Assembly: GCF_963576675.1 (NCBI RefSeq)
Contig: NC_088917.1
Location: forward strand, 17,326,001 to 17,390,000
Direction: 5' to 3'
Length of the DNA stretch: 64,000 nucleotides
Source: Euphorbia lathyris
Lineage: Eukaryota; Streptophyta; Magnoliopsida; Malpighiales; Euphorbiaceae
Positions 1 through 64,000 of the stretch are shown piece by piece (positions within the stretch are counted from its first letter, which is position 1; the number at the start of each line of letters is the position of its first letter). The notes beneath the pieces were generated by a model. That model searched no databases, was not told the origin of the DNA, and saw only the letters and a list, made by a program, of their open reading frames with translations. A program made the position numbers and the translations under genes.

Positions 1-1557
1 AGTAGATATAACCATATCGGGTATGGTCGTCTATGAAGCTTATGAAGTATCTGAATCCTCCTATTGCTTGGATTGACATAGGACCGCATACATCGGAATG
101 TATTAATCTTAGAGTGTCTGATACACGCTCACCTTTATTGCTAAAGGGTGTGTTTGTCATTTTACCTTTTAAACATGCTTCGCATGTTTCCAATGATTTA
201 GGATCAATTGAATTTATAAGCCCATCTTGATGTAGCTTAAGCATGCGTCTTTTGTTTATATGGCCTAAACGACAATGCCACAAGTAAGTTGAATTATCTA
301 GCTTATGTCTTTTGGTATCAATTGCGAAAACAGAAATTTTGTCATCTAGCACATAAATCCCATTTTGTGATATTCCTGAAAAATAGAAAATCCCATCTCT
401 ATAAAAATCGCAATGTTTGTCTTTTATTGAAATATGAAAACCGTCGTCAACAAGACGGCTAATAGAAATAATGTTGCGAGACATTTCTGGAACATACAAA
501 CAGTTTCCCAATTCTATTACAAGCCTAGAGGGAAAATTTAAAGCATAATCTCCAATGGCGAGGGCGGCAACTCTTGCTCCATTTCCTACTCGCAAATTTA
601 TGCTTCCTTTCTTCAGTTCCCTAGTCCGATTTAGTTCCTGCATATTTGTACAAATATGAGATCCACATCCGGTATTAAGTACCCAAGATTCAGACTGTGA
701 AACTGTATTTATTTCAATATAAAACATACCAGATGTTGAAGCACCGCCTTTTCCCTTCTTGAGGGAGGCTAGGTACTCCTTGCAGTTCCTTCTCCAATGC
801 CCGTCTTTACCACAGAAGTGGCACTCTCCCTTGGGCTTCTTCACTTCCTTTTCCTTAGCTCTAGTGGGCATGGCTCCCTTGCCTTCTTGGGATATTTAGG
901 ATTGGGAAAATTCCCCTTCCTCTTCTTTGATGCCTCTATGATAAGAGCCGGTATTGCCTTGTCTTTCTTCATATTGGGCTCAACTGACTTGAGCATATTT
1001 GCAAGCTCTTCAAGAGAGGTTTGCAAGTCATTCATCTGGTAGTTCATGATGAACTGTGAATAACTGTCTGGGAGGGATTGAAGAATTAAGTCTATGCTTA
1101 GTTCGTTATCCATCGCGAATCCAATACTAGAAAGTTTGGTAATACAGCCAATCATCTTGACACAATGTGTCATCACAGATGTGCCCTCTTGCATCCTGCA
1201 ACGATATAGCAACTTGGATATCTCGTAGCGTTCGCACCTAGTCTGTTTCCCAAACAGCTCCTTAAGGTGCATGATGATGGAATAGGCATCCATTTCCTCA
1301 TGTTGCCTTTGCAATTCCGGTGTCATCGATGCAAGTATGATGCATCCCGCATGATCATCATCAGCTTTGTGCTTCTGGTAAGCATCAATTTCTTCGATGG
1401 GAGCATCATCAGCTGGGATAGGGGGTATCGTTGTATCAAGTACATACCCTATCTTATCAAACATCAAAACAATTTTGAGGTTACGAAACCAGTCGGTGAA
1501 GTTTGAACCGTTCAATTTGTTATCGGTAAGAATGTTTTGCAGATTGGTTTTAGTCAT
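1..1557 (-). pseudogene. copia gag-protease-integrase, frameshifted
   Basis: The gag domain (UBN2 type, about 230 residues) starts at 1557 with MTKTNLQNIL and contains the typical NFTDWFRNLKIVL stretch. A CX2CX4HX4C zinc knuckle (CHFCGKDGHWRRNC) lies near 810-770 but in another frame: a one-base indel near 870-880 ends the gag frame at 841. Downstream the frame is open: protease near 690, then the GAG-pre-integrase HHCC region (HCRLGH, CEAC), then the start of the integrase core with HSDVCGP (first catalytic Asp) near 95. The protease active site reads N-T-G in place of D-T/S-G, which should abolish cleavage. The end of the protein is cut by the window. Confidence 0.88.
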
Positions 1558-3351
1558 GATTTTAAGAGTGTTTAATTAAACCTGAGAGTGAGAAAGAGTA
1601 AACGTATGTTATTCATTTGCTTTAAAGTATATCAATCTAAAATTATAGGCCTTTTAGTTTATTTTAGATTGCTCCCACTATTTTGCCAAATTAATAGCCC
1701 TCCATATTAATTCGAAGAATTTCAGAAATCCTTTAGTAAGCTAGGATCCTAACTCCTGAGATTTCGCCTTGAGTTTACTCAACAAGCTAGTCTCATTCGT
1801 TAGGTAGATTCATGTAATCAATCACATCTTTAATGTGATTCCTAGGCTATTGGGTTACTAACCAAATTAGTAACTAATATGCTATTCATATTAATCCCAA
1901 CCATATTGCCCATTAGTTTATGAAAACATGAGTTTACTCATCCAATTATCATAATCTAATTTAAGTATTACCCCATATTCATGAAAAGATTATTTTCAAT
2001 AATTCAGGTGTTACCATAAGACCTCGAGCTTGAGTTTACTCAACAACCCAAAGGCCCCCAGTACTGCCAGCTGAATTATAATATTAGGGAGGGGCAACCG
2101 ATTTTAATAACTTGCTTATTTACTTAACTTTTGATGAGGGATTTTATTTTAAGTCTCATAATTTAACTTAGTCTTGATTTTTTTTAGCATACATCAGACA
2201 CATACATTAGCGTTATGGACATATCATCTAAATTATTCCGTCGAGCCAGAGACGGAATAAAAGGCCAAACCTAGGGAATACTAACTATTACATATTTCTC
2301 TTTAGGTCCTCCGTCTTCTCCATGGCGCCTTGAAATTACATATTAATTTCTATTCTACTAAAGAAAACTTCAATTAACTTGAAGGGAATTAGATGAGAGG
2401 AGAAATTACAATAGATAGTAGAGAGGCAGGACTCGCAAGCCCTATTTCAAAAATACCAAAAGACTAAAAGAGGGTCCAAATATGTCCATAACTCTAAACA
2501 TGCATAGACTCAATTAAATAAATTTAATTGGTTGATTACATAAATACTTTATGTAATATTTAGGTTAATCACATTAACACATCAAATCAAATTTCATCCA
2601 ATTTTACTTCTAATAGTTTCGTATCTTCTATATTAACCTTTTAGATTAATATAACTATACAAAACTTTAATTTATGCATGTTCCAATTATTTTGATTTCA
2701 ATTCATTTAATACTTTTGATTTACAAATAGGTAAAACAAACTTTTAAATAAATTTTCATTCGATAATCAAAACAGAAAACTTTTAATTTCTGAAACATAT
2801 ATATACATATACAAATATATTTAAAAACTGATTTTAAAACAAGTGGGTCTTGGGCCGGGCCCGAGGATGCGGCTGCTGCCGTATGGCAGTAGCCCTAGCG
2901 TGTCTGGCCAGCCGCTGCCTTGCGGCAGCGGCAGCCAGACGCTGCGCGGTTGCTGCCGTGAGGCAGCAACCGTGCGACAGCAGCCGGGTCGCGCGCTGTC
3001 CAAATTTTTTTTTAAATTATGTATATATATATATCAGTTTTAAAACGGTTTCAAAACGATTTTCAGAAAATAAGAAAACCTATTATAGATTTTCCGTTTT
3101 ATCTTTAGAATCAATAAAATTAACTTTTATTAATCTAACTATAAAACTAATAGATTTTGTTATAATGATTATCAACCGAAATAATTAGGAACATATGCAT
3201 AAACTATTTTAATTAACAATTAATTAAAACTTATTTATCTTTAGAACTAATTAATCAAAACAGTTTTGTTAATTAACCTAACTATAAATATTTATTCAAC
3301 CTGATTGAAAAACTTCTAAATTTTCATATATGAAATAACGGATTTAACGTT
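1558..3351 (-). other. copia 5' leader (untranslated)
   Basis: AT-rich, non-coding region between the primer binding site and gag. It has no open frame of note except inside the GC-rich hairpin block at 2851-3000. Such a long leader is unusual for a copia element. Confidence 0.7.
2851..3000. repeat. three tandem GC-rich hairpins in the copia leader
   Basis: A strongly GC-rich block inside an AT-rich leader. Hairpins: 2871-2880/2885-2894 (10-bp stem, one mismatch, 4-nt loop), 2911-2919/2924-2932 (perfect 9-bp stem, loop TTGC, extended by 2902-2908/2934-2940), and 2948-2957/2962-2971 (perfect 10-bp stem, loop GTGA). The loops are about 38 bp apart, and all stems share the core GCTGCC/GGCAGC. 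Confidence 0.8.
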
Positions 3352-3364
3352 GCCTCTGATACCA
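3352..3364 (-). other. primer binding site, initiator tRNA-Met type
   Basis: The minus strand reads TGGTATCAGAGGC one base after the LTR end, matching 11 of 12 bases of the usual plant copia site TGGTATCAGAGC. Confidence 0.85.
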
Positions 3365-3365
3365 A

Positions 3366-5189
3366 TGAAGGAAAATAGGCAAACGTATAGCAGCGGAAAT
3401 ATAAAAAAATTTAACCTATTTCCATTAATCCAAGATCTGTTAATCGTTATTTCATATAAAAAGGGATAAAAGAAATACCTTTTAGAAGTTCTATCTACCG
3501 TTGCAAATGAAGTGCCCACAACTCTTACTTCGAGTTCCCGAGCACAAAAATAAGACAAAGGAAGATCAAGTTAAAATCAACCGTTTATAACAACCAAAGT
3601 AGATTGTCTCTAATTAATCAACACAAGATCACGGATAAAGAGAAAGAGATGAAAATCAATTGAAAGGAAGGAAGCGGTAGATAATCTGCTCCTCGAACAG
3701 GGGGTCGAAATTCTCTCTCTTGGTTTTCTTAGTGTATCTCGAAAATCACCATATAGAGGGGTATTTATAATCTCTTGTATCTAATCCCTAGTTAGATAGA
3801 ATTAGGTTACTGAATAAGAATTTAATTCGGAATAGAATTCTTAATTATTATCTATTAATATATCTAAATATAAAGATAATAATAATAACCTTTATTGGAT
3901 AATAATAGGAGTAATTTTAATCTCATTAAAACTCCTAATTTAATTATCCTTTTATTAATTTAATTCATGATCCTAATCTAATTAGGATTGATAAAATCAA
4001 ATTAATTATTTATGTACTAATACATAAATTTCGCCCCCCTATAGTTACTGGGCCCTATTGGGCTCAGTTGGGCTTCCATTAATTAATTAACATCTGTTTC
4101 TCTTTTGGGTTCCAAGTCTTATGTGTGACCCATTAGGTTCTTATTGCTTCTAGCCGTATGCAACTATTAAATTAATTTTCAAAGAATTATATTTAATCTT
4201 TGCATAACGGAATGATGTACGCAAAATGTGATTGGCAAGTCCGTAATCATTCCCCCAGAGCTATAAGAAGACAGGTTGATTCTGTCGTTGACCTTTCCAT
4301 ATTAGTTACAGTATAATTCGATCCTTTATCAACTACATCCTTGAACTGAATCTTATGACTATGGATAATGTCAAGTCACATATAGCGAGACGTTCGTTTT
4401 ACTTGTACAAGCCGAGTCAACTCCAATTAGATAGGTTAAGAGAAATCTGCATTTCAATCTTAAGTTATCACCTTGCAAGGATTTAGAGTCAAGTCTTCCA
4501 CAAGCGATCCATGGACATATCTCCCATTTATCGGGAGTGATAAATGCTCAATCCAATGTATAACTATCCTGCAATTACTTCCTGTGATACCCAACGTCTG
4601 CTGTTCACACCCCAGAGTCATCTCTGTTAAGGATCGTGTTACAACAGGATCAAAGCGTCACATTCCGTAATCCAGAATTACTAATTAACATTCCTTTGAG
4701 TCTGAGGATTACTTATACCTATTAATACAAATGAGATAAACAGGTGACAAGGATAAATCTACCCATCCTGTTATCTCAAGTCGGGTCCCCAATCCTAATG
4801 AACTTCTTTTCATTGGATCCATGTAACTGTCCAGATATCTGTATATATGAAGCTTGTGAGATCAGCTTTCTGTCGGGACAGAAGACATTGTTACATGCAA
4901 GTCTCAACAGTAATATGTCAATCCTGAACATATTACTTGACTTGGGGTGGTTTTAAGTTTATTAGTTTATTATAAAGTTTCGTCTCACTTCATGCTTGTA
5001 TGAACACTTTATAATCACTTTAAACAAACTTACGGATTTCCTTTTATTAGACTTTATTTAGTTCTTAAAGGGATTGCCTTTATATAGTTATGAAAACATA
5101 TCTCATTAAAACAAACGATATAAAGAACACTTCATTTATATTAAGTTCGTATCCTAGAACAATTGTCTATAGGACACTAAACCCCAACA
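3366..5189 (-). repeat. 5' LTR of the copia element (1824 bp)
   Basis: On the minus strand it begins TGTTGGGGTTTAGTG at 5189 and ends CCTTCA at 3366, next to the primer binding site. The TG...CA termini are canonical. It is long for a copia LTR. The partner LTR lies outside the window. Confidence 0.82.
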
Positions 5190-5882
5190 TTTTTCACCAA
5201 TAAATTAATTACAAACAAATAAATTATGATTTTCACCAATAAATTTATAATATTAAATACCAAGTTTAGATGGACACAATTTTTACCAGTAAATTAAGTC
5301 TAAAGTTCTCACAATTGTATTCTCAAAAACTCAACAATTGTATTCTCATATTTTTATTGTATTCTTCAAAAATGTCAAGTTCGGATGGATACAATTTTTA
5401 CCAATCGAGCGTAAATGCTATTAGAAATATGTGGGATGAAGCAGATGAGCAAATGGAACTTGAGTTCTTGCAACAAATATCACAACCACCTCAACGTAGA
5501 AAATATGTAGATCAAAATCGTGAAGAAGGTGCATCACGTTTGTATAAGGACTACTTTGCTGACCAACCAGTATACGATGATACTTTTTTCGAGAAAATTT
5601 CACATGAGTAGACCGTTGTTCATACGTATTGTGGAGGCATTGAGGAATCACACAGTGTATTTCCAATAGAGGATTGATGCAACAAAGAAGAAAGGACTTA
5701 CTCCACTTCAGAAATGCACAGAGGCGCTTCGTATGGTTGCATATGGAGAAGCCGTTGATCGTGATCGAAGATGAGTACATTAGAATTGCTGAGTGTACTG
5801 CATTTGAATGTCTTGAAATTTTTTGTCATGGTATTGTAAGGTGTTCAGAGCAGTTTATATGAGGAAGCCTAATGCTGCTGAT

Positions 5883-6263
5883 TTTTTTATTTTTTTGAAA
5901 GCTATTTGACATTTGCTATATTATAGAAAGCTATTTGCTATATATATAAATCAAAGCTATTTGCTATATTATAGAGCTCCATTCAATCCAAATTATTTAT
6001 TTTTTATTTTTTTAAATGACATTTGCATCGGCCGTTTAAAAGGGCCGATGCAAATGAGACTACATTTGCATCAGCCCTTTAAAAAATGTGATGCAAATGC
6101 CACATCATTTGCATCGGCCCTTTAAAAAATGTGATGCAAATGCTACATCATTTGCATCGACCCTTTAAAAAATGTGATGCAAATGCTACATCATTTGCAT
6201 CGGCCAACGGCCGATGCAAATGGCCCTAAACGGCCGATGCAAATGGCCATTTTTCTACTAGTG
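5883..6263. mobile_element. CACTA-like insertion fragment inside the Harbinger transposase
   Basis: The right end reads TTTTTCTACTAGTG, the reverse complement of a CACTA terminus (CACTAGTAGAAAAATGG). Inward of it lie subterminal repeats (6022-6245). The left end is only AT-rich and shows no CACTA terminus. Transposase homology stops at 5882 and resumes at 6264, so the insertion interrupts it cleanly. Confidence 0.68.
6022..6245. repeat. subterminal tandem and inverted repeats (GCATCGGCC type)
   Basis: Alternating copies of ATTTGCATCGGCC and its complement GGCCGATGCAAAT, joined by TTTAAAAAATGTGATGCAA spacers. There are about four direct units of roughly 45-50 bp. CACTA elements typically carry subterminal transposase-binding repeats of this kind. 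Confidence 0.75.
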
Positions 6264-7478
6264 GTTCATCGCTTATTTCAAATGCACGAGGAAACCCATG
6301 GGTTCCATGGGATGCTTGGAAGTCTTGAATGCATGCATTGGGCTTGAAAAAATTATCATGTTGGGTGGAAAGGACAATACACTAGAGGAGATCATAGGGT
6401 TCCTACAATCATGCTTGAAGTAGTCACTTCACAAGATCTGTGAATTTGACATGTGTTCTTTGGTGTTGCTGGGTCGAACAACGACCTCAATATGTTGAAC
6501 ATATCACATTTGTTTCGAGACAAATTACAAGGAGTAGCCCCAAAAGAGCAATACACTTTCAATAACAAGGTGTACAAGATGGGATACTACCTAACAGATG
6601 GTATATATCCCGACTAGACTGCATTTGTGAAAAGCTTTCCACATGCAGTTGAACCAAAGAAATTCACTTTCAAACAGAAGCACGAGAGTGCAAGGAAGAA
6701 TGTTGAACGGGCATTTGGGGTACTACAAGCCCGTTTTGCTATTGTTCGTGGACTAGCTAGGCTTTAGGACCAAAGTAAATTGCATGATATTATGGTAGCT
6801 TGTATTATACTACATAATATGATTATCGAAGATGAGTGACACCTGTTCTCCAGAACCTATCCTTTAGAAGTATATAAACCAGTCGGTATTAATTGAAAAC
6901 CTTCGTCATGGACCTGCTCCTAATTTTACGGCTTACCTCACATCGGATTTATAGCTCCTTAGTAGAGTCACCCATATGAATCTCAAACTCGATCTAGTTG
7001 AATGTATATGACAACATTTCAGAGTCACCGACCTTAATGCATGATTCTATTAAAATATTATGTTATTTCGCCGTATGTAATTTGTGTTTTAATCAATTAA
7101 TAATAATTATTCCAAGAGTGTTTTTTTAATTTTTTTTCAATTAATAAATAATTAATCACATAATATTTTTTTATTTATTTAGTAATAATTATTTCTTTAT
7201 TTAATTTTATTGAAATAATAATACGTATTAAATTAATTATTATATTGGATAAATATTTTTATAGTATTAATAATTAGTATTGAATTTATTATATTGTTGG
7301 GTAAAAATTAGTAATTGTATGTTAATTGAATAAATATAGAGTTTTTTATGACAAGTGGGGCCTACCAAAATTTGAAGTAATAAATTACTCTAATGGTATG
7401 CAATTATAGAGTGTTATTTTGAATGATGTGGATGTGATAAGTAACAAAGTTTATTACTTACCATTAGGGGTGCTCTTA

Positions 7479-7879
7479 TGGATTTATTATTCAACATAGT
7501 TTGTCTCTTTCTACTCCATTAAAATCAGCTGCTACTGCCTCTGCCTGCACACAACTGCTAGTATTAGGTACCGTATGTATTAATTCAAAGTTCATTGAAA
7601 TTTGAATTTTTTTTTATATTCATATTATTATATAATATACCAAGTACTAATTTTTTTCAAACTTTTTTCTTTTTCTAATTATAATGTTTTGCTGAACAAG
7701 TTTTATTTAATTTTCTTTAATTGAATTCTTTTTTCAAACATTTAAATTTTCCTTAAAATTTATTACTTATTAATTTATGCTATATATTTTATTAATTTGA
7801 TGTTTTGAACTTTTTTTTGCCTTGTTTTGCATTTATTAATACCAATTTGAAAATTCTTTTTTTTTTTTTTTATCTTGGT
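7479..7879. other. AT-rich spacer, nothing recognised
   Basis: Between the Harbinger end and the first recognisable hAT-like coding sequence. It consists of poly-T and poly-A-rich sequence. The 5' end and TTF zinc finger of the hAT-like element should lie here but I cannot see them. Confidence 0.5.
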
Positions 7880-9226
7880 CATAATATTCAGAATGAGCTA
7901 ATACTTTTGTTAGCGAGCGATGTTAAGAGCAAAATTGTTTGAGAGGCAAAATATTTTTCTGTTATTCTTGATTGTACTCTCGATATTAGTCATGAAGAAC
8001 AAATGAGTCTCATTCTGAGATTTGTTAATGTTTCTACTAGTCCCATAACGGTGGAAGAGTTTTTCATTGGATTTTTGAAAGTTATTGAAACAATAGAGGG
8101 TGCACTTTTCCTTGAGCTTAAAGATGCTATTAGAAATCTAAAACTTGATTTTAGTGATATAAGCGGGCAAGGTCATGACAATGGTTCCAATATGAGGGGA
8201 TAATACAAAGGTGTAAGTAGTAGGGTACTAAAAGAGTATCATAGAGCATTTTACTCTCCGTGTGATTGTCATTCTCTTAATCTTGCACTTTGAGATATGG
8301 CCATGAGTTCTATTCAAGCTAAATCATTTTATGGAGTCGTACAAAGGATTTATAGATTATTCTTTGGCTCAACAAAACGATGGGAGGTTCTTAAATCTTA
8401 TGTGAAAGATCAGAATGGGAAAGGGCTTACACTAAAGTCATGGTCAGATACATGTTAGGAAAGTTGTGTTGCTAGTGTAAGGGCAATAAGATTTCAAGCT
8501 CCTCAGATAAGAGATGCATTACTTCATCTAGTAGAATATAGTGCTGATGCAACCACAACAAGTGATGCAAGTTCTTTAGCAAATTATGAACTTCAAAACT
8601 TTGATTTCCTTGTTGGCATAGTTATTTGGTTTGAAATTCTACAAAAAGTGAATAAAGTTAGCAAGATTCTCCAAAGTAAGGATATGAATATTGAGGCATG
8701 TATTAATCTCTTGCAAGATCTCATTCTTTTTTTTTGAAGAGTATAGAAATAATGGATTTGAAATTGCAAAAAGTGAAGCTAAGAAGATTGCTTTAGACAT
8801 GGAGGTTGAACCCACTTTTCGCGAAACTCGTATTCGTCTTAAAAAAGGTTTTTTTATGGGAATACCAGGGATGAACCAATTCAAGTGGCTGAAAAATCTT
8901 TTGAAGTCAATTATTTTTAAATATAATTGATAATGCTCCCTCTTCGCTCACTACAAGATTTGAGCAATTTAAAAATATGAAGATGTTTTTGGATTCTTAT
9001 TTAATTTGAGCAAGTTGAAAGCTATGGAGGATGAGAGAATGAAGCATACGTATACTACACTTGAGATTTTTATGAAAGATGGAGATGATTCAGATATTGA
9101 TGGTCTTGACTTATTTTCAGAATTGTAATTGTTGAGAAAATCATTACTAGATAACTTAACCAAACCAGTTAAAGTGTTAGATTACATCAAGAATTTGCAT
9201 CTTCATTTTTCTAATACTTGGGTTGC
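7880..9226 (+). pseudogene. hAT-like transposase (TTF/DUF4371 type), central part, broken
   Basis: The reading matches plant TTF-type zinc-finger (ZMYM1-like) transposases in order: [50 protein letters not shown] near 8160-8200, a CDCHSLNLAL-type motif near 8260, FGVVQRIYRLFFGSTKRWEVL near 8330-8390, GFEIAKSEAKKIALDMEVEP near 8755-8810, and DIDGLDLFSEL near 9095. The N-terminal zinc finger is missing and stops and frameshifts are frequent. The frame is cut at 9226 by the Athila element and resumes at 18622. The GTTGC at 9222-9226 is repeated at 18622-18626. Confidence 0.85.
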
Positions 9227-11023
9227 TGATAGGGGCGTTTCGTCCCTATCTTTTAGCGTGATTTATGGTTTAATTTTGGATGAAATAAATAAGTTTAATT
9301 GCAAAAATAGAGTGTTTTAATAAAATAGCAAAATAAAAATAAACTCCGTACTTTCGGTTAATTTTTCCTTATTTTTGATTAATTCAGAAAATAAAACGTC
9401 AAGCTAACTCGGCTCTCGAGAATTGTATTTCAGGTACGAGCAAGAAGTGAAAATCTACCAAAATACGCGGGGCGTGGAACACTTAGTCAGAAATAATTGC
9501 CTTATCCACAGGTACCACGTGGGATCTACTCAGCAATACACGGGGCGTATCAACAACCACGCGAGGCGTGGAACATGTGTCAGAAATGATAAGCCTAATC
9601 CTGAAAGTCAGACTGCATGGTCTCCCTGAGTCAACTACCCTACGCGGGATGTACCACCTTACACGCGGGGCGTGTAAGGAAGTTCTTCAATCCAAAAAGC
9701 TCAGAGACTCATTTATGCGGGGCGTGCCTCAGCTACGCAGTGCGTAAATGACCCAATTCAAGCAATAAAATCTCAAAAACTCAAACACGCGAAGCGCATC
9801 CCAGTCTACGCGGGGCGTGATTGAGACAACAAGATCTGGAATTGGTCCACATGTAGGAGATTTCTGACGGAATGGGCAATTACGCGGGGCGTACTACACC
9901 ATACGCGAGGCGTATCATGGGAAATCTACAGAAAATCATGTTCCTCCATGCTTGTATCTTATGAAATTACAATTTTGCCCTAGCTTGATGTGTATAAATA
10001 GGAGTGACTAGCACTCATTTAGATATCTTTTTTGACCATAAACCGTAGACTTTGTATACACCTTTTGTTATACAATTGTTATTTTAGTTTGAGATTTTAG
10101 TTTACATAGCAATTCTCTTCCACCTTGAGAGCTTGTTCGTTGATTCCGGCATTCCGTCAAAGTTCCGTTCCTTCTCCGTCCACCAAGCTCGAAAGCTCCA
10201 CCTCCAAGTCCTAAGAGACGGCCTTGAGTCCGGTTAGCTAGTTCCGAGGGTGGATTCTTCCCTTTTCACTTGCTAATTAGCTTGTACTCTTCCTATGTAC
10301 TAGGCTTGGTTGTATTTCATATTTACATTCTCCATATTTATAATTTATGATTCATGATCTCTTTCTCTATATTTGTGTTTGATGTTTGCTACTTGTTTTG
10401 ATACTCGTAATTGATTATTGTGTAGGAGAACGCGATTTCCGACGCCATTCGGGCTATCTTTAGGGATTCATATAGGTGTTGCCTTACCGGAAGTGACGCT
10501 CCAGAAACCATAGGAATTGACAAACCACGGAACTTACGGGCCCTAATTTCTGGTCCCAAGCATTAGACACGCCTTGACTGGGAACCACGTAGTCTAAGTA
10601 CTTCACGGATCGGTCACACTACACGTAGTCGTCATTGGAAGAGTAAATCATTAACCGTTTATATATTGAGAGTCATTGTTTGTCATATTTATAACTTACC
10701 GCATCCCATATCATTTCGTAGAGTTTTGCTATATAAATTTGTCTCACCCGTAGTTAGGAGTAGTTTGTAGTTGCTCCCCGAATCAACTCAAAGTATTCAC
10801 CGCCTAGATAACGTATAAAACCGAGTTGTCTAATACTTGTAGTTATAAATCCCGTGGATTCGATACCCGGTCTTAACCGGATTATTACTTGATACGACGG
10901 GGTACACTTGCCCTTAAGTAGCCGCGTCTAGTAGAATCTAAGAACATGTGCATCCCTTACACTTATATATTCTCACCCATCATCCACACTCTATTCACAA
11001 CCTACTAGGCGTAAGCCCCATCA
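9227..11023 (+). repeat. 5' LTR of the Athila-type element (1797 bp)
   Basis: Starts TGATAGGGGCGTTTCG and ends AAGCCCCATCA. It contains 11 copies of the 11-bp motif ACGC-NNN-GCGT or close variants between 9465 and 9913. It is 21 bp shorter than the 3' LTR because one motif unit present at 17053-17073 is absent after 9475. Confidence 0.93.
9465..9913 (+). repeat. paired ACGC-NNN-GCGT motif array, 5' LTR
   Basis: Motif starts: 9465 (its partner is deleted), 9538 and 9559, 9642 and 9663, 9715 and 9735, 9787 and 9808, 9882 and 9903. Within a pair the starts are 20-21 bp apart and both copies have the same orientation (purine-rich centre GGG, GAG, AGG). Arms ACGC and GCGT are conserved more than the centre. 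Confidence 0.9.
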
Positions 11024-11029
11024 AGTTTT

Positions 11030-11047
11030 TGGCGCCGTTGCCGGGGA
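11030..11047 (+). other. primer binding site, tRNA-Asp type
   Basis: TGGCGCCGTTGCCGGGGA, six bases after the 5' LTR. It is complementary to the 3' end of plant tRNA-Asp, the primer typical of Athila/Tat elements. Confidence 0.9.
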
Positions 11048-11190
11048 TTTATAATTTCTTGCAATATTAGACAAAAACGTTTTATTGTTAGTCTAAGCAT
11101 TATTTTTGTATAAATTGTTTATATATACTCTTTATACTTTTTACTAACTATATTCTTTCTTGTTTATACTCCATTTTATTTATTTATTTT

Positions 11191-12614
11191 ATGCACACCC
11201 GATCTCGGAGTGATTCTCTCCTTCTTATTGATCTTGAAATTGAACGTACTCTTTGTAAGATTCGGAGAGAGAAAATGGCAAACCTCAACAATAAAGCTAA
11301 CCAGCCCGAGGTCAACCAAAGGCCACCGGTGCAACCCGTGAATAACAACCGCAATGGTGGAGGCAATGACATGCGCTCGATGATGGAGATTCTTGCTCCG
11401 TACCGTCCTCAAAATCGCAATGGAATCTTTGCCCCCACCATCCCGGCCAACACATATGAAATCAAGACTAGCATGATCCAACTCATCCAACAGCTCGACC
11501 AGTTCGGAGGAGAACCTCATGAAAACCCTAACGAGCATTTAGATAAATTTCTTATGTGTGCCGAAACTTCTTAGCAAAACGGTGTACCGGTTGAGGCCGT
11601 CTGACTAAAGTTGTTTCCTTTCTCTTTGATAGGACAAGCATTGGAGTGGTTGCACTCGTTGGAGGCAGGTTCAATTACGTCATGGGTGGAACTTGAGAAG
11701 GAGTTCCTTTCTTACTACTTCCCGCCTTCTAAAACAGTCAAGTTGAGGAACGACATCACTACCTTCCGGCAGCTCGAACACGAAGCCCTTCATGCGGCTT
11801 GGGCAAGATTTCGGAAGTTGCTTCGAAGCTGCCCGCACCATGATATCCCCAAGCACGATTTGGTAAGCACTTTTTTTATCACGGATTAACACCTACTAAT
11901 CGTGCCACTGTGGATTCCGCAGCAGGTGGGGACCTATTTAGGAAGTCGTCCTGTGAAGCATATGAGCTCATTCACGAGCTCGCAAGGAAAAGCGTACAGC
12001 GGCAAGAAGATCGGCTTGCCGGACCTTCGCGACATCAAACGTTTACCGTGGAGAAAGAGGCTCCGAAAAGTTCCATGGCAGAAATGAATAAAAAACTTGA
12101 CGCTTTGATCGCCCAGTTGAGCCTTAACAAAGTTGCACAGATCCTGATGTGCAATCATTGTGGTGGAGACCATGACGGACTTAATTGCCAAGCCGGTAGT
12201 CCTTTCGCCGGCGACACCGAAAATGTAAGTTACATAGGAGGCAATCCAAGGTATAATCCTAACCCGAACTCCTATTCACACCACCATAATAATAATAACG
12301 GCGGATGGAGGCCTAGATACCAACACCCGAACTTGTCATATGGCAATAATAATAATGTGTTGAGGCCCCCATCCGACTTTGATCAAGAATATCGGGAAAA
12401 CGGGCTAGGGCAATCACAAGCCATGCCCGGTAATCGGAACGCTCCGCCTCCCGACAATGTGCATGGCCAGTCGGTCACGTCTCTGTTGAAGGATATATTA
12501 ACTCGTCTTTCCGATAGTGAGGTGTTTTGCAGGGACCTTAGCCGCCAAGTAGCCCACTTGAATCGTCAGCAACAGGAGAGGCCATTAGGAACCCTCCCGG
12601 CAAACACCGAGTAG
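11191..12614 (+). pseudogene. Athila gag, two stops and one frameshift
   Basis: The first ATG is at 11191; a second (MANLNNKANQ) lies at 11275. The retrotransposon gag domain is recognisable at 11610-11890: LFPFSLIGQALEWLHSLE, ITSWVELEKEFLSYYFPPSK, LRNDITTFRQLEHEALHAAW, FRKLLRSCPHH. In-frame stops occur at 11572-11574 and 11600-11602, and a frameshift at a run of T near 11871-11877. The second part (from about 11890) reads TVDSAAGGDLF, then a CX2CX3HX4C zinc knuckle (CNHCGGDHDGLNC) near 12150-12190, an Asn-rich linker and a C-terminal coil. Gag would normally form the particle that packages element RNA. Confidence 0.88.
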
Positions 12615-12976
12615 AACCCGCGGGGCAAAAATAGAGAGTCCGGACAGGCGATAACGCTCCTAAATAGTAGAAGTTCAGACCCGTCAAGTTCCAACTCGGA
12701 CAACCTGCAGTAACCCGCCGCATGAGAAAGTCCAGCTACTTCGACTCTAAACGTAGCATCGGTTTGAATTTCTCAAACCCTGTGTTTATATGTATCATAA
12801 CCATTTTTCAACTTATTTTTATTTGTTCTCTCTTTTATGTTATTTTTAGTTCTCTCTCTTTTATGCTATTTGTTTTCTATTTTTATTTTTACCTTTATTT
12901 TTATTTTTATTCTATTTTTATTTTTCATAAATCAAAAGAAAAACAAATCCCACTTTTAATCCAAAGAAAATAAGCC

Positions 12977-13161
12977 ACGCAGGGCGTACACACCTATACG
13001 TCCCGCGTATCTGCGTCTCTGAGCCCTTTGCTCGTAGTAGAAGGCATGTTACGCGAGGCGTTTACCCTTCCACGCCCCGCGTAATGTTCGACAATTAGTT
13101 ACCGCAAAATAAAAGCCACGTGGAAGGACACACGGGACGTGCCCTAGGGCACGCCTCGCAT
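12977..13161. repeat. motif cluster 1: three inverted pairs
   Basis: Pairs start at 12977/12998, 13051/13072 and 13130/13151. In each, the first copy has a purine centre (ACGCAGGGCGT or similar) and the second a pyrimidine centre (ACGCCCCGCGT or similar). The within-pair offset is exactly 21 bp and pairs are 74 and 79 bp apart. Confidence 0.92.
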
Positions 13162-13438
13162 ATCCTCGGGGAGTTGTGAATTACAACTCCCCATGGCAGC
13201 CTTTCCCTCTCTCACCTTTCCCATCACTCTCTCCTCTTCCCCAAAAATCTTTCCCACTTCTCCACTCCACCTCCTCTCTCCTCCAATCACCATTCACCTT
13301 TTCAAATTCAAAACTTCCCTCTTTATTATTTTTGTAACCACCCTATTAATTGTTAATTAAAATAATAAAAACATTAAATAAGCAATTAAAACCCATAAAA
13401 ATTCAAAAAACTCCTTAAAACCGAAAATTGTTCATTCC

Positions 13439-13616
13439 ACGCGGGGCGTACCTCTATTTACGCCCCGCGTCCTCGCCCCTCTCCCTTCAAATTAGGGTTA
13501 GGAGGTGCAATACGCGAGGCGTGCTCTCCCGCGCGCCCCGCGTATGGTACCATTTGCGTGTCAAATAATGGGCAGGAGGTGGGATACGCGTGGCGTGGCC
13601 CCTTCACGCCTCGCGT
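13439..13616. repeat. motif cluster 2: three inverted pairs
   Basis: Pairs start at 13439/13460, 13512/13533 and 13586/13606 (offsets 21, 21, 20); pairs are 73 and 74 bp apart. Same inverted arrangement as cluster 1. Confidence 0.92.
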
Positions 13617-13757
13617 ACGCCCTGGGAATCCGAGTTTTACTTGGATTCCCCACTCCTCCCCTACAAATAGTTTCCCTTTTTCCCCTTCTTCTTCCTCACA
13701 ACTCATTCTCACTTCCCACACCCTTCCTACACACTCTCTCAATCCCTCACTCACACC

Positions 13758-14960
13758 ATGGTAAGACGAAAACAGACTGCCGACATGTGCCCCCCGCGGT
13801 CCACTCGGGCCCGTACCTTCCGCACCCAAAATCAACAACAACCACCACCACCCGAACGGGAGGAAACACCACCACTCACCCGACAATACCGGGCTCCTTT
13901 CCATCTTCTCACCGAGGAGGAAGCCCAAAACTACCAAACACTATCCACCGCCCACATGATGGAGCTTCCATACATTGAACGTAGCGTTCTCGATCGCTAC
14001 AACGTTGGAGGTTCCTTCGAGGACCGCCTTCGTGCTCTAAATTGGCTCGATCATTATCGGGCACGCCACCACGTCTACTCTTCATTGGTCGTGGAATTCT
14101 ACACCTCCCTAGAATCCAACAATGTTTCGGGAGCCGCCCTCTTCAACTTCCGCCTTCACAACCAACCTTTCACCATTGACACCCAATGGCTCCGCAATCA
14201 CTTCACCAAACAAGTGGAGGCGGGCATTACACATTGGCCCGAGGGTGTCTCCCCTCGTGATTTTTGGACCTCCATCACCGGGTTCGATGCTTACGATATC
14301 TCCAACCTCCGCCCGGTATGCATCCGTGATCCAATCCTCCAACTTCTCCACCGCTTCATCTCCTTCTACTTCTCGGGGAAGTCCGAGTCCACCAAGGTCA
14401 CTAAGCACGAGCTTTTGGCCCTTTATTATTGTGCCAACGGCCTCACCTACGACCTCTCCTACCTCGTGGCCGTCCAACTCCACCATATGCCCACCCGAAA
14501 ACGTGGGAGAATCGGGTTGGGCCATCTTATCACCATCTTCGCCACCTCCGCTCTTGGCGAAGCCGCCCTTGATCGCCTTCCAAGTCTTGAGCCTCGGCCC
14601 TTGGAGAAAAATGCCTTCAAATCTCTTAAGCGCCCTACCTCCGGCCCGGGTGAAACTTCGGGGGCGGCCCACTCAAACGAGGAGGAGGGCTCGGACTCGG
14701 ATATGGGCCTCAATTTTAGTCCACCACCCCTCCATGACTTCAACTCCCTTTATGCTCGGTTGGATATTTTGGAGGACAACCAACGTCGAGATCGGGCCCA
14801 CTTCGACTCCCACTTCGATGCCATCGATGCTCGCCTCGACGCCTCCGAGGTTTAAAGGCGTAAAGATCGGGCCCATCTCGATGCTCGCTTCGATGCCCTC
14901 ACCAACTCCTTCGCCTCCTACTTCAACATCCACGGAAATCCTCCTCCGCCTCAACCATAG
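13758..14960 (+). CDS. Athila-type ORF, putative plant transposon protein
   Basis: Begins at ATG 13758 in a good context (ACCATGG) and runs 365 codons to TAA at 14853-14855. The same frame then continues to TAG at 14958-14960 with a continuation of the C-terminal repeat, so the TAA looks like a later nonsense change. The N-terminus is basic and Pro/Gln-rich. A central domain of about 230 residues has LNWLDHYRARHHVYSSLVVEF, FTIDTQWLRNHF and GRIGLGHLITIFATSAL, resembling the putative plant transposon protein domain of Athila-type elements. Then comes an acidic Ser/Glu tract (EEEGSDSD) and C-terminal repeats (DSHFDAIDARLDAS, AHLDARFDAL). Its function is unknown. It is GC-rich, unlike the neighbourhood, and stays open although gag is broken. 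Confidence 0.75.
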
Positions 14961-16794
14961 TTTCCATTTTTTTTTATGTTTTCCTTTGTTTTGTATTTTC
15001 TTTTTTCGTGTTTATTTCAATTCGTTTCGTTTTAGGTGTGTCCTTTGTTATTTTTGTTATCTTTTTCTATTTTTATTGTGCTTTCTTTTCTATCTTAATA
15101 TATTTATGATTTCCGTTTACGTTTCGTTTGTTTATTTTTCTCAATTTCTGCGCCCTTAATAACCTTCACGCAGGGCGTACTCCCTTTTACGCCCCGCGTG
15201 ATCGCCATTTTTCTTGTATAATTCGCCCAGAAACTCAAACACGCAGGGCGCCCTTCTTAGTGCGCCCCGCGTATTTGAGTCTCTGGTCAAAACACACTTA
15301 AAACATACCTCTTACGCGGGGCGCTCCCCTGGGCACGCCTCACGTAAGACCTGACCTTCAAGGGTCCTATTTTTAATTTAAATTCCATCTTTATTTTTGT
15401 TTTTGTTTTTCTTTCCTTTTGCGACGTCCTTGGAATAGACGTCATTTTAATAACGCGGAGGGCCGTGCAACCTCGCACTTACCGTTTGTTTTGCACTAAC
15501 AAAAACAAAAATAAACAACAAAATAATTAAACTAATTTATTGATTCTTTAATTTTTCCGACACACTACCTCCCTTGGAAATTAATTAAAGTTCCGTTATT
15601 TGTCCTTAAATGTAAAGACATTAATACAAAGGATCGGTTTTAGTAAGAAATTTTAGTCTTAATTCTGAAGCTCTAGAATTTATGCAAAGACTAGGTTCGT
15701 ACTAAACAAAAACATTGAGTCCTAACCCAAAGGTTATCTCTATAATGAAATTTAAAAAGGCAATAAAAACGGGATAGTTGAAAATTTGACGAGAACTTGA
15801 ACGTACACAATTTAACCCGAAATTTTGTGAGATATTTTTGAGCCTAAAAGAGTTCGCACGAGAACTCTATTTCTTTCACAATTTTTCGAGAGCTTTGACT
15901 TCACTCGACTCATAGAGTTTGCACCTAATACCGGGTTAAGTACACTTATTTTGGTTAAAATGGTAATAGATGATAAAACGAACCCACTTAGTCTAATTCT
16001 TTTCTTAAATTATTTTTCTCGTTTTCATCAACCTCTAAGAAACCCCCTCGAGCCTATTAACCGACTTTTCTTGTTAATACCCTTTTAACAATTAACCCCT
16101 TTTCCTCGTGTTTAAATACCAACAAAATTAAATCGCACCCGAAATAAGCCAAGGCCTTGATAAGTAAGCACTATAAGCTTTCGAAATCGTTTTTGTGTCG
16201 CTCCCAAAACAAAAAGAAAAAGGAGAATACAATAAAGAGCAAAAGGCATTCTCAAGCTCCACCCGAGCAATTTTGAGTTATATTTTACAAACTTGCCAAG
16301 ACCCAAATAAAAACATGGTGCGATCATCAAAATGGTGTTTAAACTCGAGCTCTTAAAAATTAACCACTAAAAAGCCACCCACATTACAACCCCCCTCCGG
16401 GTTCATTTTTAATATTGTCTAAACCATAACATAGGAGGAAAAACCCGGATGAAAATGCAAACTCAAAGTGATCTCGAGTAAGTGCAAAGAATAGTGCGAA
16501 AACACCGATCCACCAAATTTTGAGCGTAAGAGTGAAATCCCTTGGTGAGGTACTATCGGGTTCTCAAAAGATAATCGACCCCCGTTAATATTGCCTATGA
16601 AATTTGATCATGGAGGTTTCAAGCAAGTTTTGGTCACTCATTTGTTTGCGTAGGTACTTACCGAAAACTTTGTATAAAACTTTAGCTTCGGAATCACGCA
16701 CTTGGTAAAACCAACCGACGGTTTGTTTCTTAATAATCTCAATCCCTTGTCTTTCGATTTCTTTTACTTGAGGACAAGTAAAACTTTAAAGTCC
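14961..16794. other. Athila internal 3' spacer
   Basis: Starts with a T-rich tract (14965-15140), then motif cluster 3, then AT-rich sequence without a convincing frame up to the polypurine tract. Confidence 0.7.
15168..15345. repeat. motif cluster 3: three inverted pairs
   Basis: Pairs start at 15168/15189, 15241/15262 and 15314/15335. Every within-pair offset is 21 bp and every pair-to-pair spacing 73 bp. Confidence 0.92.
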
Positions 16795-16801
16795 GAGGAG
16801 G
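16795..16801 (+). other. polypurine tract of the Athila-type element
   Basis: GAGGAGG two bases before the 3' LTR, preceded by TTGAGGACAAGTAAAACTTT, the arrangement usual at the 3' end of Athila internal regions. Confidence 0.7.
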
Positions 16802-16803
16802 TT

Positions 16804-18621
16804 TGATAGGGGCGTTTCGTCCCTATCTTTTAGCGTGATTTATGGTTTAATTTTGGATGAAATAAATAAGTTTAATTGCAAAAATAGAGTGTTTTAATAA
16901 AATAGCAAAATAAAAATAAACTCCGTACTTTCGGTTAATTTTTCCTTATTTTTTATTAATTTAGAAAATAAAACGTCAAGCTAACTCGGCTCTCGAGAAT
17001 TGTATTTCAGGTACGAGCAAGAAGTGAAAATCTACCAAAATACGCGGGGCGTATCACTCCTCACGCGGGGCGTGGAACACTTAGTCAGAAATAATTGCCT
17101 TATCCACATGTACCACGTAGGATCTACTCAGCAATACGCGAGGCGTATCAACAACCACACGAGGCGTGGAACATGTGTCAGAAATGATAAGCCTAATCCT
17201 GAAAGTCAGACTGCATGGTCTCCCTGAGTCAACTACCCTACTTGGGACGTACCACCTTACACGCGGGGCGTGTAAGGAAGTTCTTCAATCCAAAAAGCTC
17301 AGAGACTCATTTACGCGGGGCGTGCCTCACCTACGCAGTGCATAAAAGACCCAATTCAAGCAATAAAATCTCAGAAACTCAAACACGCGAAGCGCATCCC
17401 AGTCTACGCAGGGCGTGATTGAGACAACAAGATCTGGAATTGGTCCACATACAGGAGATTTCTGACGGAATGGGCAATTACGCGGGGCGTACTACACCAT
17501 ACGCGAGGCGTATCATGGGAAATCTGCAGAAAATCATGTTCCTCCATGCTTGTATCTTATGAAATTACAATTTTGCCCTAGCTTGATGTGTATAAATAGG
17601 AGTGACTAGCACTCATTTAGGTATCTTTTTTGACCATAAACCTTAGACTTTGTATACACCTTTTGTTATACAATTGTTATTTTAGTTTGAGATTTTAGTT
17701 TACATAGCAATTCTCTTCCACCTTGAGAGCTTGTTCGTTGATTCCGGCATTCCGTCAAAGTTCCGTTCCTTCTCCGTTCACCAAGCTCGAAAGCTCCACC
17801 TCCAAGTCCTAAGAGACGGCCTTGAGTCCGGTTAGTTAGTTCCGAGGGTGGATTCTTCCCTTTTCACTTGCTAATTAGCTTGTACTCTTCCTATGTACTA
17901 GGTTTGGTTGTATTTCATATTTACATTCTCCATATTTATAATTTATGATTCATGATCTCTTTCTCTATATTTGTGTTTGATGTTTGCTACTTGTTTTGAT
18001 ACTCGTAATTGATTATTGTGTAGGAGAACGCGATTTCCGACGCCATTCGGGCTATCTTTAGGGATTCATATAGGTGTTGCCTTACCGGAAGTGACGCTCT
18101 GGAAACCGTAGGAATTGACCAACCACGGAACTTACGGGCCCTAATTTCTGGTCCCAAGCATTAGACACGCCTTGACTAGGAACCACGTAGTCTAAGTACT
18201 TCACGGATCGGTCACACTACACGTAGTCGTCATTGCAAGAGTAAATCATTAACCGTTTATATATTGAGAGTCATTGTTTGTCATATTTATAACTTACCGC
18301 ATCCCATATCATTTCGTAGAGTTTTGCTATATAAATTTGTCTCACCCGTAGTTAGGAGTAGTTTGTAGTTGCTCCCCGAATCAACTCAAAGTATTCACCG
18401 CCTAGATAACGTATAAAACCAAGTCGTCTAATACTTGTAGTTATAAATCCCGTGGATTCGATACCCGGTCTTAACCGGATTATTACTTGATACGATGGGG
18501 TACACTTGCCCCTAAGTAGCCGCGTCTAGTAGAATCTAAGAACACGTGCATCCCTTACACTTATATATTCTCACCCATCATCCACACTCTATTCATAACC
18601 TACTAGGCGTAAGCCCCATCA
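16804..18621 (+). repeat. 3' LTR of the Athila-type element (1818 bp)
   Basis: Direct repeat of 9227-11023 with about 35 substitutions and one extra 21-bp motif unit. Its motif pairs start at 17042/17063, 17136/17157, 17240/17261, 17313/17333, 17385/17406 and 17480/17501, all in direct orientation. Confidence 0.93.
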
Positions 18622-19027
18622 GTTGCTTACATGATTATATTGACTATACCGGTTACAGTAGCTACTGCCGAAAGAAGTTTCTCTAAGCTGAAGTTAATAA
18701 AAACTTATCTTCGATCAACTATGTCACAAGAGAGATTGAACGATTTGGCCATATTATCTATTGAGAAGAAAGTCTTAGTTGAACTCCATTATAGCGATTT
18801 AATTAGAGAATTAGCACATACAAGAGCAAGAATAATAATAATTTCTTAGCTTTAGGTTATTATTACTTGATTTTGATTGTTATATCAAGACTAATATATT
18901 GTTTGAATTGTAAATAATATACTCGTTTTATTATTTCGTATTTATTATTTCTAAAATAATATTAATCTTTTTTTAGAAAGAAGTATAGAATTTGTCTAGG
19001 GCCTCCAAAATGTTGGAGACACCCCTG
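18622..19027 (+). pseudogene. hAT-like transposase C-terminus (dimerisation domain) and 3' terminus
   Basis: Resumes the gene broken at 9226. The open frame 18631-18849 reads LTIPVTVATAERSFSKLKLI, TYLRSTMSQERLNDLAILSI and ends in TAG, the typical hAT C-terminal dimerisation domain. After AT-rich sequence the element appears to end GTTGGAGACACCCCTG at 19027, whose complement CAGGGGTGTCTCCAAC looks like a hAT inverted terminus. The 5' terminus is not found. Confidence 0.82.
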
Positions 19028-19129
19028 AGCATGCCAATAATCTTGATAACAAATTTAGTTATGATTAATTAATAATAGATTATATAAATACTATTAATTT
19101 TAAAAAACATATTTTTCCTACAATTAGAA

Positions 19130-19528
19130 TGAAAAGCAATATTTGAAACGTTTGCACATCCATTTGTTGTCAAAATTATTGGACATGTAAGAAATTGAGT
19201 GTCTTGCTACATAGTCATGGAACTCATAACGAAAGACTTAGATGACACATACAAATCCACGAAATCCACAATTGTTTTATTTAAAATATACTACCAACTT
19301 TTAAATAACAAGAATTTTATAGGATTCAAATGGTTGAAAACGATTTATGTGTTAAAGCAAGTAACTCAAGCAATGCAACACGTGTATAAGAAGGGGTTGA
19401 TATATTATAATTTAAAGCCAAAACATATACTCATTGATGAGGAGGATGAGGTAAAGTTATGCGACATAGGTTCCATCTCGAAAAACAAAAAAGATCATAG
19501 CCCAGAGTTATTATTTAGAGGAAATTAA
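19130..19528 (+). pseudogene. protein-kinase fragment, unit 1
   Basis: Exon A (about 19130-19250) reads FVVKIIGHV and SCYIVMELITKDLDDTY. An intron of about 70-90 bp follows, ending AATTTTATAG at 19321. Exon B (19322-19528) reads MQHVYKKGLIYYNLKPKHI, LIDEEDEVKLCDIGSISK. This is the hinge, catalytic loop and DFG region of a eukaryotic protein kinase, with HRD replaced by YYN and DFG by DIG. The N-lobe and C-terminal subdomains are missing. Its mirror copy is at 27987-28400. Confidence 0.75.
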
Positions 19529-19604
19529 ATGTAATATCTATAAACTAGTTGGATTTAATACAATAATCGATAAAAAATGTAATGTGCTTTGATTTTCTAT
19601 TTTG

Positions 19605-19862
19605 AATTTGATCAGAAACATGCTTGGAGACATCCTAAAATGTTGGAGACACCCTACCTACACAATATGATTTTAAAAAAAATTCAAAAGATTTGAAACG
19701 TCAAAAACCGTGATACAGATTTACAGAGTCCTGACATAATTTACACTTTCAATGACCAAAACTGAAAAAGTATTAAACTTTTTGTTGGACTATTATCACC
19801 ATGGTTTGAATTTGATTAGAAGCACACTTAAAGATACCTTAAAATGTTGGAGACACCCTAGC
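19605..19862. repeat. small repeat with TGTTGGAGACACCC, mirrored at 27664-27920
   Basis: Flanked by copies of AAAATGTTGGAGACACCCTA (about 19633 and 19840), which resemble the hAT terminus at 19011-19027. An inverted copy occupies 27664-27920, so it was part of the array before the inverted duplication. Confidence 0.6.
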
Positions 19863-20249
19863 TATAACACTTCATTTTTTTTTGGTGATAACAAATATAA
19901 AGATAACACACCTCATTTATTTTTTCCAGTTTGAGCTACTAGCATAAACATACTAATTGTTTTCGTCCATTGGAATCCTATAAAATTCTTGTTATTCAGA
20001 AGTTGGGGAAATATTTCCAATTAAACAAATGGTGAATTTGGTGGTCTGACTTACCATTATATGTGTAATCTAAGTCTATGGAGAGGAGTTTCATGACTAT
20101 GTAGCAAGACACTTCATTATTAGTATGTCTAATAATTTTAATAACAACTTTGATTATTATTTATTAATAATAGATTATACAGCTTCGCTATTATATATGA
20201 AATATATAATTATTATTTATTCTAAATGACATATTTTTCCAACTATTAG

Positions 20250-20630
20250 CATGAAAAACAATATTTGAAAATGCTTACTCATCCACTTGTCGTCAAGATT
20301 ATGAACATGTGAGTAATCGAGTGTCTGGTTTAATTTGAAATGTACCACTAACTTTTAAATAACAAGAAGTTTATAGGATTCCAGAGAGTGAAAACAATTT
20401 GTATGCTAAAACAAGTAGCTTAAGCAACACAACACATGCATAAGAATGGATTGATATATTATGATCTAAAGCCAAAACACATACTTCTTGATGAGAAAGA
20501 TGACGAAAACTTATGCGATATGGATTCCGTCATAAAGACGAAAAATATCAACGACATCACACAAGGTTATTATCAAGAGGAAATTAAGTATAAGATCTAT
20601 AAATTATTTAGAGTTAATACAATATTTTGA
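20250..20630 (+). pseudogene. protein-kinase fragment, unit 3
   Basis: Degenerate exon A, then exon B reading LIYYDLKPKHILLDEKDDE and LCDMDSVIKT, continuing to IKYKIYKLFRVNTIF and a stop near 20628. HRD is YYD and DFG is DMD. Its mirror copy is at 26131-26460. Confidence 0.72.
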
Positions 20631-21049
20631 GAAGAGTGATGCAGGAAGCGTAAATATATCTTATCTAATCTATAACACTTCCAATTTTTTATTTAGTGAT
20701 AACAAATAAAAAGACAACACTCTTCATTTCTTTCCATCAGCTTCAACTACTTTCTTTAACATTTTAGCCTATGAGAATCCTATAAAATTCTTGTTATTCA
20801 AAAGTTAATGGAATAATTTAAATTAAATTAATGGTGAATTTGGTGACCTGACTTACTATTATATGTGTCATCTAAGTTTTTTAGGAGAGGTTTCATGACT
20901 ATATATAATGTAATTTATTACTAGCATATCCAATACTCTTGACAACAAGTTTATTTTTTATTAATTAATAATAGATTATATAACTCTGATATTAAATATT
21001 AAGTATATAGTTATAATTTGTTTTAAATGACATATTTTTTCTACTATTA

Positions 21050-21390
21050 GCATTAAAAGCAATATTGGGAAACGCTTACGCATCCACTTGTTGTCAAGAT
21101 TATTGGACAAGCAAGTAATGAAGTGTCTTAGTACATAGTTATTGAACTCCTAATAAAAGAATTAAATGACGTATACAAGCCCACCAAATTCACAATTGAT
21201 TTAATTTGAAATGTACTACCAACTTCTAAATAACAAAAATTTTATAGGATTCCAACGACCGAAAACGATTTGTGTGCTAAAGAAAGTAGCTCAATCAATG
21301 CAACACATACATAGGAATGAGTTGATATATTATGATATAAAGCCAAAATATTTACTGTTTAACGAAGAAGATGATGTAAAGTAAGTGTAA
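21050..21390 (+). pseudogene. protein-kinase fragment, unit 5
   Basis: Exon A, intron and exon B as in unit 1 but with more stops. The catalytic-loop region reads LIYYDIKPKYLL. Its mirror copy is at 25440-25760. Confidence 0.62.
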
Positions 21391-22519
21391 GATCTATGAA
21401 CTATTTGAAGTTAATATAATAATTGATAAATATGTAATCTGTTTTTTTTTCCAATTTTGAATTTTTGATAATATTGATATAGGAGAGTCAAGTATATCGT
21501 ATATAATTTATAATATTTTCACTTTTTATATAATGATTACAAATAAAAATACAACACACCCCCTCTTTTCTCCTCAACTTGAGGTACTTGGTTTAGCTAA
21601 CTAATTATTTTCAACAACTGGAATCCTATAAAATTACTGCTATTCAAAAGTTAGAGGAACATTTTAAAATTAAACTAATTGTGAAATTGGTGGTCAGACT
21701 TGCCATTATATGCGTCATCTAAGTTTTTCGAGATGAATTATATTACTATGTAGCAAGACACTTAGTTACTAACATTTACGGTAATCTTAACAACAAGTTT
21801 GCTAATTATTAATTAATAATAGATTATATAACTTCGCTATTATATAGTCAGTATATAGTTATTATTTGTTTTAAGTAATATATTTTTCCCACCATTAGCA
21901 TGAAAATTAATATTTGGAAACGCGTGTGCATCTATTAGCTGTCAAGATTTTTGGACATGCAAATAATTAAGTGGTTTGCTATATTATCATTAAACTCCTA
22001 CCGAAAGACTTAGATGACGCATACAAAACAATAGTCAAGAATATGGAGATTATAAATAAGAGGATCTTCAAAAAAAATTCATGGTTGTTTTCCTGTGTAT
22101 TAGACAACATGTTGCCAAAATGTCTTGGTTCCCTATAGTGAGAGTGGCTTGGCAAAAACTTATAATTCTACTTTTGCTTAGGGTTCACGCCCTTAGGTAC
22201 GAAATATTCCTCGACAGTTGTTAAATTTTAAACGAGATTGAGACTTCATTATTATTTGTATGCAAAAGGCTAAAGCATTACTTTTACACTTGATGCAGCT
22301 TCTCAGATCTATCATATATTAGTCTTCATCTCTTTTTTCATTTTTGTCTCTTCTCCCCCATTCTGCTGATGAAACAAAGCTTTTCAATTTAGTGTGTCAC
22401 CTATCTCCCTCTCATCCACCTTTATTATAATTTGGAGACATGTGATCCCGAAGCTATAAATGTCAAATTTTCGAGTCATACCTCTGATATTTTCAACCTT
22501 CCCTACTGTAATAACTTTA

Positions 22520-22740
22520 TCTTATCTTACTCATCAAGCAATACATTCTTCAACTTTAGATCATAATAAATCAATCCCTTCTTATGGATGTGTTAAATTG
22601 CTTCAACTACTTGCTTTATCACATTAATCATGTTCGTACATTGGAATCCTATAAAATTTGTGTTATTAAATAATTTGTTTTACATTTCAAATTAAACCAT
22701 TGTTGAATTTGACTTACCATTATATGCGTCACTTAAATCT
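22520..22740 (-). pseudogene. protein-kinase fragment, minus strand, next to the palindrome centre
   Basis: The complement shows LIYYDLK-type catalytic loop (near 22590), the CVLKQVxQAI-type helix start and a truncated exon A. It is the mirror of 23440-23700. Confidence 0.6.
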
Positions 22741-22952
22741 TTTGAAAATGACTTACCATTATATTGGAAAAAGGGGAACCCAAATATCAGCCACAACATT
22801 TAATTTGAAGATTTTTAGTTACAAAGTCAAAACAGATGAAAATGAAAATGATGAAAAACAAACATTAGATATCTAGTCTAAATTTTTTTATAAGATCTTG
22901 TCCTAACTTAAAATGAATTCGTATAATTTTAGTCTTATATGCATGCATCCAT

Positions 22953-23700
22953 TTGGGTTCAGTTTATCTATTTTTTCTTAAATATTTTTTCAACTGCAGA
23001 AAAATGTCAAAACAATTCACCATTGACCAAATCAAAGAGTTCACAAATGGTCTTCAAGACATCTTTGTAAGAGAGAGTTTTAGAAAGCTGTGCAGAGGAG
23101 TCATTAAGGTCAAACTAGTGGCCAGTAAAGAATTCATGAATGCAATAAAAGGAGACTATGAGGTTTGGCTATTATTAACTAATACTAATAGATTATATAA
23201 CTCTACTATTAAATATCAAGTATATAGTTATTATTTGTTATAAATAGGAAGTAACTTAATTTTTATTTTTTTTATGAGGTTTGTCTATTATTAACTAATA
23301 CTAATAGATTATATAACTCTACTATTAAATATCAAGTATATAGTTATTATTTGTTATAAATAGAAAGTAACATAATTTTCATTTTTTTTTACTATTAACG
23401 TGAAAAGCAATATTTGAAAGTGATAAAGTGTGTTATTACATAGTTATGGAACTCCTTTCAAAAGCCTTAAATGACGCATATAATGGGAAGTCAAATTCAC
23501 CAATGGTTTAATTTGAAATGTAAAATAAACTGTTTAATAACACAAATTTTATAGGATTCCAATGTATGAAGACGATTAATGTGATAAAGCAAGTAGTTGA
23601 AGCAATTCAACATATCCATAAGAAGAGATTGATTTATTATGATCTAAAGCCGGAGAATGTATTGCTTGATGAGGAAGATAAGATAAAGTTATACCGGTAG
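22953..23700 (+). pseudogene. most complete kinase copy, at the centre of the palindrome
   Basis: After a possible 3' splice site (AACTGCAG) at 23000, an exon at 23004-23163 reads MSKQFTIDQIKEFTNGLQDI, VRESFRKLCRGVIKVKLVAS and EFMNAIKGDYE. This corresponds to the N-lobe and glycine-rich loop of a receptor-like cytosolic kinase (usual form GxGxFGxVYRG), with the glycines largely lost. Exon A (about 23400-23485), a short intron and exon B (from 23557; LIYYDLKPENVLLDEED) follow, then a break after VKLY near 23697. The ATP-binding loop, HRD and DFG are all altered, so a catalytically active product is unlikely. This single-copy N-terminal exon suggests the parent gene structure from which the array grew. 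Confidence 0.68.
23159..23390 (+). repeat. direct duplication of about 115 bp
   Basis: GAGGTTTGxCTATTATTAAC...TTGTTATAAATAG occurs at 23160-23247 and again at 23275-23365 with few changes, just downstream of the kinase N-terminal exon. Confidence 0.85.
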
Positions 23701-23958
23701 GGAAGGCTGAAAAGATCGGAGGTGTGACTCGAAAAGTTGACATTTAGCTTCGGGATCACATGTCTCCAAATTATAATGAAGGTGGATGAGGGGGAGATGG
23801 GTGATACGCTAGATTGCAAAGCTCTAGTTCATCAGTAGAATGGGGGAGAAGAGACAAAAATGAGAAAGAGAGGAAGACTAACATATATGTTAAGTGTAAA
23901 AGTAATGTTTTAGCTTTTTTCATATAAATGATAATAGACTCTCAATCGCGTTCAAGAT

Positions 23959-24673
23959 TGATAACTTGTGAAAAAATTCTTGATCGGAGCACTTTCTTGT
24001 GAGGCACCATTGGGATCGACTGGAGACACTCTGATGCCTAAGTTAGTAATATTCTTAAGAGAATAATCTGTAATCACAAAATAGGGTTAGAATAATGTGT
24101 GTGTACCTTTGATCCCAGGAAGCTGGGGTATTTATATGCAATTTTGTAACAATCGCATTAATCCTCTTTATTATCCTTGAACGTGGGTTTTGATGTTACT
24201 TTAGTTATATTCGATGGGTTCAGTATTAATGGAGTTGTTAGTATCATCAATGTCGGAGGTTTCTTCTTGATAACGGTTTAGAAACCCCTGGATAGATCCG
24301 TCTCAAGAAACTTCCGCATGTTCACATGGCGGATACTAATCTCTTTATTAATGGCTATTAATTGCCATTTAATTGTATTTATTCCCCTTTATGGATGGTT
24401 ATAAGTGCACCTTTTGGTATTCTTAGAACCATCGAGGCGTATGTATGCTCTCATTAAGAACTATGGCGGGTCTCCATTACTCACTCTCATCGGGCGTATC
24501 TTGCTATGACGTGTCTCGTCATGGTCCACACGGTATGGCATAATGCTAGAGACTCCTTTCTTTTTCTTCATTATTTACATATTCACCCCATCATTAATCC
24601 TGCATTAATTATCATTAATGTCATATTAATTTTCCCTTTATTCCTTATTCTAGAATAATTTGGGTTGTTATCA
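23959..24673 (-). mobile_element. solo LTR (715 bp) with 5-bp target duplication
   Basis: Ends TGATAAC...GTTATCA with AAGAT on both sides (23954-23958 and 24674-24678). The minus strand has a TATA-like TATAAATACC near 24137-24128, suggesting minus orientation. It interrupts the palindrome: the left arm is continuous at the matching point (22224). Confidence 0.82.
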
Positions 24674-25439
24674 AAGATTTAGCAACTGTCGAGGAATATT
24701 TTGTACCTGAGGACGTGAACCCTGAGCAAAAGTAGAATGGAGTTTTTGCCAAGCCACTCTCACCATAGAGAACCAACACATTATGGAAGCATGTTGTCTA
24801 CTAAATAGGAAAATAACCATGAATTTTTTTAAAGATCCTCTTATTTATCATCTGCATATTCTTGACTATTGGTTTGTATGCGTCATCGAAGTCTTTCGGT
24901 AGGAGTTTCATGACAATGTAGCAAGACATTTAATTACTTGCATGTCCAAAAATTTTGACAGTTGATAGATGCACATGCCTTTCCAAATTTTGATTTTCAC
25001 GCTAATAGTGGGAAAAATATGTCATTTGGAACAAATAATAAATATACTTAATATTTAATAGCGAAGTTATATAATCTATTATTAATTAATAATTACCAAA
25101 CTTGTTGTTAAGATTACTGGAAATGTTAGGAATTAAGTGTCATTCTACATAGTAATATAACTCCTCCCGAAAAACTTAGATGATGCATATAATGGCAAGT
25201 CTAGTCACCAAATTCACAATTAGTTTAATTTGAAATGTTCCCCCAACTTTGAATAACAGTAATTTTTATAAGAGTCTAGTTGGTGAAAATAATTAGTTAG
25301 CTAAATCAAGTACCTCAAGTTTGGGAAAAAGATAGGGTGTGTTATCTTTTTATTTGTCATCGTTATATAAAAAAGTGGAAAAACGATATACTTGACTTAA
25401 CTCCAAATAGTTTATAGATCTTACACTTATTTTATCTCA

Positions 25440-25760
25440 TCTTCCCCCTTAAGCAGTATATGTTTTAGCTTTAGATCATAATATATCAACCTTTTCTTAT
25501 GCATGTGTTGCATTGATTGAACTAATTTCTTTAGCACACAAATCGTTTTCGACCGTTCGAATCCTATAAAATTTTTGTTATTTAGAAGTTGGTGGTATAT
25601 TTCAAATTAAACAAATTGTGAATTTGGTGGGCTTGTATGCCTCATTTAATTGTTTTAGTAGGAGTTCAATAACTATATATTATACTTCATTACATGTTTG
25701 TCTAATAATCTTGACAACAAGTGGATGCGTATGGGTTTCCCAATATACTTAATATTTAAT
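25440..25760 (-). pseudogene. protein-kinase fragment, mirror of unit 5
   Basis: The complement has the LIYYDLKPK-type loop near 25480, an intron with AATTTTATAG at its 3' end and exon A to about 25740. Stops are present. Confidence 0.6.
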
Positions 25761-26130
25761 ATTGGACTTATATAATCTATTATTAATTAATAAAAACCAA
25801 ATTTATTGTCAAGAGTATTCAACATGCTAGTAATAAATGACATTGTTATATAGTCATGAAACCCCTCCTAAAAAACTTAGATGACACATATAATGGTAAG
25901 TCAGGTCACCAAATTCACCATTAATTTAATTTAAATTGTTCCCTTAACTTTTGAATAACAATAATTTTATAGGATTCCAATAGGCAAAAATGATTAGAAT
26001 GTTAAAGAAAGTAGTTGAAGCTGATGGAAAGAAATGAAAAGTGTTGTCTTTTTATTTGTTATCACTAAATAAAAAATTGGAAGTGTTATAGATTAGATAA
26101 GATATACTTACCCTTCCTGCATCACTCTTC

Positions 26131-26460
26131 TCAAAATATTGTATTAACTCTAAATAATTTATAGATCTTATACTTAATTTCCTCTAGATAATTACCTTGT
26201 GTGATGCCGCTGATACTTTCCGTCTTTCTGACGGAATCCATATCACACAACTTTTCCTCGTCTTTCTCATCTAGCAGTACATGTTTTGGCTTTAGATCAT
26301 AATATATCAATCCCATCTTATGCATGTGATGGTTGTTTGAGCTACTTATTTTAGCATACAAATTGTTTTCACTCGTTGGAATCCTATAAGCTTCTTGTTA
26401 TTTAAAAGTTAGTGGTACATTTCAAATTAAACTAGACACTCGATTACTTGCATGTTCAAT
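26131..26460 (-). pseudogene. protein-kinase fragment, mirror of unit 3
   Basis: An open stretch of 76 codons reads MHKMGLIYYDLKPKHVLLD, EEKLCDMDSVRKTESISG, ITQGNYLEEIKYKIYKLFRV. Compared with unit 3 the changes are scattered, and the altered DMD in place of DFG is shared. Confidence 0.72.
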
Positions 26461-26823
26461 AATCTTGTTAACAAGTGGATGAGTAAGCGTTTTCAAATAT
26501 TATTTTTTATGTTAATAGTCGGAAAAATATGTCATTTAGAATAAATAATAATTATATACTTCATATATAATAGCGGAGTTGTATAATCTATTATTAATTA
26601 ATAATAATCAAAGTTGTTATTAAGATTATTAGACATGCTAGTAATGAAGTGTCTTACTACATAGTCATGGAACTCCTCTCGAAAGACTTAGATGACACAT
26701 ATAATGGTAAGTGAGACTACAAAATTCACCATTTGTTTAATTGGAAATGTTCCCCCAACTTTTGAATAATAAGAATTTTATAGGATTCCAATAGACGAAA
26801 ACGATTAGTATGCTAATGCTAGT

Positions 26824-27592
26824 TAGGGGTGAGCATGGTTCGGTTCGGCTAAAAAAACCGAACCGAACCAAATAAGATTAATTTTTATAAACCGAACCAA
26901 CCATATTGTAATTCGGTTCGGTTCAAACTGAACCGAACTATTTCAATTTGGTTCGGTTTGATTCTATTCCAAACCAAATTAGAGATAATCAAATCATGTT
27001 GTTGGATTTTTTTCATAATTCTATAATATTTAGATATTTCTGTCAATTTATATTTGTTTATAAATTATAAACTTGCAACTTTTTCTTTTCTTTTACTCTG
27101 TTCCTAAACCAATGATTTAAGTTTTTTTTTGTTTTAATAACCAAATAATATAATAGTTATAGTAGTCTAGTCTAATTCTAATATTACTCTCATTTGATAG
27201 GTATAGGCATTCATTCTATTATAACTCTATCTTCATTCACGTGGTGGGTATAACTCTATCTTTATTCTATAAGTTTTTTTTTTGTTATACTAACCAAATA
27301 ACATAATAGTTATATCAGTACTCTTATTCTAAATTCTAATAGTAATAATACTCAAATTCCTTCATCTTTCTCGACTTTCATTTTATGTGCTGTGTTATTT
27401 ATTTATTTTTAAGAATGTGTTGGGTTATTTTTAATTTCCAAATAAATAATACTCTAATTCGGTTTTTTTGGTTTATACCCGAACCGAACCAAACCAAAAA
27501 TCGAAGTTGCATAAATTAAGAACCGAACCAAACCAAATTGCAATTTGGTTCGGTTTGGTTCGGTTTTTCGGTTTTCGGTTTTGCTCACCCCT
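26824..27592. mobile_element. hAT-type non-autonomous element with TTCGG repeats
   Basis: Terminal inverted repeats TAGGGGTGAGCA and TGCTCACCCCTA, each followed inward by repeats of GGTTCGG/CCGAACC (26836-26960 and 27470-27580). No transposase is present. Palindrome homology stops and resumes at its edges; an 8-bp target duplication is not clear. Confidence 0.78.
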
Positions 27593-27986
27593 AGTAGCTC
27601 GAACTGGGAGAAATGAATAAGATGTGTTGTCTTTATATTTGTTATCACCAAATAAAAAAAGTGAAAGTGTTATAGCTAAAGTGTCTCCAACATTTGAAAA
27701 TGTTTCCAAGAATGCTTCTGATCAAATCCAAACTATGATGATAATAGTCTGATAAAAAGTTTATTACTTTTTCAGTTTTGGTCATTGAAAGTGTAAACTA
27801 TGCTAAGATTCTGTAAATCTATATCACAGTTTTTGAGGTTTGAAATCTTTTGAATTTTTTTTAAATCATAGTGTAGGTAGGGTGTCTCCTAGCATTGCTT
27901 CTGATCAAATTCAAAATATAAAAACAAAGCACATTACATTTTTATCGATTATTGTATTAACTCTAACTAGTTTATAGATATTAGAT

Positions 27987-28400
27987 TTAATTTCCTTTGA
28001 ATAATAACCCTAGGCTATGATCTTTTTCGTCTTTCGAGACGGAACCCATGTCGCATAACTTTACCTCATCCTCCTCATCGATGAGTATATATTTTGGCTT
28101 TAAATTATAATATATCAATTCCTTCTTATCCATGTGTTGCATTGCTTGAGCTACTTGCTTTAACACACAAATCGTTTTCGTCCATTGTAATCCTATAAAA
28201 TTCTTGTTATTTAAAAGTTGGTGGTATATTTTAAATAAAACAATCGTGGATTTTGTGGATTTGTATCCGACATCTAAGTCTTTCGTTATGAGTTTCACGA
28301 CTATGTAGCAAGACACTTAATTTCTTACATGTCCAATAATTTTGACAACAAGTGGATGTGCAAGCGTTTCAAATATTGCTTTTCATTCTAATTGTAGGAA
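27987..28400 (-). pseudogene. protein-kinase fragment, mirror of unit 1
   Basis: An open stretch of 109 codons (28316-27987) reads SCYIVVKLITKDLDVGYK through the unspliced intron to LIYYNLKPKYILIDEED and VKLCDMGSVSKDEKDHS, the same span as unit 1. Both copies are open across the intron position, which may be chance. Confidence 0.73.
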
Positions 28401-28479
28401 AAATATGTTTTTTAAAATTAATAGTATTTATATAATCTATTATTAATTAATGATAACTAAATTTGTTGTCAAGATTATT

Positions 28480-28743
28480 GACATGCTAGTCATTAAGTGT
28501 CTTACTATGTACTTATGAAACTCCTTCTAAAAAAATATAGATGTCACATATAATGGTAAGTCAGACCACCAAATTCACCATTGGTTTAATTTGAAATGTT
28601 TTCCCAACTTTTGAATAGCAAGAATTTTGTAGGATTCAAATGTACGAAAATGATTAATATGTTAAAGCAAGTAGCTCAAGCTAGGGGAAAGGAAGGGGGT
28701 GTATTGTCTCTTTATTTTCCTTCACTAAATAAAAAGGTGGAAG
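28480..28743 (+). pseudogene. protein-kinase half-unit interrupted by copia
   Basis: Exon A remnant, intron ending TTTTGTAGG near 28631, then MLKQVAQA. It turns into the antisense 3' spacer (near 28680-28743) at an inversion junction and is cut at 28743 by the copia LTR. Confidence 0.62.
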
Positions 28744-28943
28744 TGTTAGTGTACATCCGTATTTTAGAGTTCTACTCTAATTACTCTTCTCTATCATTAT
28801 CTGTTTTACCTCCTATCTAGGGTTCAGATCATATAGAATCAATGTAGGACTTTAAGTCTCTAATGTATAAATATAGGCCTACTGTAAACCTAATCAATTC
28901 AATAAAATATACTTTACCCAAATCACACATATTAGATTATACA
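28744..28943 (+). repeat. 5' LTR of the second copia element
   Basis: TGTTAGTGTACATCC...GATTATACA. It contains TATAAATATAGG at 28867-28878, a likely promoter TATA, and AATAAAATATA near 28902 as a possible polyadenylation signal. Confidence 0.9.
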
Positions 28944-28957
28944 TGGTATCAGAGACC
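28944..28957 (+). other. primer binding site, tRNA-Met type
   Basis: TGGTATCAGAGACC directly after the LTR. Confidence 0.88.
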
Positions 28958-29804
28958 TAACCTCCTTTTTTCACTCTTCCATATTGCAACTTTTGGCCTA
29001 TCTATGTCCCTTTTTCAATTCACTCTTTCGAAGTGCTTCATTGCTCTCCATCAATTCCACTTTCCTTCCTTGGTCCACTTTCTACATCTCCTTTTCTATT
29101 TTATTTTCTATTAATTTTTCTCCCGATCATCATTAAACAAAATTTATTTCTCAGTCCCTACAACATCCAAATATTTCCATTTCATTCCCCTTTTCCATCA
29201 AAACTCATGGTTAAACCAATTTTGGGATACAACTCCCCCTATGCAGCGGCTGTAACTATATCCACTGACCTACGGCTGATAGGGCTGTCTCAGCTTCTCA
29301 AGAAAACATCGACTCTAACTTCAACGCCTCTGCATATACTATGATGACCGGCCCTCCATCCCCTACCCACGCTGTCATGCCGCCACTTATACGCTCCCAG
29401 GCACCTATTCCATCTATACACCCGTCTTTGAACAACTCCTCTATTGTACCCTCTGATACGAACCCCACTGCTTCTATCTATGTCTTTCACAATTCCGCAA
29501 CATCACCCTATCTGTCTTCCATATGAAATTCCAACTTTGCTCCAACCTCTGTGTCGGCTGGATGGACTCCATCACAACTGCCTATCCTTGAGTTTCGCCC
29601 AACCCTCGGTGCTTCTATTGATCCTTTCACTCGTCCTATAATGCGGCCTCTTATTCTCTCCATTGATACCTATTATCTGATTCGCTATCCCAACACACAG
29701 CCTCGAGCCAATTTTTTATCCCTCCCAAAGCTCAATTTACTGATGCTCTACCCAATCCATATCATGTTCAATCGGCATCTACGCATATTCCCCAATTTTC
29801 TATC
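28958..29804 (+). other. copia leader and degraded start of gag
   Basis: Pyrimidine-rich leader followed by Pro/Ser/Thr-rich, low-complexity coding remnants in shifting frames (29217-29804). The gag start cannot be fixed. Confidence 0.5.
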
Positions 29805-31682
29805 AAACTAAGCCCTACAAATTACCGCCTTTGGAAAACTTATGTCATTGCAACTCTCCAGGCCATTGCTTAGACACCACTCCTCCGCTTGCCAAATTCA
29901 TTCCTAGGACTGTTAGAATAGATTATGACAATACTGACAATTTTGTTTTTAATCCATCATATTATTAGTGGGAATAGAGGGATCATCTCACTCGTCCAAC
30001 CATACTCATATCATTATCTGAAGATGTAGTTCCGACAGTTACAAACTTAGAAACTGCTCGTTCTGTGTGGTTTACACTTGAATGGACCTATGGAACTGTT
30101 TATGAAAACCGAAGGGTCCAACTCACTATTGAACTCAATGATTTAAAGAAGAATTTTCTCTCTATGGCAGTCTATCTTCAGAAAATTAAAATGATTGATG
30201 ATGACTAGCAACTGCAGGAACACCTGCTAGGATCACCCAGATCATTGCCACCATGTTCAAGAATCTTAGAACTGAATATCATGGAGTACTCACTGCCCTA
30301 AATGTCCGTCGTGCCTCTCCAGTTGAATGGTCTGAACTCTATGATGAACTTGTTCAAAATGAATTACTACTCCGAAGTGCTGATCTTGTTCCTATGGAAA
30401 ACATAACAACTAAAGCTGAGGCAGACACATTTACAAATTTGAAAGGCAAAAAGAAATGAGGTAGTTGTTATCTGTGTGGTGATACTCATCACTAGGCTGA
30501 CAGATGTCAATCAAAACGCCAATTTCAAGGCTCCAGCTCCCAGTCCCATGGTCATACTCGTCCTTCCTCTAATTGGTGACACCCATATCAACCTGTCCGT
30601 CCCTAAGCACACATGACATGGAGTCAAGAACCTTCTGATCACTCCGTTTATGAGTTTGATTACACTGATCAATCGTGGTATCCTGATACTGGAGCAACTT
30701 ATCATATGCCAAATTCTGCACAACACATGAACCAGATTGTTCCTTATCGGGGTGTTGACAACATACAGTTTGGTAATGGTCAAGGTTTGCCAATTTCTCA
30801 CTTAGACACATATACTATTCATAAATTTAAACTTAATGATATTTTGTTGGTTCCAAAGCTTACTAAGTCTCTCCTTTCTGTCCAAAAATTTACTCGTGAT
30901 AACTCATGTTTCTTTGAATTTTGGCCATCTCATTTTTTGATTAAGGATCAGGTCACCAAGGAAATCCTCTTGTAAGGCCCGAGTAAAGATGGATTGTACA
31001 CCCTTCCCAGTATATTAAAGCATGCATTGGTAGGAGAGAAGACTTCACATTCCCAGTGGCATGCTCGTCTTGGTCATTATCACTCTCGTACTGTCAATCA
31101 GGTCATTAGTCAGCATAACCTTCCTTCTTCCAAAACTACTTCTGTGTGCTGTTCTTGCCCTCAGGGCAAACTATCAAAATTTAATTGACCTTCTATTATT
31201 TGAAAGAGTACTTATATGTTTGAATCTTTGCATTCTGATGTTTGGGACCCTGCCCCTATTAATTCAATTTTAGGACACCGTTATTTTGTTTTGTTTATTG
31301 ATGAATTTTCTAGGTTCAGTTGGATATTTTTTTATTAAAAATAAGAGTGATGTTGCTGTTATATTTCATCAATTTTATGCTTTGATTGTGTGTCAATATG
31401 CCGCTAAAGTTAAAAAAAAATTACTCTGATTTTGGAGGAGAATTCCAAAAATTGCGACCCTTTCTTGCTCAACACGGTATCATTCATAAACTTGCATGTC
31501 CACACAATCATCAACAAAATGGCATTTCTGAAAGCAAAATACTACATATTGTTGACACCAGTGTTACACTTCTAGCACATGCGTCCATCCCTTTGCAATA
31601 TTGGAATTATTATGAGTCAAAATGTTCGGTTAATCAACTATCTACCTACCCGTGTTCTTCAGTCTGCCTCACCTTATTTTAA
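29805..31682 (+). pseudogene. copia gag, protease and integrase N-part, broken
   Basis: Gag: FSIKLSPTNYRLWKTYVIA near 29800-29850, then RRVQLTIELNDLKKNFLSM near 30110-30160, and a zinc knuckle remnant CYLCGDTHH near 30465. Protease: SWYPDTGATYHM near 30680, active-site Asp kept. GAG-pre-integrase: SQWHARLGHYHSRTVNQVI and CCSCPQGK near 31050-31170. Integrase core: SLHSDVWDP near 31225 and LFIDEFSRFS near 31295, with the E of the triad in FGGEFQKLRPFLAQHGIIH near 31430. Several stops and frameshifts lie in between. It is cut by a solo LTR at 31720. Confidence 0.87.
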
Positions 31683-31719
31683 GGCTTTTAAAAAAGAACC
31701 AAATTTCACTCAATTACAT

Positions 31720-32658
31720 TGTTGAGCGAGTTCCGCAAGTGCACGGTTTCGCTTGTAGTAATAAAAAGATATCGATCCCACAGAGAACGTTTGATAGTTT
31801 GATTAAAAATTATTGTTTTGATTAAATTCATTTTCTTGAGGTTCATAGAAAATCGTTAATGGTTTAAATGGTTTCTGATTCTAATTTTGGTTATAGTTAA
31901 GATTACAATTTATAGAAATTATGTTTAAATTAAAGTTCATTTCAAGGCTTATTTACACTAAGCGAAAACACAACTTATAACTTTGATCTGTTTATTAAGA
32001 TGTAACAATTTATCAATTAATTCAATTTAATAGGCTTTGAACTGTAATCAATCTTTCCTCTCGGCCTAAGACTGCAAACCTTAATCAAATTCGAAATCTA
32101 AACCGACTATTCAGTACTCCCACAATGATCAAATATAAATCCGAATTTGCTTAAGTGTTCAACAAAGTTTTCATGGAAAATATCAGATTTGTTTATAAAT
32201 GTTTTTATGAAAACACCAATTAAATTACTTAAGAATATTGCCTAGATCAAACTCAAAATAACAATAGTAAAGAAAGAATTGTATTGAAAAGATAATTCAT
32301 TAGTTTGATTTGAAACGTCACAAGTTAACAGAGAAAAAGAAGCTTGGATAGCATTTTAACTAATTGAGTCTTGACAATCTCGATCGCGACAGAGACTTGT
32401 AGTCTCTTCCTTGTTTGTGTGCTGAAAATCTCTGATGCGGCTTTTGAATCTCGTACGCGTCTTTCACTGAAAACTTGATTTCTTACTCGTTTTTGCTCCA
32501 TTTTAGCTCCTATTTGGATTTTTTCAAATAATTTAACACCTTGCAAAATAGTAACAAATACTAACGTAAAATCCTTCCAAAAGAATATAATCAACATATT
32601 TTTCACACGAAATTGACATAATTATGTATGTTATTTTAGGTATATTTTGGGCTTATCA
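31720..32658 (-). mobile_element. solo LTR of another Athila-type family
   Basis: On the minus strand it runs TGATAAGCCCAAAATATACC...GCACTTGCGGAACTCGCTCAACA, with GGGATCGATATC near its 3' end, a form common in Athila/Tat LTRs. Flanks are TACAT (31715-31719) and TACGT (32659-32663), four of five matching. Copia pol homology stops and resumes at these points. Confidence 0.75.
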
Positions 32659-33140
32659 TACGTGTTTTTGGTTGTGGCATTTTTCCTCTCATTCGTCCTT
32701 ACAACAAACACAAATTTGACTTTCGCTCTCGCATGTGTATTTATTTGGGTGACTCTACCAATCATAATGGTTATTTCTTCCTGGATCATGTCTCTACTCG
32801 TGTCTATATATGCAAACACGTCATGTTTCGTGAACATTTATTTCCGTTCGCTCAAATATCGGCTCCTGTGTCGCGGGAATCGTCTTCTTCTACCAATTTT
32901 CTGCTGCCCTCATTACTTGGGCCTTATACAGGTACAGACTCCAACTCTTCTCTCCAATTTTCTAACTCTGAAGCCTCACCTATTTTTCTGTCCGCCAAAT
33001 CCAATGGCCTCACACCTGTCAAAAAGATGACTCACACCTTTCCAAAACATTACACACTTGACCGTTGCATCCCAGTCCCACATACATCAAAATCCACTCC
33101 TCACATACCTAGCATCTTAGGACCACATCCAAATCTTCAT
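32659..33140 (+). pseudogene. copia integrase C-terminal part, between insertions
   Basis: After the solo LTR, one frame change is needed, then MCIYLGDSTNHNGYFFLDH, RVYICKHVMFREHLFPF: the SH3-like region of plant copia integrases. A Ser/Pro-rich linker follows up to the MULE at 33141. Confidence 0.8.
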
Positions 33141-33787
33141 GGATTAATCTCTTACTTGGGGCAGTTTTTAAAAAAAATTACTCTAATAGACCTGGTTGGG
33201 AAATATTCCCCTAGAAGGGCTATTCTCAACCATGGTCAACTTTTTTATTATTATAATACTCATTACGGCGTCATAGGTATGTTGACAGGAATCCCACAAG
33301 GGATTCCTATCAACAACTGGGCAGCGGCAAAATTATATAAATAAATTTAATAAAATTTTTTAAAACTTATATAATAAACATTTTAAAATTTATTATATTA
33401 TAAAAATAAAAATAAAATTATAACCGTATCATTAGGGTTAAATTTATATAATTTATACGTTAGGATTAAATCTGCACTTCGTTTGAAACGTTATGGTTAA
33501 ATATTTAGTGCATTACTAACGTATAAAATTGTGTAAATTTAACCCTAACATTTTAAGAGAATTGCATATTTAGCCTTAATGTATGAAATTGTATAAATTT
33601 AACCTTAACGTTTTAAGTGAAGTGTAGATTTAACCCTAACGTATTAATATTGTGCAATTTTAACCGTAACGTGTTTTCAAGCAAAATCAATTTTAACCGC
33701 ATGCTACCGAAAATTTGAAAAGACTTGTTTGACTATTATTTAGCTGCATCGGCCCTTCTAAACCAGTTTGTCGATAAATTGAAGCAG

Positions 33788-33791
<4 letters not shown>

Positions 33792-33868
<77 letters not shown>
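33792..33868. repeat. (TA)n microsatellite
   Basis: About 38 uninterrupted TA units inside the MULE. Confidence 0.97.
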
Positions 33869-33871
<3 letters not shown>

Positions 33872-34569
33872 AACTATATTAATAACACAGTAAAATATTT
33901 TGGACAGTTTAAAAAAACTAAACCTGCTACATATAAATTAATCACAATATTTTTACTGTGTTATTAATGCACTAAATATTTTTATATTAGTAATGCACTA
34001 AATATTAACCTTAACGCTTACAAGCAAAATCAAATGCTACCGAAAATGTGAAAAGATTGGCTTGACTGTTATTTATCGAAAAACGGGTTTAGAAGATCCG
34101 ATGTGGCGAAATAACAGTGAAACAAGGGATTAACCCTGTAAATTTGTATAATTTCATACGTTATGGTTAAATGTGCACTTCACTTGAAACGTTAAAAGCT
34201 AAATATTTAGTGCATTACTAAAAAAAAGAATTTAGTACATTAATAACACAGTAAAATATTTTAGACAATTTCAAAAAAAAAAATTGTGATTCATTTATAT
34301 GTAGCAGGTTTAGTTTTTTTAAACTGTCTAAAATAATTTAATGTGTTATTAATATAGTTACAAAAAAATATGAAACTGTTTCAATTTATCGACAAACTGG
34401 TTTAGAAGATTCGATGTAGCTAAATAACAGTCAATCAAGTCTTTTCAAATTTTCGGTAGCGTGTAGTTAAAATTGATTTTGCTTGAAAACACGTTACGGT
34501 TAAATTTGCACAAATTTAATCCTAATGTTATAATTTTATCCTAATGTTACAAATTTAATCCTAATGTTT

Positions 34570-34849
34570 GTCTTAAGAGTCAGAATCTCATTAAAGCCAT
34601 CTTGAGGCTTCGTCCTGCCTTCGATTCTCTTACCTTCTCCCATATTTATAGGGAGCAAAACCGCGTGACGGATCGCTTGGCAGCTGCTGGGCATGGGGGG
34701 ATGTTAGGTGTTTCTACCCTTTCCGTTCCTCCTTCTTTTCTGTTACCTTCTCTTCTTGAGGATAGGATTGGGGTCAGTCTTCCTAGACTGATCCCGGGTT
34801 AGGTTTTTGTTTGTTTGTTTTTTTTCTTCCCTTCTTACCAAAAAAAAAA
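34570..34849 (+). mobile_element. 5'-truncated LINE tail inside the MULE
   Basis: An open frame (34602-34802) reads RLRPAFDSLTFSHIYREQNR and VTDRLAAAGHGG, the end of a plant LINE RNase H domain. It is followed by a short 3' UTR and a run of A (34840-34849). No clear target duplication. Confidence 0.72.
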
Positions 34850-35125
34850 TTTATAATATAATAAATTCTAAATATTTTATTCTATAAGTTTTAAAAAAAT
34901 TATTATATAAAAAAATTAAAATTTATATACATAAATTTTGGGCAGTGGTTATAGCACTGCCCAGTTATTTGACAACATACATTGACGCCGTAATGGATAT
35001 TATAACAGCAAAAGGACCAACTATGGTTGGGAATAGCCCCTTCTAGGGGAATATTTCCCAACCAGGTCCATCAAAATAATTTTTTTCAAAACATGTCTCA
35101 AGCAAAGGATTAATCCAATCTTCAT

Positions 35126-35174
35126 CAGCATCCTACTTTTCCAAAAAAATCGCCCTACTCCACTTACGTTGGGA
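35126..35174 (+). pseudogene. short copia pol segment between MULE and hAT MITE
   Basis: Joins the sequence before 33132 to that after 35788 once both insertions are removed. Too short to classify alone. Confidence 0.6.
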
Positions 35175-35780
35175 CAGTGATGAATACAGGATTACTCGGT
35201 TGGGGAGGCCGATTTTACACGTGCATTTGATTTTTTTTTTTTTTGCTAAATCGAACTTGCTTAATTTTTTGTTATATATGCGTATTATAATTTGAATGGT
35301 CAAGAATCAATTTTAAAAATTAATGTACAATTTTTCAAAATTAAGCTAGATTTCGTTTAATAGTCCTAACATGTAAAAAAATTGGATTTATGGAGGACTG
35401 AACATGTAAAAAAAATAAAAATATTGATTTCAGATGGCCTACCAGGTCAAAAATAAAATTAATAATTTGGATTTAGAAAGTTCTACCAGACTAAAAAAAA
35501 TTAGAAATTTGGATTTATAGAGGTCTAACAGGCAAAAAAAAAAGAAATTTTGATTTAGGAAGTATCTAATTGGTCAAAATATTGAAATTTTGAATTTTGG
35601 ACAAACCTAACACGTAATGAGATATATTTAATAAAAATAAGAAATTAATTCTTTTTAATGGAAAATACATAATAAAAATGAGTTCAAAAGTGTTAGGGGG
35701 GCCGAAACTACTTATAACCATGGTAGTTCCGGCGGCTGAGGAACTCAGACCCCCCGGGTCCACCCTTGTCTCCGCCCCTG
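35175..35780. mobile_element. hAT-type MITE (606 bp)
   Basis: Degenerate ends CAGTGATGAATACAGG (left) and GTCTCCGCCCCTG (right, complement CAGGGGCGGAGAC). Flanks CGTTGGGA (35167-35174) and CCTTGGGA (35781-35788) match at 7 of 8 bases. Contains about three imperfect copies of a roughly 55-bp unit with GATTTAxxxAGxTCTAxCAG (35385-35570). Confidence 0.8.
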
Positions 35781-35788
35781 CCTTGGGA

Positions 35789-37691
35789 CTCGCAGTCTCT
35801 CCCATATAACCATCTGTCCGTCACTCCCCATCTAATCCCGTGTCCTTGGAGCCATCTAGCTATGTCCACTTTTCTCCTATGTCCCCTAGGCTATGTCATC
35901 TCCTAATCCTACTACTTTATCATCATTACAAAATAAATCACCAGATACCTTTACAACTGCCTACCACTACATCATCTCATGATTTAATTCCTCTGATATT
36001 ACCTAGTCCAATCCCTTTACAACCTGATGCCTCCTCCTCCTTAGATGTTGCCTCAACTCGTGCACACACCATGCGACTTCGGCCGTCTACATTGAACTCC
36101 CTTGGCAAGTTTGCTGCTCTCCATGTCTGCAAAGCTGATTTATCACCTGATCCGAGTTGCTTCTCCAAAGCTGTGAAATTCAAAGAATGGTGTGATCCAA
36201 TGTCTGTTGAGCTTCAGGAACTTCTCAATAATCATACATGGACATTAGTTCCTCGCCCATCTGATCGTAACATCATCACGTGTCGATGGCTCTTTCGCAC
36301 TAAGAACGGGCTGATGGCTCCATTGAACGTCACAAAGCTCGACTAGTTGCCCGTGGCTTTACACAACATTCTGGCCTGGACTTCGAGGAAATATTTAGCC
36401 CAGTTGTTAAAGCAACAACCATCTACATCATACTCTCTCTTGCAGCAGGACATCATTGGACAATAAATCAACTGGATGTCTCGAATGCCTTTCTTCACGG
36501 GAATCTCACTGAAACAATTTACATGGAACAACCTCAGGGATTTCAAAACAAAAATTACCCAGATCACGTGTTCCTCTTACAAAAGTCACTCTATGGTCTT
36601 AAACAAGCTCCACGTGAATGGTTTCTCCGTCTCAAACAATATCTTGGCACCTTGGGTTTTTCCATGTCTCATGCTGATAACTCTCTGTTCACTCGTTTCA
36701 CACCAACGGACAAGGTATATATTCTTTGTTATGTCGATGACATACTTGTTATGTCGATGACAGAACCAGTACAACTCTTATTTCTCAAACAATTCATGCT
36801 ATTGAATCTGAATTTCCCATTCGTAATCTTGGTCGGGCATCTTACTTTCTTGGCACCGAAATCTCCTACAACACTCAAGGCATTCATCTGTCACAGGCTA
36901 AATACGCTAGGGATATCATCTCTCGCATGAAAATGGACGATTGTAAACCATCCTCCACTCTTGTGGCCACAACTCCAAATTTGTCCTAAAAACACGGTAC
37001 GCTCTTATCATCCGGTGATGAATATCGCAGTATTGTGGGTGCTTTATAGTATCTCACACTAACTCGTTCTGACATTGCCTTCTTTGTGAATAAATTGTGT
37101 CAATTTTTGCATAAACCAACGGATGAGCATTGGAAAGGGGTCAAACGAATCATTCGTTACATTCATGGGACACGAACACATGGCATCATCTTTTCCTCAA
37201 GACCAATTATAGCCATCCATTGCTACTCCGACAGTGACTAGGGTGGCTGCCCTAATGAGCGTCGATTGATAAGTGCTTTTTGTGTTTATCTTGGTAACAG
37301 TCTTGTCTCCTGGCACACTCGGAAACAACCTATGATTGCAAGATCTTCCACGGAAAGTGAATACAAGGCAGTCGCCAATGCCACATCGGAGCTCCTTAGG
37401 ATTCAATCGCTACTCAAGGAACTTCATTTTCCTATTTCCCGACCCATTAACCTTTGGTGTGACAATGTTGGGGCTATTTACCTTACAGTTAATCCGGGTT
37501 TTCATGCCTGCACGAAACACATTGAACTAGACTATCACTTCGTTCAAAAACAAGTCGCCAATTGTTTTCTTTCTGTTCGCTTCATCTCCACAAATGATCA
37601 GATTGCGGATCTTCTCACCAAGCCTCTATCGAGTTCTCATTTTTTGCTTCTTCGTGATCGGTTGCGCATGGGACCCCCACTTTCAACTTGA
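35789..37691 (+). pseudogene. copia reverse transcriptase and RNase H, broken
   Basis: Starts in the linker, with ARGFTQHSG near 36345 and HTWTLVPRPSDRNIITCRW near 36235. RT: IYIILSLAAGHHWTINQLDV, SNAFLHGNLTETIYMEQPQG, YGLKQAPREWFLRLKQYL, and the catalytic LCYVDDILVMS near 36730. RNase H: WHTRKQPMIARSSTESEYKA, LWCDNVGAIYL, HIELDYHFVQKQV and ADLLTKPL near 37610; the ORF ends at 37689-37691. Frameshifts near 36335, 36765 and 36930 and in-frame stops show that it is dead. Confidence 0.9.
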
Positions 37692-37698
37692 GGGGGGC

Positions 37699-37898
37699 TG
37701 TTAGTGTACATTCGTATTTTAGAGCTCTACTCTAATTACTCTTCTCTATCATTATCTGTTTTACTTCCTATCTAAGGTTTAGCTCATATAGAATCAGTGT
37801 AGGACTCTAAGTCTCTAATGTATAAATATAGGCCTGCTGTAAACCTAATCAATTCAATAAAATATACTTTACCCAAATCACACATATTAGATTCTACA
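37699..37898 (+). repeat. 3' LTR of the second copia element
   Basis: 200 bp, about 95% identical to 28744-28943 and preceded by the polypurine tract TTGAGGGGGGC. Confidence 0.9.
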
Positions 37899-38010
37899 CT
37901 CATAACTTGAAAAAACATATCTTATATATTCATCTATTATTGTATTAACTTGAAATAGTTTATAGATTTTACATTGAATTTCCTCTGGATAATAACCCTT
38001 GTGTGAAAGG
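37899..38010 (-). pseudogene. kinase array continued after the copia insertion
   Basis: The complement matches the 3' end of the kinase units (ATAATAACCCTTGTGTG with GAATTTCCTCTGGAT), as at 26155-26205. Homology is lost near 38010, the right limit of the array. Confidence 0.62.
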
Positions 38011-38029
38011 ATTGGCGCTTTACTTTACT

Positions 38030-38190
38030 ATCTCATTTCAACCTTAACCTCTTAACACACTTAACTCTTAACCGGTCTTTAAACTCTTAACCCTTATCTA
38101 TAGGTTCAATTTTAACAACACGAAGGTTCAAAGAAAAGTACCAAACGCAACCAGCCACAAAATCTGTGAAAGGATAAATATTATATAGGG
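38030..38190 (+). repeat. segment duplicated at 41000-41176
   Basis: Shares AACTCTTAAxC and GGTTCAAAGAAAAGTAxCAAA, then ATCTGTGAAAGGATAAATAT, with 41000-41176 in the same orientation. Confidence 0.78.
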
Positions 38191-39440
38191 TAAAATACAA
38201 AAATAAACTTTGTGGTTTAGATCATTTTCAAAACTACACTATATGTTTTAAAAGTTGGCAAACAGGTACTTTGACGTTGATTCCGTTAGCACACACAGTC
38301 AAAATTACTCAAAGAGAAAATAGTTGTTTTTGTTTTTATATTTATTTATTTTACAAATTAACCCCATCATTATCTAATTATTACAAACAAAACTCAAAAT
38401 TAAAAATAAAAATCAAATATACAATTTTCTCCATATCTCTCTAATCTTTTCTTTTTCTTCTTCTTTCTCTCTATTCTCTCTCTCATCTTTCTTAATTTCT
38501 CTCTCATCACCACCACTCCCCACGGATATCGTCGGAATCCTCTAAAGGCCAAAAAATTCATCACCTTTTAGTTTCGGCTAGCATATTCTGAATGATCATG
38601 CTTTTTTTTTTTGGAGATTCATATTAAGTTTCATTAAAAAAAAAAATAGTATGATCAATACCAGATTCATTAAAGAAAGCATAAATGGACCAATAATGTG
38701 AGTACATTTTGGTCCCAAATATTTTGCTTCAAAGATCTATAATTCAAGCCCTGTCGAGGTACTTACTTTTATTTTCAAATAAAAATTATTATTATTATTA
38801 TTATTTAAAATTTTTACTGATTAATGGATTAATTAATTTCATAATGGTGTGGATGATTGAAGGATCTTGAGTTATTGGGGAAAATTTTAACAGACCAACA
38901 TCATTTTTCGTAGCATATTTTGCTACATTAGAGAAGCATGTGAATCGAGTTCTTGTATGCTATTGTCATATGATCACAAATTTTTAGTACATAAAACTCA
39001 GAATATGGCAACCGAAACTATAAGGTGATAAATTTTTTGACCTTTATGAGAATTCCGACGACACCGAAACTAGAAAGTGATGATTTTTTCGCCCTTTAAG
39101 AGAATTCCGACGACATACATGGGGAGTGGTGATGGCCGTGATGAAAGCGAAATTAAGAAAGAGAAAAGAGAGAAGAGAGAGAAAGAAGAAGAAAAAGAAA
39201 AGATTAGAGAGATATGGAGAAAATGGTATATTTGATTTTTATTTGGGATTTATTTGTAATAATTAGATAATAATGTGGTTCTTTTAAAAAAAAAGATAAT
39301 AATGTGGTTAATTTGTAAAATAAATAAATATAAAAACAAAATCAACCCTTTTTCTTTTGACTTTTGACTTTTGACTTTTTTTAACACCATTACGTTTGCT
39401 AACAGAATCAACCTCAAAATTTATTCCCTATTATATATAC
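38186..39440. mobile_element. foldback element with long inverted arms
   Basis: Left arm about 38200-38580, right arm about 39000-39430. The arms contain TCTCTCTAATCTTTTCTTTT with its complement near 39205, and TCGTCGGAATTCT-type sequence next to CCGAAACTA. The right arm has an internal duplication (39020/39065) and a deletion near its outer end. No transposase is present; the flanks are AT-rich and the target duplication is unclear. Confidence 0.72.
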
Positions 39441-40067
39441 ATCCCTAACAAAGACTAGCCGGCTAATTGAAAGGATTTTATTTAGCATCTCCAACGAGTA
39501 AAATTAATTACCGTAAAACTTTAGTTACAAAATTAAGTACAAAATTATAACTAAGTCATATCACCAAACTTAATTCTTAATATGTAATTATTCTTTATAT
39601 ATTATGATTTTATATCATGATTTAAAAAAATTAGACTCCAATTCATAAATCATAAACTCTAGAAAATATATTCTAGACTTCTTATTTATAAATTCTAATC
39701 CTTAACATATATTAAAAGTACTGATTTTATTAGTTTGACAAAATCTAAAATTATAACTTAACATAGTTGTAAATAATTTTTAAAATATGAATTTCTGTGT
39801 AATTTGCCCTTTTATTTACTTATTGAACCATGAGTGTATTTAACCCCATCCAAATCAAAGTTTATCAAAACCAGCCCGGCCCACATCAACCATTGGTGTA
39901 TTTAACTCCAAACAACTAGCATCCAAATCAAGGTTATCAAAATCAGCTCGACCCACATCAACCCAATCCAACCAAACCCAATAGGTAAATTATCAGGAGA
40001 AACACAAAAATACAGTAATTTTATTAATATATGAAAATATTAATTTATTAAGAATTAATTTATTTAA
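39441..40067. other. AT-rich intergenic, one dispersed repeat
   Basis: Contains the repeat at 39513-39810 and a short local duplication (39840-39990, GTATTTAACxCCAxxCAA and ATCCAAATCAAxGTTATCA). No gene seen. Confidence 0.6.
39513..39810 (+). repeat. dispersed repeat, second copy at 59676-59960
   Basis: Shares AATTCATAAATCATAAAC, TAAATTCTAATCCTTAA and TGAATTTCTGTGTAATTT with 59676-59960 in the same order and orientation, with about 10-15% differences. Confidence 0.85.
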
Positions 40068-40452
40068 AGGTAAATAATTTATTAGTCACTTACTTTTTAC
40101 CTAACACACTGTTTAGTTTCCCTATTCTGAAAAACACATTATAAGGCCCATAGCTTTTGCCAATATTAACCATTTGGTCATTTTGTCTAGTTTTTTTAGA
40201 CTTGTAATTGTTATATTTTAGCATAAACAGATAAATATAAAATAACAGAGTAACATGGTCAACTTGTATTGCACTGTAGTTGTCCTAAAAACTAAGATAT
40301 ATTCGGTTAAAAATCTAAAAAAATAGATAAAAGGACCACAAAGTTAATATTGGCAAACGATAAGGACCTTAAAATGTGTTTTTTAAAATAGTAGGACTAA
40401 ACAGTGTGTTAGGTAAAAACTAAAGGACTAATAAATTATTTAATCTTTATTT
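40068..40452. mobile_element. MITE with long inverted repeats
   Basis: AATTTATTAGTC...TTTTTACCTAACACACTG...TTTAGT at the left is mirrored at the right (CAGTGTGTTAGGTAAAAA near 40399), and TTGCCAATATTAAC is mirrored by GTTAATATTGGCAA. Arms are about 110 bp; the target duplication is not certain. Confidence 0.75.
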
Positions 40453-41555
40453 ATAGGGTCAAAATCAGAACTAAAAGAAATTATTATTTTAAAAAAATTA
40501 TTAATTTATCAAGCATCAATTTATAAAACTCTACTCAAAATTGCTAAAAAAACCATCCAACCCAACTGTTCAACCAAACCCAGTCATATGTTAACAAGTT
40601 AGAACGGATTGAAATTTAATCTTCCATAAATTTTATCAGTGAAATTAAAAGTTAATAATTGTACAAGTTATTTTCTGAAAAAAATAAAATTGTATAAGTT
40701 ACTAATTAGTCTTCTATAATTTTCTTTTTATGGAATCTAATAATTAATACATTGTTATAAAAAAGCTAATGAAGTGTATTAAGTAGCATTATTTCTAATT
40801 TAAAAAAAAAATTAAACTTTCATAATTTAATAGTTTGTCTGATTAATTTATCAAAGAAATAAAAAAAAAATTAATAAATTATATGAAACACATTAATTAA
40901 AAATTAGTGTTTAATTGTATTAAAAAGTTAAATAAAAGTAAAAGTATTAGTTTTTGTAGGATTTTTTTTGAACCTCTATTAGAATCTCAGTTGGACCTTA
41001 AACTCTTAATCCTTTAACTCTAATCTGTTTCGGTTCACTCTTAATCCTTTAACCCTAATCTGTTTCGGTTCATCAATCGGTCCGATTTTGAAAACCATTA
41101 AAAAAAATTGCAGGTTCAAAGAAAAGTATCAAATCTAACCAACCACAATATCTGTGAAAGGATAAATATTATATATATTTAAGTAGTAACCAACCAAGAT
41201 TTGATTTTATCATTTGTTGTTATTTGTTGCCAGCTTTTTGTTTACTTACTAGTATCATCAACCAACATCACCTTCATTGACAGCTATTCACTAAGCTAAG
41301 CTACTCCATTCATTTACATAATAAACATTATACATTTCAAACAACTCACCTATCTCCGGCAAGACCATCTGGCAAGACCATCAGAGAATCATCGCCATGG
41401 TAGATAGACTCAAACTTACTTAAATTTCCATGAGAGCTCAGCTACATGCCTAAAAGCTTGAGGTTCTGTAGTGTCATCTTACTACTACTGCATAATATGC
41501 ATATCCACCATAATTTACCGGGAAACACTCGTTCTCGTCGTCGCTAATATTTCGC
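40453..41555. other. AT-rich region downstream of HY5
   Basis: No gene seen. Holds the duplicated segment at 41000-41176. The last 300-400 bases before 41556 are less AT-rich and probably include the HY5 3' UTR. Confidence 0.55.
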
Positions 41556-44500
41556 TCATAGTGAACCGTCTACATTAGTGTTACTACTACTGCCTCCTCT
41601 TCTGCTTGCTGTTGTGTTCTTCAGTATCTGCAATGAAATTACCATATCACTGAAGTTATCAACTAGTTACTAAACCAATGCACTCAAGTTTGAACTCCAT
41701 TTACTAGTACAATGCGTTGCTGAGGACATCTAAATACATGGCCTATGGTTTCAAGAGCCTAGTTTTTTTCATTGCTTGAGTATTTTGATTCTCTTTCGTC
41801 TATAAAGGAAGTAAAGATAATATTTTATTTATGTTATTTCTAATAATTAGGTAGAAATACTTTGACATTATTTAATATAAGAGAATTGGAGTCTTTTATC
41901 GTATAAGATACAAAATTTAAATCCACATATTTCAATGTCTTTTCTGAAATAAATGACCTATTAGTAATAGGTACACAACCCCTCCAAGTTGGTCATAAAA
42001 GCCGATTGCGACAACTCTTTAAATTTAGTTAAAACTAATCTATTTACTTTAAACTTAGTTAGAATGACCCATTGACCCTCTGAACTTGCATAAAGTGGCC
42101 TACCTACAGCCCCTGGAATTGTGACCTAATCGTCCTCTAGACTTGCTCCAAGTGATGTATGCTTCAACTTGTTCAAATCTTCACTTGCTCTATCACGTAG
42201 AACTTTAGAACATTAATCAAGTCTATTTAAGTAACTTCAAGGGGCTAATCGATTATTTTCAAAGTTGGAGTAATACTTAGACTTTTCTGGATAAATTTAG
42301 GGGACTAACAATGTATTAAGCCATTAAAAAAAAAAAAAAAAAAAAAACAGTAGAAACATCTATTTATCAACATGAGTAATGTGATAACAGCACATCTCTA
42401 AGGTGGGCTCTTTGAACTCCTTATATTGAGTAATTTCAACCTATTTTCACTAAAATTCATGAATTGTTGTAGTTTCTTTTTGAAATTCCTTAAACCAGCC
42501 ACTATTACTCCTATCTTGAATAGGATATCTAAAACTAATTGAGAATCTCAAATAAAATGGATATCATATCACATTAATCTGTTTCTGCTATTCTATGACT
42601 TGTAGCACCAGCCAAGTCCACTGGCCCACTCTCCACTGATGGCCAAACTTCAAGCTCACTCTTTCTAGCATATTTCGAAAGATAGCAAATCTAGAGAGCC
42701 TCATTTAAGGCTTAATGTACCTGTACTAGTCCAGAAAAATCCACTACTTATACTTTAAAAACATGCTATTTACCCCTGGACTTCACTATTGGCCCCCTGA
42801 ACTTGCTTCTAGTGATCTATTCACCCCTTGAACTTGCTTAAAGTGATCCACACTTCAACTTGTCCAAAATCCCCCCTTGCGCTACCACATAGACTTGGAG
42901 GAGGGTCAATAGGTCAATTTAAGCAAGTTCAAAGGGTAACTAAAATGTTTTCAAAGTATAAGGGCACAATTGACTTTTATGGACAAGTATAGGGGTTAGG
43001 AAGTATTAGGCCCTTATTCTAATTCTGCATACTGAAAAACATGATGAGAATAATGCCACATGCATAACGTTGATGGCAACTAGACATGACCAAACAAAAT
43101 GGCTGCTCATTCAAATCTGGTAGATTTGGGTCCTTTTTTCTCATTTATGCCTTAACACAGGCCCCAACTAATTTCATATCAAACAAAATATCAATTCAAG
43201 AAGATGCTGTCAAGAGGAACGTGTGGGCTCAACCCAACCATATACCCCATTACAAATGAGCTCCTCCATATCCTTTTGTTTTCCAATTCCCTTTTTCCCC
43301 CTTTTCTAATCTAGAAACGGACAAGATGCCTAACCAATCATCCATACATCCAGGTGAAGCCCATAAATCTTCTGCTAATAGGTGGGGCTCTAAGACTTCT
43401 CTGGGTAATCATTATCATGTGACAAGTATAGATAAAATTAAGGTAACTGATTAAGATTTTTTTTTCTTACAATAACTAATTAAGATTAGCACAGAGCATA
43501 TGATGTAGCTTCGAACCCATTTTCTTAACTAATAGGGCCTTAATCGGCCAAAGAATCCAATTGCCCCATTGATTTCTAGATATATCCCATTAACCCCCAA
43601 ACTTCATTCAAATGATTTATTGACAATCTGAACTTGCTTAAACCAACCTATCTTAAAACTTGGTTAAAAATGATATGCGCCTAGCTTATCCAAATCCATC
43701 CTTATTTTGTCACGTAGAACTTAATAGGGGTGTACCTTATCACTCTAAAGAGCTTCAAATGACTAAATATGACGTTTTCACAGTTTGAGGGCCACTCTGC
43801 TTTTTATGGTCAACTTAGAGGGGCTAAAATGTAATTAGGCCTACATACAATTAAGCTAAACATATGAATTAGGTAGGATTGAGAGTAAAATCAAAACATG
43901 ACATACCCAATATATCCTACAAAATTTTGTATATTAACATGAGTTTGATTGATTAAGATGATAATTACTATGGTAGTTAAGAAGTTAAGACGTACATGTC
44001 TAAGCATTTGATTCTCATTTTGCAACGTGGAAAGCCTCTCTTCGAGTTCAGAGTTCTTCTTCTCCAAGTCTTTGACTCTTATTTCCAATTCATTCAAGTA
44101 CGCCTTCTTCCTTTCCCTTGCTTGTTGAGCTGAAACTCTATTTCTCAACAACCTAAAATCCATTTTTCACCTCATTAGAAAACATTATCACCGGAAATTC
44201 TTCTTCGGCAGATCAGCCCCATGCTAAAACAGTAAGATCATAATTAGTGAATAAACATCTTAATTACCTCTTTAACCGCTTGTTTTCTTTATCAGCCGGA
44301 GTCCTTCCTCTCTTTCTCTGGCTCTGACCTTCCCCTGGAGCCTGCACTCGACCAGCAATTGAATTGGATTCTCGACCAGAGGCTGAAGTACCCGCAAGTT
44401 CACCGCCGATCTCCGGCACTCTCCTAATTTCTTCGTCACTTTCCATTCCTGAAATTGCAGCAATAAAACAAAAATTGAAACAATGCAATAATAGGGAAGA

Positions 44501-44826
44501 AAAATAAAAATCACGAATCTCTACATCGGAAAATTTCTAGATGCAAAGCAAATGAGCTGCAGTTCAACGCAATTAAACTCAATCAAGTATGAAAAATCTA
44601 AAAACTACACAAATCTCAGACGGAGATATCGAAATTCAACCGGATTTCCAAATCAGCTTAGTTTATACTTTCAATTATTGTGGAAATAGAGAAAAATGGA
44701 AGGATAAAAGAGAGAGAATGAGATCAGACCTTCTTTGACTTCAAGTTGAAGAGCAGAACTCGAAGATCGCTCACTGCTGGAAGGCAGAGAATTGGCTGGA
44801 AATGAGCTAGTAGCTTGTTCTTGCAT
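41556..44826 (-). CDS. HY5: bZIP transcription factor HY5, complete, four exons
   Basis: Exons: 44826-44730, 44448-44268, 44152-43996, 41627-41556, all with GT-AG introns; the phases fit and give 168 aa, the length of Arabidopsis HY5. Residues about 34-47 hold the acidic, Val-Pro-containing COP1-binding motif ([14 protein letters not shown]), by which COP1 targets HY5 for degradation in the dark. Residues about 80-110 are the basic region ([20 protein letters not shown]), followed by a leucine zipper with heptads to LRHILKN. HY5 is a nuclear activator of light-responsive genes that binds ACGT-core elements. The start ATG is the first of the conserved MQEQATSS N-terminus. It could in principle be HYH, but HYH is shorter and diverges at the N-terminus. 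Intron 3 is 2.37 kb and loaded with MITEs. Confidence 0.95.
41940..42348. repeat. MULE-type MITE remnant in HY5 intron 3, with poly(A)
   Basis: Imperfect inverted repeats. The right end reads GGATAAATTTAGGGGACTAA and ATGTATTAAGCC, a form shared with the elements at 42703 and 46442. It is followed by a run of about 22 A (42327-42348). Edges approximate. Confidence 0.6.
42703..43013. repeat. MULE-type MITE in HY5 intron 3
   Basis: Left GGCTTAATGTACC...TATACTTTAAAAACAT and right ATGTTTTCAAAGTATA...GAAGTATTAGGCC form inverted repeats. The centre has CCACACTTCAACTTGTCC. No clear 9-bp duplication. Confidence 0.7.
43530..43845. repeat. MULE-type MITE remnant in HY5 intron 3
   Basis: GGGCCTTAATCGGCC at the left and AAATGTAATTAGGCC at the right, with AACTTGCTTAAA and GTCACGTAGAACTTAATAGG inside, as in the 41940 copy. 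More diverged. Confidence 0.58.
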
Positions 44827-46441
44827 TGTTCTTCAAAGATACGAAAAATGAGAGAGAAAAGAGAAAAGAGAAAGATCTTTTTTTCTTTGTGGGTTTTTGG
44901 TTTTGGGGGAGAGAAAAAGAGCGGGATATTAATTGTTTTCAGACAAGAATTGCAGAGGGAGTGTGCAGAGGGATGTTCATCCGTTGGATGTGATTTGAAT
45001 CTGACGGTAGAAAGGGAGAGATCGTGGACGAATATGAGCCATGCTCATTTATGTATATCAAAGGATAGTGGGATAGAATCGTGGAGTAATGATCTCCGTT
45101 AGATGTTGATTGATCGGACGGTTGATATGGAAGTGGGAACATTAAGACAATGTATTGGGATGGGACCATATTATGTACTGGCCCGAAAAGAAGTAATTCT
45201 TTTTTGTGCTAAGGCGTGATGGAACGGTATCGTACTTGAATGGAAAAGGTAAAATTGCATTTACAATTATTAAAGTTTTCGAGTTTGTTCCATAAAATCG
45301 AGTAGATTTTATTTATTTATTTTCATTAAAATCATTAAATTTTATATATGGTAATAAACTTATTTTGGTTAAATAATAGCAAAAAAGTAATGTATTTTAA
45401 AGGGATAATGTATCTATTTAGTTTTCAAGGAAGTACGTATCAATTTATATCAATTTAGATTCCACATATAAAATAGCACTAATATATATTTAATGTGTAA
45501 AAAATTTGAAATATGGATATGGTCCATCAGGCCCGTTAGGATAAGCAGAAAGCCCATCGAGCCAATCAAGGCCCCCAAACCCATCAGCAAGGCCTGTAAA
45601 TACCACACTCCATTCAATGGTATGCGTTCTAACACCTTGGAAACTCCTCCAAAGACGAAGGAACCCGTCATCAGTTACTATACAGTCTGATACCTATTTA
45701 TTTAGTGCGGTGATCGTGGACTACGAGTGACTTCAGAACATCGGAATGATGCAAACCCCAACTGAAACTGCACCGACAAAGGAGCCTGCGACCGGAGCTG
45801 CGAGCTCTGACCTGCGCCGATGATCCCGGTCTCCCCCAGGAACCTGGCTCCTTTGCTGGAAGAGGTAGATCCGGCGGAAGAGGAAGCATACAGTACGTCG
45901 CAGCTTCTCAGCGCGATACTGGGATTCCAGACTACTCAAGCTGTGCACACCGCGACTCAAATGAAAAGTACTGTAAAATGGTTCAAATTGTGCTAAAGTG
46001 AAAACAATGTTTAAGTTTGTATATATTGGTTTTAAAAAAAAAAAGTTTGTATATATTGATTATAACGATTACCGGTTTAGACATTTTATTTTAAAAAAAC
46101 GACCGTTTTAATTAACCGAACTATTTATTTTATATATATATATATATATATTATTTTATTTTATGTGCTTTAAATAAATACTTGACTAATATAAATTATA
46201 ATCATATAATGGAGTTTTTATACTAAGTACGAGTCTTCCATGTCACTTGGAAGATCCCCAATTCATATTTGGATATGTGTATTGTGGTCCAATTTAATAT
46301 TTAAAACAGAGAACCCTTTATAATATATGTGAGTCCATATTACACATGACAAAATATGTATAAGAAGTCCTTCATTTAACATAGAGATCCGGATGCTCCT
46401 AATAATTTTTCCCATATAATGATTATCAGTAAATTAAAAAA
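44827..46441. other. HY5 upstream region and intergenic spacer
   Basis: The HY5 5' UTR and promoter should lie in 44827-45230 (read on the minus strand); I could not pick a TATA box with confidence. 45490-45965 is less AT-rich and holds coding-like remnants on the minus strand that I could not assign. 45966-46440 is AT-rich with a (TA)n stretch near 46133. Confidence 0.5.
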
Positions 46442-46850
46442 GGCTTAATACACAAATAACCCCCTGAACTTGTTCAAATGTTGCAACTGCCCCCTCCAAC
46501 TTTCAATTGTAACAACTTACCCCTCGAAGTTGTCTAATTGTAACAATTTACCCCTTAAACTTGTCCAATTGTAAAATATCACCCCAAATTGCTGACATGG
46601 ACTGCAATTGAAGAAACATGTGAAATGCAAAATCTGCAATGCTCATGGAGTGTGATAATCAGATCTTTGGTGTGATACGAATCCGGAGAAACGTTTTTAC
46701 TGTTGCTTCAAGTATGGGGTAAAAAAATTCCAAATTTGAGGTTATGTTTTACAATTGAACAAGTTTAAGAGGTAAGTTGTTACAATTGAAAGTTGAGGGG
46801 GGCAGTTGCAACATTTGAACAAGTTCAGGGGGTTATTTGTGTATTAGGCC
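46442..46850. mobile_element. MULE-type MITE (409 bp), perfect 9-bp duplication
   Basis: ATTAAAAAA flanks both sides (46433-46441 and 46851-46859). Terminal inverted repeats of about 120 bp begin GGCTTAATACACAAATAACC (left) and the complement GGCCTAATACACAAATAACC (right). No coding capacity. Confidence 0.9.
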
Positions 46851-47299
46851 ATTAAAAAACTAACAAATAGTTAGGGGATAAATTATATACGTGGTGTACA
46901 ACCTTTACCCGTAATCACATTTTGGTGTACAACTAAAATTTTGTCACACTAAACTGTACAATCTTTTAATGACCTTCCATTAAAGTGTACAGTAGGTAAA
47001 AATGACCGGTCAATGCTCAGTCAACGCACCACCTTAGCTTTGACCGGTCAAAAAGTTAAAAAAATACAACCACTTAATATAAAATTACTTCTATACCCAT
47101 ATCTCTCCATATCTTCATCTTCTTCTCTCTATTTCTTTCTCTCTCTTCAAATTTCTTTCTCTCTCTAACATCTCTCTTTGAATTTCTTTCTCTCTCTAAC
47201 CTCTCTCCATAAAATCAATATCATAAATCTGTAGGAAACTTCAAATTAGATCTATTTTGTTTTCAGGGTCATAAAACATAACAACTGAGAGTTCTGATA

Positions 47300-48030
47300 A
47301 GATTCATTCACGCTATCGCTTCAGATTTATCGATTTCTGATGTTTTGTCTCCGACTTATGTTCCTTTAATTGTTCAATCTTTTTTTGACCACGATCGAGC
47401 TCTGAATCACGACGGCCATGTCAAATCTCTGTTGACAATTCAAGTTACGGAACTAATTGACGGAATCTTCATCGATTGTTCCATGAATCACGCGATTGAC
47501 GACGGTAACTCTTTCTGGCATTTCTTCAACACATTTTCTGAGATTTTCCAATCACAATAGAGAGAAGAAGAGAATCATACCGATTTTCAAATCTCGCGTC
47601 CGCCGATCCTCAATCGGTGGATTGCTGAAGGTTATGATAAAATCGTCAATCTCCCGTTCACAGATCTCGACCAGTTCTTATCTCCATTCGAATCGCCATT
47701 GTTGAAAGAGAGAATGTTCCTTTTCTCCTCAGACGCCATAGCCACACTCAAACAAAAAGCTAATTCAGAACTCAACACTCCCAAGATCTCATCTCTGCAA
47801 GCCTTATCAGCGTTTCTCTGGCGGTGCATAACCCGAATCCGCCGTCTACCGGAGAATCAAGTAACGAGTTGCAGAGTTGCTTGCAACGACAAATCGAGAT
47901 TGAATTCGCCGTTATCGCAGAACTATTTCGGGAACTGTATTCATCCGCTTAGAGCATTCACGACAGCCGGAGAATTGCTGAAGCAGAATCTGGGATGGGC
48001 GGCGTGGAAGGTACATGAGGGCGGTGATTG
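47300..48030 (+). pseudogene. BAHD acyltransferase fragment captured by a MULE
   Basis: One frame with a single internal stop (TAG 47558-47560). It reads IASDLSISDVLSPTYVPLIV, ALNHDGHVKSLLTIQVTEL, then CSMNHAIDDGNSFWHFFNTF, which contains the family HxxxD catalytic motif (HAIDD) near residue 60 of the fragment. After the stop come ISRPPILNRWIAEGYDKIV, MFLFSSDAIATLKQKANSE, SSLQALSAFLWRCITRIRRL and SQNYFGNCIHPLRAFTTAGE. The best family match from memory is the At3g50280/EPS1-like group. The N-terminal 70-90 residues and the C-terminal third with the DFGWG motif are absent, so a working enzyme is not expected. These enzymes transfer acyl groups from CoA thioesters in the cytosol. Confidence 0.85.
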
Positions 48031-48150
48031 ATCTTCCTCCTGATTTAATGACTGCTAAGTTTAGTGGTAAAGTGACGCCGGTATCCTGGAAGAGAAGGTG
48101 GAGGAAGTATGGAGTTGGAGATTTGTCTTCCTCCTGATTTAATGACTGCT
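48028..48150 (+). repeat. short direct duplication in the Pack-MULE cargo
   Basis: TCTTCCTCCTGATTTAATGA (near 48030) recurs near 48127, about 97 bp on, at the 3' edge of the captured fragment. Confidence 0.85.
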
Positions 48151-48682
48151 CTTGAATCTGATCATGAATTCATGCAAGTCTTCTCACATATTTGAACTCA
48201 AATTCTATTATACAAGTTACTAATCCATTTTAGTGTTATTTGTATAACTTTTATTTTAAATACCAATAAATTCAAGTTGAGATGTATGTTACGTGTAAAT
48301 TATGTTATTTGTATAACTTTTTTTTTATATTGATTTTATGGAGATAGGTTAGAGAGAGAAAGAAATTCAAAGAGAGAGGTTAGAGAGAGAAAGAAATTTG
48401 AAGAGAGAGAAAGAAATAGAGGGAAGAAGATGAAGATATGAAGATATAGGGGTATAGAACTAATTTTATATTAAGTGGTTGTATTTTTTTTTACTTTTTG
48501 ACCAGTCAAAGCTGAGGTGGCGTGTTGACTGAGCATTGACCGGTCATTTTTACCTGCTGTACACTTTAGTAGGAGGTCACTAAAAGGTTGTACAGTTTAG
48601 TGTGACAAAATTTTGGTTGTACACCAAAGTGTGATTACGGGTAAAGGTTGTACACCACGTATGTAATTTACCCAATAGTTAG

Positions 48683-50032
48683 GAGTAAACTATCCCATAA
48701 CCTAGACTCTTAGGTGTTGATTTCTTTAACAAAAAAAACTCGCAAAAAAAAAAAAAAGTAAAAAATAAAGAATAAAAAAACTACAGCAAATAAACTAAAA
48801 ATAAAAGAAATAGGAAATAAATAATGGTTAACCATTATTTTGGCTAATATTGATTAACCATTATATTTAAGTTTGGATAAAAATATTATTACTCATTATT
48901 TTTGGTTAAGCATTAAGATAATGGTTAAAACCATTAACTGAAATTTATGGTCAATTATTGATATAGTTAGCTGATATATTTGGACTGATTTATGCTTGAA
49001 ATTGTGTATCTCCTTCTTCAATTCTGAGTAAATCTCCTTATGAAAATCGATCTTTCAGAACTGCCTAGATATCTAAAGCTTTGTCCAGCCAGATAATGCT
49101 TAACGCAATTGACTATGATACTGCGTGCAACAACTAAGAAATCACCATTGTATTACAACATTACCAAGTTGTATATATGGAATCTGTTGGATCTAGTGCT
49201 TCAATGGTGTCATCTACAAATGAGAATTTATTTTTCGACATCAAAGTAACCTTCACTGATCTTGACCACTGATTGTAATTTGGGCCCATGAATATGTGAG
49301 ATACAATTGACAATAATAATATTCCATTAACAGGAAAGAAATATGAACGTTTATTGTTGTGAATGGCTATTGAAAAGTGTTTGGAAGCAAGAAGATAGAA
49401 ATATTAGCGAAATTACTCTGATACCATCGTAAATTTAAAATGAATGAGTGAAAAATCAAAATGACTCTTTCCATATTTCTCATTGAGGAATAACAAGTAC
49501 ATGTAAGATTTATATTGCTGTTTATGAGCTAAAAATGAAAAATAACAAAAAAGAGTATAAAAGGTGTGCAAATCTAAGAGCTAATTAGATAATTAAATCA
49601 AATAGTGTGCACAATCCTGACTTCTCTTTGGTTGATTCCGTTTGAGACGGATTGATGACATGGTGTGCCGTCCTCTTAAAAAAGCCACATCTCGTTAGAG
49701 GAGAGAGAACCGGCTGGAATTGTTTGAATTGTGTGACCCTTGAAAAAAGTTACCATTGAGTTTCAAAGAGTTTCAGGCACTTTCATTTTTACTTTCACCT
49801 TGTATAGCTTATTAGAGTTATATGTAAGAACTTATGTTGCACGGAAACTCTTCTTCATTAATTTTTTCGCGTTTCGTGTCCGTTTTCGTTTCTTTTTCAT
49901 TTTCAATATCATTTCCTAGCTATATTTTTTTTAGAAACAAAGTTGGCGTCCGTTTCCATAATAACTAAGAAGCAACATAGAATAATAGCAAGAAAGACAG
50001 AGAAAACCCTACAAAATGATATTACATGATCA
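48683..50032. other. AT-rich intergenic region, no gene seen
   Basis: Contains poly-A stretches (48740-48780) and local repeats of GGTTAACCATTAT (48825-48930). No convincing ORF or RNA gene. Confidence 0.55.
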
Positions 50033-50045
50033 AAATCACATAAAC

Positions 50046-50214
50046 ATTTTTTTTTTGTTACATGGAGGGGAGGACCCCAAAGAAAAGAGAAAAAACTACA
50101 GTCTAATACGTCTGGGCCAACTCGAGCCGCAGACGTCAGCTAGAAGTAACAAATGGATGCCTGCAGAAGGCACATCACAGTCGTGATATCCTGAAGACAG
50201 TCGTCCCGCGAAAT
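50046..50214 (-). mobile_element. 5'-truncated LINE/SINE tail
   Basis: On the minus strand it ends in about ten A (plus-strand T run 50047-50056), preceded by CCTCCCCTCCATGTAAC, a 3' end much like that of the LINE at 53689. Flanks AAATCACATAAAC (50033-50045) and AAATCATATAAAC (50215-50227) match at 12 of 13 bases. It lies 20 bp beyond the stop codon of the next gene, inside its likely 3' UTR. Confidence 0.75.
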
Positions 50215-50247
50215 AAATCATATAAACGTTGATCCCATTAAACAATC

Positions 50248-50535
50248 CTAAAAAACCAAATTTCTTTTCCCAGATTTAGATATAGGAATCCCCAAAGGTT
50301 TGCTCAAAGAAGAAGGCTCAGAATGATGATGATGATGATTGGCAGAATTAGGGGTTGACAAGCTCCTATGCAAAGAAATAGAGTTGGTACTACAATCCAT
50401 ACTCATAATATTTGAACCACTTTGACATGGCCTAAGCTCCCTATGCTCAATAGTCTCCTCTTGCAATTTTCCATCCCAAACAGACCCAGATGAACCTTGC
50501 CTCCTAAAAGCTTTGGATCTCTGCAAAGTTGCCAT
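50248..50535 (-). CDS. small MAPK-substrate-like protein (At1g80180 family)
   Basis: Intronless, 95 aa, ATG at 50535 and TAG at 50248-50250. The N-terminus MATLQRSKAFRRQGSSGSVW followed by D matches the conserved start of the plant family that includes At1g80180 and At1g15400 (MxxLQRSxxSFRRQGSSGxVWDD), described as MAP-kinase substrates and reported to affect stomatal patterning. The rest is Ser-rich and likely disordered, with SLHRSLSTPNS (a Ser/Thr-Pro site) and a His5 run near residue 70. The usual C-terminal CxFCxxFG ending is not seen, so it may be a diverged member. There is no signal peptide or membrane segment. The gene model is firm; the function rests on the N-terminal match. Confidence 0.8.
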   Translation of the reverse strand: MATLQRSKAFRRQGSSGSVWDGKLQEETIEHRELRPCQSGSNIMSMDCSTNSISLHRSLSTPNSANHHHHHSEPSSLSKPLGIPISKSGKRNLVF

Positions 50536-50619
50536 CTTTATGATGTTTCAGTTAATGGGTATGAATTATTTTTGGGGTTACTGAAATTCTTTTGGTTGAA
50601 ATTGGGTGTTTTGTGTGTG

Positions 50620-50627
50620 TATATATA
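50620..50627 (-). promoter_or_regulatory. TATA box of the small gene
   Basis: TATATATA, about 90 bp upstream of the ATG on the minus strand. This spacing would give a 5' UTR of about 55-60 bases. Confidence 0.6.
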
Positions 50628-50639
50628 GTGAGTAGGGGC

Positions 50640-52372
50640 AGGAGGAGGAGGAGAAGACAGAATTAGAATGTCAATGCTAGGAAGGGTTAACTTATAAGGA
50701 AATAAGTCATGAGATGGAATATAATTAGGAGAAAAAAATTGGTGTTGCTTTGGAATTTTTGGTTGGTGTTGTTGTTATGTTAATGGATTTTTTTGTTGGG
50801 AAAAAGGTACCCAGACGGCTAACTTGTAGTAAATGTACAATGTCAACAACTTGGATATTGATTGTTGAATGAATTTTTAAAGTTAGTGTTTGTGTTAAGT
50901 TTACACATGTTAATCAATTAGGTGATAGATAAATTTTAAGATGGCTCCAAAATTTTAATTTATGGTGTAGGGATGGTGGTTTGTGTAAACTCTGATGGTA
51001 AAATTAGTGATAAATAAGTAAAAGTTAGAGCAAGAGAGTACGTAGAGAGAATGTACACAATCACTTGTATTTATAGGTTATGCATTGTAGGTAAGAACCA
51101 TTTTGCTCTTTCAGGCCGTTACTAAGTAGAATGCTTGATGTTAGAAATGTTCACATGGACTCTACCTATCGTTAGATCTAGGGTGATTAAACTTAAAGTT
51201 AACATAGAGTGCATCAACTTAAGTCCTATTTTTATTTCAATAAAAATTATATTGATAAATTTTTAAGAGCCTAATACATTTGTTTGTCTAAAACTTCAAC
51301 TGTCTTTGAATTTTCAAAAGTTCCAAATAACCATCTATTTTTGTTCAATTCCATTCAATAAACTCTTATTTCTCAAAAGAATTTGTTGGATGCAAAATGC
51401 TCGGCCACATTTCAAAATGCTAGTCACATGTTAAAAAGAAAATACCAAATAGATAAAAAAAAATTAGGAACTTTTGAAAGTTCACGGGCAGTTAAGTTTT
51501 GTTTTAGAGTTATTCAAAGCAATTGGATAAGAATAAGGGGTAATTGAATGCAATTGGATAAGAATATAAAGTTATTAAACGCAATTTGACAAAAATAGAG
51601 GGTTACTTAATATAATTGGATAAGAATATAAATTATTTTGAATTTTTAAAAGTTTACATAGATACTTAGAAGAATTTTAAACCAAGTACAAGGTGCAACA
51701 CATCTATTAAACCTTTTTTAAATGTTAACTAGGATGACTATTTAGAGCAATAAACTTAATAGTATGTCTAAGGCCGTAAATGGGGTAGAGATTATTTGTT
51801 CCCTACAAAGATTTACCCTGATAAAAATGAGGTATTCCCATTTAATTACCCCATAAGATGAGAATAAAAAAAAATCCCGTAAACGGGAATAGGGATCGCT
51901 CTCCTCCTACGAGATTCTCATCCCAATTCATTGTTTATATGAAATTTTAGATGTTTAATTTTCTATTTGGACACTTTTAATTTATTTTTATATATGTAGA
52001 TTCATATATTACATATACATCATGATTGATGAATAGAGTGAGATAGTGAACTAATAGTTAATAGATGAAATTTATATGGATTTATTGATAAAAAAGATAG
52101 AGATAGTGACTAATAGGCAATATAATAAAAACAGTAAATGTTGAATCACAAGTCTTATTACAAGTAAAGGTAAAGTGAGGACTCAAGAATAAAATTAAAC
52201 ATTTCCACTGTATTTCATGTATGGTACGACCAAATTTTGGCATCTCACAAACCTAAAGTCAACCTATGTAAAACTTGGTAACTAAATCTGGACCGCAGAA
52301 TTTCTTATAGTCATTGTTTTGGACAAATTCTAAACATAGTTCCAATTCGCTTTTACATTCCGAAAGGAACAC
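50640..52372. other. AT-rich intergenic region
   Basis: No gene seen. Holds the tandem repeat at 51509-51632 and an imperfect inverted repeat (AAAACTTCAACTGTC near 51290; AACTTTTGAAAGTTCACGGG near 51469). Confidence 0.5.
51509..51632 (+). repeat. four imperfect copies of a roughly 35-bp tandem repeat
   Basis: Unit like GTTATTxAAxGCAATTGGAT followed by AAGAATA; copies begin near 51512, 51541, 51572 and 51604. Confidence 0.8.
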
Positions 52373-52375
52373 TTA

Positions 52376-52683
52376 GGGGGTGTTTGTTTACCTGCTTTTC
52401 ACCTCCTGTTTGCCTTTTCATTTTAAAAAGCAGAGTTTTAGGTGTTTGGTTAGGCTTCTCCTGTTTACCTTTTACAGTTGAAAAGCAGCATTAAGTGTTT
52501 GGTTAGTGATCTCCTGTTTGCTTTTTACACCTGAAAAGCAGCCTTTTACAAAAGCAGAGAATCTCTGCTTTTTGGAAAAGCAGCTTTTTCCAACAGCAAC
52601 CAGCAAACAGCAACAGCAAACAGCAAACCGTAACAGCAAATAGCAAACAGCAACAGCAAACAATAGATAAAACAAACGGGCCC
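52376..52683. mobile_element. Tourist-like MITE, left of a head-to-head pair
   Basis: Begins GGGGGTGTTTG at 52376 and ends CAAACGGGCCC at 52683. TTA lies on both sides (52373-52375, 52684-52686). Rich in AACAGCAAACAGCAA repeats. Confidence 0.85.
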
Positions 52684-52686
52684 TTA

Positions 52687-52991
52687 GGGCCCGTTTGTTT
52701 TACTTACTGTTTGCTGTTTGTTGTTACGGTTTGTTGTTTGCTGTTGCTAGTTGCTGTTACGGTTTCCTGTTGGAAAAAACTGCTTTTTCTAAAAAAACAG
52801 ATATTCTCTGCTTTTGTAAAAGGCTGCTTTTCAGGTGTAAAAAGCAAACATGAGTTTGACTAACCAAACACATAATGCTACTTTTCAAGTGTAAAAGGCA
52901 AACAAGAATGTCACTAACCAAACACCTAAAACTCTTCATTTCGAACTAAAAAGACAAACAGGAGCACCAAAAGGAGCATCCAAACACCCCC
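52687..52991. mobile_element. Tourist-like MITE, right of a head-to-head pair
   Basis: Begins GGGCCCGTTTG at 52687 and ends CAAACACCCCC at 52991, followed by TTA (52992-52994). It is an inverted copy of 52376-52683, so the pair forms a palindrome centred on GGGCCCTTAGGGCCC (52678-52692). Confidence 0.85.
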
Positions 52992-52994
52992 TTA

Positions 52995-53674
52995 TAAAAG
53001 AAGTAAAAACCGCTTTACTTCCCAAGTTAAAAGTAAAATAGTATTTTCATGTTAGTAGAAACTTATAAATAGATATTCTTTACTTTTCCTCTCTTGATTG
53101 CGTTAAATATTGCTTTTTTTATGCCTTGATTTGTCACTAAATTTGATATCAAAGTGTATCCCAAAATTCCATCCCGGCACAAGTCAACGAACAAGCAAAG
53201 AAGTCAACTGAGAAGCTGAATCAAACCCATTGGTCATTATTTTGAAATTAGATGTTCTCTTAGATTATCATCATTCCTCATTCATAACAAGGTATTAATT
53301 AGAGTGGTTAGAAACTCGTTTTCCTTAGCAAGCAACATATTAGACCCTTGTGTATCCACTGTAGTGAAAACAATTATTGAGAGAGCTAAAAAGAATCATT
53401 ATATTTGTTCCATTATATTCAACCAAAAAACAACCAATTTTAGGGCTAGTTTGAATTATTGTAGCCAACGGAATCTACGGTGAAGAAAAAATCTGATGAG
53501 TGTTTGGTAATAACACAATAAAAGTTTAAAAAGTAAAGAAATAAAAAAAAAATATAAGCTTAGGTTATATTAAAATTTATGACTATTTTTGTCCGAAAAA
53601 TCAAATATCAGCTTTCTTGATAAGTTGTGACAACTACTTTCCCCATAAACTACAAACGGTTTTGCATTTAACAA
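52995..53674. other. AT-rich intergenic region, nothing recognised
   Basis: No coding or repeat signal that I could support. Confidence 0.5.
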
Positions 53675-53708
53675 ATGTTGTTTTTAATATTATTAATTAA
53701 AGCAGAAG

Positions 53709-55188
53709 ATGTCGCTCGAAACCCTAACTCAACCTCTTCCACGATCTACGCCGTCACCACCGCCGCCCCCTCCAATTCCACTAGATAACGCCGCCCCTCA
53801 GATCCCCAGTTCACCTACTAGATACTGATCATTCAAGGAAATCTTGAATGATGTTCCGATGACAGAACCACGTAGAATTCCGATTGACTTACGTGTTTCT
53901 GGACAAGGTTCCATCAGCCACGTGAATAATGATCCTCTTTTCCCAGACATCAACATTGCCCCTGAACTTGTCGAAGAATGGTCTCAGGCATGGGCGAATG
54001 CCCTGATTATCAAGATTCTCGGTCGGAATGTGGGATATATTGCCCTTAGAAACAGAGCCACAGAAATCTGGAAAACGGAAGGTGATTTCACAATGATCGA
54101 TCTTGGACATGGGTTCCATTTAGTAAATTTTGACAAAACTTCAGATAGAGACCATGTTATCCAAGACGGGCCATGGCTGGTGCAAGGACACTACTTGACG
54201 GTTCGTGAATGGTCCCCTACTTTCGTTTCGTCAGCTGCCTTGGTGGACAAAACACTTGTATGGGCTCGATTTCCTAAACTCCCTCTCCAGTTTTACCAAG
54301 AGGATGTGTTGCTACTAATTGGGAATTCATTCGATAAGGCTATCCGAGCAGATAAAAACACTACAGGAAGGGCGCAAGGAAAGTTTGCACGCGTGTGCGT
54401 TGAGATTGACCTCAGTAAGCCACTAATAGCGCAATTCCGTCTCAATGGGAACACCTATCATATTGAGTATGAAGGGCTATACACAGCGTGCCAGAAGTGC
54501 GGGCTAGATGGACACGAGAAGGAAGGCTGCAGAAACCCAGGAATCCTGCATGGTGGGATACCAGAGACTCTTAAATCCAAAGCTGCTGATAAAGGGGCAG
54601 ATGTGCTAATGCAAGATCAGGGGCAGCAACTGGATAGTAGGGATAAGCAGGAACAGGTGAATGGCCCGAGCTCGGCTATACTCATTAGCGACGAAGCCGC
54701 TTCAAGCTGTGGTGAATGGCTTTGTGTCCCCAAACGTAAATACACTCCACGGCTAAAAAAAGTTGAGAGCTCTCTTCAATCCAAACCCCCCAATTAACAC
54801 TCAGCCGGAGCAGCCTGGGATAACAACTGAAGTGCATAAAGAGGTAGCCGGAACAAGTCGGACTAATCAGGATTCTATTGGTTTCTCTTTCAAAATGACA
54901 GGATCCCCGGGAAAGACTTTAAAGACTCGCCCAGCACCAATTGGAGGAAAATCTCACAAAGCGTCAAATGTCTTTGGGACCTTACTAGATAATGTTAGTG
55001 ATGTTTCAATGGACTTGGATAAGGCACACAGGGGCAAGGAAAATAGTCTGATGAGGGCCGACTCTCCGGATAGAAGTAAACGAAGCAGATCAGGTGCAAC
55101 CTCTCGTGCTCCTCTATCTCCTCTCGATAGCTATGGGTTCAATGAAGAAATGGGTCAGATTTCTGGCCTTAGTGGTCCACCTCAGTAA
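53709..55188 (+). pseudogene. LINE ORF1 (DUF4283/zinc-knuckle protein), broken
   Basis: ATG at 53709 (MSLETLTQPL), Pro-rich start, in-frame TGA at 53826-53828 where family members usually have Trp before SFKEIL. The DUF4283-like domain spans about 53940-54420: WANALIIKILGRNVGYIALR, DGPWLVQGHYLTVREWSP. A zinc knuckle (CQKCGLDGHEKEGC) lies near 54490-54530. A frame change follows near 54750-54790, by a run of A, after which the basic tail (SKRSRSGA near 55075) is read to 55188. The protein would bind element RNA. Confidence 0.9.
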
Positions 55189-55227
55189 TCAGAGGTTTGT
55201 GTTGTTTCGCTCCTTGTTATTTTTTTT

Positions 55228-56396
55228 TTGATTTTATCCTGGAACTGCTTTGGAGCCGGTGGTAATGAGTTTCACCGGGCTCTTCGTCACATTCTTTCGA
55301 TATATAAACCTGAGATTTTGGTGTTGCTTGAACCGAGACTCCCTTCGACTAGAGCGGAAGTCCTTCGGCGTAGGCTGAATTTTTTTGATGTAGCTACAGT
55401 TGATACAGAAGGTTTTAGTGGTGGCATCTGGCTGTTCTGGAATCATGACAGATTGAGTATCCAAGTTATTGCTCGGAATAAACAGTTCCTTCACACAAAG
55501 ATTACTTTTTCAAGAGGTGCTTTACAGAACAGATCCTTTTGCGCTACATTTGTGTATGTCAGACCACAACTGATCCATAAATGGCAATTCATGGAGGATA
55601 TGATTTCGCTCCACAGTGGGGTTCAGGAACCCTGGGTTATTTTAGGCGATTTTAATTGCATTAAAAGCAGAGAGGAGAAACAAGGGGGCGCACCAGGGGT
55701 TCTTGATCGGTGTTCGTTCTTTGCTCGGTGGATAAACGATATGCAGTTAATTGATATGGGTTTTCAGGGTCCGCAGTTCACTTGGTATAGGGGTTCGACA
55801 TTGCGCACCAGAGTTGCCTGTCGGCTTGATATGGCTTTGTGTAATACGTCTTTCCGTAGCTGGTTCCCTGAGGCTAGTATCCGACATCTACCTTGCAACA
55901 AATCAGACCATGCTCCTATCCTGCTGAACCTGAACTTAGTAAGTGCTAATCCCGCTAACAAGCCCTTCCATTTTGAAGCCGCGTGGCTTCAACATGAGAA
56001 CTTTCAGACTTTCTTTCAGCAGAATTGGCAAAAGGATGTGCAAGTTACGGAGGGGATCGCCGCTATCACTCCGGAACTAAAAACATGGAACCGTAATGTC
56101 TTCGGAAATATTTTTTATAGAAAGCAGCGCATGTACCGCCGCCTTGCTGGGGTCCAGAAGCTCATGGCTACCAACTTCATGCAGGGTCTGGTTCGATTGG
56201 AAAAAAGCTCCTACTGGATTTAAATTCGACTATTTTACAAGAGGAAACTCTTTGGTATCAAAAATCCCGTGTCAAATGGCTGAAATTTGGGGATAAAAAT
56301 TCAGCCTTCTTTCACACGTCAACCATTATTCGAAGACGGAGGAACAAGATTGAGGGTCTTAGGGATGAAGCTGGAAGATGGACATGTGATAACTGA
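55228..56396 (+). pseudogene. LINE ORF2 endonuclease part
   Basis: AP-endonuclease-like (EEP) domain: ILSWNCFGAGG at the start, LVLLEPRLPS near 55318, WVILGDFNCIKSREEK near 55636 and HLPCNKSDHAPILLNL near 55885 with the catalytic SDH. These look intact. The frame shifts at a run of six A (56199-56204) and then hits a TGA at 56394-56396 after KWLKFGDKNSAFFHTS and RRRRNKIEGL. The endonuclease nicks target DNA to prime reverse transcription. Confidence 0.9.
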
Positions 56397-57701
56397 ATGA
56401 TCCAGGAGCATGCTACAAGCCATTTTGCTACGCACTTCACTGAAGATATAAGGGACCGCCCTCTGCTGCATACCTCATGCACTTTCCCGACCCCTTTGCA
56501 GCGTCACAGCGCTTTCCACGCGACTAAAGTTAGGGCTGCTCTCTTTGCTATGGGCCCTTTCAAAGCTCCGGGCCCCGACGGGTTTCAAACGGGCTTCTAT
56601 CAGAGGCTTTGGCCTGTTATCGGAGTACAAGTCACAAATTCTATTCTTGATGTTCTAAATACGGGGGTAATGCCCCCAAGCTGGAATGATACCTACATTA
56701 CAGTGATCCCAAAAGTGGAGAATCCGGATATGATCACACAGTTCCGTCCCATCAGCCTGTGCTTTGTTCTGTATAAAGTGGTGACGAAATGTATTGTGAA
56801 CTGGCTAAAGTCCTCTCTTCGTACTATTATTGGTCCGGCTCAGAGTAGCTTTGTGCCAGGAAGGCAAATCTCTGACAACATAATCTTATTGCAGGAAACT
56901 ATTCACTCTTTCAGAAGAAAAAAGGGACGCAAATGGATGATGGTACTGAAGTTAGATCTTGAGAAAGCCTACGATAGAGTTTCTTGGATTTCCTACGGAA
57001 TACTCTCATGGAGGTTGGTTTTGATAACTCTTTAGTTAACCTAATCATGGCTTGTGAGTGTTTTATGGAATGGGGAAGCTTTGCCTACGTTCCACCCAAC
57101 TAGGGGGCTCAGACAAGGAGACCCCCTTTTGCCCTATCTCTTTGTGCTATGCTTGGAAAGGTTGAATCACATGATCTCGGATGCTGTTAATGAGGGAACG
57201 TGGAAACCAGTTAAACTCTCTAGAGGAGGGCCTGCCTTGTCCCACCTATTCTTTGCAGATGACATCGTGCTAATGGCAGAGGCATCTGTTGAGCAAGTCA
57301 TGGTTATCCATGATATTTTGAGTAAGTTTTCTGAATGTTCGGGACAGAAAATTAGCCTCACGAAATCCCAAGTTTTCTACTCAAGCAATGTGTCTGAATC
57401 CACTAGCTTGAATATTGGCCGAGTTCTAGGAATTGCAAAGACATCGAACCTGGGAAAGTATTTAGGAATGCCAATGATACATCAGCGAATTAACAAAAAA
57501 CTCTATGGGTCAGTTGTTGATAGAGTGCAATCAAAGCTAGCAGGATGGAAATCAAAATCTCTGAATCTGGCGGGCCGGTTAACTCTTGTTAAATCAGTCA
57601 TGGCTGCTGTCCCGAGTTACACTATGCAGACAATGCTGCTTCCTAAAAGCATATGTGATCGTCTCGATAAATTCAACAGAGGGTTTCTTTGGGACATGTA
57701 A
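56397..57701 (+). pseudogene. LINE reverse transcriptase
   Basis: APGPDGFQTGFYQ near 56575, FRPISLCFVLYKVVTKCIVN near 56740, SFVPGRQISDNIILLQE near 56850, LKLDLEKAYDRVSW near 56950, then a frameshift near 56980-57050, RGLRQGDPLLPYLFVLCLE near 57105 and the catalytic LFFADDIVLMAEAS near 57250 (FADD in place of YADD is usual for plant L1). Thumb region to about 57700. Confidence 0.9.
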
Positions 57702-59220
57702 GAAGGCTTCATCTAGTGAATTGGAATATGGTTTGCAGGAAAAAAGCGAGGGAGGTCTTGGGATCAGACGAGTGAGGGATTTCAATGTGGCTATGATAGC
57801 AAGGCTTAGCCGGATAGCCCTGACCGACACGGAACCACTTTGGGTTAGAGTGGTTCGAGCGAAGTACAGTGGCAATAGGCGAGGCCTACATATGTTACAG
57901 GCACAGGCGCCAAACTCTGCGACCTGGAAGAGTATTGTCGCAGGAAAACAATTCTTCAGCAAGGAACGGCGAAGCTGGTCTACAGCGGTAGTGAGACGAG
58001 GTTCTGGAAAGACTTATGGTGTGGATCAGAGGTCCTAAAAACTAATAGTACAACAGGTATAGGGGAAGAGGAGGCGAACAATGTAGTAAGAGATTACTGG
58101 GACCCCTTGCGGGATTGCTGGGATTGGAGTAAACTCCAAGCTTGCTCTCGTCTTCAGATATTCTGAAAGTCGCTGCTCATGCCCTTAGTCCGACAAGTCA
58201 CGATCCTGATGTTTGGTACTGGCCGTCTTGTGCGTCGGGTAGTTATTCAGTCCGCACCAGATATGAAATCCTGGTGAACTCAACACAGCAAAGACAGGAT
58301 CCAATTTGGGAAAAAGTGTGGAAGTTGAACATACCAGAAAAGATTAAAATGTTTGTATGGCCTGTTCTTCATAATAGCATTCTTTGCAATGTGAATCGAG
58401 TCCGTAGAGGCTTGGCAAACTCCGAGGACTGCAAAAGCTGTCGCCAACGAGAAACCGAGCTGCGCATTCTGCGTGATTGTTATGTCGCTCGACGACTTTG
58501 GGCACTCATTATCCTGTGGAACCTTAGGACGATCTTTTTCAGTGGTAACTTATGCGAATGGTTCTCTTTGTTGTGCTTGTCTGGTCCATCAAGTTGCTTG
58601 GCCTGTCGTTTTTGCCTTTGTAATTTGGGGACTCTGGAAAGGAAGAAATGAATTAATTTTTGGAGGATGTAGCAACCTGTGGAGAGGCGTGGATCAAATC
58701 CTGCAACAATGCAAGGAATATCAGCAAGCTCAGGCTCTGCTTGCAAACTCAAGAGTGACGACTACTCGTAGAATCTGGATTTGTTGGGAGCCGCCCGGGG
58801 AGGATTGGGTAAAGGTAAATACTGACGGAACCTGCAAGGGTAATCCGGGTAGGGCCTCCGCTGGAGGACTGATTCGAGGAAGATGTGGTGAATGGCTAGG
58901 GGGATTCGGAGTTAGCATTGGATGGTGCACAGTAACATTAGCAGAATTATGAGGGTTATACTTCGGGATGAAGCAAGCGTGGGATAAGGGCTTCCGGAAA
59001 GTTGTGTTGGAAGTTGACTCGTGTGCAATTTTAAAACTCTTAACGAAAGAGATGGGACCTTCCCACCCCTATTCGTGGATTTTGGACCGCTGTAAGGAAT
59101 TACGAGAGAGAAGCTAGGTTACCACCTTTAAACACATTTATCGGGAGGGTAATCGTGCCGCTGACTGGTTGACGAACTTCGCAGGTTCTTGTCACATAGG
59201 TTTTCATGAATTTGATTAAC
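57702..59220 (+). pseudogene. LINE ORF2 C-terminal part: zf-RVT and RNase H
   Basis: KSEGGLGIRRVRDFNVAMIA near 57742. The zf-RVT domain at 58290-58500 shows WEKVWKLNIPEKIKMFVW and the Cys pair CKSC. RNase H from about 58800: VKVNTDGTCKGNPGRASAGG (Asp), LAEL (Glu), VLEVDSCAILKLL (Asp) and REGNRAADWLTNFAGS (Asp) near 59140. Frameshifts near 57960-58140 and 58480, and stops at 58950 and 59115. Final stop near 59220. Confidence 0.86.
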
Positions 59221-59382
59221 CTCCTGCAGACCTCCAGGGAATCCTCAATGAAGATTGTCAGGGTTCGATTCTTAGCAGAGTCATTCGTGATTAAGTTTTA
59301 ATTTCTGTTTTCTCTCCTCTCCCCCCCCCCTTCTCGGGCATTGTGCCTTCCATGTAAACAAAAAAAAAATGTTGTTTTTAAT

Positions 59383-60634
59383 TGGAAAATCTGCTTTTAG
59401 GATCTGGAAAAACAATGACAAACGCGCCCTTAGTGACGAAGGGTAGGCTAATTACATTCATGATACTCTAAATATTAGAAATAGAATAGAATTGTCATAA
59501 TACTTTATTTTGCAACCAAAACCTACTCACCATTTGACTTTTATTTTTCTATTGCTTGTGAAGTATGTGTCCGTGTCCTTTTAACATGAAATTATCAAAC
59601 CCATTTATCGGAGATGTGATTATGTGCATCCCAACACCACGTCTTTAGTAAAGGTCAAATACATGAATATCATAATTAAGTACGAAATTACAACTAACTC
59701 ATGTCACCAAACTTAATTCTTAATATGTCATTATTCTCTATATATTATGATTTTACACCATAATTTAAAAATTCTAGACTCCAATTCATAAATCATAAAC
59801 CCTAGAAAATATATTATAGACTTTTAATTTATAAATTCTAATCCTTAAAATATATTAAAAGTACTAATTTTACTAGTTTGACATAATCTAAAATTATGAC
59901 TTGACATAGTTGTAAATAGTTTTTAAAAAATGAATTTCTGTGTAATTTTCCCCTTTTATAAGAGGATTAGGGATGCAAGAAAAAGAGGCCTAATACTTTA
60001 GGCCTCATTCAACTTGGCCATAAAAACCGATTGACCCCGAGCTTTTGGCAAGTTATTATAAGCAAGATGAGGGAACAACCAATTTTCTTGGCCCGTGATG
60101 TATTCAACCGGAAAAGAACATGTACTTTTTGTGACTAAAAATGATTGACATGACATCCACGTGGCATCTATGACTTAAGTTTGCTAATCTCAAGCCGAAA
60201 GAAAATAAAAGTCAAACCACGAGGAGTTTATTGTTACAAAATAAAGAATTATAGCAATTATATTCCATTTGTCACAGTTAGAGAACTAAAGATAACATGT
60301 AAGCAATTGAGTCTCTCATAAATGTTTTGTGTTACTTTCAAATGTAAATATTGCCTGTACACAAAAATATTGATAAATCAAACAAAGAATCCCCATTTGA
60401 AACTTGATGAAGTTCATCTTGTATACATATCTCAGGGTTCGAACATATAATATAACGAGCATTCATATACTAGATTTCAGAAATATTTGTGCCTACAATC
60501 AAGTGTTAGTGTAAAGAACATGATTCTTAGACTTCAAAAATGCACTAAAATGATAGAAAAAGGGTACGCTATGTCGAATAAGTTCCGCACGATGGTCATC
60601 AATCAGAAACACAGCAAATATACAGATTGTTTCA
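59383..60634. other. intergenic region with one dispersed repeat
   Basis: 59676-59960 is the second copy of the repeat at 39513-39810. 59985-60060 resembles a MULE-type MITE end (AGGCCTAATACTTTAGGCC). The OCP3 3' UTR probably lies in the last 150-300 bases. No other gene seen. Confidence 0.6.
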
Positions 60635-63553
60635 TCAGGAAGAAGCAGTTTCAGGAACTGAAGGAACAGGTTCAGGAACAGAAGAAACAGTTTCAGGAAC
60701 AGACCTTTGAAATGAGGCACGCTGTTCAGGAACACCATCTTCATTGCGTTTATCTTCGAACCATTTCACCACTTTTTTGCGGGGAAGATTTGTTACTTGC
60801 ACAATACTGCTAACCATAGCATTCTGCATTGTTGATAAACGAAAAGATGGTATAAGGAACTCAACTAATACTAATACAGCATAGTTTATTCAGACAATAG
60901 CAAAACAATGCACAATCTCATATGTAAAAGCAAAAGCACGACGCTAGGGCTTGGAGCTCGGAACAGGGGTGTCAAAACCAGTTATCATGTCATAATCTAT
61001 ATATTCCAAATGATTATATATGATATAAATGACACAAAAACGATAATTGTGTCAAATAGGTCGTGTCAAGCGGGTTATCTCTGTAAATCGTGTTGTCGTG
61101 TTAGTTGTGTTGTCGTTTTAGAAATCGACAGCTCTACCCAGAACATTGGTTGTTCTATTCTATACTCGGAGCCTGTTTACAGTCAAGAACCTAATAGATC
61201 ATTGAAGTTTGGACGCTATATTGCAAGATAAACTGTAGGAAGAGATAAAACTGAAGCAATGACAAAGTATTGCTTTGGAGCAAATGATTTCAGAAACTCA
61301 AATAAGAAACTGATGATAGTCACTAATAGTCTACTGCCACGTGGACAAATGAAAAGAGCTAGGTCCAACACTTCTCGTAGGACGCTCAACCGAGTGGCCT
61401 GATATGATATCCTGCAAAACAAACGGAGTACGCTAGGCAAGCCTTCACAGGTATCAGGCTGCCATTCCAAGGTTCCCAAGAAAAATGGCAGTCCACTAGA
61501 CACCACGACCCTACCAAGTAATGATGACTGGGCTCCTATAGGGTTGCAATTTCTGACACGAAAATACGATTTGCAGAGATAACCTGATTGACACAACCCG
61601 TTTGACAAGATTGTCATTTTTGTGTCGCTTATATCACATATAATCATGTGAAATATATAGATAGTCTTAGACAAATTGTTTTGACATGCAACGCTCTTAT
61701 GTAAAGGCATTAATAGTTAGAGGTGTGGCATTCTATTTTCAACACCTCATCTCTTGATCTTCTTCTATTTTGAACCCTGAGACTAACTTAAGTATCAGAA
61801 TATAGGCGCTGGTCACCGGCCTTGTTCTACCTTACTTATATTGTAGTTCAGGACAAAAGGGACTATTTCAGAATTGGCTGAAATTCTCCAGACAAAAGGG
61901 ACTATACTTCATTTGTCTTGCTCCTTGGAACACTCTAATCATTGAGAAAGAAGGGTGTTCTATCTGGCACGTGCTCAGCGGAAACGAGACTTATTTCTCA
62001 AAGTTGATTTTTGAGTAGCAAATAGAAGGGAAAATAATATGCATATGCAACTTCTAATACTATTGGACAATATAACCAGCTCCTTAACACTAATTCAATT
62101 CACACTATTTCTACCACAAATATTGCTTTATCATTCTAAGGAAATCTTTACTTACAGTTGGCCTCTTTGTTCTTCTATAAACTCTTTCAAGAGTATCAAC
62201 ATGTACTTTCTTCAGTCTCTTCTGAGCAGACCAGCTGTGCCGCAAAACATGTACTGGCAACTCTTTCTCACTTTTAGATTTCACACCATCTACAATTGGC
62301 TTATCAACCAAATCGAGTTCAATTGGATTGGTTTGTGGAAATGATGGAATTGGTGCAGGCTCATCAGGCAAAGAAGCACTCATCATAACAAGATTAGGAG
62401 GTGGGTCACGTAGCAACTCAAGGACAATGGCCCTATCAAGGCAAAGCTCAGCAGCAAGGTTTTTTATCTGAAAAACAAGACAAATTTCATTTTTTAAGCC
62501 AGAACATCTTGCAATTGGAACTTAATTCAGTAAGAATCAACAAGGTTTTTGATCTGAAAACAAGACAAATTTCATTTTTGAAGCCAGAACATCTTGCAAT
62601 TGGAACTTAATTCAGTGAAAACCAGCTTCGATCAATTCATTTCTGAGTTCTAAACCTGGAAAGTAGCAATTAGATAACTATATAAACATGGAATAAGAGG
62701 CTCACACTGATTTTTCGCCGTCCATTTTTTAAAGCACGAGCCAGCCTTCGGAACTGCCAATTCTTAAGCTTCACTTGTCCTTCCTCTTCTTCCTCCTCCC
62801 CTTCTTCTTCTTCATCATCTTCTTTGATATCATCAGAATCTTCAGCATCATCTCCAGTTAAGTTGATCATATCTACATCTTCATCATCATCACCAACTCC
62901 TAGAACCGCCTCTAACTCGCGTTGAAGTTTTTCTAGGTCTTCCTCACTTATATCATCATCAATATCATCACTCATGGATGTACCATCATTTTTAAGGTCT
63001 TCTTCGAGCATACTAAACAATGTCTCAAAGGCATCTTCATCTATATCCCTTTCTTTCTCTCTTGAATCCTCAGGACGCGAACTTTTCTTTAGGAAATGAG
63101 GCATGGAAATTCAGAAAAGTAAAACAACATAAATTAGCAGGGAAAATACACAATTACAGAACCATAATGATTTGAAGCTGCTCAAAAACTAGAAATTCTC
63201 ACTAATTTCAAAAATTAATTTATATATAGAGCATTTCAATTCTCGAAAATTAAGAGTTGCTAAGAAATTGAGAGTGCAGTTTGTAACTAACTAAGCAGCA
63301 GAGAACTGGAACCTAACTCCGAAATTTGATTAGTTTTATTTGGAATACTTACCTTCTTTTTCTTTGAAGAAGAAGAAATTGCAGAGTTATTGTTTCGACG
63401 GCGAGCGAAAGCGATGATAGAGGAAGCAAGAGGACGGGAAGGCAAAACTAGACCCGGTGACCTGAGATTTCCGGCGAAGACTCGCTCAGCGTCACAAGAC
63501 GGCCATCTCGTTAGCGCAGCAAATGCCTTCAAAGATGACAATGGTACTGCCAT
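60635..63553 (-). CDS. OCP3: OCP3-type homeodomain protein, complete, four exons
   Basis: Exons: 63553-63353, 63086-62706, 62467-62156, 60823-60635, all GT-AG and all phase 0, giving 360 aa (Arabidopsis OCP3 is 354). N-terminus MAVPLSSLKAFAALTRW, rich in Ser/Arg with few acids, looks like a plastid transit peptide. Residues about 75-175 are highly acidic (EEEEGEEEEEEG). Then RRKIS-IKNLAAELCLDRAI, LRDPPPNLVMMSASLPDEP, and the atypical homeodomain: HVDTLERVYRRTKRPT joined across intron 3 to NAMVSSIVQVTNLPRKKVVK and WFEDKRNEDGVP (helix 3). The C-terminus has short VPETVSS/VPEPVPS repeats. OCP3 is known as a regulator of pathogen responses, reported in the nucleus and, later, in plastid RNA editing; the transit-like start supports the latter. 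Confidence 0.93.
60966..61690. repeat. MITE-like inverted repeats in OCP3 intron 3
   Basis: GTGTCAAAACCAGTTATCAT...CGGGTTATCTCTGTAAATCG at the left (60969-61090) is mirrored at the right by CGATTTGCAGAGATAACCTG (61567) to TGTTTTGACATGC (61678-61690). Arms are about 120 bp; edges and target duplication uncertain. Confidence 0.75.
62456..62615 (-). repeat. tandem duplication across the intron 2 acceptor of OCP3
   Basis: AAGGTTTTTxATCTGAAAA and CCAGAACATCTTGCAATTGG occur at 62456-62530 and again at 62542-62615. On the coding strand this duplicates the 3' splice site TTTTCAG (used copy before 62467; extra copy before 62553). Confidence 0.92.
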
Positions 63554-64000
63554 TTTCGCTATGAATCTCCAAACAGAAAAAATCTCATCCCTCGTCCAAA
63601 ATATATATCGAACACTTTTAGCTAAAAAATATTACTAGTTTGACACAATTGTTAATATTTATTACATTTATATCATATAAAAATCATATCATTGTTAATA
63701 TTTAGGTAAATATTTAAGGGAATGTCAGGAAAAGAGAAATAGGAAAAAAAAATAGGGGAAAGTTCAAATAAAACCCATGTGGTTTCACTAATTTTCAGAT
63801 AAATGATTGTGGTTTACTTTTTATCAAAACGAGGATTGAGGTTTCGCACTTTTAATAATGCTATTAAAACTATCTTTAACGACCTGAAAATGAAAATTTT
63901 CAAGAATTAAAGTTGTTCAATGTCATATTTTCTATGGAACTACATTTTCGATTTTAGAAAATCATCTTTTTTGGAACTTTCTCTCTCTAAACATTAACTT
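63554..64000. other. OCP3 upstream region and start of another repeat
   Basis: Holds the OCP3 5' UTR/promoter (minus strand), AT-rich sequence, and from about 63755 a segment GGGAAAGTTCAAATAAAACC, CATGTGGTTTCAC that resembles the outer end of MULE/foldback elements such as 38186. It is cut by the window. Confidence 0.45.

Follow-up and report, generated by a model that had tools for sequence, protein, structure and literature searches.

Palindromes of the form ACGC-NNN-GCGT are arranged in paired arrays upstream of TATA boxes in three Ty3/gypsy retrotransposon lineages of one genome; their spacing is quantised, and arms and spacing are conserved while the spacers diverge. We consider it probable, at a little under 60%, that these arrays are phased binding sites for a putative dimeric regulator, a host factor, at LTR and internal promoters. 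Each 11-bp palindrome would be a site for a DNA-binding dimer, and the working unit would consist of two sites two helical turns (21 bp) apart, with the units mostly stacked whole turns apart, often by 52 or 73 bp. The LTR promoter would be driven by one array, presumably through activation; in Athila-type elements another, built of mirror-image pairs, would drive an internal promoter for an accessory gene, ORF-X. The factor itself may be a host transcription factor or chromatin protein exploited by the elements, and a host origin is most likely because different Ty3/gypsy lineages in the genome use the same grammar.

In the window, the 64-kb stretch of DNA analysed here, all 25 exact ACGCNNNGCGT sites lie within one Athila-type element, between 9465 and 17511, compared with a mean of 0.06 in the shuffled window (100 shuffles). 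These shuffles, together with reversed-pattern controls, rule out chance or CpG-rich composition as the source of the sites. The 5' LTR (9227..11023, + strand), with TG...CA ends read directly, matches the 3' LTR (16804..18621, + strand) in a blastn self comparison at 96.9% identity over 1,818 aligned columns, and a 5-bp target duplication, GTTGC, flanks the element at 9222-9226 and 18622-18626. The 18-bp primer binding site after the 5' LTR, TGGCGCCGTTGCCGGGGA (11030..11047, +), is one that we take to be of the Athila type, matching tRNA-Asp. Downstream are a gag region of three ORFs (11191..12614, +), with a Retrotrans_gag domain (PF03732) in 11611-11889, and ORF-X (13758..14855, +; 365 aa), which matches the ATHILA ORF-1 family PF03078 at 24.5 bits against a cut-off of 20.2, in a region confined to residues 106-222; PF20167 reaches 25.6 bits, under its cut-off of 45. 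The primer site and the PF03078 match probably place the element in the Athila lineage of Ty3/gypsy. It appears to be non-autonomous, since no pol domain was found among the six ORFs scanned.

The U3 array of the 5' LTR (9465..9913, +) is composed of same-orientation ACGCNNNGCGT pairs with offsets of 20-21 bp, the first pair lacking a second site that the 3' LTR has. Its 3' counterpart (17042..17511, +) holds six such pairs, the first site of one (17240) being badly decayed. As the sequence-only reading had it, both members of an LTR pair share one orientation, with purine-rich centres. A putative LTR promoter TATA box, TATAAATA, is located 79 bp past the last motif (9993..10000, +), with a 3' LTR copy at 17591..17598 (+). 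The internal arrays, to which no strand is assigned, are just as that reading described: nine inverted pairs in three clusters of three, with 73-79 bp between pairs and centres that are purine-rich, then pyrimidine-rich. Cluster 1 (12977..13161) has pair starts at 12977/12998, 13051/13072 and 13130/13151, separated by 74 and 79 bp; cluster 2 (13439..13616) at 13439/13460, 13512/13533 and 13586/13606, separated by 73 and 74 bp; and cluster 3 (15168..15345), 3' of ORF-X, at 15168/15189, 15241/15262 and 15314/15335, with 73 bp between pairs. Cluster 2 lies immediately upstream of the TATA position of a candidate internal promoter for ORF-X, where TACAAATA is found (13662..13669, +).

Across the five arrays, 42 positions match the eight arm letters with up to two mismatches (25 exactly, 13 with one and four with two). 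Two of the last four (9637 and 13549) fall out of register, which leaves about 40 sites; an earlier figure of over 40 copies requires counting decayed ones. The 21-bp pairing claimed for all pairs is found in most, but 9715/9735, its 3' LTR twin 17313/17333, and 13586/13606 are offset by 20 bp. Because of these 20-bp pairs and the off-phase third pair of cluster 1 (79 bp), the phasing is strong but not absolute. A protein-coding origin of the arrays is not favoured, as neither the gag region nor ORF-X contains any of them. Sites are spanned by two overlapping ORFs (13458-13978; 157 and 159 aa), which are taken as chance.

Genome-wide, single exact sites number 78,679, versus 2,137 in the control. 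Exact pairs offset by 21 bp number 19,187, those at 51-53 bp 8,997 and those at 72-74 bp 23,209, with none in the reversed-pattern control for any of these classes; just 127 pairs occur at offsets of 11-19 bp pooled (control 0) and 1,742 at 23-49 bp pooled (control 8). Offsets near 21, 52 and 73 bp are thus common and the other counted offsets rare, and related copies retain the 21-bp pairing where scattered motifs had been named as the refuting outcome. Out-of-phase distances of 58-59, 64, 78-80 and 99-101 bp are also present when all site pairs, not neighbours only, are considered, as are out-of-phase intervals of 16-17 and 47 bp. The 183 intervals peak at a period of 10.5 bp (vector strength 0.91), and the 22 outside the 21/52/73 classes peak at 10.75-11 (0.76-0.77); this helical periodicity is suggestive only, because most intervals belong to the inherited 21/52/73 classes.

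In seven elements (14 LTRs), U3 divergence between elements was expressed as a ratio over post-insertion divergence. This ratio is 1.0 for arm CpG letters and 2.2 for other arm letters (3/201 and 40/1,206), compared with 4.5 for centres, 8.3 for other non-CpG letters and 9.8 for spacers. The 36 consensus CpG columns in the rest of U3 are kept about equally, at 1.2, so the arm CpG letters alone show no special constraint. For the internal arrays, 30 ORF-X loci turned to one direction give a single layout. Upstream of ORF-X, arms are conserved at 0.949 versus 0.855 for neighbours within 20 bp, and spacers are less conserved than arms, but centres, at 0.946, match the arms closely; on the downstream side, no difference between centre and spacer is seen (p 0.52). 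The expectation that arms evolve more slowly than centres is thus borne out in the LTRs, where it extends to spacers, but not in the internal arrays. Arms and the rest do not diverge alike, and a plain decayed tandem repeat is unlikely on these alignments, because spacers diverge about tenfold beyond post-insertion decay between copies and arms only one- to twofold.

The grammar is not restricted to one Athila family, as had been supposed. The same 21/52 alternation, with up to two arm mismatches, is found upstream of a TATA box in the tRNA-iMet-primed (chromovirus-like) L042 and in the Tat-type L040 and L055, the last with the gypsy pol order of RT, RNase H and integrase. In the Tat-type relative (L055/L056), a repeat array directly follows the pol frames, and antisense ORFs precede the 3' LTR; the relative carries an antisense ORF with a plant mobile domain (PF10536). 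The internal array of this type combines inverted pairs with others (centres CGG/CCC, ACG/CAC and GGG/GGG). A 39-41-bp interval occurs in all four groups, alongside others of 19, 60-63 and 72-74 bp, and between lineages it keeps its length and little of its sequence (mean z -0.44 to 1.12 in six cross-group comparisons). In three groups, an accessory CAGRRNSTCA-like element, defined post hoc by eye from these same sequences, is located 13 bp before the first site. At this distance it has 5,075 exact genome matches (2,495 + 2,580; control 0), and at wider gaps 5,546 (2,745 + 2,801; controls 0 and 1), where most of the places listed are 43-45 bp long, which is what would result if the second site of the same pair had been matched. 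The element is a fixed part of many copies, which is compatible with descent or selection, and because it is common to three groups, the likeness between lineages may be partly inherited or exchanged.

In U3, and at the internal array before ORF-X, a TATA box follows the motifs, a promoter-like geometry; no support was found for a packaging factor, which the sequence-only reading had also entertained. In the Athila-type family, the TATA box that follows the second array lies about 95 bp ahead of ORF-X, and 24 of 30 family loci have TATAAA or TATATA at positions -90 to -96 relative to the start of ORF-X. Past ORF-X, TATAAA is absent within 1.5 kb in 11 of 13 forward-strand loci, and no ORF of at least 90 aa is present between cluster 3 and the 3' LTR in the window. 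The earlier proposal of sites for a dimeric protein fits the conserved half-sites, the two-turn offset and the mostly whole-turn spacing, and would hold beyond the single Athila family. A text search of the literature for a host factor with a GCGT/ACGC dimer site found nothing. VOZ and NAC sites were considered as candidates and are not known to fit the spacing.

The sites could instead be targets of an element-encoded protein, either ORF-X or a Tat-type accessory product, with trans effects on both its own family and others, whether in the manner of VANC at VANDAL elements or as a self-activating regulator of its own promoter. We regard this as rather unlikely, even though arrays flank ORF-X on both sides, one of them before its TATA box, and ORF-X lacks an internal stop in 54 of 112 scored matches, the window copy included. 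The antisense PF10536 ORF of the Tat-type relative also points this way, as do the antisense ORFs with predicted DNA binding described for Retand in passages of PMC11963269. However, the trans effect would have to cross lineages, and tblastn (E 1e-5) finds no ORF-X match in the five array-bearing 10-kb stretches L040-L044, of which L043 holds both LTRs of an element and the others may not span whole elements. None of 2,826 homology candidates for ORF-X reaches E <= 0.001; no DNA-binding fold can be assigned to it, because it has no solved-structure relative at E <= 1 and its single-sequence AlphaFold2 model (mean pLDDT 39.7) is unusable. Slightly less probable again is a full retrotransposon regulon, in which three Ty3/gypsy lineages would share a phased cis-code and one putative trans factor from the elements (ORF-X or the Tat-type accessory) would activate or de-silence LTR promoters and that of its own gene, other families, including non-autonomous ones, using the factor in trans.

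It is improbable that selection acts instead on RNA or cruciform structure, with paired palindromes forming hairpins in the element transcript, as is reportedly proposed for maize Sirevirus LTR palindromes, which are said to attract small RNAs. Relative to shuffles, folding is much stronger in clusters 2 and 3 (z -6.58 and -8.85), the LTR array has z -2.99, and inversion holds for 75 of the 76 exact internal pairs; this folding of the internal pairs counts against the phased-site reading, which does not need it. LTR pairs, however, are not inverted, so their centres are unable to pair, and the fixed helical offsets would be left unexplained. Two-sided changes at the nine internal pair sites keep pairing in seven cases and not in three, while one-sided changes break pairing in 144, yield G-U in 87 and a Watson-Crick pair in 36; at several sites the most common centres do not pair (e.g., GAG/CCC in 25 of 28). 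We think it equally doubtful that the arrays are a functionless repeat of a 73-bp unit that duplicated in tandem and moved between families through U3 exchange. Near-identical units (an L047 interval at z 13.5 and L042 intervals at z 3.1-3.6) indicate that duplication does occur, a 21-bp loss separates the LTRs of the window element, and some common descent is suggested by the accessory element that groups share at -13. Against this, arms are kept while spacers and intervals diverge, the interval length recurs without its sequence, 37 of 43 within-LTR interval pairs in five related Athila LTRs are at z <= 2.5, and the D-type loci L046 and L054 share the LTR ends and primer site of L042 and carry oppositely oriented arrays.

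Phased sites for a host dimer would bear on the question of how control signals become common to plant retrotransposons of different ancestry, and of whether a host- or an element-encoded protein reads them. One rule, an 11-bp palindrome with 21-bp pairing and mostly whole-turn stacking, applies to tens of thousands of sites in a single genome. A clear-cut expectation follows from it: function should be lost when half a helical turn is added between the two sites of a pair. If the factor were found, the silencing or activation of many elements would be linked to a single protein.

Host-factor sites repeated in U3 ahead of the TATA box are familiar from the stress boxes of Tnt1 and the heat elements of ONSEN. 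Each concerns one family, and no pair grammar across lineages is known for either. A literature search with motif variants returned no retrotransposon topic among the listed titles. A lettuce repeat oligo, ls350, begins GTACGCGGGGCGTGGG (PMC11598091), a likeness that may be coincidence. The VANC targets of Arabidopsis VANDAL elements, in the passages of PMC5735166 considered, resemble the present arrays as non-coding motif repeats in an element encoding a further protein, and evolve by repeat formation; likewise, no exact site in the window falls inside the gag region or ORF-X, and the exact sites are confined to regions taken as non-coding. However, VANDAL is a DNA transposon with non-palindromic motifs (YAGTATTAY or AGTTGTMC), whereas the present sites are palindromes in retrotransposons, and VANC binding and demethylation were shown experimentally, while binding at the present sites is predicted. 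The Tat-type relative resembles Retand in its repeat array past the pol frames and its antisense ORFs before the 3' LTR, but Retand repeats are family-specific and of unknown function, and the passages concerned name no shared palindromic motif.

The RM boxes of Sireviruses, palindromes in Copia elements (Bousios et al. 2010, PMC2829016), are the closest precedent, so the claim that no described element has such an arrangement is not supported. In the parts examined of that paper, RM boxes are short palindromic CpG-bearing motifs, found in the upper LTR ahead of the TATA box and a second time ahead of an env-like gene; they are kept while flanks diverge, are termed Sirevirus-specific, and led the authors to raise a regulatory role and an internal promoter. 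Here, too, a palindrome is repeated in U3 upstream of the TATA box. Arrays also lie upstream of ORF-X, an ATHILA ORF-1 family match, which would correspond to the Sirevirus layout if ORF-X were env-like. However, the Sirevirus core is CGG-CCG, with one exception, instead of ACGC-NNN-GCGT, and those elements are Ty1/copia, whereas the window element has PF03732 and L055 the gypsy pol order. No pair rule or helical spacing appears in those parts, and 77 of 79 Sirevirus linker copies precede ENV, while the window element has copies 3' of ORF-X as well. The array is real and of a kind already known from RM boxes, and its novelty is the Ty3/gypsy version, whose helical grammar, common to three lineages, was not found in the literature searched. 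Finding the factor that reads it would test the internal-promoter idea proposed for Sirevirus env-like genes.

The Athila-type retrotransposon at 9227-18621 of the window has TG...CA ends, a 5-bp duplication (GTTGC) on either side and LTRs of 1,797 and 1,818 bp with a mutual identity of 96.9%. Its gag region comprises three ORFs, with PF03732 in the second, and a 365-aa accessory ORF at 13758-14855 (ORF-X) matches the ATHILA ORF-1 family (24.5 bits against a cut-off of 20.2). Since none of the six scanned ORFs contains a pol domain, the element looks non-autonomous. Right of the 3' target duplication, at 18622-18860, an open frame that by eye resembles what we take to be the dimerisation region at the C-terminus of a hAT-type transposase may be the insertion target. 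All 25 exact copies of the 11-bp palindromic motif ACGCNNNGCGT in the window (0.06 expected) lie inside the element. The layout described in the sequence-only reading, with same-orientation pairs in the LTRs and nine inverted pairs in three interior clusters of three, was recovered. The 5' LTR (9465-9475) lacks 21 bp and has one motif of the first pair, while the 3' LTR (17042-17073) has both; arrays can thus lose units between repeats. The LTR TATA box lies 79 bp downstream of the last motif.

Across the 1.02-Gb host genome (window on contig C8), there are 78,679 single exact sites and 2,137 matches to the reversed control pattern. Exact pairs, counted at start offsets of 11-19, 21, 23-49, 51-53 and 72-74 bp, number 19,187 at 21 bp, 8,997 at 51-53 bp and 23,209 at 72-74 bp (control 0 for each), with 127 at 11-19 bp (control 0) and 1,742 at 23-49 bp (control 8), so that offsets near two, five and seven helical turns dominate among those counted. 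A GGA or AGA centre is found in 454 pairs (control 0). Among 23 LTR-bearing stretches, allowing one arm mismatch, neighbours also occur at 30, 41, 83-85, 94-95 and 104 bp, and as single cases at 16, 17 and 47 bp. Three site pairs on contig C1 (4965654/4968394, 18868412/18870940 and 23092166/23095181), 2.5-3.0 kb apart and with 21-bp-period runs or 18-bp spacing, are perhaps the LTR pairs of small non-autonomous elements.

The array is not confined to one Athila family, the restriction on which the sequence-only reading had proposed a check; its central observation is borne out in a more general form, with arrays in elements outside the window element's LTR family as well. Five 10-kb stretches (L040-L044) that contain pair sites, all within the initial 3 Mb of C1, were taken from the first-listed places, some of them for an isolated location or unusual centres, and are thus not a random sample. 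L043 and L044 share the LTR family of the window element. The other three lie outside it, with no blastn match longer than 60 bp to that element except 116 bp at the LTR end of L040. In L042 the offsets are 21, 51, 21, 52, 21, 52 and 21 bp (three sites are exact, and the others differ at one or two arm positions), followed by a TATA box and an exact primer site that we take to be of the tRNA-iMet type; its gag is PF03732. An Athila-type primer site 3.6 kb past the iMet site indicates a second element nearby, but the order of array, TATA box and iMet site, which recurs in L046, links the array with the iMet-primed element. L041 holds a 3' LTR from the L042 family (752 bp at 94.8%) adjoining an integrase (PF24626, 52 bits; PF00665, 31.3 bits, slightly below cut-off), and these elements appear chromovirus-like.

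L040 has offsets of 21, 73, 52, 21, 52 and 21 bp. The pol of its relative L055 (gag 95% identical) encodes RT, RNase H, a second RNase H-like domain (RVT_3) and integrase, a set that is presumably the mark of the Tat lineage. A further L055 array of mixed-orientation pairs (sites 5646 to 5885) starts 14 bp past the last pol-frame ORF. Before the 3' LTR of this Tat-type relative (L055/L056), an antisense ORF (L056:896-1729, minus strand) encodes a plant mobile domain (PF10536, 69.9 bits); antisense ORFs at L056:429-977, L055:6076-6327 and L055:6493-6813 (all minus strand), between pol and 3' LTR, have no Pfam match. A fourth group, D, comprises eight loci (L046-L048 and L050-L054, L050 and L051 overlapping). 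An iMet primer site is present in two of seven scanned (L046, exact; L054, one mismatch), and an LTR end of 81-168 bp is common to L042 and L046, L048, L053 and L054. With respect to transcription, the D and L042 arrays point in opposite directions.

An in-register comparison covered the 35-46-bp intervals that separate pairs (Tat-type, one; L042, three; Athila, five; D, nine). Mean z within groups is 6.61 for D, 3.73 for Athila and 1.91 for L042; between groups it is -0.44 to 1.12. Part of the cross-group likeness may go back to an ancient common module or to U3 segments exchanged between elements: z exceeds 2.5 in 4/15 Athila-L042, 4/27 L042-D and 1/45 Athila-D comparisons, a sign that some sequence is shared, and a CAGRRNSTCA-like stretch, defined after the fact and allowing up to two mismatches, lies 13 bp before the first site in 6/17 Athila, 4/6 Tat-type, 3/4 L042 and 1/16 D pairs. 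Each of the four groups has a 39-41-bp interval; lengths of 19, 60-63 and 72-74 bp are seen as well. For most of the array, motif and spacing are thus common to the groups beyond recognisable descent.

ORF-X hits were narrowed from 8,189 first-look candidates to 112 scored and then to the best 30, a top-hit rather than random sample that includes the window copy. These loci contain 263 exact sites, with 59 pairs at 21 bp and 17 at 20 bp; 75 of the 76 pairs at 20-22 bp are inverted purine-to-pyrimidine and one is not. Considering all site pairs, out-of-phase distances of 58-59, 64, 78-80 and 99-101 bp also occur. A TATAAA or TATATA sequence is found between -90 and -96 relative to the ORF-X start in 24/30 loci and at -122 and -137 in two; it is absent from the last 200 bp in four, including the window copy, which has TACAAATA at 13662. 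Array, TATA box and start codon in this order resemble a promoter, from which we infer that ORF-X is served by an internal one. Three equal-score ORF-X copies on contig C10 (38735299, 38742946 and 38750593), exactly 7,647 bp apart, may reflect an element arranged in tandem.

Whether arms evolve more slowly than centres, as the sequence-only reading had asked, depends on location. In LTRs they do; in the internal arrays that precede ORF-X, columns are on average almost equally conserved in arms (0.949) and centres (0.946) across 30 loci, with spacers at 0.849, other columns within 20 bp at 0.855 and all remaining columns at 0.890. Arm CpGs there score 0.951 versus 0.858 for CpGs elsewhere (p 7e-7). 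Downstream, where there are just three sites, the values are 0.940 (arm), 0.919 (centre), 0.913 (spacer) and 0.884 (neighbours), and centres are not better kept than spacers (p 0.52). LTR rates come from seven elements in which both LTRs could be compared (in two, over just 700 bp of U3); differences within an element are post-insertion, while those between elements include time in the active lineage. With arms chosen by commonest letters and between-element comparisons non-independent, the between-element excess is 8-10-fold in spacers (0.283 against 0.029 post-insertion) and other non-CpG positions (0.148 against 0.018), and 1-2-fold in arms (CpG 0.097 against 0.093; other letters 0.033 against 0.015, the latter 3/201). 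Centres give 0.201 against 0.045 and other CpGs 0.111 against 0.093. However, U3 consensus CpGs outside arms behave like arm CpGs, so the CpG letters taken by themselves give no sign of special constraint.

The reading we favour, at a probability just under 0.6 and from sequence patterns, is that the arrays are phased sites for a dimeric DNA-binding regulator, which would bind them at the LTR promoter and the internal promoter. Selection for RNA folding of the internal inverted pairs has a low probability: internal clusters 2 and 3, the two of three folded, fold well (z -6.58 and -8.85), but the LTR array does so less (z -2.99), and compensation does not protect pairing, with two-sided changes keeping it in seven cases and not in three, and one-sided changes breaking it in 144, giving G-U in 87 and a Watson-Crick pair in 36. 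Palindromes in maize Sirevirus LTRs are linked to small-RNA targeting (PMC5311732). If a dimeric regulator does read the arrays, it is more probably a host protein than one encoded by the elements, since some array-bearing stretches gave no ORF-X match. An element-encoded reader does have a model in the targets of VANC (PMC5735166), and the DNA binding predicted for Retand accessory ORFs (PMC11963269) makes it a real rival for the Tat-type relative. That retrotransposons of several lineages form one regulon under an element-encoded protein seems unlikely.

No report of a retrotransposon with ACGCNNNGCGT turned up in searches of open-licence PMC papers. A lettuce tandem-repeat FISH probe, oligo ls350, starts with GTACGCGGGGCGTGGG (PMC11598091), and lettuce repeats may also carry the motif. 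In sunflower Athila elements, methylation patterns are clade-specific, and the authors ask whether element-encoded proteins shape them (PMC12844716). The Sirevirus RM boxes (PMC2829016) resemble the window arrays in placement, palindromy and diverging flanks, and the possibility that env has an internal promoter is brought up in that paper. Identity with these boxes is excluded, as the core differs and the elements here are Ty3/gypsy; by analogy, however, the arrays may work like a regulatory repeat.
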